This document shows, piece by piece, positions 1 through 64,000 of a DNA stretch of 64,000 nucleotides. The number at the start of each line of letters is the position of its first letter. Positions within the stretch are counted from its first letter, which is position 1. The DNA is from Rhodanobacter sp. (GTDB taxonomy: Bacteria; Pseudomonadota; Gammaproteobacteria; Xanthomonadales; Rhodanobacteraceae), in the NCBI GenBank assembly GCA_030148505.1, contig JASBTI010000004.1:1-64000 (forward strand), read 5' to 3'. Position numbers and translations under genes: made by a program. Under the pieces are notes generated by a model, which worked only from the letters and a program-made list of their open reading frames with translations, did no database searches and was not told the DNA's origin.

Positions 1-17
1 CCAGGCTGTGTGAAAAC
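1..17. repeat. IS left terminal inverted repeat
   Basis: These 17 bases match the reverse complement of 1669-1685 without mismatch. They lie exactly at the first base of the window, so the repeat could extend further left. Confidence 0.9.
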
Positions 18-64
18 TCCGCCATCGGATAAAATTGGCGCGTCGAATCGACGAGAGCCAGCCG

Positions 65-1504
65 ATGAGCCGATTTGTAGAAGGAGTGGATCGCTCGCAG
101 AGTGTGCTGTTCCCCGAGCGGCTTGAAGATTACGTCGGTGAGGACAACCCGGTGCGGGTGGTGGACGCGTTCGTCGAGCACCTCGATCTGAGGACGTTGG
201 GGTTCGACCGAGCGATTGCACAGGCGACCGGCCGTCCGGGATATCACCCGGCTACGCTGCTGAAGATCTACCTGTACGGGTACCTCAACCGCGTCCAGTC
301 AAGCCGGCGTCTGGAACGCGAAGCGCAGCGGAACGTCGAGTTGATGTGGCTGACAGGTCAATTGGCGCCGGATTTCAAGACGATTGCCGACTTCCGCCGG
401 GACAACGGTGCGGCGATCCGCAAGGTCTGCCGCGAGTTCGTGCTGCTGTGCCGTCGGCTGGGTCTGTTCGCGCAGGCGCTGGTTGCGATCGATGGCAGCA
501 AGTTCAAGGCGGTGAACACCCGCGACAAGAACTACACCCGGGCCAAGGTACAGCGGCGCATTGAGCAAATCGAGGAGAGTGTTGCGCGGTACCTGTCCGA
601 GCTGGACACTGCCGACCGCCGCGGCGATGCCGAAGTCAACGAAGCGCATACGCGCCACCTCAAGGACAAGATCGCCAAGCTGCACTCGGAGATGCAGCGC
701 ATGCAAACCTTGGCGAAGGAGGTCGAGGCTGCGCCCGACCACCAGATCTCACTCACCGATCCCGATGCACGGTCCATGGCGACCAGCGGCAAGGGTACCG
801 GCATGGTGGGCTACAACGTGCAGACGGCTGTCGACGCCAAGCATCACCTGATCGTCGATCACCAGGTCACCAACGTTGGCCATGATCGCAATCAGCTTGC
901 CGTGATGGCGACACGTGCCAAGGACATCATGCAGCTTGAGCATCTGGAAGTGGTTGCGGATCGCGGCTACTTCAGTAGCCCGGAGATCGTGGCCTGCGAA
1001 ACGTCCGGCATCACGCCGTACGTCCCGAAGCCCCATACGTCCAACAACCATGCCAAAGGGCTGTTCGACAAACGGGACTTTGTTTACCTGCCGGACGTCA
1101 ACGAATACCGTTGCCCGGCTGGGCAGTCCTTGACTTGGCGCTTCCGCTCCATCGAGGCCGGACTGGAGATGGACTGTTACTGGAGTTCAGTCTGCAAGAG
1201 TTGCGCGCTCAAGGCGCCATGCACGTCGGGGCCGAATCGCCGCGTCAGGCGTTGGGTCCACGAAGACGTTCTGGACGCTATGCAGCAACGGCTCGATCGT
1301 GACGCGGGCAAGATGCGCACGCGCCGGTGTACGGTGGAGCATCCCTTTGGCACGTTGAAGTCATGGATGGGCTACACGCACTTCCTGACACGCACGCTTG
1401 AGCACGTCAGTACTGAGATGAGCCTGCACGTGCTCGCGTACAACCTGAAACGGGTGATGCGAATCATGGGGATCGCACCATTGATGGAGGCGATCGCCAC
1501 GTGA
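65..1504 (+). CDS. IS1182 family transposase
   Basis: A DDE transposase of 479 aa that would cut and join the ends of the surrounding IS. The N-terminal part (about residues 10-110) resembles the DUF772 transposase N-domain. The probable catalytic triad is D143 (in AIDGSKFK), D299 (in VADRGYFS) and E425 (in TVEHPFGTLK). A Cys-rich stretch (RCPAG, then SSVCKSCALKAPC) sits between the last two, as is usual for the IS1182 group. The ATG at 65 follows a weak GAGAG site; the frame is open upstream to a TTG at 35, which is less likely. No frameshift or stop is seen. About 165 bp of IS non-coding sequence follow the gene. Confidence 0.92.
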   Translation: MSRFVEGVDRSQSVLFPERLEDYVGEDNPVRVVDAFVEHLDLRTLGFDRAIAQATGRPGYHPATLLKIYLYGYLNRVQSSRRLEREAQRNVELMWLTGQLAPDFKTIADFRRDNGAAIRKVCREFVLLCRRLGLFAQALVAIDGSKFKAVNTRDKNYTRAKVQRRIEQIEESVARYLSELDTADRRGDAEVNEAHTRHLKDKIAKLHSEMQRMQTLAKEVEAAPDHQISLTDPDARSMATSGKGTGMVGYNVQTAVDAKHHLIVDHQVTNVGHDRNQLAVMATRAKDIMQLEHLEVVADRGYFSSPEIVACETSGITPYVPKPHTSNNHAKGLFDKRDFVYLPDVNEYRCPAGQSLTWRFRSIEAGLEMDCYWSSVCKSCALKAPCTSGPNRRVRRWVHEDVLDAMQQRLDRDAGKMRTRRCTVEHPFGTLKSWMGYTHFLTRTLEHVSTEMSLHVLAYNLKRVMRIMGIAPLMEAIAT

Positions 1505-1668
1505 GTGGCTTCGCGCTTCGCTTCCGGCCACCACAGCGAGCCCTTTGCGCCAACCTTCTGATCGAATCGCAGATCCGATGGCAAACATCGCGATGCCCGC
1601 ATTGATCCACGGGGAATGCGATCTAGGCGTCCTGCGCCGCAAAACTGATCCACGTGATCCGCAAAAGC

Positions 1669-1685
1669 GTTTTCACACAGCCTGG
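1669..1685. repeat. IS right terminal inverted repeat
   Basis: The right end of the IS (gttttcacacagcctgg) is the exact reverse complement of 1-17. The chromosome resumes at 1686, about 97 bp from the end of msrB. Confidence 0.9.
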
Positions 1686-1781
1686 GTCGCCAGGTGACTT
1701 TCAGTCGGATGGTCCAGTTATCCGGCGAGCCGGGTCAGCTCTGCAGGCCATGTGGGTCAACAACTTGGCAGACTGAACTAT

Positions 1782-2255
1782 TTACTCGATCGTATCCGGT
1801 TGCCCCTCCGGCGCGCCACGTTGCAGGTGGTCCGGCAGTGGCTTGCCCTGTTCGGTGAAACTCAGCGACACCGAGTTGAGGCAGTGGCGCTGGCCGGTCG
1901 GGGGTGGACCATCGGGAAAGACATGGCCCAGATGGCTGCCGCAGCGGGCGCAGACTTCCTCGGTGCGGATCATGCCGTGGCTGTTGTCGCGGATCAGCTG
2001 GATATGTGCATCGTCGTACGGCTGGAAAAAGCTCGGCCAGCCGGTGCCGGAGTCGAACTTTGCGCTGGAGCGGAACAGCGGCAGGCCGCAGAAACGGCAG
2101 GTGTAGACGCCGTCCTTCTTGTTGTCCAGAAATACCCCGCAGAAGGCCGCCTCGGTACCGTGCTCTAGCAGCACGCGCTTCTCGTCGGCAGAGAGGCTGT
2201 CGGTAATCTGCTGGCGCTGGGCGTCGCTGGGCGGGGTGAGGTCGAAGGTGGTCAT
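1782..2255 (-). CDS. msrB: Peptide-methionine (R)-S-oxide reductase MsrB
   Basis: Reduces the R-epimer of methionine sulfoxide in oxidised proteins, using thioredoxin. The 157-aa protein has the zinc-binding CxxC pairs C53/C56 (CRFCG) and C102/C105 (CARCG), the GTGWPSF signature around residue 70, and the catalytic Cys125 in RHCLNSVS. The ATG at 2255 follows an AGGAG site on the minus strand; the open frame continues to 2354 without a better start. The gene lies downstream of the IS and is read toward it. Its only same-strand neighbour, the helicase, ends about 127 bp upstream, so co-transcription is possible but not shown. Confidence 0.95.
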   Translation of the reverse strand: MTTFDLTPPSDAQRQQITDSLSADEKRVLLEHGTEAAFCGVFLDNKKDGVYTCRFCGLPLFRSSAKFDSGTGWPSFFQPYDDAHIQLIRDNSHGMIRTEEVCARCGSHLGHVFPDGPPPTGQRHCLNSVSLSFTEQGKPLPDHLQRGAPEGQPDTIE

Positions 2256-2382
2256 GGCGGCTCCTGGATGGGGTAGGCGAAGCGATCCGCTGGTGCGAGC
2301 CTTCCTTGATGGGTATTCGAGCCGCAGCTTGCAAGCCTTGCCAGCCTGTGTCATCTCGTCGCGACCGGCTGGCGCGGCCGGG

Positions 2383-4254
2383 CTATTGCGCGTCTTGCAA
2401 CTGCCCCTGTACCTCGTTGATCGAGTCGCGGATGCGCTTGCTGAATACCGAGTCGTCGTGGTGGATCAGCAGCAGGTGTTCGGTGGCGCGGGTCATCGCG
2501 ACATAGAGCAGACGCGCTTCGTCGGCTTCACTCTGGCCCTCCTTTGGCAGCGAGCCGAGGCCGGGGATGATGACGAACGGAAACTCCAGGCCCTTGCTGG
2601 AATGCATGGTGACCAGCTTGACGCTGTCCTCGACCACGAACAGGGTCTGCTTGCCGGCATGATCGGCGAGCCGGCTGGGGATGCCCAGGTCCTTGAGTAT
2701 CGCGTGCAGTTTCTCGCCCTCCCACTGGTTGCGGTAGAGCACGGCCAGGTCGGAGTACGGGCGACCGTGGGCGTGTTCGTCCTGCAGCCGGGCGATCAGC
2801 ACGTCGAGCTGGGCGCGAGCTGTATCGGTGCGTACCAACTCCGGAATGGCGCCACGACGGCCTGAGCTTTCCGGTGCGATCAGCGGCACGCCATCGTCGT
2901 CGTCGCCGCGCGAGGTAAGCAAATCCTGGGCGAACACGCGCGCCACCGAGAGGATTTCAAGGGTGTTGCGGTAGTTGAGCTTGAGGATGGTGGTGCGGCC
3001 TTGCGCCTGCACGCCGAGGCTTTTCCAGCTGATCTTGCGTCGCTCGCTGTCACCGTAGATGTTCTGCGCGTCGTCGTACAGCACCAGCAGCGAGTTGGTG
3101 GACGGGTCGATCATCTGCACGATCAGCTTGTACCAGTCCGGCTCGAAATCGTGGCCTTCGTCGACCAGCACGGCGCCGTACTGAAAGCGCGGAATTTGCC
3201 CACGATCCACGCCATCGATGACATTCTGTACCATCTGCTCGAAGAAATGCTGGCTGCCCTGCGCGGGCAGATCCACGTGGTAGGCCATCAGCATCTTGCG
3301 GCACCACTTGTGGAAGTTGTAGACCTGCACCTTTTCGCCGAGACCGCGCTCCCCGATCAGCTGCTCCAGTCGGGCGGCCAATGTCTTGTTGTAGCAGAGC
3401 ACCAGGATGGGCCTGGAGAGCTCACGCGCGAGCTGCATCGCGCGGAAACCCAGGATCATGGTTTTGCCCGAGCCGGCGACGCCGTGGATGACCCGGTGCT
3501 CGCCGCCGATCGAACGCGCCAATTGCTCCTGTTGCGCATCCATTACCTTGACCAGATCGGGGATCTCCAGCGGTCGCATGGCAGCGTCGCTGGGGCCGAA
3601 CAGGCCGAACTGGCCGCTACCGGCTTCGACCCGCAATTCTGGGAACAAGTGCCAGCGCACCCGATCGATCTGCGGCAGGGTAAGTGCGACCGGAAACACC
3701 TGGGGGAACATCGCCCACAGCCGCTCCTGGAATACCTCCGCGTCGACTGTCTCGTACAGCTCGTCGCGGCAAATCACCAAGTGTTCGGGCAATACCTCGC
3801 CCAGCGTGCCTTCGTCGAATTGCTTGCGGGTGATATTGGCCAGCACCACGCCCCAGGCCCATGGCATAATCAGCTTGCCGGCATGGCGCGAGCCTTCAGG
3901 GTGGCGCAGCGCAGGGTCGCGCTCCAGCACCACGCCGATTTCCAGGGCATAGGCGCGGGCCTGCAACAGCGGGTTGTTCTCCTTGACCAGGCCGCGCTCG
4001 GTGACCAGGGTAAACTGGGTGCGGTCGGCGTGGCGGATAGTATCCGCCTTCCAGTCCTTTACCTCTAACACCAGCAGGCCGCGGCGTGGATGAAATATCA
4101 CGAAATCCGGGTGGCGTTGCTTCAGCCCGACCGGCACGTCGTACCAAAGCAGATAGTCGTCTTCGAGCTTCTGTTCCAGTCGCTCAGAAAGTCGTTTTTC
4201 GCCGCCGCTCATGCGTGGCAGGCAGCTGTGCCGGGTTGGAATGAGCGTGGCCAT
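2383..4254 (-). CDS. NERD-domain nuclease/SF1 (UvrD-like) helicase
   Basis: A 623-aa protein that joins a nuclease-related NERD domain (about residues 15-130) to a superfamily-1 DNA helicase. NERD motifs are D50 in RHPDFVIF and E64/K66 in LVLEVKDWK. Helicase motifs are Walker A at 258-265 (GVAGSGKT), Walker B at 362-367 (VLVDEGHD), motif V (TMHSSKGLEF) and motif VI (LLYVAMTRA) near the C terminus. The ATG at 4254 is chosen because a good promoter lies just upstream at 4284-4311; the open frame reaches 4455. Likely roles are DNA repair or defence against foreign DNA. NERD-helicase proteins with antiphage activity are known (Nhi of staphylococci), but orthology is not claimed. Confidence 0.85.
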   Translation of the reverse strand: MATLIPTRHSCLPRMSGGEKRLSERLEQKLEDDYLLWYDVPVGLKQRHPDFVIFHPRRGLLVLEVKDWKADTIRHADRTQFTLVTERGLVKENNPLLQARAYALEIGVVLERDPALRHPEGSRHAGKLIMPWAWGVVLANITRKQFDEGTLGEVLPEHLVICRDELYETVDAEVFQERLWAMFPQVFPVALTLPQIDRVRWHLFPELRVEAGSGQFGLFGPSDAAMRPLEIPDLVKVMDAQQEQLARSIGGEHRVIHGVAGSGKTMILGFRAMQLARELSRPILVLCYNKTLAARLEQLIGERGLGEKVQVYNFHKWCRKMLMAYHVDLPAQGSQHFFEQMVQNVIDGVDRGQIPRFQYGAVLVDEGHDFEPDWYKLIVQMIDPSTNSLLVLYDDAQNIYGDSERRKISWKSLGVQAQGRTTILKLNYRNTLEILSVARVFAQDLLTSRGDDDDGVPLIAPESSGRRGAIPELVRTDTARAQLDVLIARLQDEHAHGRPYSDLAVLYRNQWEGEKLHAILKDLGIPSRLADHAGKQTLFVVEDSVKLVTMHSSKGLEFPFVIIPGLGSLPKEGQSEADEARLLYVAMTRATEHLLLIHHDDSVFSKRIRDSINEVQGQLQDAQ

Positions 4255-4283
4255 CGGTATCCGGTGTGTTTTCCCTGACAGGG

Positions 4284-4311
4284 AAAGTAGCGAAACCTGG
4301 GATACTGTCAA
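4284..4311 (-). promoter_or_regulatory. Candidate sigma-70 promoter of the NERD-helicase gene
   Basis: On the minus strand a perfect -35 TTGACA (4311-4306) is followed after 16 bp by TACTTT (4289-4284). Transcription would start near 4277, about 23 nt before the ATG at 4254. This placement argues against the longer reading frame that begins upstream of the promoter. Confidence 0.6.
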
Positions 4312-4427
4312 CGTTTTCGAGGCCGCCATACTGCCTGCTTGTTGATAGTCATTGTCATTATCCTGGCCGCGAGATGGTAAAACAGCCTCATTGATTACCC
4401 CGCCGCGTCGGGGGCGGGGAATGGACG

Positions 4428-5627
4428 ATGCCCTTTCGGGTAGAAACACTGTCAATGATCAGCATGCTCCAGGCTGCGGTACTGGCGGTCTTGCTGTGGG
4501 TCGGCACGCATGGTGACGGTCAGATCCGGACCAGCCTGCGGATCCGGGCGCTGGCGCTGGCAGTGGAAGCGGCAGGTTGGGGCACGCTGGCGTTTCATGT
4601 CTATCTCTCCCAGGCGCAACTGGTAATGGGTGGCAACGCGCTGAACCTGATCGCCCAGGCGATGAGCGTGATCGCCCTGCGCCTGCTGCTCGGGGCTCCG
4701 CTGCGCTGGCGGCTGGTGACCGCCATCGCGGTGGTCGGATGGCTTGGCGTTGCGTGGTTCGGTGTGGTGCAACCGGACTATCGCTACCGTGTGCTGTGGG
4801 GCTCGTTGACGATCACCATGAACATGCTGCTCAACGTGGAGGCGCTGACCGACGGCTTTCGCTCGTTTGGCACCCGGGCTCGGCGGGTGTTGCTGACGGT
4901 CAGTTTGCTGGCGGTAGTCTTGCTGGTGTGGCGCGAGAGCCAGTTGTGGTTCGGCAGCGATCAGCCTACCCGCATCAACGTGTCCGATGACACCAACACG
5001 TTCTATCTGGTGCTGTCGGGCATGCAGCCGCTGTTCGCGAGTATCGGCTTTCTTCTGCTCTACAGCGAGATCCTGCAGCAGGCGTTATACAAGCTGGCCC
5101 GAATCGATGCGCTGACCGGCGTAAGCAACCGGCTGGCGATCGATCAATCCATCGCGCAGATGCTGGCGCATGCCCAGAGACAGCACGAATCGCTGGGCGT
5201 GCTGATGATCGACGCGGATCATTTCAAACGGATCAATGATCGCTTCGGCCATGCCGGGGGCGACAAGGTGCTGCAGGCGCTGGTTACCAGTATCCGCGCC
5301 AGTTTGCGTGAGGGTGATGTGATAGGTCGGATCGGTGGCGAGGAATTCGTGGTGCTGTCGCCCGGAACCGACTTGGCAGCGGCGCAGGCACTGGGTGAGC
5401 GGGTGCGGCAGATGGTCGAGCACACCCGATTGCCGATCGACGGCGAGCTGCTGCAGCTCACCGTGTCAGTCGGCGTGGCCGTGGCGGTCGCCGAGGAGAA
5501 AGGCAATGCCCATGTATTGCGGCGTGCCGACAAGGCACTCTATGCCGCCAAGCGTGGCGGTCGGAACCGGGTCATGGTGGCATTCACCGCAGAAGACGGC
5601 AGCCATGGGGCATCGGTCGGCGCTTGA
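4428..5627 (+). CDS. Membrane diguanylate cyclase (GGDEF domain)
   Basis: Makes the second messenger c-di-GMP from two GTP. The 399-aa protein has an N-terminal membrane sensor of about six hydrophobic segments (residues 10-215) and a C-terminal GGDEF domain (about 225-390). The catalytic loop is GGEEF at 303-307, and an inhibitory I-site RxxD (REGD, 294-297) lies the expected five residues before it, so product inhibition is likely. The ATG at 4428 follows GGGGA. The ligand of the membrane part is unknown. It is divergent from the NERD-helicase gene and convergent with the DUF2236 gene, with only three bases between the stops. Confidence 0.9.
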   Translation: MPFRVETLSMISMLQAAVLAVLLWVGTHGDGQIRTSLRIRALALAVEAAGWGTLAFHVYLSQAQLVMGGNALNLIAQAMSVIALRLLLGAPLRWRLVTAIAVVGWLGVAWFGVVQPDYRYRVLWGSLTITMNMLLNVEALTDGFRSFGTRARRVLLTVSLLAVVLLVWRESQLWFGSDQPTRINVSDDTNTFYLVLSGMQPLFASIGFLLLYSEILQQALYKLARIDALTGVSNRLAIDQSIAQMLAHAQRQHESLGVLMIDADHFKRINDRFGHAGGDKVLQALVTSIRASLREGDVIGRIGGEEFVVLSPGTDLAAAQALGERVRQMVEHTRLPIDGELLQLTVSVGVAVAVAEEKGNAHVLRRADKALYAAKRGGRNRVMVAFTAEDGSHGASVGA

Positions 5628-5630
5628 GCT

Positions 5631-6572
5631 TCAGCGCGTCGGTGGAGCGGCACCCCATGTTGTCAGGCTCTGCGGTGCCAATCCGACACGTCGGCAGGCA
5701 CGGCTGGCGATGCCGTCTCTCAAGGCAGCGCGAAATGCCGGGGCGATCGACCACAGCGCAAGCGCTGCCAGTCGCGCCTGGCGCTGTTGCCATAGGGTAC
5801 GCTGCAACAGGTCCGATGCCCACGTGGGCAGCAGGGCAGCGCCAGCGTACAGAAACAGATCCCGGGAGAGTCCTGCGGCCGGCACCGGCAAGCGTACCCG
5901 GGAAAGCAGCTCAAGCACCACGCGCGAGCGCTCGGTAAAGGCAAGTTCCGGCTGGATGCGGCAGAAATATTCGGCCACGGCCTGCTCGGAGGCTGGTACC
6001 TCGCGAGCACCCAGAGCCTCGGCAATCCGGCGGCCTTCACGGTAATACTGATCCGCTGCGCCGGGCGGCAAGCGGATGTGGCTGTAATGGCGATAGCCCT
6101 GAAGAAAACTGTAGGCTTCGGTCACATGCACCCAGGTCAGCAGGTCAGGGTCGTCGGCGGTATAGGGTCGCCCGTGCTGATCGAAGCCGGCAATTTGGGC
6201 ATGGATTTGCCGCACGCGCTCAATCATGGCTTTGGCCTGGGCTTCAGGAGCATAGGTCGTGCCACCGACGAAGGCGGTGGTGCGGCGCAGTCGTCCGAGC
6301 AGGTCATCGCGAAAACGGGAGTGATCCCAGACAGCGGCCAGCGCGCGTGGATGCAGCGTCTGTAGCGTCAGCGCCGCCAGTCCACCGGCCAGCATGCCTG
6401 GAAAGTTTGCGTGAATGCGCCAGGTGGCGCCCGCCGGGTCGAACAGACCCGGATCACCCTGCGGCTGATCATAGTCGACGCCGCTGTCACGATCCCTAGG
6501 AAAGGCACTCAATACCCAATGGCGTAGCGGTTCGCCGACGGTGCGCGACAACAGTTGCAGGGGAGAGGGCAT
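5631..6572 (-). CDS. DUF2236 / MpaB-type oxygenase family protein
   Basis: A 313-aa soluble protein of the DUF2236 family, which includes fungal MpaB and bacterial latex-clearing (Lcp-like) haem oxygenases. The conserved segments seen are FDPAGATWRIH, LQTLHPRALA, FVGGTTYAPE and a His-containing LTWVHVTEAYSF, where the family places its haem or metal ligands. The substrate cannot be read from sequence. The gene appears monocistronic: it converges on the diguanylate cyclase, and the aroG leader region lies upstream on the other strand. Confidence 0.75.
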   Translation of the reverse strand: MPSPLQLLSRTVGEPLRHWVLSAFPRDRDSGVDYDQPQGDPGLFDPAGATWRIHANFPGMLAGGLAALTLQTLHPRALAAVWDHSRFRDDLLGRLRRTTAFVGGTTYAPEAQAKAMIERVRQIHAQIAGFDQHGRPYTADDPDLLTWVHVTEAYSFLQGYRHYSHIRLPPGAADQYYREGRRIAEALGAREVPASEQAVAEYFCRIQPELAFTERSRVVLELLSRVRLPVPAAGLSRDLFLYAGAALLPTWASDLLQRTLWQQRQARLAALALWSIAPAFRAALRDGIASRACRRVGLAPQSLTTWGAAPPTR

Positions 6573-6670
6573 GGGGCGATCTTAGTCGCTTGCCGGTCGC
6601 TCCGGTCTGACTGCCGCGGACGCTATCGGGTCCTCTATGGAATATCAGGGCGTGTGCTTATGCCAATTGC

Positions 6671-6699
6671 TTGTTTGATTTAGCCGTCCGCTGTGCTAT
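6671..6699 (+). promoter_or_regulatory. Weak candidate promoter of the aroG leader transcript
   Basis: TTGTTT (6671-6676) and TGCTAT (6694-6699) are 17 bp apart. Transcription would begin near 6706, only a few bases before the leader-peptide ATG at 6710, so the leader peptide would be translated from an almost leaderless RNA. No Shine-Dalgarno site is seen before that ATG, which fits. Only three of six -10 bases match consensus, so this is tentative. Confidence 0.3.
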
Positions 6700-6709
6700 T
6701 GATACGCCC

Positions 6710-6790
6710 ATGATTCTTTCCGCCGCCCGCTATTATTTTTGGTTTTATGGCTATCCGATGCTGCAGGCGGAGCCAGGGGCGCGATCGTAA
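6710..6790 (+). CDS. aroG attenuator leader peptide
   Basis: A 26-codon reading frame encodes MILSAAR-YYFWFYGY-PMLQAEPGARS. Seven of eight consecutive codons specify aromatic residues (Tyr-Tyr-Phe-Trp-Phe-Tyr-Gly-Tyr), one each of the three end products of the pathway that starts with the next gene. It stops with TAA 22 nt before a perfect terminator hairpin and 93 nt before aroG. This is the layout of a ribosome-mediated attenuator like those of pheA or trpE: stalling at Tyr/Phe/Trp codons when charged tRNA is scarce would prevent the terminator from forming. The frame lacks a ribosome site and may start leaderless. Confidence 0.85.
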   Translation: MILSAARYYFWFYGYPMLQAEPGARS

Positions 6791-6812
6791 AACACCGGTC
6801 AAGATCATCCCG

Positions 6813-6845
6813 AAAAGCCGCCAGCTCCACACTGGCGGCTTTTTT
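6813..6845 (+). terminator. Attenuator terminator upstream of aroG
   Basis: A perfect 12-bp stem (6813-6824 with 6832-6843) encloses a 7-nt loop and runs into six T residues (6840-6845). It sits between the aromatic leader peptide and aroG, 38 nt before the start codon. GGCGG at 6766-6770, inside the leader frame, can pair with CCGCC at 6818-6822 in the 5' arm, which gives a possible antiterminator. RNA folding of the whole leader was not computed. Confidence 0.85.
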
Positions 6846-6883
6846 CATGGCGCCAGTGGAACCCGAATCCGAGGAACCACCGC

Positions 6884-7984
6884 ATGATACTTAGCAGCAC
6901 CATACCCACGCCACAGGGCGCCACCGACGACTTGCGTATTCGCGAATTGAAGCGATTGAGTACGCCGAACGAAGTGATCGGTGATTGCGGCAGCAGCGAA
7001 CGCGCCTGCCTTACTGTGACCGGCGCCCGTAGCCGCTTGCATGACATCCTCAGCGGCGACGATGACCGCCTCGCTGTGGTGATCGGGCCCTGCTCGATCC
7101 ATGACACCCGTGCGGCACTCGAGTACGCGAGCCGCCTGCAGACCGAGCGCGTGCGTCACGCCGACGCGTTGGAAATCATCATGCGTGTGTATTTCGAGAA
7201 GCCGCGCACCACGGTGGGCTGGAAGGGACTGATCAATGACCCCGACCTGGATGGCAGCTTCCGCATCGATCGCGGCTTGCGTCTGGCGCGCGGTCTGCTG
7301 ATCGGCATCAATGACTTGGGTGTACCAGCCGGGTGTGAGTTTCTCGACATGATCACCCCGCAGTACATTGCCGACCTGGTTGCATGGGGCGCTATTGGCG
7401 CACGCACCACGGAAAGTCAGGTTCACCGTGAACTCGCGTCGGGACTGTCTTGCCCGATCGGTTTCAAAAACGGCACCGATGGCAATGTGAAAATCGCCGT
7501 GGATGCGGTGCAGGCCGCATCGCAACCGCATCATTTCCTCGCGGTGACCAAGGACGGCCGCACCGCGATCGCCACCACCGGCGGCAACGAGGACTGTCAC
7601 GTCATCCTGCGCGGCGGCAGCGCCCCGAACTATGACGCGGCCAGCGTGCAGGCAGCTTGTGCCGCCCTTGCCTGCGGTGGCTTGCAACCACGGCTGATGA
7701 TCGATGCCAGCCATGCGAACAGCGGCAAAAGGCCGGAAAATCAGCCGCGGGTAATCGACGATATTGCCAGTCAGCTCGAAAACGGTGAATCCCGCGTGAT
7801 CGGTGTCATGGTGGAAAGCCATTTGATAGGCGGTCGTCAGGAGCTGCGGTCCGGACAGTCGATGGTGTATGGACAGAGCATCACCGACGGTTGCCTCGAT
7901 TGGGCCTCTTCGGTGGAATTGCTGGACCGGCTTGCCGAGGCAGTGCGACAGCGGCGGCGACTTCGAAACCGGCGGGTGGCCTGA
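6884..7984 (+). CDS. aroG: 3-deoxy-7-phosphoheptulonate synthase (DAHP synthase, class I)
   Basis: Condenses phosphoenolpyruvate and erythrose 4-phosphate, the first step of aromatic amino acid synthesis. The 366-aa protein is close in length to E. coli AroF/G/H. Visible signatures are GPCSIHD with the metal ligand C70, the PEP-binding YFEKPRTTVGWKG, a conserved GFKNGTDG, and IDASHANSGK. A GAGGA site precedes the ATG at 6884. Which aromatic amino acid inhibits the enzyme cannot be told from the sequence by eye. Transcription appears controlled by the attenuator at 6710-6845, whose leader senses Tyr, Phe and Trp together. No other aro gene is adjacent. Confidence 0.95.
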   Translation: MILSSTIPTPQGATDDLRIRELKRLSTPNEVIGDCGSSERACLTVTGARSRLHDILSGDDDRLAVVIGPCSIHDTRAALEYASRLQTERVRHADALEIIMRVYFEKPRTTVGWKGLINDPDLDGSFRIDRGLRLARGLLIGINDLGVPAGCEFLDMITPQYIADLVAWGAIGARTTESQVHRELASGLSCPIGFKNGTDGNVKIAVDAVQAASQPHHFLAVTKDGRTAIATTGGNEDCHVILRGGSAPNYDAASVQAACAALACGGLQPRLMIDASHANSGKRPENQPRVIDDIASQLENGESRVIGVMVESHLIGGRQELRSGQSMVYGQSITDGCLDWASSVELLDRLAEAVRQRRRLRNRRVA

Positions 7985-8031
7985 AGGGGAACCCGAACAT
8001 ATCGATGGCCGGCACCAGCAGCGGATCCTGC

Positions 8032-8457
8032 TCAGGTCTCCAGGGCCGCATCCAGGGTGATGGTGGTCTTGAGCACCCTGGAGACCGGACAACTCTGTTT
8101 GGTAGCTTCGGCAATTTTTTGGAAGGTTGCCTGGTCGGCCCCGGGTACCGCGGCTTTGCAGATCAGATGCACCGCAGTAATGGCGAAGCCGTCATCGTCC
8201 TTTTCAAGCGTCACCACGGCAGTGGTGTCGATGCGGTCGGGGGTCAGGCCTGATTTGCCAAGTTCAAGCGACAAGGCCATCGAGTAGCAACCGGCATGGG
8301 CCGCGCCGATCAATTCCTCGGGATTGGTGCCCGGACCGTCCTCGAAACGCGAGGTGAAGCCGTAGGATGCGTCCTGCAGTACTCCGGTTTCGGTCGAGAT
8401 CGTGCCTTGACCATCCCGGATGCCACCGGACCAGTGGGCGGATGCAGTTCTCTTCAT
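8032..8457 (-). CDS. osmC: OsmC family peroxiredoxin
   Basis: Reduces organic hydroperoxides with paired thiols. The 141-aa length and the two Cys residues, C57 in AAHAGCYSM and C123 in KQSCPVSRV, are those of the OsmC subfamily rather than Ohr. The ATG at 8457 follows a strong GAGGAG. It converges on aroG and is divergent from the acetyltransferase remnant at 8602. The 8458-8601 gap presumably holds its promoter. Confidence 0.9.
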   Translation of the reverse strand: MKRTASAHWSGGIRDGQGTISTETGVLQDASYGFTSRFEDGPGTNPEELIGAAHAGCYSMALSLELGKSGLTPDRIDTTAVVTLEKDDDGFAITAVHLICKAAVPGADQATFQKIAEATKQSCPVSRVLKTTITLDAALET

Positions 8458-8601
8458 ACGGCTCTCCTCATGTCGGCGTCGAAGTAAACACTGTGTCGGT
8501 ATCTGCATGGAGGCGGCGCGAAGGTCTGCGGGAGGCCGCTTCACAGACAGTTGCCTCCCGCCAATCGTATGCTCGCTGATCGATCGTACGGTAGAGCCAG
8601 C

Positions 8602-8876
8602 ATGTTCTTCGATATCCAGCACGATCACGCGGCACGACGCTTTCAGGCCACGCTCGAGGGTGATTTTTGCGTGCCGGACTACACCGAGCCAGGCGAGGTG
8701 ATAGCCATCATCCATACCGGCGGACCCCGGCGCGTCGATGGGCGAGGAATAGCGGCGGCGTTGCTACAGGTTGCGTTCGACGAGGCGCGTGAGCGGAGGG
8801 TGGAGGGAGCGTGCGGTGTGCTGCTATGCCACCGTGTGGATGCAACGACCCCCGGGGTATCTCGCGCGATGCCTAG
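8602..8876 (+). pseudogene. Frameshifted YjdJ-type GNAT acetyltransferase
   Basis: The frame from ATG 8602 reads as the start of a small N-acetyltransferase: FFDIQHDHAARRFQATLEG, then IIHTG and a GRGIAAALLQVAF acetyl-CoA loop. Near 8785-8800 the family match moves to another frame, which continues as CCYATVWMQRPPGYLA, the usual C terminus of the family. A TAG at 8874-8876 in a third frame lies where these 90-95 aa proteins normally end, and the span is not a multiple of three. At least one indel is needed, so the gene is probably dead. A sequencing error is the alternative. Confidence 0.65.
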
Positions 8877-8938
8877 GGCAGTCCCGCTATCATGCGGCGG
8901 GGGGCACTCTGCTCGTGGGCGCCGTCGTGGAGATCCGC

Positions 8939-9628
8939 ATGGTTGAAGATAAGGAGAGTCTGGCTGCAGCTACGCGAAAACGCCGCTGGCGTCCGATGCG
9001 TTGCGCCAAGGCGCGACCACACGTGCTCATCGGCCTGCTGATTTTCATCGTGGTGGGTGGGTTGCTGATCGAGCTGCAACTGCGGTCGGCCACGGCGATT
9101 CTGCTGTCTTTCGATTTGGCGGCCATGGTGCTGCTGGGCAGCTTGGTGCGCATGTTCAACCGAGCTTCGCTGGCCCATATGCGCATGCAGGCGAAAGCGC
9201 AGCGCAGTGGACGTTGGGGTGTCCTATGGGGTGGTATCGTGTTAACGACGGTAGTACTGGTGGCTCTGAGCAGTGAACTGCATGCCTCCAAGGCGGGTGG
9301 CCTGCTCGCGCTGGGTGTAGGCGTATTCAGCGTGGTCCTGAGCTGGCTGTTTCTCAATATCATGTTCGCCATACATTACGCTCACGGCTTCTACGGAGAT
9401 TTCGGCGAGCAGCATTCGGGGCTGGCGTTTCCCGATACGCCGGAGCCGGACTATTGGGACTTTGCCTACTTCGCCCTCGTCATTGGCATGACCTTTCAGG
9501 TCTCCGATGTGCAGATCACCAGCCGCTACCTGCGCCGCGTGGCCCTACTGCACAGCGTGATCGCGTTCTTTTTCAATGTGTTCATCATCGCGATTACGGT
9601 GAACATCGTGGCCGGGCAGGGCGGCTAG
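8939..9628 (+). CDS. DUF1345 family membrane protein
   Basis: A 229-aa integral membrane protein with about five or six hydrophobic segments, starting with RPHVLIGLLIFIVVGGLLI and ending AITVNIVAG. The middle segment with FAIHYAHGFY and the following PDYWDFAYFALVIGMTFQVSD are the conserved core of DUF1345 (PF07077); no biochemical function is established for the family. The ATG at 8939 has GGAGA five bases upstream. Three bases separate its stop from the nitronate monooxygenase start, so the two are probably co-transcribed. Confidence 0.8.
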   Translation: MVEDKESLAAATRKRRWRPMRCAKARPHVLIGLLIFIVVGGLLIELQLRSATAILLSFDLAAMVLLGSLVRMFNRASLAHMRMQAKAQRSGRWGVLWGGIVLTTVVLVALSSELHASKAGGLLALGVGVFSVVLSWLFLNIMFAIHYAHGFYGDFGEQHSGLAFPDTPEPDYWDFAYFALVIGMTFQVSDVQITSRYLRRVALLHSVIAFFFNVFIIAITVNIVAGQGG

Positions 9629-9631
9629 GCG

Positions 9632-10702
9632 ATGACGGCATCGGCCTTCACGCGGCGACTGGGTATCGCGCATGCGTTGATTCAGGCGCCGATGGCCGGC
9701 TCCACGCCACCGGCGCTGGTGGCGGCGGTTTCCAACGCCGGTGGGCTGGGCTCGCTGGGTGCAGGTTATCTGGAGCCCCAGGCGATCATCGAGCACGCCG
9801 CGAAGATCCGCGCTCTCGGCGACCGCCCCTACGCCATCGGGTTGTTCGCGTTGCCCGATGACTTCGACGTCGATATGGCCGCGGTGGCAAAGGCCCGGGC
9901 GCAACTCGATGCGCTGATGGCACGGGAGGGGCTGGCTGTACGCACCAGCCTGCCGTCGCGGTGGGCACCACGCTTTTCCGATCAATTCGCGGCGCTTTGC
10001 GAAGCTCGCCCGGCGGTTGCCAGTTTTGCCTTCGGACTGATCAACGCAAACCAGCGGCACGCGCTGCGGCGGCGGGAAATTTTCTTGATCGGTACGGCCA
10101 CAACAGTGGCCGAGGCGCGCGCCTGGGCCGAAGCCGGTGCCGATGCGGTATCGATGCAAGGTGCCGAAGCGGGTGGCCATCGCGGTACGTTCCTGCATGC
10201 TGCCGGAGACGCGATGATTGGCCTGTTCGCACTGCTTGCGCTGGCGCGCCGGGCGCTCGATATTCCGTTGATCGCTGCCGGGGGCATCATGGATGGTGCC
10301 GGGATGCTGGCGGCGGAAGTTCTCGGTGCCGCGGCCAGCCAGCTCGGGACGGCCTTCCTCACTTGCCCGGAGTGCTCGGCGGCCGAGGTCTGGAAACAGG
10401 ACTTGCTCAATGCCAAAGAGCACCAGGTCATCACCATGGACAGTTTCTCCGGTCGCGCAGCGCGAGGCTTGCGCAACCGGTTTGTCGAGGCGGTACCGGA
10501 GGCCCTGGAGGGCCTGCCGTATCCTGTCCTGAATGCGCTGACGGCGCCGTTGCGACGGGCGGCCGCGGAAGCTGGGCGCGGGGATCTGTTGTCTGAGTGG
10601 TGCGGGCAAGCGGCCGCGCTGGTGCGGCCACAGCCCGCGGCGGAGCTGGTCGCGCGCTTGATGTACGAGCGCCGCGTGGCGGTCCGCGCCTTGGCGTCTT
10701 GA
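9632..10702 (+). CDS. Nitronate monooxygenase / NAD(P)H-dependent flavin oxidoreductase
   Basis: A 356-aa FMN-binding TIM-barrel protein of the nitronate monooxygenase (2-nitropropane dioxygenase) family. Signatures are [10 protein letters not shown] at the N terminus, [15 protein letters not shown], the flavin-phosphate loops [17 protein letters not shown] and [11 protein letters not shown], and GTAFLTCPE. The family oxidises alkyl nitronates such as propionate 3-nitronate; the natural substrate here is unknown. It is tightly spaced behind the DUF1345 gene. Confidence 0.85.
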
Positions 10703-10775
10703 CTCCGCCGCGACGGAGGGGCGTTATACTGAAGATGCTATCGCCCATCGCGATCCCGTTCCGAGGCCCAGAAAC

Positions 10776-11165
10776 TTGAGTAAAACTCAACGCACCAAAT
10801 CGACTGTTACCACCACGGTATTACGCAAACACGTCATCGATGCCCTCGAAGAGTTGAAGGCCAAGGACATCCGCGAAATCGATGTTCGCGGCAAGACCTC
10901 GATCGCCGATCTGCTGGTGATCGCCTCGGGCACCTCGGCACGCCACGTCAAATCGATTGCTGACGAGGTCGGCAAGTTCGCCAAGAAAGCCGGCGTGATG
11001 CCGTTGGGCGTGGAGGGCGAGGTGGAAGGCGAGTGGGTGCTGGTGGATCTGGGCGATGTCATCGTCCATGTCATGCTGCCGCGCATCCGCGAGTTCTACG
11101 GACTGGAACGACTTTGGACGGTGGGCGACGCCGGGCACGAAGTCGACGCCTTGCAGGCCAGTTGA
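10776..11165 (+). CDS. rsfS: Ribosomal silencing factor RsfS
   Basis: Binds ribosomal protein L14 (uL14) and blocks subunit joining in poor nutrient conditions. The 129-aa protein has the RsfS/Iojap core: [25 protein letters not shown], then [16 protein letters not shown] and [10 protein letters not shown]. The start is a TTG at 10776, with GAGG about ten bases before it; no ATG in frame gives the full domain. A TATACT at 10725-10730 is a candidate -10 box. In relatives rsfS follows nadD and precedes rlmH; here rlmH follows, but the gene upstream is not nadD. Confidence 0.9.
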
Positions 11166-11189
11166 CCATCCTGGTTGGGCCCCTCTCCT

Positions 11190-11303
11190 CTGCGGGTGAG
11201 GGGTGGGTGCTCGCGGGATGATTGATCGAAGGACGGATTCGATGCGGGTCTTGCGCAAGATCGGCCCCTCACCTCACTCCTCTCCCCCGAGGGGAGAGGG
11301 TGC
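11190..11303. repeat. Dispersed intergenic palindromic repeat, copy 1
   Basis: This spacer between rsfS and rlmH shares its order of elements with 40518-40632. Both have a GTGAGGGG/GATGAGGGG and GGGTGC block, then an ATCGAA...TTCGA inverted repeat, then a CCCTCTC...GAGAGGG or AGAGGG hairpin. Here the last hairpin is CCTCTCCCC-cga-GGGGAGAGG (11279-11299). Such elements are common in Xanthomonadales intergenic DNA; a role in RNA ending or processing is only possible. Confidence 0.6.
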
Positions 11304-11348
11304 CAACGCGGGCGCTGCGCGCCAGTGGTTATTTGAGCAACGGCGATC

Positions 11349-11819
11349 ATGCGCGCGCGCCTGATCGCCGTTGGCGAGCGCATGCCCGGCTGGGTGGCCG
11401 AGGGCTTTGCCGAATACCGCAAGCGGCTCTCGCACGAGTTGCCGCTGGAGCTGATCGAACTCAAGCCCGGCGTCCGTGGTAAGGGCCGCGACGATGTGCG
11501 GGCGATGCAGGACGAGGGTGCTGCGATTCTCTGCGCGCTGCCGCAGGACGTCCACGTGGTTGTGTTGGATGGCCGTGGCAAGCCATGGTCCAGCGAGGAG
11601 GTGGCCGAGCAACTGGCCAAGTGGCGCATGAGCGGACGCGACCTGGCGTTCCTGATCGGTGGTCCGGACGGTCATGCCACCCAGGTGCTGGCGCGCGCCG
11701 ACCAGAGCTGGTCGTTGGGTCCGTTAACGCTGCCACACATGTTGGTGCGGCTGGTACTGATCGAGCAGCTATATCGGGCTACCACCATCCTCACCGGCCA
11801 CCCTTACCACCGCGGCTGA
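11349..11819 (+). CDS. rlmH: 23S rRNA (pseudouridine-1915 N3)-methyltransferase RlmH
   Basis: Methylates pseudouridine 1915 in helix 69 of 23S rRNA on assembled ribosomes. The 156-aa SPOUT-fold protein matches the family length. Signatures are RARLIAVGERMPGWV at the N terminus, VVVLDGRGKPWSSEE, the SAM-binding FLIGGPDGH, and LPHMLVRLVLIEQLYRA with HPYHRG at the C terminus. It follows rsfS after a 180-bp spacer that contains the palindromic repeat. Confidence 0.95.
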   Translation: MRARLIAVGERMPGWVAEGFAEYRKRLSHELPLELIELKPGVRGKGRDDVRAMQDEGAAILCALPQDVHVVVLDGRGKPWSSEEVAEQLAKWRMSGRDLAFLIGGPDGHATQVLARADQSWSLGPLTLPHMLVRLVLIEQLYRATTILTGHPYHRG

Positions 11820-11885
11820 TGGCAAACTGGTGCCAGCGATCAGTGCGGTTTTTTTACGCGCTGACATCAAGCCACCGGAGTCGCC

Positions 11886-12335
11886 ATGCCGCTGCAGATT
11901 CGCCTAGCTCGACTCGCCGACCTCGAGGTATTGAGTCCGCTGTTCGAGGGTTATCGCCAGTTCTACGGACAGTCCACGGACCTGACTCGCGCGCGTGACT
12001 TCCTGAGCGAACGCCTGAGCCGGCACGAATCGGAAATCTTGCTTGCCCTCGACGATACCGGCGCCGGCCTCGGCTTCATCCAGCTCTATCCGCTGTTTTC
12101 CTCGGTGCGCGCCGTACGCACCTACCTGCTCAACGACTTGTTCGTCGCCACCACCGCACGCCGTCAGGGTGTTGGCCGGGCATTGCTGGTCGCTGCCGCC
12201 GATCACGCCCGTCACCTTGGTGCCGCCAGTCTTTCGCTCAGCACTGCCCACGACAATCTGCCGGCCCAGGCCCTGTACGAATCCTTGGGCTGGCAGCAGG
12301 ATCGGCAGTTTTGCGAATACAGCCTGACCCTCTGA
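11886..12335 (+). CDS. GNAT family N-acetyltransferase
   Basis: A 149-aa acetyl-CoA-dependent acetyltransferase. The acetyl-CoA loop is ATTARRQGVGRALLVAA (about residues 96-112), followed by LSLSTAHDNLPAQALYESLGW, the typical C-terminal GNAT half. The acceptor is unknown. The ATG at 11886 follows a CGGAG site. It lies 66 bp after rlmH and converges on the glucosidase gene. Confidence 0.85.
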   Translation: MPLQIRLARLADLEVLSPLFEGYRQFYGQSTDLTRARDFLSERLSRHESEILLALDDTGAGLGFIQLYPLFSSVRAVRTYLLNDLFVATTARRQGVGRALLVAAADHARHLGAASLSLSTAHDNLPAQALYESLGWQQDRQFCEYSLTL

Positions 12336-12349
12336 GGTCCGCCAAGCCG

Positions 12350-14641
12350 CTACCTCGTGGATGGTCTGGCCTGCATGGCTCGAGTGTTTACCTTCGCTGG
12401 CGCGGCGCCAGCGAGCAGCGCGAAATGCCCTGACTGCGTCGCACGGGAGTCACCACCGATATAGACATCGTAGGTGCCAGCTTCGGTGCCCATACCGCGG
12501 TTGCCGCGATAGAACGCCAGATCGGCTGGCTTGATGGTGAAACGCACCTCCTGCGAAGCGCCCGCGGCGAGGGTGACACGCCGAAACCCCTTCAACAGGC
12601 GGACCGGCGGGCTGACGCTGGCAACCCTGTCGCGCGTGTACAGCTGCACCACGTCACTGCCGCGGCGGTCACCGATGTTCGTCACGCGTACGCTGGCATG
12701 CAATACACCGCCGGCCTTCAGCCGGTCGCTGTCGAGGTGTACGTGGCCGTAGCTGAAACGGGTGTAGCTGAGACCATAGCCAAACGGATACAGGGGAGTG
12801 TTCGGCACGTCCACGTAATGGGTGGTGTAGTGACGGCTCACGGTTGTTGCCGGATCCCACGGGCGTCCGGTTTCGAGGTGCGCGTAGTAGATCGGCACCT
12901 GGCCGACGTCGCGGGGAAAGGTCATCGGCAACTTGCCCGAGGGGTTGGCCTTGCCGAACAGCAGGTCGGCGACCGCGGGTCCGGCCTCATCACCTGGGAC
13001 CCATGCCTCCAGAATTGCCGCCACGTGGTCGTGCAACCAGGTGATACTCAAGGGTCGACCGTTGATCAGGACCACTACCACCGGTTTGCCAGTCGCCACG
13101 ATGGCCTTGGCCAGGTCCAGCTGGCGTCCTGGCAAACCGAGTCGCGAGCGGCTGTGTCCTTCGCCGATCAGATGCTCATCCTCGCCGAGCACCAGCACGG
13201 CAACATCGGCGGCTTCGGCTGCCTGCACGGCAGCGGCAATGCCCGAGTCATCGCGGCTGTTGACCTTGACCCCTTGGGCATAAGTCACGGCGACAGCCTT
13301 GCCGGCCGCTGCCCGGATACCCTCGAGGATCGGCACGACGTCCCGCGGTTGGCCCTCGGCGCTCATCTGCCCCAGCATCGCCTGGCGGTCATCGGCCAGC
13401 GGGCCGATTACGGCGATCCGCTGCTGTGGCGTTAGCGGCAAGGTGTGGCGGTCGTTCTTCAGCAGTACCATCGATTCGCGTGCGACCCGGCGGGCCAGCG
13501 CGCGATGGGCCGGTGACAGCGTCACGCGCTGCGCAAGGGTGGCATTGCCGTAGCGGAAGGGATCCTGGAACAGCCCCAGTCGATATTTTGCGTCCAGCAC
13601 CCGACGCACGGCATCGTCGATTTCACTCATTGGTACCGTGCCATCGCGCACTAAGGCGGGCAGCTGGGCCAGGTAAGTGCCGCTGTGCAGGTCGATGTCG
13701 ACACCGGCGGCGAGCGCCAGTCGCGCCGCCTCGGCCGGGCTTGCGGCGATACCGTGCTGCTGCAACTCCGGAATCGCGTCGTAGTCGGAGACGATGACGC
13801 CGCCAAATCCCCAGCGTTGCCGCAGCAGACCGGTCAGAAGCCGATGATCGGCGGTACTGGGCATATCGTTGAGGGTGGTAAGCGCCGGCATCACTGCCGC
13901 GACACCGGTGTTGACCAGCGCGTGAAATGGCGGCAGATAGACGTCGTGAAGCAAGCCTCGTGGCAGGTAGGTCGCGTTGTAGTCGCGCCCGCCCTCGACC
14001 GCGCCGTAGCCGACAAAATGCTTGGCTGTCGCCATCATGGTATCGCCGGCCGCCAGATTGTTGCCCTGGAAGCCGTGCAACTGCGCCCTTGCCATGGCGG
14101 CTCCGAGAAACGGATCTTCACCGGCACCTTCGACCACGCGGCCCCAGCGCGGATCGCGGCTGATGTCGACCATCGGGCTGAACGTCCAGTCCACGCCGGC
14201 CGCAGTGGCCTCGGTGGCGGCGGCATGCTGTACCCGTTCGACCACAGCGGTGTCCCACGTGGCAGCCAGCGCCAGCGGCACCGGGAAGATGGTGCGGAAT
14301 CCATGGTTGACGTCGCCCATGAACCACAGCGGGATCTTCAGTCGTGACTGCATCGCCAGCTGCTGCATTTTTCGGGTATAGACCAACACATCCTGCCCTG
14401 GCAACACACCGTTGGTACCGCCCAGTTGACCGGCACGAATCAGCTGTTGAAGGTCCTTGCGGTCAGCGCCAGCGATACTCAGCTGGCCGACCTTTTCCTT
14501 CAGCGTCATGCGCGCCAGGAGGTCGTTGACGAAGGCATGCATGGCAGCCGGGTCGGTCGGTGGCGGCGCCTCGGTCGCTGTCGCACACGAGATGAGCGAC
14601 GCCAGCAACAGGAAGGCCAGTGCACCGAGTCTGGAAGGCAT
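12350..14641 (-). CDS. bglX: Glycoside hydrolase family 3 beta-glucosidase, BglX-like
   Basis: Hydrolyses beta-linked glucosides outside the cytoplasm. The 763-aa protein starts with an export signal whose LISC-A (C19) also fits a lipoprotein box. The GH3 barrel follows (WTFSPMVDISRDPRWGR, ATAKHFVGYG), with the catalytic nucleophile D286 in GVIVSDYDAI. The second domain has the conserved LGEDEHLIGEGHSR and a fibronectin-III-like C terminus (SDVVQLYTRD). The ATG at 14641 is chosen because the open frame upstream lacks a signal. The gene is divergent from maf. Confidence 0.9.
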   Translation of the reverse strand: MPSRLGALAFLLLASLISCATATEAPPPTDPAAMHAFVNDLLARMTLKEKVGQLSIAGADRKDLQQLIRAGQLGGTNGVLPGQDVLVYTRKMQQLAMQSRLKIPLWFMGDVNHGFRTIFPVPLALAATWDTAVVERVQHAAATEATAAGVDWTFSPMVDISRDPRWGRVVEGAGEDPFLGAAMARAQLHGFQGNNLAAGDTMMATAKHFVGYGAVEGGRDYNATYLPRGLLHDVYLPPFHALVNTGVAAVMPALTTLNDMPSTADHRLLTGLLRQRWGFGGVIVSDYDAIPELQQHGIAASPAEAARLALAAGVDIDLHSGTYLAQLPALVRDGTVPMSEIDDAVRRVLDAKYRLGLFQDPFRYGNATLAQRVTLSPAHRALARRVARESMVLLKNDRHTLPLTPQQRIAVIGPLADDRQAMLGQMSAEGQPRDVVPILEGIRAAAGKAVAVTYAQGVKVNSRDDSGIAAAVQAAEAADVAVLVLGEDEHLIGEGHSRSRLGLPGRQLDLAKAIVATGKPVVVVLINGRPLSITWLHDHVAAILEAWVPGDEAGPAVADLLFGKANPSGKLPMTFPRDVGQVPIYYAHLETGRPWDPATTVSRHYTTHYVDVPNTPLYPFGYGLSYTRFSYGHVHLDSDRLKAGGVLHASVRVTNIGDRRGSDVVQLYTRDRVASVSPPVRLLKGFRRVTLAAGASQEVRFTIKPADLAFYRGNRGMGTEAGTYDVYIGGDSRATQSGHFALLAGAAPAKVNTRAMQARPSTR

Positions 14642-14800
14642 GGTGATACGTCCTGCGAAGTGAAACGAAGGATTCATTCTATCGAGGTGCCCGTCTGCGC
14701 TGCAGCGGATTCTTCGCGTCACCGTTTCGTGCGACTCCGCCCGGATCGGGTAGATACCGCATTATGCTGTTGCCTTCGATATTCCCGCTGCGGAGTTTTC

Positions 14801-15370
14801 ATGCTTTATCTTGCGTCCCAGTCGCCACGTCGGCAGCAGTTGCTGCAACAGCTTGGCGTCGATTTTGCCGTGATCGATGTCGAGGTGGCCGAAAGTCGGG
14901 CACAAGGTGAGTCACCGCATGACTACGTGAGCCGGGTAGCGCACGACAAGGCGCAGGCGGGCCTGACTCGCCTGCGGGCGCCAGCCGGCGCCTGGGTGCT
15001 GGGCGCCGATACCGAGGTGGTATTCGAGGATGTGGTGTTCGGCAAACCGCAGGATGCCACCGCCGCAGCCGGGATGCTGCGCCGGCTCTCGGGCCACACG
15101 CACACGGTGATTTCGGTGATCTGGCTTGTCGGGGACGGATATGAAGCCTCTGCCAGTTGTCTGTCACAGGTGCGGTTCACCTGCATGGACGCCGCCGCCA
15201 TCGATGGCTATGTCGCCACCGGCGAGCCTTTCGGCAAGGCGGGCGGCTATGCCATCCAGGGGCGTGGTGCGGCCTGGATCGAGCATTTGGAGGGGAGCTA
15301 TTCCGGCGTGATGGGGCTGCCGTTGTTCGAGACCGCACTGCTGTTGCGCGAGCACGGGGTGCTGCCGTAG
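14801..15370 (+). CDS. maf: Maf family nucleoside triphosphate pyrophosphatase
   Basis: Hydrolyses non-canonical or selected nucleoside triphosphates to monophosphates, a house-cleaning role. The 189-aa protein has the family signatures YLASQSPRR at the N terminus, GADTEV, and the motif from SGHTHTV to GGYAIQGRGA. It could be the dTTP/UTP or the m7GTP subtype; this was not resolved. CGGAG lies six bases before the ATG. In related genomes maf is often next to rlmH; here two unrelated genes lie between them. Confidence 0.9.
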   Translation: MLYLASQSPRRQQLLQQLGVDFAVIDVEVAESRAQGESPHDYVSRVAHDKAQAGLTRLRAPAGAWVLGADTEVVFEDVVFGKPQDATAAAGMLRRLSGHTHTVISVIWLVGDGYEASASCLSQVRFTCMDAAAIDGYVATGEPFGKAGGYAIQGRGAAWIEHLEGSYSGVMGLPLFETALLLREHGVLP

Positions 15371-15376
15371 TGAGGC

Positions 15377-16207
15377 TCAGCTACCGGTTTTGATCACCAC
15401 AAACCAGGCCACGACGGCCAGAAGATTGTTGGTGCCATGCGCCAGCACCGAGGGCCAGATCGACCCTGAACGCAGCCTTAGCCATGCCAGCCCCACGGCC
15501 AGCAGCAACAAGTCGGGCAACGCATACCACTGATACTGCAGGCCTGGCAGGTGCGCCATCGCGAACAGCAGCGAGCTCACCGCAATCGCCCAGCCGACTC
15601 GCCAGCGCTGCAACAGGGCCGACAGCAATACGCCGCGAAACAGCATCTCTTCGACCAACGGGCCCAGCCCTGCGACCATCAACACCAGCGGGATGCGCCA
15701 CTGCAACGGTGTATGGGCGCCGAGTTGCTGGATGTCCTGGGGGACCTGGTGGCCGTCGGCAAGGAATTGGGTGAGCAGCCCGCCGAGCAGCGGAGCCGCA
15801 AGCCCGAGGCCGATGGCCAGGGCAAAGTACAACAGGCTTTTGGGTCGGTGGAAGCCTAAACCCGGCGGCGCCTCACGCGACCATAGCGCTGGCCATTTAC
15901 GCCAAGTCAGCAGCACGGTAAGTAATCCAGCGATGGCCAGGGTCAGGGTGACGGTCAGTGCCTGCATGCCGGGTTGCGCCAGTATTTGGTCAAGCTCAGC
16001 GCCGAGCCGCCCATTCCCCGAGATCGGATGGATTAGGCCCATCATGATGCCGATCGCCATGGCAACCAGAAAGCCGCTGATACCTTGCAGCACGAAATAC
16101 AGCACGATCAGGCCGCTGGCCGCAGCGAGGCTTGGCGGCTTCGTGGGGGAGTGCCGCGAGGGGGAAGCGGCGGCGGGCGGCAAGGTGTCGTCGAAGCGGT
16201 CGATCAT
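15377..16207 (-). CDS. CPBP family intramembrane metalloprotease
   Basis: A membrane protein of 276 aa with about seven hydrophobic segments. The CPBP (CAAX protease/Abi) motifs are present: EEMLFRG in the second half, MAHLPG, and AHGTNN near the C terminus. Members cleave prenylated or other membrane substrates, and some give bacteriocin immunity; the substrate here is unknown. A Pro/Ser-rich cytoplasmic stretch precedes the first membrane segment. The ATG at 16207 is chosen because residues before it look non-coding. It converges on maf with six bases between stops. Confidence 0.85.
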   Translation of the reverse strand: MIDRFDDTLPPAAASPSRHSPTKPPSLAAASGLIVLYFVLQGISGFLVAMAIGIMMGLIHPISGNGRLGAELDQILAQPGMQALTVTLTLAIAGLLTVLLTWRKWPALWSREAPPGLGFHRPKSLLYFALAIGLGLAAPLLGGLLTQFLADGHQVPQDIQQLGAHTPLQWRIPLVLMVAGLGPLVEEMLFRGVLLSALLQRWRVGWAIAVSSLLFAMAHLPGLQYQWYALPDLLLLAVGLAWLRLRSGSIWPSVLAHGTNNLLAVVAWFVVIKTGS

Positions 16208-16497
16208 CGGTTTAAAGGATTCCTGGCAACAGGTGGCAGCGTCAGCGTGGGCAGCCTTTTCACATCCGCCCGGCCGGTCGTTGTTGATTGCGCTTTTCGA
16301 CTGAGTGCCGTTGGCTGGCAACATGGTGCAGGACACCGAACGCCTGATTCTGGCCTACGACGCCAGCCGAGGATTGCACTGCGGCAACGGCTTTGCTTGT
16401 GTCGGCGACGCGGCATGCGGTCGAGCCAATGGCAGTGCCTCAATAGGTATGGGTGCTGAGCGGGACCATTCCAACGCCGCCGGTCTGATGCCGGCAT

Positions 16498-16890
16498 TCA
16501 GCCAATCAGCATGGCGCGGGTGAGGCCGACGCCTGCCATCAGCAGCAACGCAGCCCAGCTCATCATGGCGAGCATGAATCCGGGACCGCGTTTGCTCGCA
16601 TCACGCAGATAAGCGGCGGCATACCACACACGTCCCAGCAGCCAGACCAGGCCGACGATGCCAGCCCAGCCACTGAAGCCGAACTGCGCTGCCAGCCAGA
16701 GCGTGGGCAAAAACATCACCGTCTGCTCCAAGGTGTTCATCTGCACACGGTAGGCCCGTTCGAAGGCCGGGTTGCCGGTGGTGGCCGGGGCCTTGATGGC
16801 GTATTTGCTGCGGGCCTGGCCGACGGCCCAGCCGGTGCCCAGGAGCAGCAGCATCGTCAGCAGGGTAACCAGGGCAGGAAGATGGATCAT
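16498..16890 (-). CDS. MAPEG family membrane protein
   Basis: A 130-aa protein of the MAPEG family (eicosanoid/glutathione-metabolism-like) with four hydrophobic helices. The signatures are NPAFERAYRVQMNTLEQTVMF and GRVWYAAAYLRDASKRGPGF. Bacterial members may act as glutathione transferases; activity is not provable here. The ATG at 16890 has GAGGA eight bases upstream. The 290-bp gap to the CPBP gene shows no convincing reading frame. Confidence 0.85.
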   Translation of the reverse strand: MIHLPALVTLLTMLLLLGTGWAVGQARSKYAIKAPATTGNPAFERAYRVQMNTLEQTVMFLPTLWLAAQFGFSGWAGIVGLVWLLGRVWYAAAYLRDASKRGPGFMLAMMSWAALLLMAGVGLTRAMLIG

Positions 16891-17149
16891 GCGAATGTCC
16901 TCACAAAGGGAAGCCCACTTTACCTGGCTGCGCAGCCCTGGTGTTGCTCTGGGCGACGGGCTATCGCCACCTCTGCGGACAGCCGCGGAGGGGCGGACGG
17001 GCGAATACGCAAGCCGCAACCGCAACGTAGCGATCGATGGGCGGGCGGCGAGCGGCTTTTGGCGATGTAGCTGAACGTATCGCCGGCGGACTCGCACGAA
17101 GGGATCGTGACACTTTAAAATGAGTGGGCTGCGTGCCTCGGGGTGCGCC

Positions 17150-17536
17150 ATGGTCATCCCGTCGATGGAACATCCCTGTCTGCGCTGCGGCGCCTGCTGT
17201 GCGTTCTTTCGCGTAGCGTTTCACTGGTCGGAGGCAGAGCCCTCGCTTGGTGGTGGCGTGCCGCCGGCATTGACCGAGAAGCTCGATCCCCATCGCCTGG
17301 CCATGCGTGGGACCAGCGCCACCCGGCCGCATTGCGTGGCGCTGCAAGGAACGGTCGGCGAGGAAGCGCATTGCGGTATCTACGAGCATCGTCCCTCGGT
17401 ATGCCGGGACGTGCAGCCCTCATGGGAGTTTGGCGTGCACAGTGCGCAGTGCGACAAGGCGCGCCTGGCGCACGGCTTGCCGTTACTGACGTCGCGGGAT
17501 TGGCTTGACGGGGGGCGACGGGGCCACCTAGGGTAG
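17150..17536 (+). CDS. YkgJ family Cys-cluster protein
   Basis: A small protein (128 aa from this start) with the N-terminal metal-binding cluster CLRCGACC, then HCGIYEHRPSVCRDV. The family (formerly UPF0153) is thought to bind zinc or an iron-sulfur cluster; function is unknown. The start is uncertain. The ATG at 17150 follows GGGGTG; ATGs at 17120 and 17165 are alternatives, and the last gives the shortest lead before the cluster. It is divergent from the MAPEG gene. Confidence 0.75.
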   Translation: MVIPSMEHPCLRCGACCAFFRVAFHWSEAEPSLGGGVPPALTEKLDPHRLAMRGTSATRPHCVALQGTVGEEAHCGIYEHRPSVCRDVQPSWEFGVHSAQCDKARLAHGLPLLTSRDWLDGGRRGHLG

Positions 17537-17679
17537 CCGGGCAACCGGATGGCGCGCTACCGGCTCAATCGAACCGGTAGATGTCCATCGCCAGCAAGCC
17601 CATGTCGATACTTGCATCGATGCGTCGCACCTGCGGCTTCGCGCCGAGTGCGACGAAAAGCAGTGGCCGCCAGATGCAC

Positions 17680-19509
17680 CTATTTGCGCCGCGGCGGCTT
17701 GCCGCCCCCGTGGCGCGGTCGGCTGTCGGCACCCTTGAATTTGCCGGGCTTCTTGACGCCAGGATGACGAACGGGTGCCGCACTGTCGCCTTGCGATTCC
17801 GTGCCATCCCATTCGTGGATGCGCAACTGCTGTTGGACTACCCAGACTTTCTTCAAGTGTTCGAAGATCTCCGGCGGCATGCCGTCGGGCAGGTCGATCA
17901 GGCTGTAGTGGTCGCGGATACTCAGGCGCCCGATGAACTGACTGTCCAACCCTGCTTCGTTGGCGATCGCGCCGACGATATTGCCCGGCTTCACACCATG
18001 TTCGTGACCAACCTCGATACGGTAGGTGCGCTTGCCTTCCTCGGTGGCATGGGCCCGTATCGGGCGATGGCCGGGTTCCCGTGCCGGCCGCGCCGCGACG
18101 TTCTCGCGCGGCGGACGTTCACTGGCGGTGCGTTCGCGGGTGGCTGTCTCGTATTTCTCCCGCTTGGGTGGTGCGCTCAGCAGCAGCGGCTGGTTGCCCT
18201 GGGCAATGCGCGCCAACGCCGCGGCAATCTCGATCGCCGGCACGTTGTGTTCCTGTTCGTACTGTTCGATCAGTTGCTGGAATTGTCCCAGTTCACCGAT
18301 CGCCAAGGTGTCGCTGATGCGTTGCTTGAATTTCGCAATGCGTACATCGTTGACGACGTCAACCGACGGCAGCTGCATCTGTTCGATGGGTTGCCGGGTA
18401 GCTCGTTCGATGGCCCGCAGCATGCCTTTCTCGCGCGGACTGACGAACAGGATCGCTTCACCGCTACGCCCGGCGCGACCGGTGCGACCGATCCGATGCA
18501 CATAGCTTTCGGTATCGTACGGGATGTCGTAGTTCATCACGTGGCTGATGCGGTCTACATCCAGGCCGCGCGCGGCGACATCGGTGGCAACCAGAATATC
18601 CAGCTTGCCGTCCTTCAGCTGCTGGATCACCCGCTCGCGTTGCGGCTGGGCGATGTCGCCGTTGATGGCGGCGGCGGCCAGGCCACGCGCCTGCAGCTTG
18701 CCGGCAAGTTCCTCGGTGGCCTGCTTGGTGCGTGCGAAGATGATCATCGCGTCGAACGGCTCGGCCTCGAGTATGCGGGTCAGCGCATCAAGCTTGTGCA
18801 TGCCGCTGACGAACCAGTAGCGCTGGCGAATGTTCGGCGCGGTGCTGGTGGAGGATTTGATGGTGACTTCGACCGGCTCTTTCAGATGCCGCTGCGCAAT
18901 CTTGCGGATCACTCCGGGCATGGTCGCCGAGAACAGCGCCACCTGACGTCCCGGTGGGGTCGCCTGCAGCACTTTTTCCACGTCGTCGATAAAGCCCATC
19001 CGCAGCATTTCATCCGCTTCGTCGAGCACCAGGTATTTCAGCTCGGACAGGTCCAGCGTGCGCTTGTCCATGTGATCGATCACGCGACCGGGGGTGCCGA
19101 CCACCACGTGCACGCCGCGCTTGAGCGAATGCAGCTGCGGACCGTAGCTCTGGCCACCGTAGATCGGTAGCACCTGAAAGCCCGGGATATGCGCAGCATA
19201 GCGTTGGAACGCTTCGGCCACCTGGATCGCCAGTTCGCGCGTCGGTGCCAGTACCAGCGCCTGCGGTTTGCCCGCGCGCGGATTCATCCGCGACAGGATC
19301 GGTAGGGCGAAGGCTGCCGTCTTGCCGGTGCCGGTTTGTGCCTGACCAAGGACGTCCCGGCCTTCCAGCAACGGCGGGATGGTTGCAGCCTGGATTGGTG
19401 ATGGTGACTCGTAACCGACATCCGCCAGGACGCGAAGCACACTCGGGTCGAGCCCAAGTGCCAGGAAGCCGGCAGCGGCCGGCGTGGAATCGGAGGGAGG
19501 GGAAGACAT
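17680..19509 (-). CDS. deaD: DEAD-box ATP-dependent RNA helicase, DeaD/CsdA type
   Basis: Unwinds RNA during ribosome assembly and mRNA decay, especially in the cold. The 609-aa protein has all the DEAD-box motifs: [43 protein letters not shown] and [13 protein letters not shown]. The region after residue about 380 is followed by a basic linker (RERTASERPPREN), a DbpA-type RNA-binding domain (TYRIEVGHEHGVKPGNIVGAIA) and a Lys/Gly/Arg-rich tail ending GGGKPPRRK. That layout is the CsdA/DeaD type. The ATG at 19509 precedes MSSPPSD. It is divergent from the SDR gene. Confidence 0.92.
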   Translation of the reverse strand: MSSPPSDSTPAAAGFLALGLDPSVLRVLADVGYESPSPIQAATIPPLLEGRDVLGQAQTGTGKTAAFALPILSRMNPRAGKPQALVLAPTRELAIQVAEAFQRYAAHIPGFQVLPIYGGQSYGPQLHSLKRGVHVVVGTPGRVIDHMDKRTLDLSELKYLVLDEADEMLRMGFIDDVEKVLQATPPGRQVALFSATMPGVIRKIAQRHLKEPVEVTIKSSTSTAPNIRQRYWFVSGMHKLDALTRILEAEPFDAMIIFARTKQATEELAGKLQARGLAAAAINGDIAQPQRERVIQQLKDGKLDILVATDVAARGLDVDRISHVMNYDIPYDTESYVHRIGRTGRAGRSGEAILFVSPREKGMLRAIERATRQPIEQMQLPSVDVVNDVRIAKFKQRISDTLAIGELGQFQQLIEQYEQEHNVPAIEIAAALARIAQGNQPLLLSAPPKREKYETATRERTASERPPRENVAARPAREPGHRPIRAHATEEGKRTYRIEVGHEHGVKPGNIVGAIANEAGLDSQFIGRLSIRDHYSLIDLPDGMPPEIFEHLKKVWVVQQQLRIHEWDGTESQGDSAAPVRHPGVKKPGKFKGADSRPRHGGGKPPRRK

Positions 19510-19624
19510 GGGGGAACCTCGACGTGGCATGCACGATGGCATGCGGGATAATGCGATCATTGTAGCAGCCCGCAGGCCAGGTGCCTGATTCTGCCGAACA
19601 AAGCAATCATGGGAGAAACCAAGC

Positions 19625-20374
19625 ATGTCGAAGCGATTGGCCGGTCGGGTAGCCTTGGTAACCGGGGCATCATCCGGAATTGGCGAGGCGACGGCTCTGG
19701 CACTGGCGGAACAAGGAGCACGGGTGGCGATTTCGGCGCGCCGTCGTGATCGCCTCGACGCCCTGGCCCAGCAGTTGGAAGAACTCGGCGCTCAACCGCT
19801 GGTACTCATAGCCGATCTACGCGATGAGGCCGAGGCGCAGCGCATCGTCCAGGAAACGGAGCGCCACTATGGACGTCTGGACATCCTGGTCAATAACGCC
19901 GGTGTGATGTATTTGGAGCCGGTGGCCGAAGCCGACCTAGGACGCTGGCGGCAGATGCTGGAACTCAATGTGCTGGGCCTGATCGCCGCGACCCAGGCGG
20001 CACTGGCTGGCATGATGGCTCGCGGTGATGGTCATGTGGTGAACATTGCCTCTACCGCGGGGCGCATTGCCAACGCCACTTCCGCCGCTTATTCGGCAAC
20101 CAAGTTCGGGGTAGTGGGTTTCTCCGAAGCGCTGCGCAAGGAAGTCTACAAGCATGGCATCCGGGTCAGCGTAATCGAGCCCGGCGTCGTCGAAACCGAG
20201 TTGCGCGAACACATAGGCCATGCCGCTACCCAGCAGGCGATCAATACCTGGGCCGAGGGCATGCGCCAGTTGCAGTCGCGCGATGTCGCCGAGGCGATCG
20301 TGTTTTGCGTGACCCGCCCGGCGCATGTCAACATCAATGAGATCCTGATGCGCCCGACCGATCAGGAGCGCTGA
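19625..20374 (+). CDS. SDR family NAD(P)-dependent oxidoreductase
   Basis: A 249-aa classical short-chain dehydrogenase. The cofactor motif is TGASSGIGEA at about residues 14-23, ARRRDRL after the second strand suggests NADPH preference, NNAG follows, and the catalytic Ser, Tyr and Lys appear in IASTAGR and YSATK. It resembles YdfG-type (3-hydroxy acid/serine dehydrogenase) proteins, but the substrate is not identified. It has its own start 115 bp from the divergent deaD gene. Confidence 0.88.
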   Translation: MSKRLAGRVALVTGASSGIGEATALALAEQGARVAISARRRDRLDALAQQLEELGAQPLVLIADLRDEAEAQRIVQETERHYGRLDILVNNAGVMYLEPVAEADLGRWRQMLELNVLGLIAATQAALAGMMARGDGHVVNIASTAGRIANATSAAYSATKFGVVGFSEALRKEVYKHGIRVSVIEPGVVETELREHIGHAATQQAINTWAEGMRQLQSRDVAEAIVFCVTRPAHVNINEILMRPTDQER

Positions 20375-20443
20375 CTCCCGGGGCAATCCTGCAGCGATTT
20401 TCTATGCCTACTATGATCGGGTCCAGAGCATGGAGCGACGGAC

Positions 20444-21292
20444 ATGGTAGCTATCGAGACGATTTCCGAACAAGTCTGCTTCGGCGGGGTGCAGGGCTTC
20501 TACCGACATCTTTCCGATGTCTGCGGCGGTCCCATGCGTTTCGCGGTCTACCAGCCGCCTCAAGTCGTCCGCGGACGATGTCCGGTGCTGTACTACCTGG
20601 CCGGACTCACCTGCACCGAGGAAACTGCGGTAATCAAGGCTGGAGCGCAGCGATTGGCCGCCGAGCTGGGCTTGCTGCTGGTGATGCCGGATACCAGTCC
20701 GCGTGACACCGGTTTCGAAGGCGCTACCGGCGACTGGGAGTTCGGGGAAGGCGCTGGATTCTATCTGGACGCCACCCAGGCGCCTTGGTCTTCGCGCTTC
20801 CGAATGCATGATTATGTGGTCGATGAGTTGTCGGCACTGATTGCCGGACACTTCCCTGCGGATACCTCACGCTGCGGCATCTTCGGCCATTCCATGGGTG
20901 GGCACGGCGCCTTGACGATCGCCTTGAAGCATCCCGATCGCTACTGTTCGGTGTCGGCTTTTGCGCCGATCGTGGCGCCCAGTCAGGTACCGTGGGGTCG
21001 CAAGGCGTTGCCGCGTTATCTCGGCGCCGATCGAGCGGCTTGGGCGGACTATGACGCGTGTGAGCTGGTACGCCGGCAGGTCTTTCCCGGCACCATCCTG
21101 ATCGATCAGGGTGAAGCCGATCCCTTTCTCGAAAGCCAGCTCAGGCCGGAGTTATTCGACCAGGCTTGTGCCGAGGCGGGCCAGGCGCTGCTGTTGCGCC
21201 GGCATCCCGGCTATGACCACAGCTACTATTTCATCAGCAGTTTCATTGCCGATCATCTACGTCATCACGCCCAGGCCGTGGGTCTGGCATGA
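20444..21292 (+). CDS. fghA: S-formylglutathione hydrolase
   Basis: Hydrolyses S-formylglutathione to formate and glutathione, the last step of glutathione-dependent formaldehyde removal. The 282-aa alpha/beta hydrolase has LYYLAGLTCTEE, the nucleophile S150 in GHSMGGHGA, an acidic residue in GEADPF and the catalytic His in HPGYDHSYYF. GGAG precedes the ATG at 20444. The partner dehydrogenase (adhC/frmA) is not in the window. Its stop overlaps the next gene by ATGA. Confidence 0.93.
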   Translation: MVAIETISEQVCFGGVQGFYRHLSDVCGGPMRFAVYQPPQVVRGRCPVLYYLAGLTCTEETAVIKAGAQRLAAELGLLLVMPDTSPRDTGFEGATGDWEFGEGAGFYLDATQAPWSSRFRMHDYVVDELSALIAGHFPADTSRCGIFGHSMGGHGALTIALKHPDRYCSVSAFAPIVAPSQVPWGRKALPRYLGADRAAWADYDACELVRRQVFPGTILIDQGEADPFLESQLRPELFDQACAEAGQALLLRRHPGYDHSYYFISSFIADHLRHHAQAVGLA

Positions 21293-21843
21293 GTACCGTG
21301 CCGATCTTGCGGACGGCGCGGACGTGCATCCGCCTTGTGCAGACAACGGATGTCGGCAAGCTGCTGCAATTTCGGATCGACAACGCGGCCCATTTTGCGC
21401 CGTGGGAGCCTCATCGCGACGAGGGTTACTACACGCTGGAGCACGCAGCACAGACAATAGAGCACACCTGGGAGGCCGCGCAGGCAGACCGTGGCTATAC
21501 GTTCGTGGTGTTGGATCCCGATGAGGAGGCAATCATTGCCAGCTTCACGTTCTCCGGCGTGATGCGTGGAGCTTTCCAGGCATGTCTTCTTGGTTACGGG
21601 TTGGCGGCAGATTGGCAGGGTGCTGGTTTGATGCAGGAGGTACTGCAGGCTGGTCTGGGGTGGGCGTTCGGCGAATGCCGCCTGCATCGAGTGATGGCGA
21701 ATTACATGCCACGCAATGAGCGCAGTGCCCGGTTGCTGGAGCGTCTGGGTTTTGAGCGTGAGGGCTACGCCCGGGATTACCTGAAGATCGCCGGGTGCTG
21801 GGAAGACCACGTGCTCACCGCGAAAATCCACGACACGGCCTGA
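21289..21843 (+). CDS. RimJ/RimL-type GNAT acetyltransferase
   Basis: A 184-aa GNAT protein of the RimJ/RimL subfamily, which acetylates N-terminal residues of ribosomal and other proteins. Visible motifs are IRLVQTTDVGKLLQFRIDN, LGYGLAADWQGAGLMQEVLQ (acetyl-CoA loop) and NYMPRNERSARLLERLGF. It overlaps fghA by four bases (ATGA), so the two are probably translated together. Whether it truly acts on uS5 is unproven. Confidence 0.85.
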   Translation: MSTVPILRTARTCIRLVQTTDVGKLLQFRIDNAAHFAPWEPHRDEGYYTLEHAAQTIEHTWEAAQADRGYTFVVLDPDEEAIIASFTFSGVMRGAFQACLLGYGLAADWQGAGLMQEVLQAGLGWAFGECRLHRVMANYMPRNERSARLLERLGFEREGYARDYLKIAGCWEDHVLTAKIHDTA

Positions 21844-21927
21844 TCCGCCCTGTCGCCGTCCGTTCGGGTCATGGATATGACAAGGCGACCCTCAGGCCGC
21901 CTTGTCGGGTGATCTTGTGACCTTCGA

Positions 21928-23253
21928 TCAGGCCTTCGCCGCCGGGCGTGGCCGCGGGCGGCGCTTTTGGTTGCCGGCGGCATGTTCCTGGCGGCCCGGT
22001 GCGGCATAGCCGTTCGGTCGGGCCGAACTGGATGCCTTGCCCTGACGCGGTTGCCGTGATGGCTGACGCTGACCACCGCCTTGCTTAGGACGTGGTGCAC
22101 CGGCATCCAGACGCAGCGGGGCCGATGGCTCGTAGCCTGTCACCGCAGTGATCGCGATGTCCTGCTTGAGCAACTTGCGAATGTCATGCAGTAGGCCGCT
22201 TTCGTCATGGCTGACCAGCGAGATCGCCAGGCCTTCCATACCGGCCCGGCCGGTGCGGCCGATCCGGTGCACGTAGTCTTCGGCTACCGACGGCAGGTCG
22301 AAGTTGATCACGATCGGCAACTGTTCGATATCGATACCGCGAGCCGCGATGTCGGTGGCCACCAGCACGGTTACGCGGCCGTTCTTGAAATCGCCCAGGG
22401 CACGGGTGCGCGCGTTCTGGCTCTTGTTGCCGTGGATCGCGGCGCTGCGCAGGCCCGAGGCATTGAGGAAGGTGACCAGTTTGTCGGCACCATGCTTGGT
22501 CCGGCTGAACACCAGCGTCTGGCGGCGGCTGTCGGCAGACAACAAATGGAGCAGCAGATCGCGCTTGCGCCCCGCATCGACTGGATGGACCTGGTGGCTG
22601 ACTAGGGTCGTTACCGTGTTGGGCGCCGACACCGAGATTTCACGCGGGTTGTGCATGAAATCCATCGCCAACGTCTTGATCGCGGGTGCGAACGTGGCCG
22701 AGAACAGCAGCGTCTGGCGCTTTTTCGGCAGCGCGGCGAGGATCCGCTTGAGCGCGGGCAGGAAGCCCATGTCGAGCATGCGGTCAGCTTCGTCCAGCAC
22801 CAATGTTTCAACGGCGGACAGATCCAGCGTGCGTTGCTGCATGTGATCCATCAGTCGGCCTGGTGTGGCAATAACGACATCCACGCCGCGCCGCAGTGCA
22901 TTGATCTGGGGGCCCATGCTGACACCGCCAAAAATAGTGGTGGCGCTGACCTGCATGTGCTTGCCGTAATCGCGCAAGTTTTCGTGTACCTGCGCGGCCA
23001 GTTCGCGGGTCGGGGTCAACACCAGCGCGCGCGGACGGCGCGTCATGGTCTGACCGCTGGTGGACAGCCGCTGCAGCAGCGGTAGTGCAAATGCGGCCGT
23101 CTTGCCGGTGCCGGTCTGGGCAGCGGCGAACAGATCGTGACCTTCCAGCGCCGGAGGGATCGCGGCGGCCTGGATCGGTGTGGGCGTGGTGTAGCCGTAG
23201 TCGGCAAGCGCACGCAACAACGCGGGCGCAAGGCCCAGCGAATCAAAAGACAT
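21928..23253 (-). CDS. rhlE: DEAD-box RNA helicase, RhlE type
   Basis: An ATP-dependent RNA helicase of 441 aa that acts in ribosome maturation or RNA decay. Motifs are [75 protein letters not shown] and [10 protein letters not shown]. The C-terminal tail is Arg/Pro/Gln-rich (RPRPAAKA), as in RhlE. The ATG at 23253 follows AGGAG. It is the second DEAD-box gene within 6 kb. Confidence 0.92.
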
Positions 23254-23432
23254 ATCAAACTCCTGAGCAACCCGGAGTGTTGATACCGTGTTGCAGACTT
23301 GGGGGAAGGGGGCGGTATTGGCCGCAGCAGTCGAAACAACTGCAACGCCCAGTATAGCCGGATTAAGGGTGTCGTGTCTGCTTTACCTTGGCGCAGGGTG
23401 TTTCGGGTCCTTTCCAGACGTGCAGCTGCATG

Positions 23433-24110
23433 CTAGCGATGTGCGTTGGCGACGATCAGATAGCTGTTGTAGGGAGTCTTTCCGCGCAGCGAGCGGATCT
23501 GTACCTCCAGTCCGGCATTCTCCAGCGGTGCGCGCAGCTCCTCAGCCGTCGGATAATGCTGCGCGCCACCGGGAATCCAGCCCGATCGCTCGAGGAAAAA
23601 TTCCTCGAGGCGGGTAGCGTGGAAGCGCCAGTTCGGTTCGCGCAACACATTGCGGATGATCAGGCGACCTGCCGGCGCCAGATGCGGTACCACAGCGGCC
23701 AGCAAAGTCTGTTGCCTCGGTGCGGAGAGATAGTGGAGTACATCGAGCAGGACGACATGGCCCTGGACGGAGGGCAGCACAGCAACATCGGTCGGGCATA
23801 ATTGCATGTGCTGTTGCAGGCCGGCCTGCAGGGCGGCGGCCTTCGCGGCGGCGATCTTGCGTGAGTCGTGATCCAGGCCGATGTAATCGGGCAGGCGGTC
23901 GCGAGCGCTCAGGTAATGTCCGAGCAGGCCGAGACCACAGCCCACATCCAGTACGGGCAGCGAGGTGTCGGCGAGCAAGTCACTGGTTGCCGCGTAGACC
24001 GGATCGATAGCCAGTTTCCATCGCACATGCAGTCGGTGACCGGGATTGTCGAAGCAACGGACGATAGTCTTGCGTTGTGCACGATCAAGTCGGTGGCGAC
24101 CAGGTTTCAC
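23433..24110 (-). CDS. Class I SAM-dependent methyltransferase
   Basis: A 225-aa predicted methyltransferase. Motif I is LPVLDVGCGLGLLGHYL, followed by DYIGLDHDSRKI, VVLLDVLHYLSA and APAGRLIIRNVLR. The acceptor is unknown. The start is uncertain: a TATACT at 24199-24194 suggests that transcription starts near 24190, so the GTG at 24110 (VKPGRHRLDRA) is preferred over the ATG at 24272. It may be monocistronic. Confidence 0.75.
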   Translation of the reverse strand: MKPGRHRLDRAQRKTIVRCFDNPGHRLHVRWKLAIDPVYAATSDLLADTSLPVLDVGCGLGLLGHYLSARDRLPDYIGLDHDSRKIAAAKAAALQAGLQQHMQLCPTDVAVLPSVQGHVVLLDVLHYLSAPRQQTLLAAVVPHLAPAGRLIIRNVLREPNWRFHATRLEEFFLERSGWIPGGAQHYPTAEELRAPLENAGLEVQIRSLRGKTPYNSYLIVANAHR

Positions 24111-24332
24111 GTGATGCTGCCAGCCAGATGCCTGAGCATGATTCTGTTCCCGTGTGACGAGGGGAGACGGTACATCGAATGCGCTTCGACGGCAGTATAG
24201 ATCAGTCTCAGTGACGACTTGAGGAAGGGGTTCCGCGCAGGATGCGATCCCCTCAGCTGTCATGTAGGCCATGCGCGACAGCGCGAGTCCGGCCCCAGCG
24301 GGCCGGACTCGCGTGACGGTGCAAACTGCAGA

Positions 24333-26257
<1,925 letters not shown>

Positions 26258-26743
26258 ATGAAGGCTGGCAAGGACAAAGTCATCGCGATTCACTACACCC
26301 TGACGGTGGATGGCGAAAAGGTTGAGAGTTCGCATGATCGCGACGAGCAGCTATGGGTATTGCTCGGCCACGGTCAGCTGATCCCGGGTCTGGAGAAAGC
26401 TCTGGAAGGGCATGAGGCAGGCGAGGACCTGCAGGTGGAAGTGGCCGCAGCCGAAGGATACGGCGAGCGTCAGGAAGGCCAGATCCAGCGTATGTCGAAG
26501 AAATATTTTCCGCAGGCCAACCGCCTCAAGCCAGGCATGGTGACCGTCCTTCAGTTGAAGGAAGGCGGTCAGCGCGCCGTGACGGTGCACAAGGTCGGGA
26601 TGAGCGCGATCGACGTCGATCTCAACCATCCGATGGCCGGCAAGGCGCTGCATTTCAACGTGAACATCGGCGAGGTGCGCGATGCCACCGCGGACGAGCT
26701 CAAGCACGGGCATGCGCATGCGCCGGGTGCCGAAGCACACTGA
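26258..26743 (+). CDS. slyD: FKBP-type peptidyl-prolyl isomerase SlyD
   Basis: Isomerises X-Pro bonds and acts as a chaperone; many members also bind nickel. The 161-aa protein has the FKBP part (VIAIHYTLTVDGEKVESS, GHGQLIPGLEKALEG), the inserted IF chaperone domain (AEGYGERQEGQIQRMSKKYF to LNHPMAGKALHF), and a short His-containing tail (HGHAHAPGAEAH). The tail has four His and no Cys, less metal-rich than in E. coli. A hairpin terminator follows. Confidence 0.93.
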   Translation: MKAGKDKVIAIHYTLTVDGEKVESSHDRDEQLWVLLGHGQLIPGLEKALEGHEAGEDLQVEVAAAEGYGERQEGQIQRMSKKYFPQANRLKPGMVTVLQLKEGGQRAVTVHKVGMSAIDVDLNHPMAGKALHFNVNIGEVRDATADELKHGHAHAPGAEAH

Positions 26744-26763
26744 CGAGGTCTGACTCCCTAAGC

Positions 26764-26803
26764 GAAACGAACGACGGCGCCTCTTGGCGCCGTCGTTCGT
26801 TTC
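26764..26803. terminator. Hairpin terminator after slyD
   Basis: A perfect 18-bp stem (26764-26781 with 26786-26803) encloses a TCTT loop, just after the slyD stop. Three A and three T flank the stem on either side, so it may work for slyD and for the gene read toward it from the other strand. The T tract is short. Confidence 0.7.
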
Positions 26804-26887
26804 CGTCGCGGTTGCTCAGCGGGGAAGACAGTGCGCAGGCGCTGAACTGTCAGCACGGGTCGACGCCGACCTGGCGCGCGCCACACA

Positions 26888-27463
26888 TCAATTCAGCAGT
26901 CGCTTGCCATAGGCGAAATGACTGCGCCAGTAAGGCCCGTCGATATCGTCCAGCCGCACGGTGCCACCGCTGTTCGGCGCGTGCACGAACCGGCCCTTGC
27001 CCACGTAAACCCCGACGTGGCTGATCGACCCGCTGATGTCGAAGAACACCAGGTCACCGCTGGCGAGCTGGGTCATTCGGCGTATCTTGCGCCCCTCCAT
27101 GACCGACATGTCGCGCGAAGTGCGCGGCAGGCTGATGCCGGCGGCGGTGCGGTAGATGTAGTCGACCAGCCCGCTGCAGTCGAAACCGCTCGCCGGTGTG
27201 TTGCCACCCCAACGGTAGGGGGTGCCGACCAGGCCAATGGCGCGAAACAGGATGTCGTTGGCTTCGCCGGCCGTGGCGGCCGAGGGTGCGCGGGCGGGTA
27301 GGTCGGCCATCGACGAATGCGACGCCCGATAGGTCGGCTCGCGACGATGCGGGCTGCTGGCACAGGCGGTCATGAGCAAGAGCATCGCCAGCAGCGGCAG
27401 GATGCGCAGCACGCGGCCGGATGCCGGCAAGGAGTGGCATGTTGCAGAACGATCCGGCCGCAT
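26888..27463 (-). CDS. NlpC/P60 family lipoprotein (peptidoglycan endopeptidase)
   Basis: A 191-aa envelope hydrolase expected to cut peptide cross-links in murein. The N-terminal segment LLAMLLLMTAC gives a probable lipidated C34. The NlpC/P60 catalytic triad is C96 (GFDCSGLV), H149 (SISHVGVYVG) and H161 (FVHAPNSGG). The length and the domain match Spr/MepS-like proteins. GAGGG precedes the ATG at 27463. It lies just downstream of the M56 sensor gene on the same strand, with a 60-bp gap. Confidence 0.9.
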   Translation of the reverse strand: MRPDRSATCHSLPASGRVLRILPLLAMLLLMTACASSPHRREPTYRASHSSMADLPARAPSAATAGEANDILFRAIGLVGTPYRWGGNTPASGFDCSGLVDYIYRTAAGISLPRTSRDMSVMEGRKIRRMTQLASGDLVFFDISGSISHVGVYVGKGRFVHAPNSGGTVRLDDIDGPYWRSHFAYGKRLLN

Positions 27464-27523
27464 CGGATACCCTCGACGAAAGTCATGTCGAGGGTATCAA
27501 ATCAACGACTTGGGGGAAAGTTC

Positions 27524-28801
27524 TCAGGTGTTGGTGGATATGTTGTGTGGGGGCGCTGGGGGCGCTGGGGGAGCGAGTGGCGGTGGCGGTGGCGGCGCTG
27601 GGGGAGCGGGTGGTGGTGGCGGCGGTGCACCGGGAGACGGGGCGGATAGTGGATTCAGGCTGAAGACAACCGGAACGCGTGCGAGTCCTTCAATCGGCTT
27701 GCCGTTTCTGGTTGGCGGTGTGAAGCGCCAGTGCATGGCGGCCTCCTTGGCGGCTTCGATCAGACTTGGAGTCGCCCTGTTCGAGGGATCCACGTCGATC
27801 CTGCGTGGTGTTCCGTCGGCAGCCACAAGGACGTTGAGCAGGACGCTGCCCTGCTGTGTGGGGTGGAAGTTCGGCATAACGAGTGTGTTATGGCCCAGGT
27901 TCTGGCTGGCCGGCACCTGACTGACGGCTTGCGCCGCAAAAGCGCCGCCGATCATCAGTGCCGTCAGGCTGACAAACCCGATGCGACGCCGCAGGGGGCC
28001 GGGACGATGATGTCGAATCATGTTCAGTCGCTCCTTCAATTGGGGCTCGGCGAGCCAGGGGATGAGCGCCGGCGTGACCTCCAAACCGGTGCTGTGCAAC
28101 AACGCATGGGCGTATCTCGAACTTTCCTGCGGGGACTGGCGCAGTACGCGTTCGTCGCAGGCCAGTTCCTGGTCCAGCTGCAGGCGCGGCAGCGCCAGCC
28201 AGGCCAGTGGATGGAACCACAACAACGCGACGCTGATCTCGGCGAGCAGGTTCCACAGCGGATCGCCGCGGCGCAGGTGGATGTACTCGTGTTGCAGCAC
28301 CAGTCGGCGTTCCTCGCGGTTAAAGCGTTCGAGGAAATCAGGCGGCAGCAGTATCCGCGTGTGCGGTCCCCACACAACCGCCGGCCCGGCAGGGTGCAGC
28401 TGGAGTCGGTCGGGCTTCAGTGGGCCCAGTTCGGCACCCAGCGATTGCAGCATCGCCTCGGGCAGAGGGCGGCAACGGGTCAGAAGTCGCGTGTAGTGGA
28501 TGCCCAGGCGCAACAGGCCGATCGTGCCGCCGGTCAACCACAACCCCAGTAGCCATCCGGTCGTCGTCGACGCGGTCCCCATGGCGGGGGCGGACTGGGT
28601 CACCGTGGCGGGGAAGGTCAGCAATCGGGGTGCGATAGCCCAACCGACCGGTACCGCCGGCAGCCATGGAAGCAACGCCAGCAAGGGGGGAAGCAGCCAC
28701 ACCGTGAAAGCCGGACCCGCACCGAACAGCCGCCGCAGCGGTCGCCGGCCGAGCAGTGCCAGTGCCAGGCCCAGGGTGAGATACAGCAGGGTGGCGGCCA
28801 T
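27524..28801 (-). CDS. BlaR1/MecR1-like M56 peptidase with TonB-like C terminus
   Basis: A 425-aa membrane protein. The N-terminal half has several hydrophobic helices and the M56 zinc-protease motif HEYIH at 171-175, followed by ELACDERVL. A hydrophobic segment near residue 295 leads to a periplasmic TonB-C-like domain (VLLNVLVAADGTPRRIDV, MHWRFTPPTRNGKP) and a proline-rich tail of about 35 residues. There is no penicillin-binding sensor domain, so the signal it detects is not beta-lactam by default. The ATG at 28801 begins two bases after the blaI stop, with AGGAG upstream. Confidence 0.85.
   Translation of the reverse strand: MAATLLYLTLGLALALLGRRPLRRLFGAGPAFTVWLLPPLLALLPWLPAVPVGWAIAPRLLTFPATVTQSAPAMGTASTTTGWLLGLWLTGGTIGLLRLGIHYTRLLTRCRPLPEAMLQSLGAELGPLKPDRLQLHPAGPAVVWGPHTRILLPPDFLERFNREERRLVLQHEYIHLRRGDPLWNLLAEISVALLWFHPLAWLALPRLQLDQELACDERVLRQSPQESSRYAHALLHSTGLEVTPALIPWLAEPQLKERLNMIRHHRPGPLRRRIGFVSLTALMIGGAFAAQAVSQVPASQNLGHNTLVMPNFHPTQQGSVLLNVLVAADGTPRRIDVDPSNRATPSLIEAAKEAAMHWRFTPPTRNGKPIEGLARVPVVFSLNPLSAPSPGAPPPPPPAPPAPPPPPPLAPPAPPAPPHNISTNT
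27549..27604 (+). repeat. G-rich low-complexity tract in the M56 gene
   Basis: The plus strand, which is the template strand of the M56 gene, carries four runs of five G at 27549-27553, 27558-27562, 27567-27571 and 27600-27604. The first three are spaced by the same four bases (CGCT). It encodes the proline-rich tail. The tract could form a G-quadruplex and could change length by slippage. Confidence 0.6.
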
Positions 28802-28803
28802 CG

Positions 28804-29190
28804 TCAGCACTCCTTTTTTTCGATCGCGTCGATCAGTTTGCGCAATTCGGCGACATCTGTGGGCGAGAGCTTTTCGTGCTGGCTGAAGTGCGCCAGCAGC
28901 GGTACCACTTTGCCGCCGAAAACCCGATCCAGCAGGCTGCGGCTTTCCCGTTGTTGCCAGTCTTCGCGTCGCAATTCCGGCGCGTACAGATAGCGACGCC
29001 CGTCCTTCTGCGCGCTGACCGCGCCCTTGCCGAGCAGGCGGTTGAGCAAGGTCTTGATGGTTTTCTCGTGCCAGCCGGTGGGTTCACGCAAGGCCGCCAC
29101 GATTTCCTCGGAGGTCTGCGGAGCGCGGCGCCACAGCACGGCCATGACCTGGCTTTCTGCCTCACTGATGGCAATCGACGGTTTGGGCAT
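28804..29190 (-). CDS. BlaI/MecI family transcriptional repressor
   Basis: A 128-aa winged-helix repressor. The DNA-binding half is PSIAISEAESQVMAVLWRRAP, then the recognition helix region EKTIKTLLNRLLGKGAV, followed by YLYAPELRREDWQQ. The C-terminal half (KLSPTDVAELRKLIDAIEKK) would dimerise. It is paired with the M56 protein, which in the known systems triggers cleavage of the repressor. Two matching operator sites lie immediately upstream, so it probably represses its own operon. Confidence 0.9.
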   Translation of the reverse strand: MPKPSIAISEAESQVMAVLWRRAPQTSEEIVAALREPTGWHEKTIKTLLNRLLGKGAVSAQKDGRRYLYAPELRREDWQQRESRSLLDRVFGGKVVPLLAHFSQHEKLSPTDVAELRKLIDAIEKKEC

Positions 29191-29205
29191 GCTTCGCTCA
29201 CTTGA

Positions 29206-29221
29206 GATTACATATGTAGTC
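29206..29221. promoter_or_regulatory. BlaI-type operator, proximal
   Basis: GATTAC-ATAT-GTAGTC is a near-perfect palindrome whose TACATATGTA core matches the TACA/TGTA pattern of BlaI/MecI operators. It lies 15 bp before the blaI start codon. A near copy lies 23 bp further upstream. Confidence 0.75.
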
Positions 29222-29228
29222 AATTGAA

Positions 29229-29244
29229 GATTACGAGCGTAATC
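29229..29244. promoter_or_regulatory. BlaI-type operator, distal
   Basis: GATTAC-GAGC-GTAATC is a perfect inverted repeat with the same arms as the proximal site. The two sites are 23 bp apart centre to centre, about two helical turns, so two repressor dimers could bind on one face. The surrounding DNA is clearly AT-rich for this genome. Confidence 0.75.
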
Positions 29245-29335
29245 AAAATAAAGCAAGTCCTGCCGCGAAGTCCGGGATGACGTGTTCTGAGGCCGCTTTG
29301 CTAGGTCGGCATCGGCACTGTCTGCCGGTCGGGAG

Positions 29336-30727
29336 TTATGGCTGTGCGGATACCCGCGTGCCGGTTATCTGGATGATTTTGCGAGATAGCGTCTTGCCGT
29401 CCTCACCCCAGGCGCGCAGGCGGTAACGGCCCGGCCGCAGATACAGTTTGCTGCCGCTGTTGGGTTTGAGGAAGGCGTAGCGATCCGCGGCGACCGCGTC
29501 CGCTGCTTCGTCGAGGTACTGCGCTTCCACCACGCAGGGCAGCGTGGTGCGGCATAGCGAGGTGCTGACCGGATAGGACGAGCGCTGCCCCTCCAATGCC
29601 AGCCACCCCGGGCGGTGCATGAGATTCAGATTTGGCGTGATGAAGGAGAATCGTGTGGTGTCCCGCAGCAGCAAGGTCCGGTTGTCCAGTCGCGTCCCAT
29701 AGCGGCTTTCATCGCCGAAGGACTCGAGGCTGACCGATGGCGGCAAGATCACATTGAGGTTGTACAGGGCTGGTTGATCGCTCCACGGCTTGCCGTCGCC
29801 ACGCCGCACGAGGACCACCGGACCTTTCGGATGAAAACGATCGACCAGTTGGCGATAGGCTCCGGACGGACTCAGCGTATCTTCCAGGAATTCGGTCTGA
29901 TCGATCGATAGCGGATCGAAACCGCTCATCTCCTGCAGCTGCATCGCCATCGGCTTTACGCTGCCAAGACGGCCACGGGCCTTGTCGATGTGTGCATAAC
30001 CGGCGTGCACGAACAGGCGCGCACCGGGGTCTTTCGCAAATACCTTGCGGTACAGATTCTCCGCCTGAGCGGTTTCACGTGCCTGTGTCGAGCCGCCAGC
30101 CGCGTCGTACGAAACCACGGTAAAGCCAAGCTTGATGGCCTCGCGAATGATCTCGCCGTACAACGCTTCGTGCAGGTACTCGGTGCCGCTGGCGTTTACC
30201 GGATAGCCACGGTGCATCAGGTCCGGGTCATCGGTCAGGGCTTCGGCCGCGAAGTAGTTGAAACCTAGCGCGCGCAACCGTGGCAACAGCGCCAGCGTAA
30301 GCACACGGGTGTGGGCATTGTGATGCGCCTCGTTGATCATCACCAGGCGACGACCCGCGGCCAGTCGGGTGATCACCTGAACTGCATCGCGTGCCTCCCA
30401 GTCGGCAGCGGTGGGCAGGACCACGTCCGGGGGTATGCGACTTTTCAGGGGGAACGCCAGAATCGCTTGATCGTACAGTCCCAGTTCGCTTTCGGCCGAG
30501 GCAAACAACTGCAACGCCAGACGCTGTTCGGGCGCAGACAACGATGGTATCGCGTCGTTCAAATAGGTAAGGCGCGCCAGCGCGTTGGGTTGGCGTTTCA
30601 GCGCACGGAAAAGTGCCCGTTCGGTATGGTTGAACGATTGCGCGGCGACGGCCATGGGAATTAGCAGGGCGGCAAGGCCGGTGAGCAGCGAGCGAACTCT
30701 TGTGGATATAGACCTGTGGGCGATCAT
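29336..30727 (-). CDS. Exported protein, possibly ChaN/EreA-like
   Basis: A 463-aa protein with a signal peptide (RSLLTGLAALLIPMAVAAQ). Residues around 130-260 carry RLVMINEAHHNAHTRVLTLALLP, NYFAAEAL, HAGYAHIDKARG, a pattern of His and Glu reminiscent of haem-binding ChaN or erythromycin-esterase-like proteins. The C-terminal third looks like a beta-rich domain (LYLRPGRYRLRAWGEDGK). The precise function is not recognised. The ATG at 30727 follows GAGGT. It is divergent from the DadA-like gene. Confidence 0.65.
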   Translation of the reverse strand: MIAHRSISTRVRSLLTGLAALLIPMAVAAQSFNHTERALFRALKRQPNALARLTYLNDAIPSLSAPEQRLALQLFASAESELGLYDQAILAFPLKSRIPPDVVLPTAADWEARDAVQVITRLAAGRRLVMINEAHHNAHTRVLTLALLPRLRALGFNYFAAEALTDDPDLMHRGYPVNASGTEYLHEALYGEIIREAIKLGFTVVSYDAAGGSTQARETAQAENLYRKVFAKDPGARLFVHAGYAHIDKARGRLGSVKPMAMQLQEMSGFDPLSIDQTEFLEDTLSPSGAYRQLVDRFHPKGPVVLVRRGDGKPWSDQPALYNLNVILPPSVSLESFGDESRYGTRLDNRTLLLRDTTRFSFITPNLNLMHRPGWLALEGQRSSYPVSTSLCRTTLPCVVEAQYLDEAADAVAADRYAFLKPNSGSKLYLRPGRYRLRAWGEDGKTLSRKIIQITGTRVSAQP

Positions 30728-30815
30728 ATGAGCGACCTCGGTGATGTGCACTGTGACATGCCGGTGCGACAACTTTTCGCCACCGAATCGACAAGAATCC
30801 CGCCATAATCGGCAG

Positions 30816-32075
30816 ATGCACACGATGCGCAGCGATGTACTGATTCTTGGTGGCGGAGTGATCGGCCTTGCCTGTGCCCTGTATCTTCTGAAAGCAGGCG
30901 CCAGCGTGCGCATACTGGAACAGGGTACCCCCGGCTGCGGCAGTTCGCACGGTAATTGCGGCACGATAACGCCCAGCCATGCTCCACCGCTGTCGATGCC
31001 GGGCATGCTGGGTGTGGCCATGCGCGCGATGTTGAGAGCCGACGGGCCGCTGTACATCAATCCGCGGCTTGACAGTGCCCGATTACGTTGGCTTCTTGGC
31101 TTTGCGCGGCGATGCAACTGGCGTGATTTTATGCAGGCTGCGATGGCCCGTTCGGTCATCTTGCAACGCTCGCATCATCTGCTCGGTCAACTGATCAATG
31201 AGGACAAGCTCGATTGCGAGTTTACCCGGGAGGGGTTGCTTTACATATACCGTACCGAAAAGCAGAAGAAATCCGACGAGCGGAGCCATATCGACATGCT
31301 GGATCGTCTTGGTGTCAGCGTGCAGCGGCTGAATGGCGAAGAGGTGCAGTCGATGGAGCCGGCGTTGCGGCCGAAGATGGCGGGTGGCCTGTTTCATCCC
31401 GACGATGCGCAACTTCGACCGGATCGCTATGTGATCGAACTGGCGCGCCGTGTGCGCGAGCTCGGCGGCGTGATCGAGACGGGCACACGAATTGAAGGGT
31501 TTACCACCGGTGACGGGCAGATTCTCAAGGTCAATAGTGACCGTGGCGCGTTCGCCGGAGATCGTGTGTTGCTGGCGCTGGGGGCATGGTCGCCGTTGCT
31601 GGGATCCAAGCTGGGTCTGCACCTGCCCATGCAGCCGGGCAAAGGATACTCCCTAACCTACAGCCGCCCGACACGGTCACCGCGGCATGCCTTGGTGCTG
31701 CGCGAAGCCTCTGTATGCGTTACGTCGTGGGGCAGTGGTTACCGGCTTGGCAGTACGATGGAATTTTCCGGCTATGCCGAAGGCCTCAATCGCTCACGAC
31801 TCGAGGCCTTGCGGCGGGGTGCGGCGACATGCCTGCAGGTTCCGGAAGGTCCCGAGCTGCTCGAGGAGTGGTGGGGCTGGCGGCCGATGAGTGTGGATGA
31901 GGTACCGATCATCGGCCCGAGTACGCGTTGGTCGAATCTCATGTATGCCACTGCACACGGCATGCTGGGTGTCAGCATGTCGGCAGCTACCGGCGAATTG
32001 ATTACCGCGATGCTCGGTGGGCCGCCTTCGCCGATCGATGAGAAAGCCTACGCACCCGCGCGTTTTGCGCTGTAA
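30816..32075 (+). CDS. DadA-like FAD-dependent amino acid dehydrogenase
   Basis: A 419-aa flavoprotein of the DAO family. The FAD motif is LILGGGVIGLACALYLL at the N terminus, followed by LEQGTPGCGSSHGNCG. The C terminus has GWRPMSVDEVPIIGPS and the flavin-contact ATAHGMLGVSMSAATGELI. It resembles D-amino acid and D-hydroxyproline dehydrogenases; the substrate is unresolved. No hydroxyproline epimerase or other dad gene is adjacent. The ATG at 30816 lacks a clear Shine-Dalgarno, and the ATG at 30825 is possible. Confidence 0.82.
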   Translation: MHTMRSDVLILGGGVIGLACALYLLKAGASVRILEQGTPGCGSSHGNCGTITPSHAPPLSMPGMLGVAMRAMLRADGPLYINPRLDSARLRWLLGFARRCNWRDFMQAAMARSVILQRSHHLLGQLINEDKLDCEFTREGLLYIYRTEKQKKSDERSHIDMLDRLGVSVQRLNGEEVQSMEPALRPKMAGGLFHPDDAQLRPDRYVIELARRVRELGGVIETGTRIEGFTTGDGQILKVNSDRGAFAGDRVLLALGAWSPLLGSKLGLHLPMQPGKGYSLTYSRPTRSPRHALVLREASVCVTSWGSGYRLGSTMEFSGYAEGLNRSRLEALRRGAATCLQVPEGPELLEEWWGWRPMSVDEVPIIGPSTRWSNLMYATAHGMLGVSMSAATGELITAMLGGPPSPIDEKAYAPARFAL

Positions 32076-32260
32076 CGCCAGGAAGGTTTCGATCACTACG
32101 ACGTGGCTCGACAAGACGAAGGTGGATATCGTCACCGGTCAGCAGCCTGTGGGGCCGCGCGGCCAGCAAGGCTGGTCTGAGGTCGACCTTGACGTGACTG
32201 TGGCGATCCATCCGACCTCGGCGGAAGAACTGATACTGATGGACTGAGTACAATGCCAGC

Positions 32261-33040
32261 ATGGCCAACTTTACCCTGCAGCGCGGCAACACGCCGTTGT
32301 TGATCAGTCTGCCGCATGACGGCAGTGCGATACCCGCCGCTGTGGCCGCGCGGATGAGCCCATCGGCCCGGCGTTCGCCCGACACCGACTGGCATGTCGG
32401 GCGCCTGTACGGGTCGCTGGCCCAGCACCTGGGAGCAAGCCTGCTGAAGCCGTTGAACTCACGCTACGTGGTCGATCTCAACCGCCCCGCAGATGGGCAT
32501 GCGTTGTATCCGGGGCAGAGCGAGACCAGCGTGGTGCCAACCATCGGTTTCGACGGCGAGCCGCTGTACCGGGATCATGCCGAACCCGGCGCGATCGAGG
32601 TGCAGCAACGGATTGCGGAATTCTGGCAGCCTTATCATCAGGCGCTGGCGCAGGAGTTGGCACGGCTCTGCGCCGAACATGGGCGGGCGGTGTTGTGGGA
32701 AGGGCACTCTATTCGCAGCCGAGTGCCGATGCTGTTCGAGGGACGCCTGCCTGATTTCAGTATCGGAACGGCCTCGGGTGCCAGTTGCAAGCCGTCGCTG
32801 CAGGATGCCTTGCAGGCCTGTCTGGCATCGCAGTCGCGCTTCAGTTTTGCTGTAAATGGGCGCTTCAAGGGCGGCTATATCACCCGTCATTATGGACGGC
32901 CCGACAGCGGCGTGCAGGCGGTGCAGCTGGAGTTGGCGCAGCAGACCTACATGGACGAAGAAAGCTTCGACTATGACCCGGCCAGGGCGATCGCGGTGCA
33001 GGCGCTGATCCGGCAATTGTTGCAGATTACGCTGGCTTGA
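32261..33040 (+). CDS. hutG: N-formylglutamate deformylase
   Basis: Releases formate from N-formyl-L-glutamate, the last step of one histidine degradation route. The 259-aa protein has LISLPHDGSAIP, SPDTDWHVGRLY, VVDLNRPADG, WEGHSIRSRVPMLFEG and QAVQLELAQQTYMDE, all hallmarks of HutG. No other hut gene is in the window. In this context the enzyme could equally serve another N-formyl amino acid. The ATG at 32261 begins MANFTLQRGN. Confidence 0.9.
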   Translation: MANFTLQRGNTPLLISLPHDGSAIPAAVAARMSPSARRSPDTDWHVGRLYGSLAQHLGASLLKPLNSRYVVDLNRPADGHALYPGQSETSVVPTIGFDGEPLYRDHAEPGAIEVQQRIAEFWQPYHQALAQELARLCAEHGRAVLWEGHSIRSRVPMLFEGRLPDFSIGTASGASCKPSLQDALQACLASQSRFSFAVNGRFKGGYITRHYGRPDSGVQAVQLELAQQTYMDEESFDYDPARAIAVQALIRQLLQITLA

Positions 33041-33076
33041 GTCCGGGTCCGGGCCGATGGCGAGGGAAGGTGATCT

Positions 33077-33502
33077 TCAGGCGTTGGCTGGCAGGGCGGC
33101 GATGCATTTCAGTTCGATCGCGATCGGGGTAGGCAAGGTGCTGATGCCCACGGTGGTGCGGCAGGCGTCGACCCCGGCGAAGTGTTCCGCATAAAGTCGG
33201 TTATAGGTGGCGAAGTGGCGCGGTAGATCGGTTATGAAGACGGTGATGTCGACCAGGTCGCCCCACGTCGCCCCGCTCGCCTGGAGCACCGCATGCACAT
33301 TGGCAAACACTTGCCGGCACTGCGCTTCGAAGTCGTAGCCGGTCAACGTGCCGTCGTCGTCGTGCACGTTGCCCGCGATGTGGCCGTCACCCGGTCGCCG
33401 CGGTCCGATGCCAGACAGGAACAGCAGGTTTCCGACGCGCCGTGCATGCGGATAGGCGCCGACCGGAGTCGGCGCGGCATCGGTGCGGATGCTTCCACTC
33501 AT
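33077..33502 (-). CDS. RidA family protein, probable 2-aminomuconate deaminase
   Basis: A 141-aa YjgF/RidA-fold protein. GAYPHARRVGNLLFLSGIGPR at the N terminus and the active-site Arg in DACRTTVG fit the branch of 2-aminomuconate deaminases (AmnD/NbaF type), which release ammonia to form 4-oxalocrotonate. The gene start overlaps the carbonic anhydrase stop by ATGA, and a semialdehyde dehydrogenase lies one gene upstream. This context supports aminomuconate rather than the general imine-deaminase role. The general role remains the alternative. Confidence 0.8.
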   Translation of the reverse strand: MSGSIRTDAAPTPVGAYPHARRVGNLLFLSGIGPRRPGDGHIAGNVHDDDGTLTGYDFEAQCRQVFANVHAVLQASGATWGDLVDITVFITDLPRHFATYNRLYAEHFAGVDACRTTVGISTLPTPIAIELKCIAALPANA

Positions 33503-34209
33503 GACGTTGCAGCCGGCACCCGGAGCAGTCTTTGCAGCGCCTTCTCATAGGCCGGTTGCAGCTCGGCCCGGGAATCGACGTGCATGTTCAGATCGCTCAT
33601 GTGACCATTGTCCAGGCTGTAGCACCAGGCGTGGACCGACAGCTTCTGACCGCGTTCCCAGGCATCCATCACCATCGTCGTGCGGCAGACGTTGGTGACC
33701 TGCTCGATCGCGTTGAGTTCGCACAGGCGGGCGTTGCGCAAGGACATCAGATCCAGTCCGGCCAGCATCGAGGCGTGCTTTTCCGCTACATCGCCGACAT
33801 GGCGCAGCCAGTTGTCGACCAGACCGAGCCGGCGCTCGTCGAGCACCGCCTGCACCCCGCCGCAGCCATAATGGCCGACGACGATGATGTGCTCGACCTT
33901 GAGGATGTCAACCGCGAACTGGATCGCACTGAGGCAGTTCAGATCGCTGTGTGAGACCACATTGGCCACGTTGCGCTGGACGAAGATCTCGCCCGGCGGC
34001 AGGTCGACGATCTGGGTGGCGGGTACGCGTGAATCGGAACAGCCGATCCACAGGTACTTGGGCGACTGCTGCTTCGCCAGTTGTTCGAAGAAACGAGGAT
34101 CCTGGGCCCGCATTTCGGCTGACCAGCGGCGGTTGCTCTCGAGCAGTTCATGCAGCGGGGCGTTCACGGGGCGGCTCTCATGGCTAGATTTTTCACGGTG
34201 GCTCTCCAT
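33499..34209 (-). CDS. can: Beta-class carbonic anhydrase
   Basis: Interconverts CO2 and bicarbonate. The protein is 236 aa from the ATG at 34209, or 222 aa from a GTG at 34167, which better fits E. coli Can. Zinc ligands are Cys in WIGCSDSRVP, and His and Cys in VVGHYGCGGVQ; the Asp/Arg dyad is in CSDSR. The family ending is DLNMHVDSRAELQPAYEKALQ. It overlaps the upstream aldehyde dehydrogenase stop (TGATG) and the downstream ridA start (ATGA), so it is translationally locked into a catabolic operon. Confidence 0.92.
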   Translation of the reverse strand: MESHREKSSHESRPVNAPLHELLESNRRWSAEMRAQDPRFFEQLAKQQSPKYLWIGCSDSRVPATQIVDLPPGEIFVQRNVANVVSHSDLNCLSAIQFAVDILKVEHIIVVGHYGCGGVQAVLDERRLGLVDNWLRHVGDVAEKHASMLAGLDLMSLRNARLCELNAIEQVTNVCRTTMVMDAWERGQKLSVHAWCYSLDNGHMSDLNMHVDSRAELQPAYEKALQRLLRVPAATS

Positions 34210-35666
34210 CAGTAACGAATACAAATATTTTTCGGTTCGGTGAAGAAATGCAGCGCCTCGGTACCACCTTCGCGGCCGACCCCCGATTGACGCATACCCC
34301 CGAACGGTGTGCGCAGGTCGCGCAACATCCAACAGTTGACCCAGACGATGCCGACCTCGAGCTGGGCGGCAAGCCGGTGGGCGCGGGAAAGGTCCTGGGT
34401 CCATAGCGAGGCGGCCAGCCCATAATGACTGTCATGGGCAATGGACAGTGCCTCGGCTTCATCCTCGAAAGGGATCAGGCTGACCACGGGGCCGAAGATT
34501 TCCTGCTGATGGCTCGATGCCGACGAAGGCAGGCCTTCGAGCACCGTCGGCGCCACAAACCAGCCTTCGGCACAACGCCCGGCCACGCTGAGCGGGTGGC
34601 CACCACACAATATCCGGCCACCCTCGCCGCGTGCTTGTTCAATGCAGTCGAGGACCTTGTCCTGATGTGCCTTGGACACCAGCGCCCCCAGGTCGTTGTC
34701 GGGGTCCTGCGGGTCGCCGACGCGCAAGGCCTGCACCCGCGCGAGATAGTCGCTGCGAAACGCTGCGAAGATCGAGCGTTGCACCAGCAGGCGCGAGCCG
34801 CACAGGCAGATTTCACCCTGATTGGCAAAGCCCGAGCGCACAATGGTATCCATGGCGGCGTCATTGAGATCGGCATCGGCAAACACGATCGTCGGATTCT
34901 TGCCACCCATTTCAAGCGAAATCTTTTTGAACTGCGGCGCGGCTGCCGCCGCTATCAGGGCGCCGGTGGCAGTACTGCCAGTAAACGAGACGGCCTTGAC
35001 CTGCGGATGTTCCACCAGGGATTGACCGACAGTGGCTCCACGTCCCTGTACGATATTCAGCACCCCGGCGGGGAAGCCGGCCTCGATGCTCAGCTGCCCC
35101 AGCAGCGCGGCGCTGCAAGGCGTGATTTCGGAGGGTTTGGCCACCACCGTATTGCCGGTTGCGAGAGCTGGCGCGATTTTCCAGGTAAAGAGATATAGCG
35201 GCAGGTTCCACGGGCTGATGCAACCAACCACGCCCAGTGGTTGGCGCAGCGTATAATTGATGGCGCCGGTATTGGGCGCACCCATGGCCATCGCCTGCGA
35301 CTGGCTGCTCCATGTGCTGACGGCCGCAGCGAAGTAGCGAAGATTGCTGACTGCACGGGGGATGTCGAGCTGACGGGCGAGACTCAATGGCTTGCCGCTG
35401 TCGCGTGATTCCAGTGTGGCGAACTCTTCCTGTCGTGCCTCGACCAGGTCAGCCAGTCGCTGCAGCAGGCGCGCACGCTGTTCAAGCGGGGTGTTCGCCC
35501 AGCCGCTGGCGGCGCGGCTGGCGGCGGCTACGGCTGCCTCGACGTCGGCCACGCTGGAATCCGGGCACTGCGCGAAGATTCTGCCGGTAGCCGGTTCGAA
35601 TACGTCGAGCCAGGCATCACCGACGGCAGCCTGCAGGTGTCCGTCGATCAGGTTGGAAAGGCGCAT
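34209..35666 (-). CDS. Aldehyde dehydrogenase, probable 2-aminomuconic semialdehyde dehydrogenase
   Basis: A 485-aa NAD-dependent aldehyde dehydrogenase. WNLPLYLFTWKIAPALATGN and the catalytic NQGEICLCGSR (Cys of GEIC) match the ALDH8A1/AmnC branch, which oxidises 2-aminomuconic or 2-hydroxymuconic semialdehyde. The general base Glu is in SLEMGGKNP. Neighbouring RidA and SDR genes support the kynurenine (3-hydroxyanthranilate) route. Upstream enzymes (haaO, acmsd, kmo, kynU) are not in the window. Starts at 35666 or 35675 are both possible; neither has a clear ribosome site. Confidence 0.85.
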   Translation of the reverse strand: MRLSNLIDGHLQAAVGDAWLDVFEPATGRIFAQCPDSSVADVEAAVAAASRAASGWANTPLEQRARLLQRLADLVEARQEEFATLESRDSGKPLSLARQLDIPRAVSNLRYFAAAVSTWSSQSQAMAMGAPNTGAINYTLRQPLGVVGCISPWNLPLYLFTWKIAPALATGNTVVAKPSEITPCSAALLGQLSIEAGFPAGVLNIVQGRGATVGQSLVEHPQVKAVSFTGSTATGALIAAAAAPQFKKISLEMGGKNPTIVFADADLNDAAMDTIVRSGFANQGEICLCGSRLLVQRSIFAAFRSDYLARVQALRVGDPQDPDNDLGALVSKAHQDKVLDCIEQARGEGGRILCGGHPLSVAGRCAEGWFVAPTVLEGLPSSASSHQQEIFGPVVSLIPFEDEAEALSIAHDSHYGLAASLWTQDLSRAHRLAAQLEVGIVWVNCWMLRDLRTPFGGMRQSGVGREGGTEALHFFTEPKNICIRY

Positions 35667-35752
35667 GCTGGGCATCGGTGCAAGCTTAAGCCGAGCGCGC
35701 GGGAATTGCACCGAACGCGGGCGTATGGCGTATCCGGGGCGTCAGTCATAAG

Positions 35753-36541
35753 TTACAGCGAGTGCATCCGGCCCCCATCCACAGGCAGGCTGACACCAGT
35801 CACATAACCTGCCGCCGGCGACGCGAGAAAGGCCACCACGGCGGCTGTTTCGGCCGGATCGGCAAAGCGGCCGAGCGGGATTTCCGCGGTCATCTGCTGC
35901 TGCACTTGCTGCTCGCTGCAGCCGGATTTTTGCGCGCGTGCGGCGATAATCTGCTCGATGCGCGGCGTATGGGTGGAACCCGGCAGCACGTTGTTGACGG
36001 TAATGCCGGACGGCGCCAGCTCGAGGGAAAGCGTCTTGGCCCAGCTGGCGACTGCACCGCGCGTGGTATTGGAGACGCCGATACCGGGGATTGGTTCCTT
36101 CACCGAGGTCGAGATGATATTGATGATGCGGCCCCAGCCGGCCTCGCGCATGCCGGGAATGACGGCTTGCGCCAGCACATGATTTGCCAGCAGGTGTTTG
36201 CGGTAGGCATCGAGGAACTCGGCCGGTGTGGCGTCGCTGACGGTTCCGGGAGGGGGTCCGCCAGTGTTGTTGATCAGGATATGTACCGGCGCAGTCGATA
36301 CCAGCGCTTCGGCCCGGCTGCGCAGTGTGTCGGTGTCGGCGGCGTCGGCGCTGATGAAGCCGTGCACCTGGGTATCGTCGATGCGCGGCAGCATCGGAAC
36401 CAGTGCCGCCAATACCTCGCCGCGCCGTGCCAGTACCGTGACGCTGGCGCCAAGTGCGGCCAGCTCGATGGCGCTGGCGCGGCCGATACCTTGCGAAGCG
36501 CCACAGACCAGTGCGTGGCGACCTTTCAGATCCAGATTCAT
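35753..36541 (-). CDS. SDR family protein lacking the catalytic Tyr/Lys pair
   Basis: A 262-aa short-chain dehydrogenase-like protein. The cofactor motif CGASQGIGRA (13-22), ARRGE, and NNTGGPPPG are intact, and the C terminus ends in GYVTGVSLPVDGG. The catalytic YxxxK position is S157-N-T-T-R161, so both Tyr and Lys are replaced. Members with NTGGPPPG and a TTR motif form a recognisable subgroup of unknown activity. GGAG precedes the ATG at 36541. It lies about 86 bp upstream of the aldehyde dehydrogenase on the same strand and probably shares the operon. Confidence 0.85.
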   Translation of the reverse strand: MNLDLKGRHALVCGASQGIGRASAIELAALGASVTVLARRGEVLAALVPMLPRIDDTQVHGFISADAADTDTLRSRAEALVSTAPVHILINNTGGPPPGTVSDATPAEFLDAYRKHLLANHVLAQAVIPGMREAGWGRIINIISTSVKEPIPGIGVSNTTRGAVASWAKTLSLELAPSGITVNNVLPGSTHTPRIEQIIAARAQKSGCSEQQVQQQMTAEIPLGRFADPAETAAVVAFLASPAAGYVTGVSLPVDGGRMHSL

Positions 36542-36560
36542 CCCGTGCTCCCGTGAATTG

Positions 36561-36875
36561 TCAATGCAGCCATAGACGCATGGCCAGTGCGCCGAGCCAG
36601 CACACCCAGCCCAGCCATGGGCTGTAACGCCAGACGCGCTGCCAGCGGTCGATGTCGGTATCAGCCAGGGCGGGCAGTGCGGGTGATCGCAGCGCGTGTT
36701 GCAGGCGAATCCAGGTGCGAAAGCTGCTGGCCTTGCCATGCTCCGGTTCGGCGATGATTTTCCAGTGCTGCGCATAGCGCCCCCGCATCAGGCCGGCGAT
36801 GCGGAACTGCGCAACATAGGACAGCGCAAACAAGCTGATACCCCCGAGCAACAGGGCCAGATACAGGGCAATCAT
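36561..36875 (-). CDS. Small membrane protein, unknown
   Basis: A 104-aa protein with one N-terminal hydrophobic helix (LYLALLLGGISLFALSYVA), a soluble middle with many Arg/His, and a C-terminal helix (LGWVCWLGALAMRLWL). It was not recognised. It overlaps the MalM-like lipoprotein gene by four bases (ATGA) and ends 20 bp before the SDR start. Confidence 0.7.
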   Translation of the reverse strand: MIALYLALLLGGISLFALSYVAQFRIAGLMRGRYAQHWKIIAEPEHGKASSFRTWIRLQHALRSPALPALADTDIDRWQRVWRYSPWLGWVCWLGALAMRLWLH

Positions 36876-37690
36876 GGCTGGCCGCCGTCCTTCGAAGGAC
36901 TGCTGCTATTGCCCCAGGGGAGAGGTAGTACCGTGCGCAGCGTATTCAGTACGCCATCGCCCTCCTGCGCCTTCTTGCAGATGGCGTTGTCCACGGCCTT
37001 GGCATACGTGGAGTTCATCATGCCTATCCACAGGGTGCCGTCGGGACCGTGGGGAATGCTGAAGCTGCCTGCAGAATTCATGTCCAGCGTGGCCTTGGTG
37101 GAAAACGAGGCGGGTGACTGTTCCCAATAGGTCTTGCCCGATTGCTGTTTCGCCGAGCTGTAGACCAGCAAATATCGCGCCCGCGGCTGACTGATCCTGA
37201 TGTCGCCGAAAGCGCCGGTGGTCTCGTCGCTCCAGCCCATGTGCTCGCACAGCCCGACATCCTGCGAATGGATTGGTTGGAAGCCGGCGTCCAGCAAGAC
37301 GATGGTGGGGGCAAACAGGTAGCTGGAATGCAGCCAGCGGCCTGTCAATTCCGATTTGAGCGCGACCCGGTAGGGCAGCTTGACGCCAGTGGGCAGATTG
37401 AAGGCGAGGAAGTAACTTGGTGTTCCATTCAGATTCGCCACCATGCTGCCGCTGCCAAGAACGAATTTTTCCGGTTGCCATGGCAGGGGAGTGCGATAGG
37501 AAAAATCGGCGAAGCTATTGCAGCATGGCGTGGCCTGCTGCAGCTTCTGTCTCGCCAGATCAAGCGCATCGGCGCTGTTCTCCGACGGTGGCCGCAGATT
37601 CGGTGGAATCAACATTTGCACGCTTTGACACCCGCCCAGCAGGAGCGTGAAGGGCAGGATCGAGACAAGGAGAAGGCGTCGGTGCGGCAT
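36872..37690 (-). CDS. MalM-like lipoprotein
   Basis: A 272-aa predicted lipoprotein. The signal ends in LLLGGC (lipidated Cys21), then QSVQMLIPPNLRPP. The main body resembles the MalM family (periplasmic protein of the maltose regulon): CCNSFADFSYRTPLPW, FLAFNLPTGVKLPYRVALKSEL. No maltose gene is nearby, so a role in maltose use is not implied. It is followed by the small membrane protein with an ATGA overlap, and the asnS stop lies 19 bp upstream. Confidence 0.75.
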   Translation of the reverse strand: MPHRRLLLVSILPFTLLLGGCQSVQMLIPPNLRPPSENSADALDLARQKLQQATPCCNSFADFSYRTPLPWQPEKFVLGSGSMVANLNGTPSYFLAFNLPTGVKLPYRVALKSELTGRWLHSSYLFAPTIVLLDAGFQPIHSQDVGLCEHMGWSDETTGAFGDIRISQPRARYLLVYSSAKQQSGKTYWEQSPASFSTKATLDMNSAGSFSIPHGPDGTLWIGMMNSTYAKAVDNAICKKAQEGDGVLNTLRTVLPLPWGNSSSPSKDGGQP

Positions 37691-37709
37691 GGTTTGTCGG
37701 TAACGGGGC

Positions 37710-39110
37710 TCAGAATTCGGCTGTCCCTGCAGCGCGAGGATAAGGGATGGCATCGCGGATGTTGGACAGACCACAAACGTAGACCAGAAGCCGTTCGAAA
37801 CCCAGCCCGAAGCCCGCGTGCGGTACGGTGCCGTAGCGGCGCAGGTCGCGGTACCAACCGTACGTTGTCTTGTCGAGGCTGAACTTGTCCATGCGTGCAT
37901 CAAGGTAATCCAGGCGCTCCTCGCGCTGGGCGCCGCCGATGATCTCGCCGATGCCTGGCGCCAGCACATCCATCGCCGCCACGGTCTTTTCGTCGTCGTT
38001 CAAGCGCATGTAGAAAGCCTTGATCGCTTCCGGGTAGTTCATTACGACCACCGGGCGCCCGATATGTTTCTCGGCGAGATAGCGCTCGTGCTCGGTCTGC
38101 AAGTCGACACCCCAGGCCACCGGATACTCGAATTTCTGACCGCAGTTCTTCAGGATTTCGATCGCGTCGGTATAGTCGATACGCTCGAATGGCTGGGCCA
38201 CGAAGGCCTCGATGCGGCTGACCGCATCCGACTGCACCCTTTCGGCGAAAAACGCCATGTCGTCGGCACGTTCATCCAGTACCGCCTTGAAGATCGCCTT
38301 GAGGAAGCCCTCGGCACAATCGGCGGTGGCAGCGAGATCGGCGAAGGCGATCTCCGGCTCGACCATCCAGAATTCGGCCAGATGCCGAGGTGTATTGGAG
38401 TTTTCCGCGCGGAAGGTCGGGCCAAAGGTATAGACCTTGCTCATCGCCAGGCAGTAGGCCTCGACGTTGAGCTGGCCGGAGACGGTGAGAAATGCCTCGC
38501 GGCCGAAGAAATCCTGGCGGAAGTCGATCTTGCCGTCCGGCGTGCGCGGCAGGTTGGCCAGGTCCAGGGTGGACAGGCGGAACATGTCGCCGGCACCCTC
38601 GGCGTCCGAGGTGGTGATGATCGGGGTGTTGATCCAGAAGAAACCCTGTTCGGTGAGATAGCGGTGGATCGCCATCATCATGGTGTGGCGCACCCGGGTG
38701 ATTGCGCCGAACAGGTTGGTGCGCGGGCGCAGATGGGCCACTTCGCGCAGGAACTCCATCGAGTGCTGCTTGGGCTGGATCGGGTAGGTTTCCGGGTCGT
38801 CGACCAGCCCGGTAACGGTCACCTCGGTGGCCTGTAGCTCAAAACGCTGCCCCTTGCCCTGCGATGGCACCAGGGTGCCGCTGACGATCAAGCCGGCGCC
38901 GGCGGTAAGGTGCTTCACTTCGCTTTCGTAGTTGCCCAGGGTGGCCGGTACCACCGCCTGAATCGGGTCGAAGCAGGAGCCATCGGTGACGTTGACGAAG
39001 GACAGGCCGGCCTTGGAGTCACGCCGGGTGCGCACCCAGCCGCGCACGCTGACCGTGCTGCCGGCTTCGATCGCGCCGGATAAAGCCTGCTTCACACTGG
39101 CCACTGTCAT
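37710..39110 (-). CDS. asnS: Asparaginyl-tRNA synthetase
   Basis: Charges tRNA-Asn with asparagine. The 466-aa class II synthetase has an OB-fold anticodon domain ([20 protein letters not shown]) and the class II core. Motif 2 includes [21 protein letters not shown] and motif 3 [25 protein letters not shown]. The length and motifs match bacterial AsnRS and not AspRS. AGGAG precedes the ATG at 39110. It is divergent from erpA with a 160-bp gap. Confidence 0.96.
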
Positions 39111-39270
39111 GAATTGAAACTCCTGCTGATGCGCCGCATATGGGTATGCGTGGTAGCAAAACGGCAGCACCGCATGAGAGTGCGGCACACCGGGTCAAAC
39201 CCACATGATAATGTAGCCGACGTCCGGGCTGGGACAATCCGGGCCACTTTTCGTTTCTGGAATAGTCGTC

Positions 39271-39597
39271 ATGACCATCACCATCACTTCTGCCGCCAAT
39301 GAACGCATGCGTCGTTTCCTGCAAGCCACGCCGACAGCAGTCGGGGTGCGCTTTGGCGTGAAGCGCACCGGTTGTTCCGGGTTTGCCTACGTAGTGGACC
39401 TGGCCGAGGCGATCGGGGAAGGCGATCGGTTGGTCGAGATGGATGGTGTGCCCTTGGTTCTCAACGACAAGAGTCTGGCCATGGTCGAGGGGACGGTGAT
39501 CGACTTCCAGCGGCAGGGGCTCAACGCCAGCTTCGTGTTTCACAACCCGAATGCTACTGGTGAATGCGGTTGCGGCGAGAGTTTCACTGTCGGCTGA
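39271..39597 (+). CDS. A-type iron-sulfur cluster carrier (IscA/ErpA family)
   Basis: A 108-aa HesB-family protein that delivers iron-sulfur clusters to target proteins. The three ligand Cys residues are C35 (RTGCSGFAY), C99 and C101 (GECGCGESF). No isc or suf operon gene is adjacent, so it was not assigned to IscA or ErpA. It lies 168 bp upstream of rpsF. Confidence 0.9.
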   Translation: MTITITSAANERMRRFLQATPTAVGVRFGVKRTGCSGFAYVVDLAEAIGEGDRLVEMDGVPLVLNDKSLAMVEGTVIDFQRQGLNASFVFHNPNATGECGCGESFTVG

Positions 39598-39632
39598 GTC
39601 AATGGGGCGTCTCGATTACGGATTTCAACGAC

Positions 39633-39662
39633 TTGCGTGATCCCCCGTCGACACCGTACAAT
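39633..39662 (+). promoter_or_regulatory. Candidate promoter of the rpsF operon
   Basis: TTGCGT (39633-39638) and TACAAT (39657-39662) are 18 bp apart. Transcription would start near 39669, leaving an about 95-nt leader before rpsF. Confidence 0.5.
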
Positions 39663-39702
39663 TCCGCTTCTGTCCATGCCAGCAAGCGATGGACGGGTAC
39701 TT

Positions 39703-39725
39703 GCCTCACCGCACCGACGGGAGGC
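39703..39725 (+). promoter_or_regulatory. Possible S6:S18-type leader hairpin of rpsF
   Basis: GCCTC (39703-39707) can pair with GAGGC (39721-39725), enclosing ACCGCACCGACGG with two CCG motifs. Known leaders of rpsF bind the S6:S18 complex through an exposed CCG. A second hairpin (GTCCAT/ATGGAC, 39672-39677 with 39689-39694) lies just upstream. The identification is tentative and was not tested by covariation. Confidence 0.35.
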
Positions 39726-39764
39726 TGCAAGGCCGATGGGCCGCATCCATAAGGAGTCCCCCCG

Positions 39765-40208
39765 ATGACCCTGCGTCATTACGAAGTCGTGTTTCTGGTC
39801 CACCCTGACCAGAGCGAGCAGGTCCCGGCGATGATCGAGCGCTACAAGACGGTGATCGAGACCGACGGTGGCAAGATCCATCGCCTGGAAGACTGGGGCC
39901 GTCGTCAGCTGGCCTATCCGATCGTGAACCTGGCCAAGGCTCACTATGTGATGTTCAACATCGAGGTGAGCCAGAGCGCGCTGAACGAACTGGAGTCGGG
40001 TTTCCGCTTCAACGATGCCGTGCTGCGTCACCTGGTGGTGCGTCGCGACGAGGCCGACACCGAGCCGTCCTTCATCCTCAAGAGCAAGGAAAAGGATGAC
40101 GCCAAGTCGACTCGTCGTCGCGACGACGAAACCGAAGGCGAGGGCCGTCCGCAGGGGCGTGACCGCGACGACAGCGATAGCGACAACGATCGCGACAGCG
40201 ACGACTGA
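39765..40208 (+). CDS. rpsF: 30S ribosomal protein S6
   Basis: Part of the small-subunit platform, paired with S18. The 147-aa protein starts [17 protein letters not shown] and contains [19 protein letters not shown]. The C-terminal extension after about residue 105 is rich in Asp, Arg and Ser, ending [15 protein letters not shown], and is longer than usual; E. coli S6 also has an acidic tail that receives glutamates. AAGGAG precedes the ATG. It is the first gene of rpsF-rpsR-rplI. Confidence 0.96.
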
Positions 40209-40224
40209 TCAGGAATCGAAGACC

Positions 40225-40455
40225 ATGTCCAAATTTTTCCGCCGCCGCAAGTTCTGCCGCTTCACTGCCGAAGAAGTGAAGGAGATCGACTACAAGGATC
40301 TCAACACCTTGCGTCAGTACGTCACGGAAAACGGCAAGATCGTGCCGAGCCGCATCACCGGGACCAAGGCGCGTTACCAGCGTCAGCTGGCTACCGCGAT
40401 CAAGCGCGCACGTTTTCTGTCGCTGTTGCCGTACACCGACAACCACGACGTCTGA
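40225..40455 (+). CDS. rpsR: 30S ribosomal protein S18
   Basis: A 76-aa small-subunit protein that binds 16S rRNA with S6. [23 protein letters not shown] and [29 protein letters not shown] are the family core. It lies 16 bp after rpsF without the priB gene that separates them in E. coli. The 240 bp to rplI contains a palindromic repeat. Confidence 0.96.
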
Positions 40456-40517
40456 TAACACCTCCCTCCGGGCGACAAAGCGGCGGGAAAGCTGATGTGC
40501 ATGCCGCAAGCCGCCCG

Positions 40518-40632
40518 CAGGGCCGATGAGGGGCGGGTGCCGGCAGGGTAGATGATCGAAGCTCGCTTCGACCACCATCCTGCCGACAACCCAGCCTTTC
40601 ACCCCAGCCCTCTCGCCGATCGGAAGAGGGGG
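40518..40632. repeat. Dispersed intergenic palindromic repeat, copy 2
   Basis: The spacer between rpsR and rplI has the same series of elements as 11190-11303. GATGAGGGGCGGGTGC is followed by TCGAAGCTCGCTTCGA, then CCCTCT (40608-40613) and AGAGGG (40625-40630). Similarity by eye is clear in the first half and weaker in the second. Confidence 0.6.
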
Positions 40633-40696
40633 CGACCTTCGGACAGCCGTCCACGGCTGCGTCGGGCCACACCGGCGCTAACGAACAGGAACCCTC

Positions 40697-41143
40697 ATGG
40701 AACTCATTCTTCTACAAAAAGTCCGTAACCTCGGTACGCTCGGCGACAAGGTCGAGGTGAAGCCTGGTTATGGGCGCAACTATCTGCTGCCGCAGGGCAA
40801 GGCCGTACGCGTCAATGCCGCCAATCTGGCCGCATTCGAGCAGCGGCGCGCCGAGTATCAGGCGAAGGCGGATAGCCTGCTGGCTGATGCCGAGGCCCGC
40901 AAGGCAAAACTGGAGGGCGTGTCGGTGACCATTTCCACGCACGCTAGTGCGGAAGGCAAGTTGTTCGGCTCGGTGGGTCCGCGCGATATCTCCGAGGCGC
41001 TGTCGACGGCAGGTCACGAGGTCAACAAGGGTGAGGTGATTCTGGGCGAAGGCCCGCTTCGCCATACCGGAGAATTCGACGTGGCGCTGCATCTGCACGC
41101 CGACGTGCATACCAGTGTCAAGGTCGTCGTCGTCGCCGACTGA
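40697..41143 (+). CDS. rplI: 50S ribosomal protein L9
   Basis: A 148-aa large-subunit protein with two domains joined by a long helix. [36 protein letters not shown] is the N-terminal rRNA-binding domain signature; the C-terminal domain ([33 protein letters not shown]) is intact. AGGAA precedes the ATG. A GC-rich hairpin follows the gene. Confidence 0.96.
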
Positions 41144-41180
41144 GTGAACCGACCAGGGCGATCTTCAGCCGATGCAGACC

Positions 41181-41205
41181 AACGGGCGCCGCGAGGCGCC
41201 CGTTT
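41181..41205 (+). terminator. Hairpin terminator after rplI
   Basis: A perfect 10-bp stem (41181-41190 with 41195-41204) encloses GCGA and ends in TTT. It lies between rplI and dnaB and probably ends the ribosomal protein transcript. The T tract is short, so read-through to dnaB is possible. Confidence 0.6.
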
Positions 41206-41424
41206 GCTGTGGGAAAGACTGATCATGCCGGCAGAGCGATGCTGGCGCTTGCCCAGTCGCAGACTGTTTCCGCAGCTCATTTATCCCCAGCAACTCACAA
41301 GTTTTCCACAGACTTGTTGTCTCGACGGATGAGACGCCGCCGCGCATGATGGTGCTTGTGGTCTCACGCAAGGCGCTGTTGCGTCGCGTGGCGGCCGCGC
41401 GCCACTTTACCTCGAGGTAGATCG

Positions 41425-42819
41425 ATGTCTTTCGCGCCCGAACGCAAACCCTCGACCCCGGCCATTGAGGCGCTGCGTGTGCCTCCACACTCCATCGATG
41501 CCGAGCAGGCCGTGCTGGGTGGTCTGATGCTGGCACCGGATGCGCTGGACAAGGTCGCCGACCGGCTGGCCGAGCAGGATTTTTACCGCAAGGATCATCG
41601 CCTGATCTGGCGGGCGATTAATGAGCTGGCCAACAAAGGCATGCCGTGCGACGCGGTGACCCTGGGTGACTGGTTCGAAAGCAGCGGGCTGGTCGAGATG
41701 GTCGGTGGTGCCGGTTACCTGATCGAGTTGGCCAACAGCACGCCGAGCGCCGCCAACATCGCGGCCTATGCCGATATCGTGCGTGAGAAATCGGTATTGC
41801 GGCAACTGATCGACGCGGGTACATCGATCACTGAGGATGGCTACCGGCCCGAAGGCAAGAGCATGCAGGAGGTGCTGGAAAACGCCGAGCAGCGCGTCTT
41901 CCATATCGCCGAATCGGGTGCGCGCGGCAAGAAGGACTCCGTCTCGATGCGGGACGCCGTCAAGGATGCGTTCCGCCTGCTGACCGAGCGTTATGAGAAC
42001 CGCGGTCAGCTTACCGGGATCACCACCGGCTTCAACGACCTGGACGAGCTCACCTCCGGGCTGCAGCCTTCAGACCTGATCATCGTGGCCGCCCGCCCGT
42101 CGATGGGCAAGACCGCGTTTGCTCTGAACATCGCCGAGACTGCGGCGTTGCGCAGCAAGAAGGCGGTGGTGGTGTTTTCGATGGAAATGTCCGCCTCCCA
42201 GCTCGCGTTTCGCCTGATTTCCTCGGTGGGACGCATTCATCAGCAACATCTGCGCAATGGCGACTTGCAGGAGGAGGATTGGCCGCGCGTCTCCAACGCC
42301 ATCTCGATCCTGTCGGAAGCCAAGATCTTCATCGACGATACGCCAAGTCTGTCCCCGGTGGAACTGCGCTCGCGCGCTCGCCGTCTGCATCGCGAACACG
42401 GGGGGCTGGGGTTGATCGTGATCGATTACCTGCAGTTGATGCAGGTGCCCGGGAACAAGGAGAATCGCGCCACCGAAATTTCAGAAATTTCGCGTTCACT
42501 CAAAGGCCTGGCCAAGGAACTGAACGTGCCGGTGATCGCCCTGTCACAGTTGAACCGCTCGTTGGAGCAGCGTGCCGACAAGCGGCCGATGATGTCCGAT
42601 CTGCGTGAGTCCGGCGCCATCGAGCAAGACGCTGACGTGATCATGTTCATCTACCGCGACGAGTACTACAACAAGGAATCGCCGGACAAGGGGATGGCCG
42701 AGATCATCATCGGCAAGCAGCGCAATGGCCCTACCGACACCTGCAAGCTGACCTTCCTCGGCCATTACACCAAATTTGAGAATTACGCGCCGGATTCGTT
42801 CGTGGGGAGCTTCGATTGA
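41425..42819 (+). CDS. dnaB: Replicative DNA helicase DnaB
   Basis: The hexameric helicase that opens the replication fork. The 464-aa protein has the N-terminal primase-interacting domain (PPHSIDAEQAVLGGLMLAPDA), Walker A ARPSMGKTAFALNIA, Walker B GLIVIDYLQLM, and the arginine-finger segment SQLNRSLEQRADKRP. GAGGT precedes the ATG at 41425. No intein insertion is seen. It sits in the common order rplI-dnaB-alr. Confidence 0.97.
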   Translation: MSFAPERKPSTPAIEALRVPPHSIDAEQAVLGGLMLAPDALDKVADRLAEQDFYRKDHRLIWRAINELANKGMPCDAVTLGDWFESSGLVEMVGGAGYLIELANSTPSAANIAAYADIVREKSVLRQLIDAGTSITEDGYRPEGKSMQEVLENAEQRVFHIAESGARGKKDSVSMRDAVKDAFRLLTERYENRGQLTGITTGFNDLDELTSGLQPSDLIIVAARPSMGKTAFALNIAETAALRSKKAVVVFSMEMSASQLAFRLISSVGRIHQQHLRNGDLQEEDWPRVSNAISILSEAKIFIDDTPSLSPVELRSRARRLHREHGGLGLIVIDYLQLMQVPGNKENRATEISEISRSLKGLAKELNVPVIALSQLNRSLEQRADKRPMMSDLRESGAIEQDADVIMFIYRDEYYNKESPDKGMAEIIIGKQRNGPTDTCKLTFLGHYTKFENYAPDSFVGSFD

Positions 42820-42853
42820 GAGCACGTAGCGGGATGTCCCGCCGTTCAAGACC

Positions 42854-43942
42854 ATGAGCCGCGCCACCGTCGCCACCATCCATCTCGGTGCGTTGCGTCA
42901 CAATCTGACGCGCATCAAGGCGCTGGCAAGTCCGGCCAAGGTCATGGCCGTGGTCAAGGCCGATGCTTACGGACATGGTCTGGAGCGGGTGGCGCGGGCC
43001 TTGGAGGGCGAGGCTGAGGCGTTTGCCGTAGCGGCGCTTGGCGATGGCTTGCGTTTGCGCGCGGCAGGACATCGGCAACGTATCGTGGTGCTGTCCGGGC
43101 CGGATGATGTCAGCGATATCGCCGAAATGCAGCGACTGCAACTGGACGCGATGATTCATCATCCAGCGCAGCTGGGCTGGCTGGAAGCGATCTCCCCCCG
43201 TCGTGGACGGCTGCGGGTATGGCTGAAAATCGACACCGGCATGCATCGTCTCGGTTTCCCGCTGGACCGCATTGATGCCGTGCATGCGCATTTGTCGGCG
43301 ATGCCCGGTGTCGATCCGGAGATCGGCTTGTGCACGCATTTTTCCGAATCGGAAATCGTTGGCGGTGGCGTGACGCCTACCCAGATTGCCCGATTCACCG
43401 CGGCGACAAGTCATCTCTCGGGGCCGCGCTCGATGGCCAACTCCGCCGCCGTGATGGGTTGGCCGCAGGCACATGGTGACTGGGTTCGCAGTGGCGGTCT
43501 GCTCTACGGCCTGTCCGTGGCCGACGGCAAAAGCGGGGCGGACTTCGGTTTTCGCCCGGCGATGACCTTGACCACCCGCCTGGTCGCCGTCAATCGGATC
43601 GGCCGGGGTGAGCGCATCGGCTACAACGGCACCTGGACGTGCCCGGAAGACATGCCGGTCGGTGTCGCGGCGATCGGGTACGGTGATGGCTACCCGCGCA
43701 GCGCCGTCGCCGGCACACCGGTGCTGGTCGGCAATGAGCGCGTACCGTTGATCGGTCGCGTATCCATGGACCTGATCACCCTGGATCTGCGTGATGCGCC
43801 TGCCGCTAAAGTCGGCGATCCCGTTACGCTGTGGGGCGAGACGCTGCCAGTCGAAACGATTGCGGCGCAAGCCGGCACGATCTCCTACGATCTCACCTGC
43901 AGCATGACGCGCCGGGTACTCTTCGTCGAGGACGACGCGTAA
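42854..43942 (+). CDS. alr: Alanine racemase
   Basis: A PLP enzyme that makes D-alanine for peptidoglycan. The 362-aa protein has the PLP-lysine motif AVVKADAYGHG, an intact substrate-binding IDTGMHRLGF, NSAAVMGW, and the C-terminal VSMDLITLDL with the catalytic Tyr in RIGYNGTW. It begins 34 bp after dnaB, and the pair are probably co-transcribed. The family role is cytoplasmic and essential unless a second racemase exists. Confidence 0.96.
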   Translation: MSRATVATIHLGALRHNLTRIKALASPAKVMAVVKADAYGHGLERVARALEGEAEAFAVAALGDGLRLRAAGHRQRIVVLSGPDDVSDIAEMQRLQLDAMIHHPAQLGWLEAISPRRGRLRVWLKIDTGMHRLGFPLDRIDAVHAHLSAMPGVDPEIGLCTHFSESEIVGGGVTPTQIARFTAATSHLSGPRSMANSAAVMGWPQAHGDWVRSGGLLYGLSVADGKSGADFGFRPAMTLTTRLVAVNRIGRGERIGYNGTWTCPEDMPVGVAAIGYGDGYPRSAVAGTPVLVGNERVPLIGRVSMDLITLDLRDAPAAKVGDPVTLWGETLPVETIAAQAGTISYDLTCSMTRRVLFVEDDA

Positions 43943-44044
43943 GCGGACCTGCACGCGGGGGCGTCGGACGAGGGGCGTGTCTCGCCGTTTGCGATGACCG
44001 CAGGCTAAGCTCACGCCTCTATCTGTTTCAAGCCGGGAATTAGC

Positions 44045-45430
44045 ATGGCCAAGGCCAAGACCGCCTATGTCTGCACCGAATGCGGTGCCGAGCACAGCAA
44101 GTGGCAAGGGCAATGCATCGAGTGCGGTGTCTGGAACGTACTCAGCGAGATCGTGCTGGCGCCGGCATCGAGCGCCAAGTCGTCGGTCGGTGCCCAGCGA
44201 TCCAGTTACGCGGGGCAGGCCGCCGGTGCGGCCAGGATCACCCAGTTGACCGAGGTGGCGCTGACAACGGAGGCGCGTACCCATACCGGCATCGGCGAGC
44301 TCGATCGGGTGCTCGGCGGCGGTCTGGTGCAGGGGTCGGTGGTGTTGATCGGCGGCGATCCAGGCATCGGCAAATCGACCTTGTTGCTGCAGATGCTCGG
44401 CACCCTTGGCGCGCACCTCACCAGCGTCTACGTCACCGGCGAGGAATCCCTGTCGCAGGTGGCTTCGCGGGCGCAGCGGCTCGGCCTGCCGCTGGCGCCG
44501 TTGCAGGCACTGGCGGAAACCTGCATCGAGCGGATACTCGATCAGGCGATGGCCACGCGGCCGCGGGTATTGGTGATCGATTCGATCCAGACCATCTGGA
44601 CCGAACTGCTCACGGCGGCGCCGGGCTCGGTCAGCCAGGTACGTGAGTCGGCGGCCAAGTTGACGCGCTTTGCCAAGGAAACAGGTACCTCGGTATTCCT
44701 GGTCGGTCACGTGACCAAGGAAGGGGGGATCGCCGGCCCGCGAGTGCTCGAACACATGGTCGATGCGGTGCTGTATTTCGAGGGTGAGTCGGGCAGTCGG
44801 TTCCGGGTCTTGCGGGCGTTCAAGAACCGTTTCGGTGCGGTCAACGAACTCGGCGTGTTCGCGATGTCGGACAAGGGTTTGCGCGAGGTGCCGAATCCGT
44901 CGGCAATCTTCCTGTCTGCGCACAGCGGTCCGACCTCGGGCAGTGCGGTGATGGTGACCCGCGAAGGCACCCGCCCGTTGCTGGTGGAGGTGCAGGCGCT
45001 GGTCGACCAGTCTTCGCTGGGCAATCCGCGCCGGGTGGCGCTGGGGCTGGAGCAGAACCGTCTGGCCATGCTGCTGGCGGTATTGCATCGCCATGGTGGC
45101 GTGGCGGCTTATGACCAGGATGTGTTCGTCAATGTCGTCGGTGGCATCCGGGTACAAGAGACCGCTGCCGATCTGCCGGTGCTGCTGGCGGTGCTGTCGT
45201 CGCTGCGCGACCGGCCGTTGCCCGAACAGACCGTCACCTTCGGTGAGGTGGGTCTGTCCGGGGAGATCCGCCCCGTACCAAACGGCGAGGAACGGCTGAA
45301 GGAGGCGGCCACGCACGGCTTCAAGCGCGCGATCGTGCCCAAGGCCAATGTACCGAAGCAAGGTCGTTTCGGTGAGCTGGTGGTGGTGGGCGTGGAGCGC
45401 CTGTCCGAAGCGATCGACGCCTGCCGCTGA
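44045..45430 (+). CDS. radA: DNA repair protein RadA
   Basis: A 461-aa branch-migration helicase that helps RecA strand exchange. The N-terminal C4 zinc finger is VCTECGAEHSKWQGQCIECG, Walker A is GGDPGIGKST, the RadA-specific FKNRFGAVNELG follows, and the C-terminal half is a Lon-like domain (DQDVFVNVVGGIRVQE). It lies about 100 bp after alr. A short unassigned spacer (45431-45655) follows. Confidence 0.96.
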   Translation: MAKAKTAYVCTECGAEHSKWQGQCIECGVWNVLSEIVLAPASSAKSSVGAQRSSYAGQAAGAARITQLTEVALTTEARTHTGIGELDRVLGGGLVQGSVVLIGGDPGIGKSTLLLQMLGTLGAHLTSVYVTGEESLSQVASRAQRLGLPLAPLQALAETCIERILDQAMATRPRVLVIDSIQTIWTELLTAAPGSVSQVRESAAKLTRFAKETGTSVFLVGHVTKEGGIAGPRVLEHMVDAVLYFEGESGSRFRVLRAFKNRFGAVNELGVFAMSDKGLREVPNPSAIFLSAHSGPTSGSAVMVTREGTRPLLVEVQALVDQSSLGNPRRVALGLEQNRLAMLLAVLHRHGGVAAYDQDVFVNVVGGIRVQETAADLPVLLAVLSSLRDRPLPEQTVTFGEVGLSGEIRPVPNGEERLKEAATHGFKRAIVPKANVPKQGRFGELVVVGVERLSEAIDACR

Positions 45431-45655
45431 CGCGCTCAGGGGATGGATCATGACCAGGCCTGAAATGCGGGCCACTGCTCGGCGCGAACCGCTAGCGTCG
45501 TCAGGGTGCGGGATAATCCCCAGCGTCGAGCCACTTCACGGTCATCAACGGGATAAATCCTCCGGTCAAGGCCATGCTGATGTCCGTCGGTCCCGGCTTT
45601 TCGCCCGGCAACCAGGTCGAGCGGTTCTCACCGGCTTGCGGCCAGCCCGACCGGA

Positions 45656-46453
45656 TCAGGTGCTTCGATGCAGTACCAGTTCCAGTACCGCCTTGGTACC
45701 GAAAAACGCCAGCACAAGAACGGCCATGCCGAGCAGAGTCAGGTTGACCGCACTGCGGCCGCGCCAGCCGTAACGCCAGCGTCCCCACAGCAGCGCACCG
45801 AAGATCAGCCAGGCGATCACGGTCAATATGGTGGTATGCAACAGGTGCTGGGCACGGATGTTGCTGATGAACAGCATGCCGCTGAACAAGGTCATGGTCA
45901 GCAGAAAGAAGCCGATGCCGATCAACCGAAATAGTAAGGTCTCGGTTTGCGTCAACGGCGGCAGAGCGCGGATCAGCCGGCCCGGTCGATGCGAACGCAG
46001 GGCACGCTCCTGCAGCGCTAGCAGCAGCGCCAGTACGGCGGCAATCGACAGCACGCTGTAGCCAAGCACCGCGATGATCACATGCAGCGTGATCTGCCAG
46101 TCCAGCGGGGTGGGCGCGGTGGGCGGGGCCAGGAAGGCGTCCAGCGCCAACAGCACGGCAGCCAGTGGAAACACCACGACGCCCAGTCCGGTGACCGGCC
46201 GCACCAGGTTGACCAGCACCGTCAACCCGGCCACGACGCAGGCGACCAACGACAGCGCGGGAAAGAAATGCAGATCCAGTCGTCCGCCGTGGGCACCCAG
46301 CAGCACGCCGGCATGCAGCAAAACCGCCAATGCTGCCGCGGGCAGGCCGAGGCGCCGCAAGGTATGCGGACAGCCGGTCAGCGGTGCGGCTAGCACGATC
46401 GCGGCGCCGAGGTAGAGCACCACGGCAATCAGGGAGGGGAGAACAATCGACAT
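45656..46453 (-). CDS. ypjD: Cytochrome c assembly (CcsA/YpjD) family protein
   Basis: A 265-aa integral membrane protein with about eight helices. The core LLFRLIGIGFFLLTMTLFSG and HTTILTVIAWLIFGALLWGRWRYGWRG, with the conserved Trp/His residues, matches the CcsA/YpjD group. In many gammaproteobacteria this gene is divergent from ffh, as here, but two genes have been inserted between them. Haem handling is a family inference. The start is taken at ATG 46453. Confidence 0.85.
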   Translation of the reverse strand: MSIVLPSLIAVVLYLGAAIVLAAPLTGCPHTLRRLGLPAAALAVLLHAGVLLGAHGGRLDLHFFPALSLVACVVAGLTVLVNLVRPVTGLGVVVFPLAAVLLALDAFLAPPTAPTPLDWQITLHVIIAVLGYSVLSIAAVLALLLALQERALRSHRPGRLIRALPPLTQTETLLFRLIGIGFFLLTMTLFSGMLFISNIRAQHLLHTTILTVIAWLIFGALLWGRWRYGWRGRSAVNLTLLGMAVLVLAFFGTKAVLELVLHRST

Positions 46454-46525
46454 GACGCAGAAGTGTGGCACAGCCTCGCCGGTGAGGTGAATGATATTGG
46501 CGCTGGCGAATCGGCGGGCTTGCAG

Positions 46526-46547
46526 TAATTAGAAATTTATCTAATTA
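46526..46547. promoter_or_regulatory. Palindrome upstream of sdpR, likely its operator
   Basis: TAATTAGA and TCTAATTA form an 8-bp perfect inverted repeat with a 6-bp spacer, 31 bp before the sdpR start. It is strikingly AT-rich in this genome. ArsR-family repressors bind such palindromes, so autoregulation is likely. Confidence 0.65.
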
Positions 46548-46554
46548 TCTAGAG

Positions 46555-46581
46555 ATGCCGCTATCAGTGATCCCTCGATGA
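46555..46581 (+). CDS. Nine-codon upstream reading frame overlapping sdpR
   Basis: ATG CCG CTA TCA GTG ATC CCT CGA TGA starts eight bases after the operator palindrome. Its stop overlaps the sdpR start as ATGA. Translation of the mini-frame might re-start on sdpR, which lacks a clear ribosome site of its own. It may also be chance. Confidence 0.35.
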   Translation: MPLSVIPR

Positions 46582-46868
46582 AACAGCAGGATGTCTTCAA
46601 GGCGCTGGCCGATCCGACCCGGCGCGCGATCCTGAAGCGCCTGCAGGGCGGTGCCTTGACGGCCGGCGAAATCGGTGCCGCCTTCGAGATCACCGGCGCC
46701 TCGCTGTCGCACCACTTTACGGTGCTCAAGCAAGCCGACCTGGTGCGTACCGAACGGCGGGGCCAGTACATCGTCTATTCGCTCAACAGCACCGTGGTCG
46801 AGGATCTCGCGCGCGTACTTTTCGACTTGTTCCCGGCTCGGGGTGGCAGGACAGGAGATAAATCATGA
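46578..46868 (+). CDS. sdpR: ArsR family repressor, SdpR-like
   Basis: A 96-aa winged-helix repressor. QQDVFKALADPTRRAILKRL, SHHFTVLKQADLVRTERRGQYIVYSLN is the ArsR/SdpR signature. It overlaps the following sdpI gene by ATGA. In Bacillus, SdpI is both an immunity protein and a sensor that holds SdpR at the membrane. No metal-binding Cys pair is visible, so it is not a metal sensor. Confidence 0.88.
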   Translation: MKQQDVFKALADPTRRAILKRLQGGALTAGEIGAAFEITGASLSHHFTVLKQADLVRTERRGQYIVYSLNSTVVEDLARVLFDLFPARGGRTGDKS

Positions 46869-47515
46869 GATTCACCCGTAGCTTGCCGATATCGGCGGCA
46901 TTCGTTCTGATCGGGGTGGCGGTCGCCGCATGGCTATGGCACCGACTGCCGATCAGGGTGCCCTCGCACTGGAACTGGGCCGGTCAGGTCGATGGCTGGT
47001 TGCCGCGATTCTGGGCCGCGGCGATTCCTTCGCTCGGCGTGCTGGTGGTGGTCTTGCTCACTTGGCTGCTGCCGGTCGTCTCACCAGCTCGGTTCCGGAT
47101 TGCGCCGTTTGCGAACGTCTTTACCGGCCTTATGCTGGTGATTCAGGGTTTCGTTCTGGTGATCGGCGTATGCGTATTGCTGGCCGGTGCCAGCTATACG
47201 CAGCCGATACCGCGCGTTGCGATGCTGGGCACCGGCGCGCCGATGATGGTGCTGGGCAATTACATGGGCAAGCTGCAGCGTAATTTTTTCATCGGCATCC
47301 GCACGCCCTGGACACTCGCCAGTGCGGCGACCTGGGAGCGCACGCACCGACTGGCCGGAAGGCTTTTCGTGATCGCGGGTCTGATCGTGCTACTGGGCAC
47401 GGTCTTTGGTTTGCCGTTCTGGATCGGTGTCGGCTGCATTCTGGCAGCGGTGCTGATTCCGGCGTTGTATTCGTTCGTGATCTACCGGCGCGTCGAGGGG
47501 ACGCCGCAGGATTGA
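46865..47515 (+). CDS. sdpI: SdpI family membrane protein
   Basis: A 216-aa protein with about six helices. The signatures are LPIRVPSHWNWAGQVDGW (the DUF1648 element) and NYMGKLQRNFFIGIRTPWTLAS (the SdpI core). The family confers immunity to the SdpC toxin in Bacillus. No SdpC-like toxin is in the window, so the partner or signal is unknown. Confidence 0.88.
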   Translation: MRFTRSLPISAAFVLIGVAVAAWLWHRLPIRVPSHWNWAGQVDGWLPRFWAAAIPSLGVLVVVLLTWLLPVVSPARFRIAPFANVFTGLMLVIQGFVLVIGVCVLLAGASYTQPIPRVAMLGTGAPMMVLGNYMGKLQRNFFIGIRTPWTLASAATWERTHRLAGRLFVIAGLIVLLGTVFGLPFWIGVGCILAAVLIPALYSFVIYRRVEGTPQD

Positions 47516-47909
47516 CGCGATTGAGCAATCGTCTGTGGCAGGCGCCGCCTCAACTGTGACGATCCTGAAGCCATGAAGGGATATGCGTGACCGTGACTTC
47601 GCCGGGGATGCCGCCCTGGGCGGAGCTGAACTATCGGGTACCAGGCCACGTGGGCGCCGAGATGGCCTCAGGACTCCCCAGCTGGATCAAGGCGCAGCCG
47701 GCGCGTTGAGCCAGCAGTCTGCCGGACTTCGTTCGGCTGATCTGCGGATCCATTGATGCGGTCCACTAGCTGCCGGTTCTCGGCTCCTGAAACCGGCGAA
47801 CGTCAGAATTCTGTCCTCGCACAGTCGAGCTCTCGCCTCGACCACCAAAGTCCAACAGGCGGCTGGGCGCTCGGCTATAATTCGAGCTTTACATCCAATC
47901 GGTTGCGTC
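47516..47909. other. Intergenic region before ffh
   Basis: About 394 bp. A 40-codon GTG frame (from 47587) has no family signature. The only clear signal is the ffh promoter at the end of the stretch. Nothing else is supported. Confidence 0.4.
47852..47881 (+). promoter_or_regulatory. Promoter of ffh
   Basis: A perfect TATAAT (47876-47881) is preceded by CCAACA (47852-47857) with an 18-bp spacer. The -35 shares only ACA with consensus. It lies about 28 bp before the ffh ATG. Confidence 0.55.
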
Positions 47910-49289
47910 ATGTTCGAATCCCTGAGCCAACGCCTTTCCACCACCGTCAACCGTCTGCGCGGTCGCGGTCGCCTCACCGAAGAAAATATTCGCGAGGCAT
48001 TGCGCGAAGTACGCATTGCACTGCTGGAAGCGGATGTCGCCCTGCCGGTGGTGCAGGCGCTGATCCAGCGCATCAAGGTGCGCGCGGTCGGCCAGGACGT
48101 GGTCAAGAGCTTGTCGCCGGGTCAGGCGCTGGTCAAGGTGGTCAGTGATGAGCTGACCGTGGTGATGGGTACTGCCAATACCGAACTGAACCTCGCTATG
48201 CAGCCGCCCGCGGTGGTGCTGATGGCCGGTCTGCAGGGCGCTGGCAAGACCACCACCGTGGCCAAGCTGGCGCGGCTGCTGAAAGAGCGCAAGAAGAAAA
48301 AGGTAATGGTCGTCAGTTGCGACGTGTACCGTCCTGCCGCGATCGAGCAGCTACGCACTTTGGCCGAGCAGGTAGGGGTGGCATTTTTCCCTTCCGAGGT
48401 TGGACAGGAACCGTTGGCGATTGCCAAGGCGGCTATTGCCGCAGCCCGTCGCGAGGTGATCGACGTGTTGCTGGTCGATACCGCCGGCCGCCTTAGCGTG
48501 GATGAGGCGATGATGGCCGAGATCAAGGCGTTGCACGCCGCGATCACGCCGATCGAGACGCTGTTCGTGGTCGATTCGATGACCGGCCAGGATGCTGCCA
48601 ATACCGCCAAGGCGTTCAACGAGGCGTTACCGCTGACCGGTGTGATTCTGACCAAGACCGATGGCGATGCCCGGGGCGGTGCGGCCCTGTCGGTGCGCTA
48701 TGTCACTGGCAAGCCGATCAAGTTTCTCGGTGCCGGCGAGAAGACCGATGCGCTCGAGCCGTTTCACCCGGATCGGCTGGCGCAACGCATTCTCGGCATG
48801 GGCGACGTGTTGTCGCTGGTTGAGGAGGTCGAGCGCAAGGTCGATCAGGACAAGGCGCAGAAGCTTGCCCAGAAGGTCATGAAGGGCAAGCGCTTCGACC
48901 TGAATGACATGAAGGACCAGCTGGAGCAGATGGGCAACATGGGCGGTTTGGCCGGCCTGATGGACAAGTTGCCGGGCGTTTCGAGCCTGCCTGACAGCGT
49001 GAAGTCGAAGGTCAACGACGGCGAGATAAACCGAATGATCGCGATCATTGGCTCGATGACCAAGAAAGAGCGCCGCCATCCCGATCTGCTCAATGGCTCG
49101 CGTCGCGCGCGCGTGGCCCGGGGCTCGGGCACCCAGCCGGCCGATGTGAATCGTCTGCTAAAGCAGTATATGCAGATGGAAAAGATGATGTCCAAGCTGT
49201 CCCGAGGCGGCAGCAAGGGGTTGATGCGGCAGATGCGCGGTGCGATGAAGGGCATGGGCGGCATGGGAGGTCTGCCGCCGATGCGCTGA
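47910..49289 (+). CDS. ffh: Signal recognition particle protein Ffh
   Basis: The 459-aa GTPase that binds 4.5S RNA and signal sequences for co-translational membrane insertion. N and G domains have LQGAGKTTTVAKLA, DTAGRLSVDEAMM, TKTDGDARGGAALS and the M domain has Met-rich helices (MGNMGGLAGLMDKL, MQMEKMMSKLSRGGS). The C terminus is Met/Gly-rich (GMGGMGGLPPMR). It leads the ffh-rpsP-rimM-trmD-rplS series. Confidence 0.97.
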   Translation: MFESLSQRLSTTVNRLRGRGRLTEENIREALREVRIALLEADVALPVVQALIQRIKVRAVGQDVVKSLSPGQALVKVVSDELTVVMGTANTELNLAMQPPAVVLMAGLQGAGKTTTVAKLARLLKERKKKKVMVVSCDVYRPAAIEQLRTLAEQVGVAFFPSEVGQEPLAIAKAAIAAARREVIDVLLVDTAGRLSVDEAMMAEIKALHAAITPIETLFVVDSMTGQDAANTAKAFNEALPLTGVILTKTDGDARGGAALSVRYVTGKPIKFLGAGEKTDALEPFHPDRLAQRILGMGDVLSLVEEVERKVDQDKAQKLAQKVMKGKRFDLNDMKDQLEQMGNMGGLAGLMDKLPGVSSLPDSVKSKVNDGEINRMIAIIGSMTKKERRHPDLLNGSRRARVARGSGTQPADVNRLLKQYMQMEKMMSKLSRGGSKGLMRQMRGAMKGMGGMGGLPPMR

Positions 49290-49432
49290 AGAGCGAGAAA
49301 TGAGGGCGAAGACGAGTGGGCCGACAGGTGAAGAAGCGAAACGCACCCTCTCACTCCTCGCTCTTCTTCCCTCACTCCTGCTTTCCAGCCCTTCCCTTTT
49401 CGGAAAAAGCCGCTAAAATATCCCGTTTACCG

Positions 49433-49449
49433 CGCACGACTCTCGTGCG
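49433..49449 (+). promoter_or_regulatory. 5'-UTR hairpin of rpsP
   Basis: CGCACGA (49433-49439) and TCGTGCG (49443-49449) form a perfect 7-bp stem with a CTC loop, 34 bases before rpsP. A TAAAAT about 20 bases before it, near 49413, is a candidate -10. The hairpin may stabilise the leader or regulate; no known leader family was recognised. Confidence 0.4.
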
Positions 49450-49483
49450 GCTGCCGCTGGTTCGGCAATTCTGGAGTTCAACT

Positions 49484-49741
49484 ATGGTCAAGATTCGTCT
49501 CGCGCGCGGCGGCGCCAAGGGTCGTCCGTTTTACCACGTCGTGGTGACCGATCAGCGCAGCAAGCGCGACGGTCGCAACATCGAGAGCATCGGGTATTAC
49601 AACCCGGTGGCTTCGGGCAAGGACAAGCGCCTTGAGCTGAACGTCGATCGCGTCCAGGAGTGGGTCGGCAAGGGCGCGCAGCTGAGCGACAAGGTTGCAG
49701 CTCTGGTCAAGGAAGCGGGCAAGCAGCAGCCGGCAGCCTGA
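49484..49741 (+). CDS. rpsP: 30S ribosomal protein S16
   Basis: An 85-aa small-subunit assembly protein. [29 protein letters not shown], then [10 protein letters not shown] and [15 protein letters not shown], is the full S16 signature. GGAG precedes the ATG. rimM follows within a few bases. Confidence 0.96.
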
Positions 49742-49744
49742 GTG

Positions 49745-50257
49745 ATGACAGCCAGTCGGCGCGTCCTGATCGGGCGCATCGTCGGGCTGTACGGTGTGCA
49801 GGGTTGGCTCAAGATCGAATCCTGGGCTGAACCGCGCACGCGGATCTTCGACTACCAGCCATGGCTGCTCGATGTGGCGCCTGATGGTGAGATGAAGATC
49901 TCGGGGGCGAAAGGTCGTGCCCAGGGCAAGGGCATGGTGGCCCAGCTACCGGGTGTGGATAACCGGGAACAGGCGGCGATGTTGATCGGCTGCGATATTC
50001 ATATCGCCCGTGAGCAGTTGCCGACTCCCGCAGAAGGTGAGTATTACTGGGTCGATCTTGAAGGACTCGAGGTCGTCACGACGGAAGCTGTGGTGCTGGG
50101 GCGGATCAGTCACCTGTTCGCTACCGGTGCCAACGATGTCGTGGTAGTAAGGGACAGTGAGCGTGAGCGGCTGATTCCTTTCGTCCAGGGTTCGTATGTG
50201 CGTTCGGTGGATTTGTCTGCAGGACGTATGGTGGTGGACTGGGATCCTGAATTCTGA
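49745..50257 (+). CDS. rimM: 16S rRNA processing protein RimM
   Basis: A 170-aa chaperone for 30S maturation that binds S19. The N-terminal domain ([23 protein letters not shown]) and the PRC-barrel domain ([38 protein letters not shown]) are both complete. It starts at ATG 49745, or at the GTG 49742 directly after the rpsP stop. trmD follows 35 bp after the stop. Confidence 0.95.
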
Positions 50258-50292
50258 CGTTGCCGGGTTACGGGTACAGAGGATCTAGGGTC

Positions 50293-51084
50293 ATGCGCAT
50301 CGATGTCGTTACGTTGTTTCCCGACGTCGTACGCCAGTGTGCTGCCGTCGGTGTGGTGGGGCGCGCGCAGCAACGCGAGTTGTTGCAGGTGGAAACCTGG
50401 AATCCGCGTGACTACACCCTCGATCGGCACCGGACCGTGGATGCCACCTCGTATGGTGGCGGCCCGGGGATGGTGATGATGATCGAGCCGTTGCGTCGGA
50501 CATTGGCTGCCATGCGCGAAGCCGCGGCCGAACCGGTACATGTGATTTATCTCAGTCCGCAAGGAGCGCGGCTGACGCAGGCACGGGTTGAGGCGCTGGC
50601 GAGATTGCCGCGAATTGCCCTGCTTTGTGGACGTTATGAAGGCGTGGACGAACGTCTGCTGGTACATGAGGTCGACGAGGAGGTTTCGATCGGCGACTAT
50701 GTGCTGTCGGGCGGCGAACTGGCTGCGGCGGTGGTTATCGACGCAGTAGGTCGCTTGCAGGATGGCGCGTTGAACGATGCGCAGTCGGCCGAGCAGGATT
50801 CATTTTCAAATGGTCTGCTCGATTGTCCGCATTACACGAAGCCGGTGCATGATGCGCTGGGTTCCGTACCGGAAGTGTTGCGCTCAGGCGACCATGCGGC
50901 GATAGCCCGTTGGCGTTTGAAGCAGGCACTGGGTCGGACCTGGTTGCGCCGACCGGATCTGTTGTCACAGTGTGCATTGGACATGACGTCGCGTGCATTG
51001 CTGGATGAATTTCGCCGCGAACATGCTTCGCAAGAGCTGGCTCGAAAAGAGCTGCCGCGGTCCAACAAAACGGTCGATGATTGA
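50293..51084 (+). CDS. trmD: tRNA (guanine-37-N1)-methyltransferase TrmD
   Basis: Adds the N1-methyl group at G37 that prevents frameshifting. The 263-aa SPOUT enzyme has [23 protein letters not shown], the SAM-knot segment [32 protein letters not shown], and PHYTKP. The ATG at 50293 gives the family length. The C-terminal tail ([14 protein letters not shown]) is variable. Confidence 0.97.
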
Positions 51085-51115
51085 CCGTGGTTACTGAAAA
51101 TACACAGGTGTTGCC

Positions 51116-51520
51116 ATGAACAAGATCATTGAACAGTTCGAAGCCGAGCAGATCACCCGCCAGCTGCCGGAGTTCGGCCCTGGCGACACCGTGGTGGTCA
51201 ATGTCAAGGTGAAGGAAGGCAATCGGGAGCGGGTACAGGCTTTCGAGGGTGTGGTGATCGCCCGTCGCAGCCGTGGTCTGCATTCGGCCTTTACCGTGCG
51301 CAAGATTTCCCACGGTACCGGCGTCGAGCGCGTGTTCCAGGCGCACAGCCCGTCTATCGACTCGGTTACGGTCAAGCGCAAAGGTAAGGTGCGTGGCGCC
51401 AAGCTGTACTATCTGCGAGGTCTGGAGGGCAAGGCTGCACGCATCAAGGAAGATATCGCCGCCGCCGCCGCCGCCAAGGCTGCTGCCAAGGCCGCAAGCA
51501 AGGCAGCTTCAGCCGAGTGA
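51116..51520 (+). CDS. rplS: 50S ribosomal protein L19
   Basis: A 134-aa large-subunit protein at the 30S interface. [44 protein letters not shown] and [23 protein letters not shown] define the family. The tail is Ala/Lys-rich ([17 protein letters not shown]), longer than in E. coli. It is the last gene before a strong terminator. Confidence 0.97.
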
Positions 51521-51571
51521 GCTACTTTGAGTAGCTGATAGGTAGCTATTGCTGGAGGTCTTGCACTTCAG

Positions 51572-51603
51572 AAAAAGCCCGCGAAGCTCTTCGCGGGCTT
51601 TTT
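51572..51603 (+). terminator. Rho-independent terminator of the ffh-rplS region
   Basis: A perfect 14-bp stem (51572-51585 with 51590-51603) encloses GCTC, with five A at the 5' side and five T at the 3' end. It would serve rplS and, from the other strand, fimX, which is read toward it. Confidence 0.85.
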
Positions 51604-51659
51604 CATGGTTGGGCGTCGCCTTTGTTTGCAACGGCATATGCCGCGGATAGCTCTGTCTT

Positions 51660-53702
51660 TCAGCCCAGGCGCTGGGGTTCCTGGAGGAAATTGCCCTGCA
51701 CGAAATCAACGCCGCAGGCAAACAGCAGGGATGTGCTGGTGGCGTCTTCAACCCACTCGGCAATGGTCTGACGCTTGAGCTCGCGTGCCTGCTGACAGAT
51801 CGCCGAGATTTTTTTCTGGTTTTCCGGATACTGCGGCAGCTCAGTCATATAGCTGCGATCCACCTTGAGATAGTCTGCATCGACATGGTTGAGCAATTGG
51901 AAGGAGTTGAGGCCGGAGCCGAATTGCTCAAGCGCAAAGGCACCTCCCAATTTCTTCCATCCGGCGACGAACTCCTGGGCTGGTCGCAGTAGGGTCATGA
52001 CCTTGCTTTCCGTCATTTCGAGTACGATGCGACCGCTTTTCAGCGAGGCGGCGCCGAGGCGCTCTTCCAGCCATGGCAGCAATGCCTCATCTTGCAGTGA
52101 TGCTGCGGTCAACTTGATGAAGAACGTGGTTTGCTGGTTGTGCGGGTCGCGAGCCTTGAGCACCTTGATTGCCCGGTCAAGCACCCAGCGGTCGATTTGA
52201 ACAGTGAGGCCATGCTTTTCCGCGATCGGCATGAAGAAGCCTGGCATGACTTCCCCCTGAGGACCTTTCATGCGGAGAAGAATCTCCGAATAATCGCCTT
52301 CGGCATCCTGCAGACTGATGATTTGTTGGTGATATAGCAGCAGCCCATCCTGTGCCAAGGCCTGATTCAGCAACTCGAGCCAGTAGCGTTCCCGTTCGTC
52401 GTCGGCTTTTTCTCGCGCTGCCGGGTCGTGCAGGTCAACCGTGTTGCCGCCCAGATTCTGGGCGTTGCGCAAAGCCTGGCTCGCCTGGTTCAGCAGCAAG
52501 TCGGTGTTGGCGTTCATTTCGCCAAGCAGACTACCGCCGATGCTTGCGGTAACCGCAATCGAGCGGGTGCCGACATCGAAAATTTCGCTGCCGATACTGT
52601 GTTGCAGCGTGCTGATCCACTCCTTGAGAGCGGCATCTGGCCGGGAGTCGAGGATGATACCCATGGTGTGCTCTGCCAGCATGCCACCGACATCGTTGGT
52701 ATCGAGCAGCTTGCGCACCCGGTCCGCGAAGATGTTCAGAAGCTCGTCTACCTTGCCCAGGCCAATGCTGGTGACGATGGATGTCCAGTTGTCGGGTTCA
52801 ACCAGCAACAGCGACTGACCTTTCCGCCCCTGCGCAGCGGCGGCTACGATGTCATCGATGGATTCCAGCATGCGGGCACGATTGAACAGGCCGGTAACCG
52901 GATCACGCTGCAGCTGTTCCAGCGCGGATGGATCGATCTGTTGTCGACGAAATACCACTTGCAGACACGCCTCGCCCTCGAAGGTGGCCGGCGCAAAATC
53001 AAGCGTGGCATTGAAATGCTCGCCATCGGCACGGGAGGCGCGCAGGGCAAGTTGGGATGGCAATTTTTGGTGCCGAGCATGATTTTTCAGGACTGACTTG
53101 AATTCATCGGCATTGGCCGGATCGATCATGTCCAGTACCGGCATGCCGAGCAAGTCGTCGAAACTTTCGTAGCCGAACGTGTCCAGATAGGCGCGATTTA
53201 CGCGCACATGCATGCCCTCGTGGATGTAAGCGATCGCATCAGTGGATGAGTCGAGCAGTGCATCGCAGCGACGCTCCGACTCGCGTAGCGATGTTTCCAG
53301 CCGGCGCAACTGGCGGCGCGTCTGCAGGGCGTCAAACTCATTCTGCAAGACCGCGATGAGTTGTTTTGGCTGGGTACGCGCTGCGACACCGCGGGCTCCC
53401 CCGTTGAACAGGTCGGCAACGATCTGCGTATCGATGGTGTCGGTAAGGCCGAGCAGCGAATAGTCCCGGCCATGGGAATCCATAAATGTCACCACGTCAC
53501 GAAGCTTCAGATTGCCAACGGCCGGGTCATACATCACCACGTCCGGCTCCAGCTCGGTGGCGGTTGCCTGCAGTTGTTCGAAGTTGGTGGCCCGTGCCGG
53601 TCTTACTGCGATGCCGGAATTGCGCAGGAGGCTGATGATCTGCTCCGCCTCTTCAACCGAGTTCTCGATGAAGAGGATCTTGATGACATAATCTTTTTTC
53701 AT
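51660..53702 (-). CDS. fimX: FimX-like c-di-GMP receptor (REC-PAS-GGDEF-EAL)
   Basis: A 680-aa protein with a REC-like domain (about 1-120), a PAS domain (about 135-255), a degenerate GGDEF domain (about 260-420) and a degenerate EAL domain (about 425-680). The GGDEF loop is replaced (LAEHTMGI) and EAL reads EIL (SEILLRM). In P. aeruginosa and Xanthomonas FimX such domains bind c-di-GMP without making or cutting it and control type IV pilus assembly with PilZ. No pil gene is in the window. The diguanylate cyclase at 4.4 kb is a possible source of ligand. Confidence 0.85.
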   Translation of the reverse strand: MKKDYVIKILFIENSVEEAEQIISLLRNSGIAVRPARATNFEQLQATATELEPDVVMYDPAVGNLKLRDVVTFMDSHGRDYSLLGLTDTIDTQIVADLFNGGARGVAARTQPKQLIAVLQNEFDALQTRRQLRRLETSLRESERRCDALLDSSTDAIAYIHEGMHVRVNRAYLDTFGYESFDDLLGMPVLDMIDPANADEFKSVLKNHARHQKLPSQLALRASRADGEHFNATLDFAPATFEGEACLQVVFRRQQIDPSALEQLQRDPVTGLFNRARMLESIDDIVAAAAQGRKGQSLLLVEPDNWTSIVTSIGLGKVDELLNIFADRVRKLLDTNDVGGMLAEHTMGIILDSRPDAALKEWISTLQHSIGSEIFDVGTRSIAVTASIGGSLLGEMNANTDLLLNQASQALRNAQNLGGNTVDLHDPAAREKADDERERYWLELLNQALAQDGLLLYHQQIISLQDAEGDYSEILLRMKGPQGEVMPGFFMPIAEKHGLTVQIDRWVLDRAIKVLKARDPHNQQTTFFIKLTAASLQDEALLPWLEERLGAASLKSGRIVLEMTESKVMTLLRPAQEFVAGWKKLGGAFALEQFGSGLNSFQLLNHVDADYLKVDRSYMTELPQYPENQKKISAICQQARELKRQTIAEWVEDATSTSLLFACGVDFVQGNFLQEPQRLG

Positions 53703-53835
53703 GGGGCTTGGAGCTGTCCTTTGATCACCACCGGCTGCATGAACTTGTCTTGATGACTGCCTGATACCCCTGTTTGTAACGGATTATGCCGATACTCGCC
53801 AGCCTGGTGGCGCCACTTTGAGCAGAAAGCGTTGA

Positions 53836-54849
53836 TCAGACCGGGCGCTTGGAGGCATCACCTCCGATCTCGCGCACCAATTTCGGCACTAGATAACCGG
53901 GCAATTGTGCGCGTAGTGCCTCGCTCAATGCCAGCGCCACCTTGTCGCTGACCTCGAAGTGGGCGGCTCCCTGCACCCGGTCCAGCTGATGGAGGTAATA
54001 CGGCAGCACGCCGGCCGCAAACATACGCTCGGACAATGCGCTCAGTGCCGCGACACTATCGTTGACGCCGCGCAGCAAGACCGACTGGTTCAGCAGGGTG
54101 ACGCCGGCCGTACGCAGGTCGCTGCAGGCGGCATCGACATCGGCGTTGAATTCGTTGGCATGGTTGGCATGCAGTACCACGACTTTCTGCTGCGGCAGTG
54201 CACTGAGCCAGTCCTGTAGCGCACTGTCCACCCGCTGGGGCAGCACCACCGGCAAGCGGGTGTGGATGCGCAGGCGGGTGACCTGGGGCAGCGCTCGCAG
54301 GCCTTGGGTCAACTCCGCCAGCTTGCCGGTGGTCAATGCCAGTGGGTCGCCTCCTGACAGGATCAGTTCGCTGATCGAGGAGTCGCTGCGCAGATGATCC
54401 AGTGCGCGGCGCCATTGGCCGGCGGCAGCCATCTCCTCGCCATAGGGAAAATGGCGACGGAAGCAGTATCGGCAATTGATGGCACAGCTACCGCTGGCGA
54501 TCAGCAGGGCGCGGCCATGGTATTTGTGCAACAGGCCTTGCGCTTCACGGGCGTCAAGGTCGCCGACGGCATCGCGGCTAAAACCCGGCGTTTCATTGCG
54601 TTCGGCCAGTTGTGGCAAGACCTGAAGCAATAGCGGGTCGCTTGGGTCGCCATGACGCATGCGTGCGACAAAGCCGCGCGGTACCCGTAGGGCAAAGCCG
54701 GCGTCGTCGGCCGGGAGGGTCTCGGCAAGTGCCTGCAGTCCCAGCAAATCCAGCAACTCGAGCGGGTCGGTGACGGCATCGCGCCAGAGCTGTCGCCAGT
54801 CGCCTTGGGGGACGGATGTAATGCGGGCTTGCGGGCTTGCGGTTATCAT
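53836..54849 (-). CDS. epmB: EF-P beta-lysylation protein EpmB
   Basis: A 337-aa radical-SAM lysine 2,3-aminomutase that makes (R)-beta-lysine for EF-P. The cluster motif is C-x3-C-x2-C (SCAINCRYCFRRHFPYGE), followed by ILSGGDPLAL and HTRLPVVLPQR. The C terminus has YLHQLDRVQGAAHFEV. It is divergent from efp across 86 bp, a common arrangement. The ligase epmA is not in the window. Confidence 0.94.
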   Translation of the reverse strand: MITASPQARITSVPQGDWRQLWRDAVTDPLELLDLLGLQALAETLPADDAGFALRVPRGFVARMRHGDPSDPLLLQVLPQLAERNETPGFSRDAVGDLDAREAQGLLHKYHGRALLIASGSCAINCRYCFRRHFPYGEEMAAAGQWRRALDHLRSDSSISELILSGGDPLALTTGKLAELTQGLRALPQVTRLRIHTRLPVVLPQRVDSALQDWLSALPQQKVVVLHANHANEFNADVDAACSDLRTAGVTLLNQSVLLRGVNDSVAALSALSERMFAAGVLPYYLHQLDRVQGAAHFEVSDKVALALSEALRAQLPGYLVPKLVREIGGDASKRPV

Positions 54850-54935
54850 GTACGACCTTGTGCCGGCTGTCCGGCCCATCAAACCATCTATTTTAGCCGT
54901 TGGCGACAACGGTTTTTCTCATTGGAGTTCACTGC

Positions 54936-55502
54936 ATGGCCACCTATGGTCTGAACGACGTCAAGAACGGTGTGAAGATCATCGTCGACGGCGACCCCTG
55001 TACCGTCGTCGAGGCGGAGTTCGTCAAGCCGGGCAAGGGCCAGGCCTTTACCCGCATCCGCATCCGCAACCTGCTCAATGGCCGCACGGTCGAGAAGACC
55101 CTCAAGGCGAGCGAATCGTTCGAAGGTGCCGACGTCCACGATACCGACATGCAGTATCTCTATGGTGACGGCGAGTTCTGGCACTTCATGCAGCAGGAGA
55201 CGTTCGAGCAGCATCAGGCCGACAAGGCGGCGGCGGGTGAGGCCGCCAAGTGGCTAAAGGGCGAGGAGGAGTGTGTGGTGACGCTGTGGAACGGGCGCCC
55301 GATTGCGGTGCAGCCACCGAATTTCGTCGAGCTGAAAATCGTCGAGACGGATCCGGGTGTGCGCGGCGATACCTCGGGTGGCGGCGGCAAGCCGGCCAAG
55401 CTGGAAACCGGGGCGGTGGTGCGCGTGCCGCTGTTTGTGAACCAGGACGAGATCATCCGGGTCGATACGCGCTCCGGTGAATATGTCGGTCGCGTGAAAT
55501 GA
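54936..55502 (+). CDS. efp: Elongation factor P
   Basis: Prevents ribosome stalling at polyproline. The 188-aa protein has the modified K34 in [27 protein letters not shown], and the C-terminal [25 protein letters not shown]34 with neighbouring epmB predicts beta-lysylation. GGAG lies before the ATG at 54936. Proline-rich proteins in the window, such as the M56 sensor tail, are potential clients. Confidence 0.97.
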
Positions 55503-55642
55503 GCTGCTGAAGAGCCCATAGGCGATGCTCACGTTGTCGCGGCCTATCCCGGCTGGTCGGCGCGATGAGCTGGACAAAGGGGCGGGCACCGCGAGGTTTC
55601 GCTCCTTGGTTTTACTCAATCTACTCCCAATGCGAGCCATCC

Positions 55643-56974
55643 ATGAGCCAGACCATCCCGCAGCCCATCGACCTGTTGATCGAAGCGCGCTGGATCGTGC
55701 CGGTGGAGCCACATGCGACGGTGCTGGAGCAGCATGCAGTGGCGATCAACGCCGACTGCATCGTCGAGCTGTTGCCGATCAGCGAAGCGCGCCTTCGCTA
55801 CAGCCCGCGGGAGCGCGTCGAGCTTTCCGAACACGTGCTGATCCCGGGCATGGTCAACACGCATACGCACAATCCCATGACGTTGTTGCGTGGATTGGCC
55901 GACGATTTGCCGTTGATGGTCTGGCTGCAGGAACATATCTGGCCTGCCGAAGCCAAGGTCATCGGCCCGGAGTTCGTGCGCAACGGCGTCGAGTTGGCGG
56001 TCGCCGAGATGTTGCGTGGTGGGACCACCTGCGCCAACGAGAACTATTTCTTTCCCGACGTGATCGGTGCCACCTACCGACGGATGGGTTTCCGCGCAGT
56101 GGTGGGTTTGCCGGTGATCGACTTTCCGACCGCATGGGCGAAGACCCAGGACGAGTATTTCGAGCGGGCTGCGGAAGTGTATGACAGCTTCCGCGGCGAT
56201 CCCCTGGTGGGCACGGCGTTTGCGCCACACGCACCGTACACGGTGTCGGACGAAAGCTTCGAGCGTATCCGCATGCTGTCCGACCAGATGGATATATCGG
56301 TACATTTGCATACTCACGAGACTGCGCACGAAGTCGATGAGGAGAAGAAAAAGAGTGGGCTGCGTCCGTTCCAGCGCCTGCAGAAGCTGGGTCTGGTCAA
56401 CGATCGTCTGATCGCCGTGCATATGACCGAGGTGACCGATGGCGAGATCGCGGCCTGCGCCGAGGCCGGCGTATCGGTGGTGCACTGCCCGGAGTCCAAC
56501 CTGAAGCTGGCCTCGGGGTTCTGCCCGGCCGAAAAGTTCCGCCATGCCGGCGTCAACCTGGCTCTGGCCACCGATGGCTGTGCGTCGAACAATGATCTGG
56601 ACATGTTCGGAGAGATGCGCACCGCAGCTCTGCTGGCCAAGGCCGTAGCGAAGGACGCGGCGGCCTTCGATGCCCCCTATGCTTTGCGCGCGGCAACCCT
56701 GCACGGCGCCAGGGCGATGGGCCTTGACGCCAAGATTGGTTCGATCGAGGCCGGCAAGCAGGCGGATCTCGCGGCGGTGCGTCTCAGCGACCTGGAGTCC
56801 CAGCCGCTGTTCAACGTCCTCTCGCAACTGGTCTATGCCACCGGTCGACATCAGGTCACCGATGTGTGGATTGCCGGGCGGCGCAAGCTCGATGCGCGCG
56901 AGCTGGTCGATGTCGATACCGATGCGATCCTGGCCAGGACCCGAGCCTGGCGCGAACGCATTGCGGCCCACTGA
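55643..56974 (+). CDS. mtaD: TRZ/ATZ family amidohydrolase, MtaD-like
   Basis: A 443-aa metal-dependent hydrolase, likely deaminating S-adenosylhomocysteine or 5'-methylthioadenosine. Signatures are LIPGMVNTHTHNPMTLLRG (first His pair), HLHTHETAHEV, HCPESNLKLASG and ATDGCASNNDLDM (metal Asp). The C-terminal GSIEAGKQADLAAV is typical. The ATG at 55643 follows a weak GAG. The substrate is inferred from the family. Confidence 0.88.
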   Translation: MSQTIPQPIDLLIEARWIVPVEPHATVLEQHAVAINADCIVELLPISEARLRYSPRERVELSEHVLIPGMVNTHTHNPMTLLRGLADDLPLMVWLQEHIWPAEAKVIGPEFVRNGVELAVAEMLRGGTTCANENYFFPDVIGATYRRMGFRAVVGLPVIDFPTAWAKTQDEYFERAAEVYDSFRGDPLVGTAFAPHAPYTVSDESFERIRMLSDQMDISVHLHTHETAHEVDEEKKKSGLRPFQRLQKLGLVNDRLIAVHMTEVTDGEIAACAEAGVSVVHCPESNLKLASGFCPAEKFRHAGVNLALATDGCASNNDLDMFGEMRTAALLAKAVAKDAAAFDAPYALRAATLHGARAMGLDAKIGSIEAGKQADLAAVRLSDLESQPLFNVLSQLVYATGRHQVTDVWIAGRRKLDARELVDVDTDAILARTRAWRERIAAH

Positions 56975-57011
56975 TTCACCTGTCCCCGCGACCGGGAGGT
57001 CTGCAAACGGC

Positions 57012-57266
57012 ATGAACCGGTATCTCGTTGTTCTCCTGCGACGCCCCCAGCTGGATCCCGCGGTGATCCCGCAGCACCAGCGGTTTCTCGAAGGTCTGCG
57101 CGACGAAGGCCGCAATGACATGTCCGGGCCGTTTACCGATGGCTCCGGTGGAGCCTACCTGCTGCGCGCCGCTGACCTGGCGGAAGCAACGCGCATGGCG
57201 CATCGCGATCCAGCTCATACCAGCGGCGGCTGGGAAATCACGGTGCGCGAATGGCAAGCACACTAA
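57012..57266 (+). CDS. YciI-like family protein
   Basis: An 84-aa ferredoxin-like fold protein with MNRYLVVLLRRPQLDP, PQHQRFLEGLRDEG, SGPFTDGSGGAYLL and AHRDPAHTSGGWEITVREW. The family includes dehydrochlorinases with a His-Asp pair, but most members are of unknown function. It lies 37 bp after mtaD and 29 bp before ubiG, so it is probably co-transcribed. Confidence 0.82.
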   Translation: MNRYLVVLLRRPQLDPAVIPQHQRFLEGLRDEGRNDMSGPFTDGSGGAYLLRAADLAEATRMAHRDPAHTSGGWEITVREWQAH

Positions 57267-57295
57267 ACTTGCCCAACCATCACGAGGGTCTTGCC

Positions 57296-58003
57296 ATGTC
57301 GACTGCCGCCAATGTCAGTGCGGACGAAATTGCCCGTTTCGATCAACTGGCTTCGCGCTGGTGGGATCCGGACGGCGAGTCCCGGCCACTGCACGACCTC
57401 AATCCGGTACGTACTGCCTACGTCGCCGCACGCGTCGATCTGCGCGCCGCGCGGGTTGCCGACGTTGGCTGTGGTGGCGGCCTGCTCAGCGAGGCGCTGG
57501 CACGGGAAGGCGCCGATGTCACCGGCATCGACCTGGGCCCGAAGGTGATCGACGTGGCCCGACTGCATCTGCACGAATCGAATCTGCAGGTCGACTACCG
57601 ACTGCAGTCTTCCGCCGAATTGGCGGCCTTGGAGCCGGCCACTTTCGACGCGGTATGCTGCATGGAGCTGGTTGAGCATGTACCCGATCCGGCGGCGCTG
57701 GTGCGCGATCTGGCCGCCTTGCTCAAGCCGGGCGGACAGTTGTTCATGTCGACGCTCAATCGCACACCTGTGGCATTCGGTGCGGCAATCCTCGGTGCCG
57801 AGTACGTGATGCGGATGCTGCCGCGCGGCACCCATCACTATGCGCAGTTTCTCAAGCCGTCGGAGCTCGGGCGCCTGCTGCGCCATGCGGGACTGGGGCT
57901 CGAGGACGTCACCGGGCTTGGCTACAACCCGCTTACCCGCAAGGCGTGGTTGAGCCGGATGACTGCAGTGAACTACCTGCTCAGCGCACGCAAGCCGACA
58001 TGA
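57296..58003 (+). CDS. ubiG: Ubiquinone biosynthesis O-methyltransferase UbiG
   Basis: A 235-aa SAM methyltransferase that performs both O-methylations of ubiquinone. DEIARFDQLASRWWDPDGESRPLHDLNPVR and VADVGCGGGLLSEALAREGADVTGIDLG are the UbiG hallmarks, followed by VCCMELVEHVPDP and LFMSTLNRTP. GAGGG precedes the ATG. Its stop overlaps gph by ATGA. Confidence 0.96.
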   Translation: MSTAANVSADEIARFDQLASRWWDPDGESRPLHDLNPVRTAYVAARVDLRAARVADVGCGGGLLSEALAREGADVTGIDLGPKVIDVARLHLHESNLQVDYRLQSSAELAALEPATFDAVCCMELVEHVPDPAALVRDLAALLKPGGQLFMSTLNRTPVAFGAAILGAEYVMRMLPRGTHHYAQFLKPSELGRLLRHAGLGLEDVTGLGYNPLTRKAWLSRMTAVNYLLSARKPT

Positions 58004-58689
58004 CGTCGCGCGTCTTTCCCCCCGAAAACCTTCATGGTGTGCTGTTCGATCTAGACGGTACGTTGCTCGACAGTGCGCCGGACCTGCATGCCGCCTTGTT
58101 GCTGCATTGCGCGGAAGAGGGTGTTCCCGGGCCGGCCTATGCGCCGGTACGCGAGGTCGTCTCGCGGGGTGCCCGTGCCGTATTGCGAGTGGCATTCGGC
58201 GACCGCGGCGAGGGGGTGGTCGAGGCCCTGGTGCCGCGTTACCTTGCGCTCTATGAGGAGGTGATGGCGCAACAGACACAGCCGTTCCAGGGTGTCGAGG
58301 CCATGATCGCTGCGATTGAAGCGCAGGGCTTGCGCTGGGCCATCGTCACCAACAAGGCGGGCTTCCTCACCGAGGAATTGCTGCGGCGGATAGGCTGGGG
58401 TGGGCGCGCACAGGCCGTGGTATGCGGCGATACCCTGGCGGTGAGGAAGCCCGATCCGGCACCGGTATGGCTTGCCTGCCGGCAGGCCGGGCTCGATCCC
58501 GCACGCTGCATGTTTGTCGGCGACGATCGCCGCGACGTTGAGGCTGGCCGCGCTGCCGGTCTCTACACTGTGGCGGTGAGCTGGGGCTACCTCGATGGCG
58601 GCGACCCACACGAGTGGGGCGCCGATATGGTCGTCGACAGTCCCGCCCAGCTGATGGCGCTGTTGCCGTCGTCGCCGGTGACTGCATGA
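58000..58689 (+). CDS. gph: Phosphoglycolate phosphatase (HAD family)
   Basis: A 229-aa HAD hydrolase that removes phosphoglycolate from DNA repair. The motifs are LFDLDGTLLDSAPD (nucleophile), IVTNKAG, VRKPDPAP and MFVGDDRRDVEAGRAAG. Overlaps with ubiG before it and the next gene after it (both ATGA) show a translationally coupled operon. Confidence 0.93.
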   Translation: MTSRVFPPENLHGVLFDLDGTLLDSAPDLHAALLLHCAEEGVPGPAYAPVREVVSRGARAVLRVAFGDRGEGVVEALVPRYLALYEEVMAQQTQPFQGVEAMIAAIEAQGLRWAIVTNKAGFLTEELLRRIGWGGRAQAVVCGDTLAVRKPDPAPVWLACRQAGLDPARCMFVGDDRRDVEAGRAAGLYTVAVSWGYLDGGDPHEWGADMVVDSPAQLMALLPSSPVTA

Positions 58690-59540
58690 GCGATATCGCG
58701 GCATCTACGGGTGCGCTGCAGAGTTACGTCGACAAGTGGCTGGCGATTCAGCCCTATCAGCGCATGGCACTGGTCTTTGTCGATCCGCGGCGCTATCCCG
58801 GGCATATTGCATTGGCGGGGCTGGAGCAAGAGTTGCTCGCCGCCGCCTACGGCATCCGTGAGCCCCAGGTTGCCGCGACCAAGCTGCACTGGTGGGCCGA
58901 CGAATTGGCCGGCGCGGCGGTCAGCGGTGGCCGCCATCCGCTGACGCAGCGGTTGTTTGCCGATGATCGTGCCCGGGCCATGCCGATTACCGGTTGGCTG
59001 GCGCCGGTGCGGGCCGCCACGGCACAGTTGGAGGAAGGTACCGCGACAGATTTTTCCGCGCAGCTGGCCGCGGCGGCGCCCCTGCACGATGCATTGGCCG
59101 CGCTGGAGACGGCGTGGTGGTTCGGCTCGCAAGCGCCGTCCCAGCGAGCGGCTCGCTGTGCGGTGCTCGGCCATTTGCTGCATACGCTGCGGCGGCTGCA
59201 GGACGATGCCGGACGCGACCGTCTGCCATTGCCGATGGCCTGCCTGGCCCGCTATGGTCTGAGCCGGCGTGAGCTGGATCAGCCAGGGGTGGCGCGCAAT
59301 CAGGCGATCAAGGCGCAGCTCGCCGACCTGAATGCCGCCTGGCGCGAGGCGGCATGCTTGCCGGGTCCGCTCAGCGTGTTTCGGGCAATGGAATCCCGTC
59401 ACCACATCGCATTGCTGCGACGAGCCGAAAAGGCCGCCGATCCGCTGGCGATATTGCAGGCCGATTCGTCGCGGGGTGGCATTGGCGATAGCTTCGCCGC
59501 CTGGCGGATGGCGCGCGACTGGCGGCGCCTCGCCGGTTGA
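58686..59540 (+). CDS. Squalene/phytoene synthase-like protein
   Basis: A 284-aa isoprenoid-synthase-fold protein. KLHWWADELAGA takes the place of the first Asp-rich motif, as in the NDUFAF6-like branch, and LRRLQDDAGRDRLPLP the second. The usual catalytic DxxxD pair is therefore degenerate, so it may not make squalene or phytoene. It starts inside the gph stop (ATGA). Linkage to ubiG suggests a role near quinones or respiratory complexes, which is inference. Confidence 0.75.
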   Translation: MSDIAASTGALQSYVDKWLAIQPYQRMALVFVDPRRYPGHIALAGLEQELLAAAYGIREPQVAATKLHWWADELAGAAVSGGRHPLTQRLFADDRARAMPITGWLAPVRAATAQLEEGTATDFSAQLAAAAPLHDALAALETAWWFGSQAPSQRAARCAVLGHLLHTLRRLQDDAGRDRLPLPMACLARYGLSRRELDQPGVARNQAIKAQLADLNAAWREAACLPGPLSVFRAMESRHHIALLRRAEKAADPLAILQADSSRGGIGDSFAAWRMARDWRRLAG

Positions 59541-59648
59541 GCAACCCCGGACGCAGCGTTTCCCGGATGGGCCCATTGCGGCCGGGAAGAATGGCCCCAA
59601 AATGACAGAGTCTCGCGGCGGCTGGTCTGCCCGATCACAGGAAAACCC

Positions 59649-60596
59649 ATGCACAGTCACGAAAATACCGCTCGCCTGATGCCCGATGTCGCCACCCAGG
59701 CCCAGCCCCATCTGAGCGGTGCGCTGGACTGGGTCGGCATGGACGGTATCGAGGTGCCGGTGCATTTCGATGCCGGTGATGGCGACGTCCAACGTGCCAG
59801 TGCGCAAGTGGGCGCCTTCGTCAATCTCAACCGTCCGGATAAGCGTGGCATCCACATGTCGCGACTGTACCTGCTGGTCGACAAATACCTTGCCAGTCAG
59901 GCCTTGAGCGCGGCCACCTTGCAAGCGATGCTGCAGGAATTCCTCACTTCCCACGACGGGCTGGCCGACCGCGCCCGCATCAGTATCCGCTTCGAGCAAT
60001 TGGTCCGTCGCGCCGCCTTGCGCAGCGCAAACAGCGGGTGGCGGGCGTACCCGGTGTCGATCGAGGCCCACTTGGGTGCGGAGGGCTTCCAGCTGGAGCT
60101 CGGCACCGAGGTGGTCTACTCGTCCACCTGCCCTGCCTCGGCGGCGCTTTCGCGGCAACTGATCCAAGAGCAGTTTGCCAGGGATTTCGCGGCCACCGAA
60201 GCGGTCGATCATGCCGCGGTACTGGCTTGGCTCGGCAGCGACCGGGGTATCGTGGCCACGCCGCACGCACAACGCAGCGTGGCAAGGCTGCTGGTGCGCT
60301 TTGTCGACGCGGCGCCGCTCGACCTGATCGGCTTGCTCGATCGCGTCGAGCAGGCCCTCGGTACGCCGGTACAGACGGCGGTCAAGCGCGAGGACGAGCA
60401 GGCATTCGCGCTGGCCAATGGCAGCAATCTGATGTTCTGCGAGGATGCCGCCCGAAGGATCCAGAATGTTCTCGACACCGATACCCGCATAGCCGATTTC
60501 CATTTGCGCCTTGAGCATCAGGAAAGTTTGCACCCGCACGACGCGGTGGCATATGCCAGCAAGGGCGTGGCAGGGGGCTACGGCTCGATGCCATGA
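59649..60596 (+). CDS. folE2: GTP cyclohydrolase FolE2 (type IB)
   Basis: Makes dihydroneopterin triphosphate for folate, using Mn or other metals in place of zinc. The 315-aa protein has AFVNLNRPDKRGIHMSRLY, YSSTCPASAALSRQL with the ligand C161, and ATPHAQRSVARL. No Zur box was found upstream, so zinc control is not supported here. It starts 108 bp after the synthase-like gene. Confidence 0.93.
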   Translation: MHSHENTARLMPDVATQAQPHLSGALDWVGMDGIEVPVHFDAGDGDVQRASAQVGAFVNLNRPDKRGIHMSRLYLLVDKYLASQALSAATLQAMLQEFLTSHDGLADRARISIRFEQLVRRAALRSANSGWRAYPVSIEAHLGAEGFQLELGTEVVYSSTCPASAALSRQLIQEQFARDFAATEAVDHAAVLAWLGSDRGIVATPHAQRSVARLLVRFVDAAPLDLIGLLDRVEQALGTPVQTAVKREDEQAFALANGSNLMFCEDAARRIQNVLDTDTRIADFHLRLEHQESLHPHDAVAYASKGVAGGYGSMP

Positions 60597-60971
60597 GCCG
60601 AGAAAGGCTATCGAACTTTGCCCGGCCAGTATGAGGCATTCGCTGACAGTCTGCTGGCCGCTTCGTCGGGCAGCCATCGCCTGGCGTTACTCTGCATTAC
60701 CAAGACATGGATGCGAGAAAGGATGCGGGCAGGGAGGATTGGTGGGACAACAGTACGCTCTGCGCGTCCTCGTATGCGGCTAGCTCGCGTCAATTATCTG
60801 CTCCTGCGTCAATTTGCCTTCGGACACCTCTTGCCGTGTGTCTTGCACCGGGCGCAGTCCGGCGGTGCCTTGCCGTACTGCTGTCTTTCACCCGCAAGTC
60901 CGCTGGGAAGCGGCGGCTTTCATCGATCACCCGGGGTTCGTGATCGGCCTGTTACCACGTACCTGGGGCTT
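60597..60971. other. Region between folE2 and yidD without a supported gene
   Basis: About 375 bp. Several frames show coding-like base use, one ending FHRQRQRG, but none has a start, length or motif that allows a call. It may be a decayed gene. Confidence 0.35.
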
Positions 60972-61214
60972 TCATCGGCAGCGACAGCGGGGGTAGTGAA
61001 AGTGTTCGGGCACCGGGTCCTCGCCACCGGTACACAAGGGCTGGCAGCGCAACAGCCGCCAGCCTGCGAGCAGGCTGCCACGCCAGGGGCCGAATCGAAT
61101 GATGGCAATCCGTGCATAATCGGAGCAACTGGGGTAGAAGCGGCATCGTTGTCCCAGCAGGGGGCTGAGCCAGCGCTTGTAGCCTCGGAGCAGAAAAAGC
61201 AATATTCGAGTCAA
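60972..61214 (-). CDS. yidD: Membrane protein insertion efficiency factor YidD
   Basis: An 80-aa protein that helps the YidC insertase. [29 protein letters not shown] and [16 protein letters not shown] are highly characteristic, with the three conserved Cys. The start is a TTG at 61214, as no ATG fits. Most bacteria keep yidD between rnpA and yidC; here it is separate, next to dksA. It is divergent from dksA. Confidence 0.9.
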
Positions 61215-61339
61215 GACAATTCACGTTACCGAAACAGTTTACGGTATGGGGATATGCGAGTATTCCAGAAGCGGGCTTGCTGGTGTAGCCCACTTGGGCT
61301 ATAACACCCGGCCGCCACGGCCAAAAAACGGTGAGGGAA

Positions 61340-62551
61340 ATGGCGAAAACGACGCGTAGTTCGACCGCCGCCAAGGCGAAGAAAGGCACGGCTTCGGCCA
61401 AGACGAAGGATGTCAAGGCTACCAAGTCGCAAGCACCTGCCGGCAAGAAGCCGCCGACCAGGAGCGCAACCAAGGCGACTGGAAAGGTAGCCAAGGCAAG
61501 CAGCAAGGTGGCGCCAAAAAAAGCCGTTGCCAAAAAATCGGGCAAGGTAGTCGCGGTCAAAAAGTCTGCACCGAAACCATCGGCCGGCAAGGCGGCGAGC
61601 AAGAAGGTAGCCGCAAAGCCGTCGAAATCGGTTGTCGTGAAAGCCGCGGCGAAGAAAGCCGTAGCGAAGAAAGCTGCAACGAAGAAAGTGGTGACAAAGA
61701 AGGCTGCGACAAAAAGACCAGCGGTGAAGAAGACTCCTCCGGTGAAGGCGACTGCGACCAGGAAGCCCAGCCCGAAGGCTGCTGTCGTGAAGAAACCGCG
61801 AACCGAAAAGAACGTAGCCAGCAAACCGGCGAAATCAACTGGCAAGACAGCCAGCCGTGCCAGGCCGGTACCCGTCAAGTCGGCTCCCAAAGTCGAGGCG
61901 GCCACTTCCAAGTCGGAAAGCAGGAATGAATCAGACTCATCCACCGCCCGGCTGTTCAAGGGCAAGGTGGCAAGTGCAACCGCCATGGTGACTCCGAGGA
62001 CTGCTTCCGCCTCGAAACCCCATGACTCTCCCCACAAGAATCAGAAAAATTTGTCGTCCTCAATGAATAAACTCGCTGCAAAAAAACTTGATAACGGTGT
62101 CACCCGCGAAGACGGGCGCTACGCACTGCCGGCCACCAGTACGATTACCTTGCCCAAGGGTTACCACCCCTCCAGCAAAGAGGAGTACATGAACCCGCAG
62201 CACCTGGCCTACTTCCGCAACAAGCTTCGTGACTGGCGCGACCAGTTGGTGGAAGAGTCCCGCCAGACCATGGACAACCTGCGCGACGAGGTTCGGGACG
62301 TTGGCGATGAAGCCGAGCGGGCGACCCGCGAAACCGAAAACTCGCTGGAGCTGCGGACCCGCGATCGTTACCGCAAGCTGATCTCCAAGATCGACAAGGC
62401 CTTGCGCCGTATCGAAGAAGGTAGTTACGGGTTCTGCGAGGAGACCGACGAGGAAATCGGTATCGACCGTCTCGATGCCCGTCCGATTGCCACCTTGTCC
62501 CTGGATGCGCAGGAGCGGCGTGAGCATCTGCAGAAGCAGATGGGCGATTGA
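61340..62551 (+). CDS. dksA: DksA/TraR-like protein with an H1-like Lys/Ala-rich tail
   Basis: A 403-aa protein. Residues 1-230 are low-complexity Lys/Ala/Pro/Ser with repeats of AKKA and TKK, like histone H1. The last 150 residues are a DksA coiled coil and globular end (NPQHLAYFRNKLRDWRDQL). The coiled-coil tip reads DEAERA where E. coli has DPADRA. The zinc finger has one Cys left (YGFCEETDEEIG); the other three positions are T, S and A. It probably binds RNA polymerase without zinc. The ATG at 61340 follows GAGGGAA. Confidence 0.9.
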   Translation: MAKTTRSSTAAKAKKGTASAKTKDVKATKSQAPAGKKPPTRSATKATGKVAKASSKVAPKKAVAKKSGKVVAVKKSAPKPSAGKAASKKVAAKPSKSVVVKAAAKKAVAKKAATKKVVTKKAATKRPAVKKTPPVKATATRKPSPKAAVVKKPRTEKNVASKPAKSTGKTASRARPVPVKSAPKVEAATSKSESRNESDSSTARLFKGKVASATAMVTPRTASASKPHDSPHKNQKNLSSSMNKLAAKKLDNGVTREDGRYALPATSTITLPKGYHPSSKEEYMNPQHLAYFRNKLRDWRDQLVEESRQTMDNLRDEVRDVGDEAERATRETENSLELRTRDRYRKLISKIDKALRRIEEGSYGFCEETDEEIGIDRLDARPIATLSLDAQERREHLQKQMGD

Positions 62552-62648
62552 ACCCGGTGTTTTCCCGTACATAAGCCGCCCCCGCCGTGCACGGGGCCAG
62601 GGGTTCTGCTGGCGGGTTACTCGGCAGCCCTTCGAGGCGAGCCTGGAT

Positions 62649-63080
62649 TCAGGCCAGCGCGTTGGCGGCGTGTTCCTTGAGTTTTGCCAGCATCGCCGCC
62701 AGACCGTTGGCTCGCGTCGGTGAAAGGTGCTTGGCCAAGCCAATAGTCGCGATGAATTGCGGCTCGGTAGCCAGTATCTCCTCGGCGGGACGATTCGAGT
62801 AGACCCGCAGCACCAGGGCAATCAGTCCGGAGACGATCGCCGAATCGCTGATCGCTTCGAAGTGCATGTTCGTCGCATCGCCGCCGGGTACCAACCAGAC
62901 CATCGACTGGCAGCCATGCACGCGGTTTTGCTCGGTCTTCCAGATGTCGGGAAAGGCGGGTAGCTTCTTGCCAAGATCGATCAGGTACTGGTAGCGCTCG
63001 CTCCAGTCGCTGAAAAAGGCAAATTCCTCGGCGATATCCTGCTGTGTCTGTGCGGCGCTGGTGGTGGCAGTCTCGTTCAT
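62649..63080 (-). CDS. sufE: Sulfur acceptor protein SufE
   Basis: Takes sulfur from the SufS cysteine desulfurase for iron-sulfur cluster assembly. The 143-aa protein has FAFFSDWSERYQYLIDLGKKLP and the active C57 in NRVHGCQSMVWL. The C terminus LSPTRANGLAAMLAKLKEHA is typical. sufS and sufBCD are not in the window. The ATG at 63080 lacks a strong ribosome site. Confidence 0.92.
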   Translation of the reverse strand: MNETATTSAAQTQQDIAEEFAFFSDWSERYQYLIDLGKKLPAFPDIWKTEQNRVHGCQSMVWLVPGGDATNMHFEAISDSAIVSGLIALVLRVYSNRPAEEILATEPQFIATIGLAKHLSPTRANGLAAMLAKLKEHAANALA

Positions 63081-63132
63081 GAGTGGATTATCGCGCGACG
63101 GGACATAAATCACGAGCTGCCCGGCGAGGTCA

Positions 63133-64000
63133 TCAGCTCTTGAGTACGCTCCAGCGGGTGCCTTGGGCGCTGTCCTCGATCACGATGCCCAGCGCGGTGA
63201 GTTCCGCGCGAATGGCATCGGCACGGGTGAAATCGCGCGCGTTGCGTGCCGCCTGACGTTGTTGCAGGAGATCTTCGATGTGCGCCTCGTCAAGGGCATT
63301 TTCGCCGTGCCTGAACCAGACTTGCGTATCCTGCTGCAGCAGACCGAGCAAGGCGCCACCGCCGAGCAGCTCGGCCTTGGCTTCGGCAGTTCCGGCCTGG
63401 CGCGCGGTATCGGCCAGCACCGACAGCTCCGCCAATGCCTGGGGCGTGTTCAAGTCATCGCACAGCGCCGCTTCGACTCGCGCCGGAACCGGCAATGCAG
63501 CTGCGGGCAAGGCGACGTGGGCGAGGTCGCGCAGGACGCGGTACCAGCCATTGAGTGTGTTGACCGCCTGCGCAATCGCGCTGTCGGACCAGTCGAGCGG
63601 CTGGCGGTAGTGCCCGCTGAGCAGACGCAGACGCAAGGCTTCTGCCGGATGTTGCTTCAACAATTCGTGTACCAACAGTACATTGCCCAGCGACTTGGAC
63701 ATCTTGCGACCGTCGAAAGTGAGCATGCCGTTGTGCATCCACCAGCGTGCGAACAGCTTGCCGCCGTGGGCGCAGGTTGACTGGGCAATCTCGTTTTCGT
63801 GATGCGGAAATTGCAGGTCGATCCCGCCGGCATGGATGTCGATGGTTTCCCCCAGATGTGCTGCGCTCATTGCCGAGCACTCGATGTGCCAACCGGGACG
63901 TCCCATGCCCCAAGGACTTTTCCAGCCGGGAAGCTCGGGAGGTGAAGGCTTCCACAGCACAAAGTCGGCTGGATTTTTCTTGTAGGGAGCCACGTCGACA
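63133..64000 (-). CDS. cysS: Cysteinyl-tRNA synthetase, 3' part
   Basis: Only the C-terminal 288 residues or so are present; the start lies beyond the window end. The class I core shows [10 protein letters not shown], the zinc-binding [19 protein letters not shown] and KMSKS ([10 protein letters not shown]). The C terminus [22 protein letters not shown] is normal. The reading frame is open to base 64000. It ends 53 bp before the sufE start; both are on the minus strand. Confidence 0.95.

Follow-up and report, generated by a model that had tools for sequence, protein, structure and literature searches.

DAHP synthase governs the flow into all aromatic amino acids, and in Escherichia coli it exists as several (three) isozymes, controlled by repressors and feedback. 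The aroR-aroF attenuator of Corynebacterium glutamicum has a Phe-Tyr-Phe leader, and the accessible text of its description reports a response to Phe, Tyr supply being without effect (PMC11802643). Attenuators have been predicted before aroF and aroH of Shewanella (PMC2659441) and proposed for aroAI-tyrA of Vibrio (PMC1173090, Table 7), and attenuation has been proposed for aroF of E. coli too (PMC1173090, PMC2659441, PMC8632094). The Shewanella and Vibrio cases concern Tyr- or Trp-sensitive isozymes or are linked to tyrA, and the available parts of these two sources describe no three-way aromatic leader (PMC2659441, PMC1173090). As far as the accessible portion of the open PMC literature goes, no aroG attenuator is described for Lysobacterales, Burkholderiales or Rhizobiales, and older attenuator studies may describe one. 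The accessible text of a Burkholderia start-site paper (PMC4603805) makes no mention of such an element, and none is described in the available parts of PMC2965389, PMC1262725, PMC3102044, PMC5784534 and PMC10987360.

The aroG leader and its surroundings

The window (the whole 64,000-nucleotide stretch of Rhodanobacter DNA analysed here) carries aroG preceded by a short leader ORF. The ORF starts with the ATG at 6710 and ends with the stop codon at 6788-6790, its 26 codons encoding MILSAARYYFWFYGYPMLQAEPGARS. The features of the locus are as follows.

6675..6680, plus strand: possible -35 element TTGATT (by eye from the sequence)
6694..6702, plus strand: putative extended -10 element TG-C-TATTGA (TGnTA conserved in family leaders)
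6710..6790, plus strand: leader peptide ORF MILSAARYYFWFYGYPMLQAEPGARS (sequence, translation; codon conservation in 89 family leaders)
6720..6727, plus strand: segment 1 CCGCCGCC, candidate pairing partner for segment 2 (counts of CCGCC-like sequences)
6731..6754, plus strand: control codons Tyr Tyr Phe Trp Phe Tyr Gly Tyr (translation, conservation)
6763..6770, plus strand: segment 2 GCAGGCGG, putative antiterminator strand within the ORF (counts of in-frame GGCGG and of core pairs)
6813..6824, plus strand: segment 3, 5' arm of the predicted terminator AAAAGCCGCCAG (sequence, covariation)
6832..6843, plus strand: segment 4, 3' arm of the predicted terminator CTGGCGGCTTTT (sequence, covariation)
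6840..6845, plus strand: T run of the terminator (sequence)
6884..7984, plus strand: aroG, type I-alpha DAHP synthase, 366 aa (TIGR00034, PF00793, PDB relatives)

Codons 8-15 of the leader read Y Y F W F Y G Y. The sequence-only reading had pointed to a 26-codon frame with seven aromatic codons among eight before aroG; translation confirms it, and elsewhere in the six frames of the window no place has 6 or more aromatic codons in 8. The perfect 12-bp terminator with a T run claimed in the same reading is present as well: AAAAGCCGCCAG (6813-6824) and CTGGCGGCTTTT (6832-6843) form 12 pairs with no mismatch around a 7-nt loop, the T run occupying 6840-6845. A simple scanner did not list this hairpin in the window, probably because the T run was counted inside the stem.

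The upstream neighbour, encoding an MPAB_Lcp_cat-domain protein (5631-6572, minus strand), is divergent from aroG, and the downstream neighbour, an OsmC-like gene, is convergent. The terminator at 6813-6843 thus lies in no other annotated same-strand transcript and belongs to that of aroG, so that a predicted intrinsic terminator stands between the leader ORF and aroG within the aroG transcript. Further to the left are found a NERD and UvrD-helicase protein (2383-4455, minus strand) and a GGDEF protein (4428-5627, plus strand), both ordinary by Pfam.

The aroG product scores 512 bits against TIGR00034 (cut-off 173), also matches PF00793, and has DAHP synthases as its best PDB relatives, the Phe-sensitive AroG among them. 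Searched against the window's own genome, AroG gives a single match and PF00793 gives two, AroG itself and a protein scoring as KDO-8-phosphate synthase; a profile search for the type II DAHP synthase (PF01474) gives no match there. On these grounds this genome (rated 99.99% complete, 49 contigs) seems to have no DAHP synthase gene besides aroG, unlike its relatives: PF01474 is present in 192 of the 197 family genomes, and the remaining four without it are 77-86% complete.

Conservation of the element and of its control codons

AroG is matched in 92 of the 197 family genomes, one of the matches being a fragment. Leaving out this fragment (G105, 57 residues, E = 2.8e-4) and a second partial match in G174, and replacing L022 by a longer fetch (L172), we obtained a family set of 91 loci. 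An ORF with at least 5 aromatic codons in 8 is found shortly before aroG in 89 of them, with Phe, Trp and Tyr represented in every one of the 89 peptides. The two exceptions are a locus with a weaker run (L124, HVWFYGY) and one without a visible leader (L030). The latter comes from a genome of the same genus (G136; L030/L224), where aroG is present and the element is detectable neither by the peptide rule nor by the covariance model R1.

R1 was built from 93 sequences over 140 positions. At E <= 1e-8 it matches 91 of the 197 family genomes, once in each; as 42 of the 93 training rows come from the same family genomes, its presence in 90 of the 91 genomes with a full-length aroG vs 1 of the 106 without is a measure of linkage to aroG, not an independent discovery. 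The sole match without a full-length aroG lies on a contig that ends 86 nt past the element (G167).

A second set, of named loci, consists of the best 80 of the matches listed and comes from Lysobacterales, Alphaproteobacteria, Burkholderiales, one Planctomycetia bin and a few others; three of its members (L031, L033, L037) repeat family loci, so that the family and named counts overlap. By the strict peptide rule the leader is found in 73 of these best 80 loci listed. Five that fail the rule and were outside the training set match R1 with 46.8-76.8 bits (L044, L091, L100, L106, L107), four of them with a Y-W-Y-F run, which brings the element to 78 of the best 80 listed. Of the two counted without it, L071 has 45 nt of upstream sequence only, and L082 shows no sign of the element by the peptide rule or R1. 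The conservation of aromatic codons and hairpin, on which the sequence-only reading had staked its case, is thus found in relatives (89/91 in the family, 73/80 of the best named loci listed, by the strict rule), and the terminator covaries.

Across 249 genomes drawn from the phylum, R1 matches 96 at E <= 0.001, many of the weak matches covering the terminator end only. Among the best 30 of these matches, 26 precede a type I DAHP synthase gene (the window's own included), six of them belonging to another family of Gammaproteobacteria (f6), where leaders of the type MQSRNFFAFYFWFSVPGGREARL are seen. The other four lie before a phenylalanyl-tRNA synthetase gene (two), lie before a chorismate mutase gene (one) or comprise the terminator part only (one); Pfam confirms two of the three neighbour genes, one phenylalanyl-tRNA synthetase and the chorismate mutase. 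The weak matches before the synthetase gene (two genomes) fall on a leader with a 14-letter peptide, which we take to be the pheST leader of E. coli, and the one before the chorismate mutase gene (one genome) on a Phe-rich leader.

Viewed as a single sequence, with a fold that is weakly special (see below), the locus could be taken for a chance aromatic ORF next to an ordinary constitutive terminator or to the terminator of the upstream gene. This we regard as extremely improbable, given that the upstream gene is divergent and that 89 of 91 family loci show the same layout, as do alphaproteobacterial and Burkholderiales loci. Such peptides are also rare: the 503,574 bases flanking the best 80 named loci listed hold two places with at least 6 aromatic codons in 8, and none with 7 in 8.

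No Rfam family reaches its gathering score in the window or in 20 relatives. The 13 sub-threshold matches listed for the window include attenuator leaders (Thr_leader, 23.1 of 55 bits; Phe_leader, RF01859, 17.5 of 55 bits) and sRNAs, with no riboswitch or T-box among them, and it is very improbable that another RNA device of these kinds operates here with the ORF as an incidental neighbour. Two families were considered as the same element and rejected: RcsR1 (RF02552), a trp attenuator RNA, with 15 bits only, and BcKCsr7 (RF02884), with 24.5 of 59 bits, a location elsewhere and an Arg-rich ORF. In one genome (G207) BcKCsr7 is on a different contig from both AroG matches.

BcKCsr7 has features of its own. 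Three Burkholderia loci (L205, L206, L208) combine a hairpin resembling a terminator with a reading frame that contains a run of Arg residues, e.g. MNRFLSALRRRRSPLRPDAAGSSRTRA. In the three of 21 Burkholderia matches that were inspected, BcKCsr7 stands before a gene of the aminotransferase type (Pfam of one); the gene is a class-III aminotransferase by Pfam and perhaps, by eye, an acetylornithine aminotransferase. This Burkholderia "sRNA" looks like an arginine attenuator.

Within the control codons of the family, the core TGG is invariant (89/89). Tyr is maintained at columns 10 and 15 while its codons TAC and TAT are split 39/38 and 46/37, respectively; column 10 also swaps Tyr with Phe and Trp, and column 14 swaps Phe with Tyr. 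The retention of Tyr despite TAC/TAT interchange, together with the invariant TGG, suggests that the peptide is under selection at the protein level. With groups assigned from record titles and three named loci repeating family loci, Phe, Tyr and Trp all occur within the control run in 89/89 family, 18/18 named Lysobacterales and 17/17 alphaproteobacterial leaders, and Trp is missing from the run in 33 of 38 Burkholderiales leaders.

Two further regularities of the peptide were observed. Phe is strongly biased toward TTT in the leaders vs their own aroG genes (TTT:TTC 209:51 vs 71:380, named loci L031-L110), TTT and TTC being normally read by one tRNA. An Arg codon near the C-terminus (6782-6784 in the window) is CGA in 77 of 89 family leaders, and GCGCGATCG around it recurs in the alignment, possibly as an additional RNA element between segments 2 and 3.

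The codons by themselves argue strongly that a single leader would sense all three end products, as the sequence-only reading had proposed, with Trp evidently optional in Burkholderiales. The same attenuator might instead sense mainly one or two amino acids, e.g. Phe and Tyr, the other codons being passengers. The aroR leader of Corynebacterium has a Tyr codon, yet in the accessible text it responds to Phe only (PMC11802643), and the 33 of 38 Burkholderiales leaders without Trp indicate that Trp is not needed for the device. Passenger codons would fit poorly with a core TGG invariant in 89 of 89 family leaders and with all three residues held by 17 of 17 alphaproteobacterial leaders, where even those with four aromatic codons (L100, L106, L107) still read Y-W-Y-F. 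We consider sensing of one or two amino acids a real possibility, somewhat on the improbable side.

A tie between Trp in the leader and a single DAHP synthase was also considered, and is not supported by a comparison of 23 genomes. The type II enzyme is present in 10/10 alphaproteobacterial and Lysobacterales genomes (leaders with Trp) and in 0/13 Burkholderiales genomes, the leaders of 10 of these 13 being without Trp. Five Burkholderiales have one type I gene, no type II gene and Phe/Tyr-only leaders (22 of the 23 genomes, G201 omitted).

Alternative pairings and the proposed mechanism

A TGnTA motif lies within 20 nt upstream of the leader ATG in 89/89 family, 18/18 named Lysobacterales and 11/11 Alcaligenaceae-like leaders, and in 0/17 alphaproteobacterial, 0/21 Oxalobacteraceae-like and 1/6 other Burkholderiales leaders. 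An SD-like sequence is seen in 2 of 89 family leaders, and a consensus promoter scanner reported no promoter before the leader of the window. In the family, the named Lysobacterales and the Alcaligenaceae-like group, the placement of TGnTA fits a start at or next to the ATG. We thus expect transcription to begin at the ATG or 1-2 nt before it, which would make this a leaderless leader mRNA, of which the Sinorhizobium trp leader is a known case (PMC10117765).

The terminator helix is paired in 93.5% of the cells of a 93-row alignment (L160 was left out when choosing the rows), a value reached by 0 of 500 shuffles. Two-sided changes amount to 46 cells, again matched by 0 of 500 shuffles, and slid versions of the helix (32-63% paired) fall below the true one on both pairing and two-sided changes. 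The number of pairs with a two-sided change is 4, reached by 36 of 500 shuffles.

GGCGG (6766-6770), within the leader ORF, is complementary to CCGCC in the 5' arm of the terminator (6818-6822), the antiterminator pairing 2:3, or to CCGCC at 6720-6724 or 6723-6727 (pairing 1:2). It is framed as nnG-GCG-Gnn (or GTG) in 152 of the 160 leaders counted; L046 and L069 are absent from this count, having no hairpin by the rule used; both match R1, and in each case the peptide entered in the counts may have been read in an incorrect frame. The peptide around GGCGG varies (PLAEEG, KAVEKR, LAAGG) despite the fixed frame, and in the aroG coding sequences of the named loci used only 36% of Ala codons are GCG. 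Among the eight exceptions, GGCGG is retained off frame in L045 and L075 and past the stop codon in L076; a G-to-A change in segment 2 is met by C-to-T in segment 3 in L050; the 2:3 core has a mismatch in L053 and L081; and 2:3 pairing is possible in another register in L166 and L167.

Each of the five core 2:3 pairs is formed in 91 to 93 of the 93 rows, and the outer pairs of the helix are often unformed in the same alignment. For the 2:3 helix the covariation score does not exceed that of shuffles, 71 of 500 reaching it, because the core hardly varies; what points to a putative antiterminator is conservation, not covariation. Segment 1, as CCGCC, CCGTC or CCGCT, is present in 83 of 89 family leaders vs 29 of 71 others.

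When the aromatic codons are masked and segment 4 is absent, the 2:3 helix is part of the minimum-energy fold in 151 of 159 leaders; in shuffled-spacer controls an upstream partner of any kind for CCGCC is seen in 407 of 795. In the window, masking the RNA as far as a ribosome placed at codon 8, 13 or 15 would extend yields GGCGG:CCGCC, and covering segment 2 yields the terminator alone; with both the ribosome and segment 4 absent, some other fold is preferred to the 2:3 helix. A gap-free helix scan finds that segment 3 of the window and of some relatives pairs better with the control-codon region (one mismatch) than in GGCGG:CCGCC; full window folds return to GGCGG:CCGCC despite this preference. 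The GGCGG/CCGCC antiterminator put forward in the sequence-only reading is borne out by complementarity, by the framed GGCGG and by these folds. When 6700-6884 was folded as a whole, as that reading suggested, the result was only a little better than for shuffled sequence (z = -1.81, equalled by 8 of 200 shuffles); the masked folds yield either the 2:3 helix or the terminator.

Taken together, we judge it very probable that the element is a ribosome-mediated (trp-type) transcription attenuator of aroG, responding to the charging of aromatic tRNAs. Transcription would begin at the leader ATG or immediately beside it, with a ribosome following RNA polymerase and translating the leaderless ORF. 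Poor charging of Tyr-, Phe- or Trp-tRNA, even of one of them alone, would make the ribosome stall at codons 8-15, cover segment 1 and leave GGCGG (6766-6770) free to pair with CCGCC (6818-6822) before segment 4 is made, so that no terminator would form and aroG would be transcribed. A ribosome footprint reaches about 12-13 nt downstream of the A site; with the A site at codons 8-13 or 15 the reach is at most about 6765 and GGCGG stays free, so lack of any one charged tRNA should open aroG.

With all three tRNAs charged, the ribosome would cross segment 2 to the stop codon at 6788, segment 3 would pair with segment 4, and transcription would terminate before aroG. Since 17 nt separate segment 2 from the stop codon downstream of it, termination in the charged state would have to depend on timing, the ribosome moving past segment 2 while segments 3 and 4 are emerging, or on segments 1 and 2 pairing in the ribosome's wake. 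This is the part of the mechanism that we hold with the least certainty, segment 1 being poorly kept outside the family.

The terminated leader RNA could also, or instead, act in trans as a small RNA or be the source of a functional small peptide, like rnTrpL/peTrpL of Sinorhizobium. The available text on that system describes a trp attenuator RNA (RcsR1/rnTrpL) acting in trans (PMC7143759), from a leader that is likewise leaderless (PMC10117765). For the aroG leader we think such a role unlikely, as control in cis already explains the conserved features.

Relation to known attenuators

The trp, pheA and pheST attenuators share the logic proposed for aroG, in the order control codons, antiterminator, terminator and structural gene. 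Their leaders address one amino acid each and serve end branches of the pathway or a synthetase, whereas the aroG leader has three mixed aromatic residues and stands at the first common step. Leaders with mixed control codons for several amino acids are found in the ilv and thr operons. Like the aroG leader, these attenuators read several amino acids of a branched pathway in one leader; the pathway and the sequence differ. The sequence-only reading stated that known attenuators of the pheA and trpE kind usually sense one amino acid; mixed control codons do have precedents. The Caulobacter ilv leader has Ile and Val codons in the accessible description (PMC4117421).

Such an element may be of use in several ways. 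A single short RNA seems to register all three products of the pathway, aroG being the only DAHP synthase gene found in this genome, and it offers a system for asking how a ribosome trailing RNA polymerase sums several tRNA signals. Being conserved, the element can also serve as a marker when aroG is annotated in Lysobacterales, Burkholderiales and several groups of Alphaproteobacteria. We find the arguments evenly balanced for a broader view, by which a widespread and often leaderless proteobacterial family would form an OR gate over Tyr-, Phe- and Trp-tRNA charging at the first common aromatic step, re-tuned in Burkholderiales by codon replacement (Trp input mostly absent) with the RNA switch unchanged.

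Among elements before DAHP synthase genes, the uORFC-13-1 motif of Acholeplasma resembles the aroG leader in having a predicted uORF and a terminator before aroF (PMC8632094). In the accessible part of that source, it differs in being known from Acholeplasma and environmental sequences only and in having at least one Phe codon, with no mixed run described. The nearest known case is aroR of Corynebacterium, which shares with the aroG leader an aromatic-codon peptide placed before a DAHP synthase operon, where stalling raises expression; unlike the aroG leader it is actinobacterial, has no Trp codon reported in the available text, and responds to Phe (PMC11802643). As far as these partly accessible sources go, ribosome-mediated attenuation of DAHP synthase genes is known, and the apparent novelty, which older literature may hold, is a proteobacterial aroG version that would address all three aromatic amino acids.
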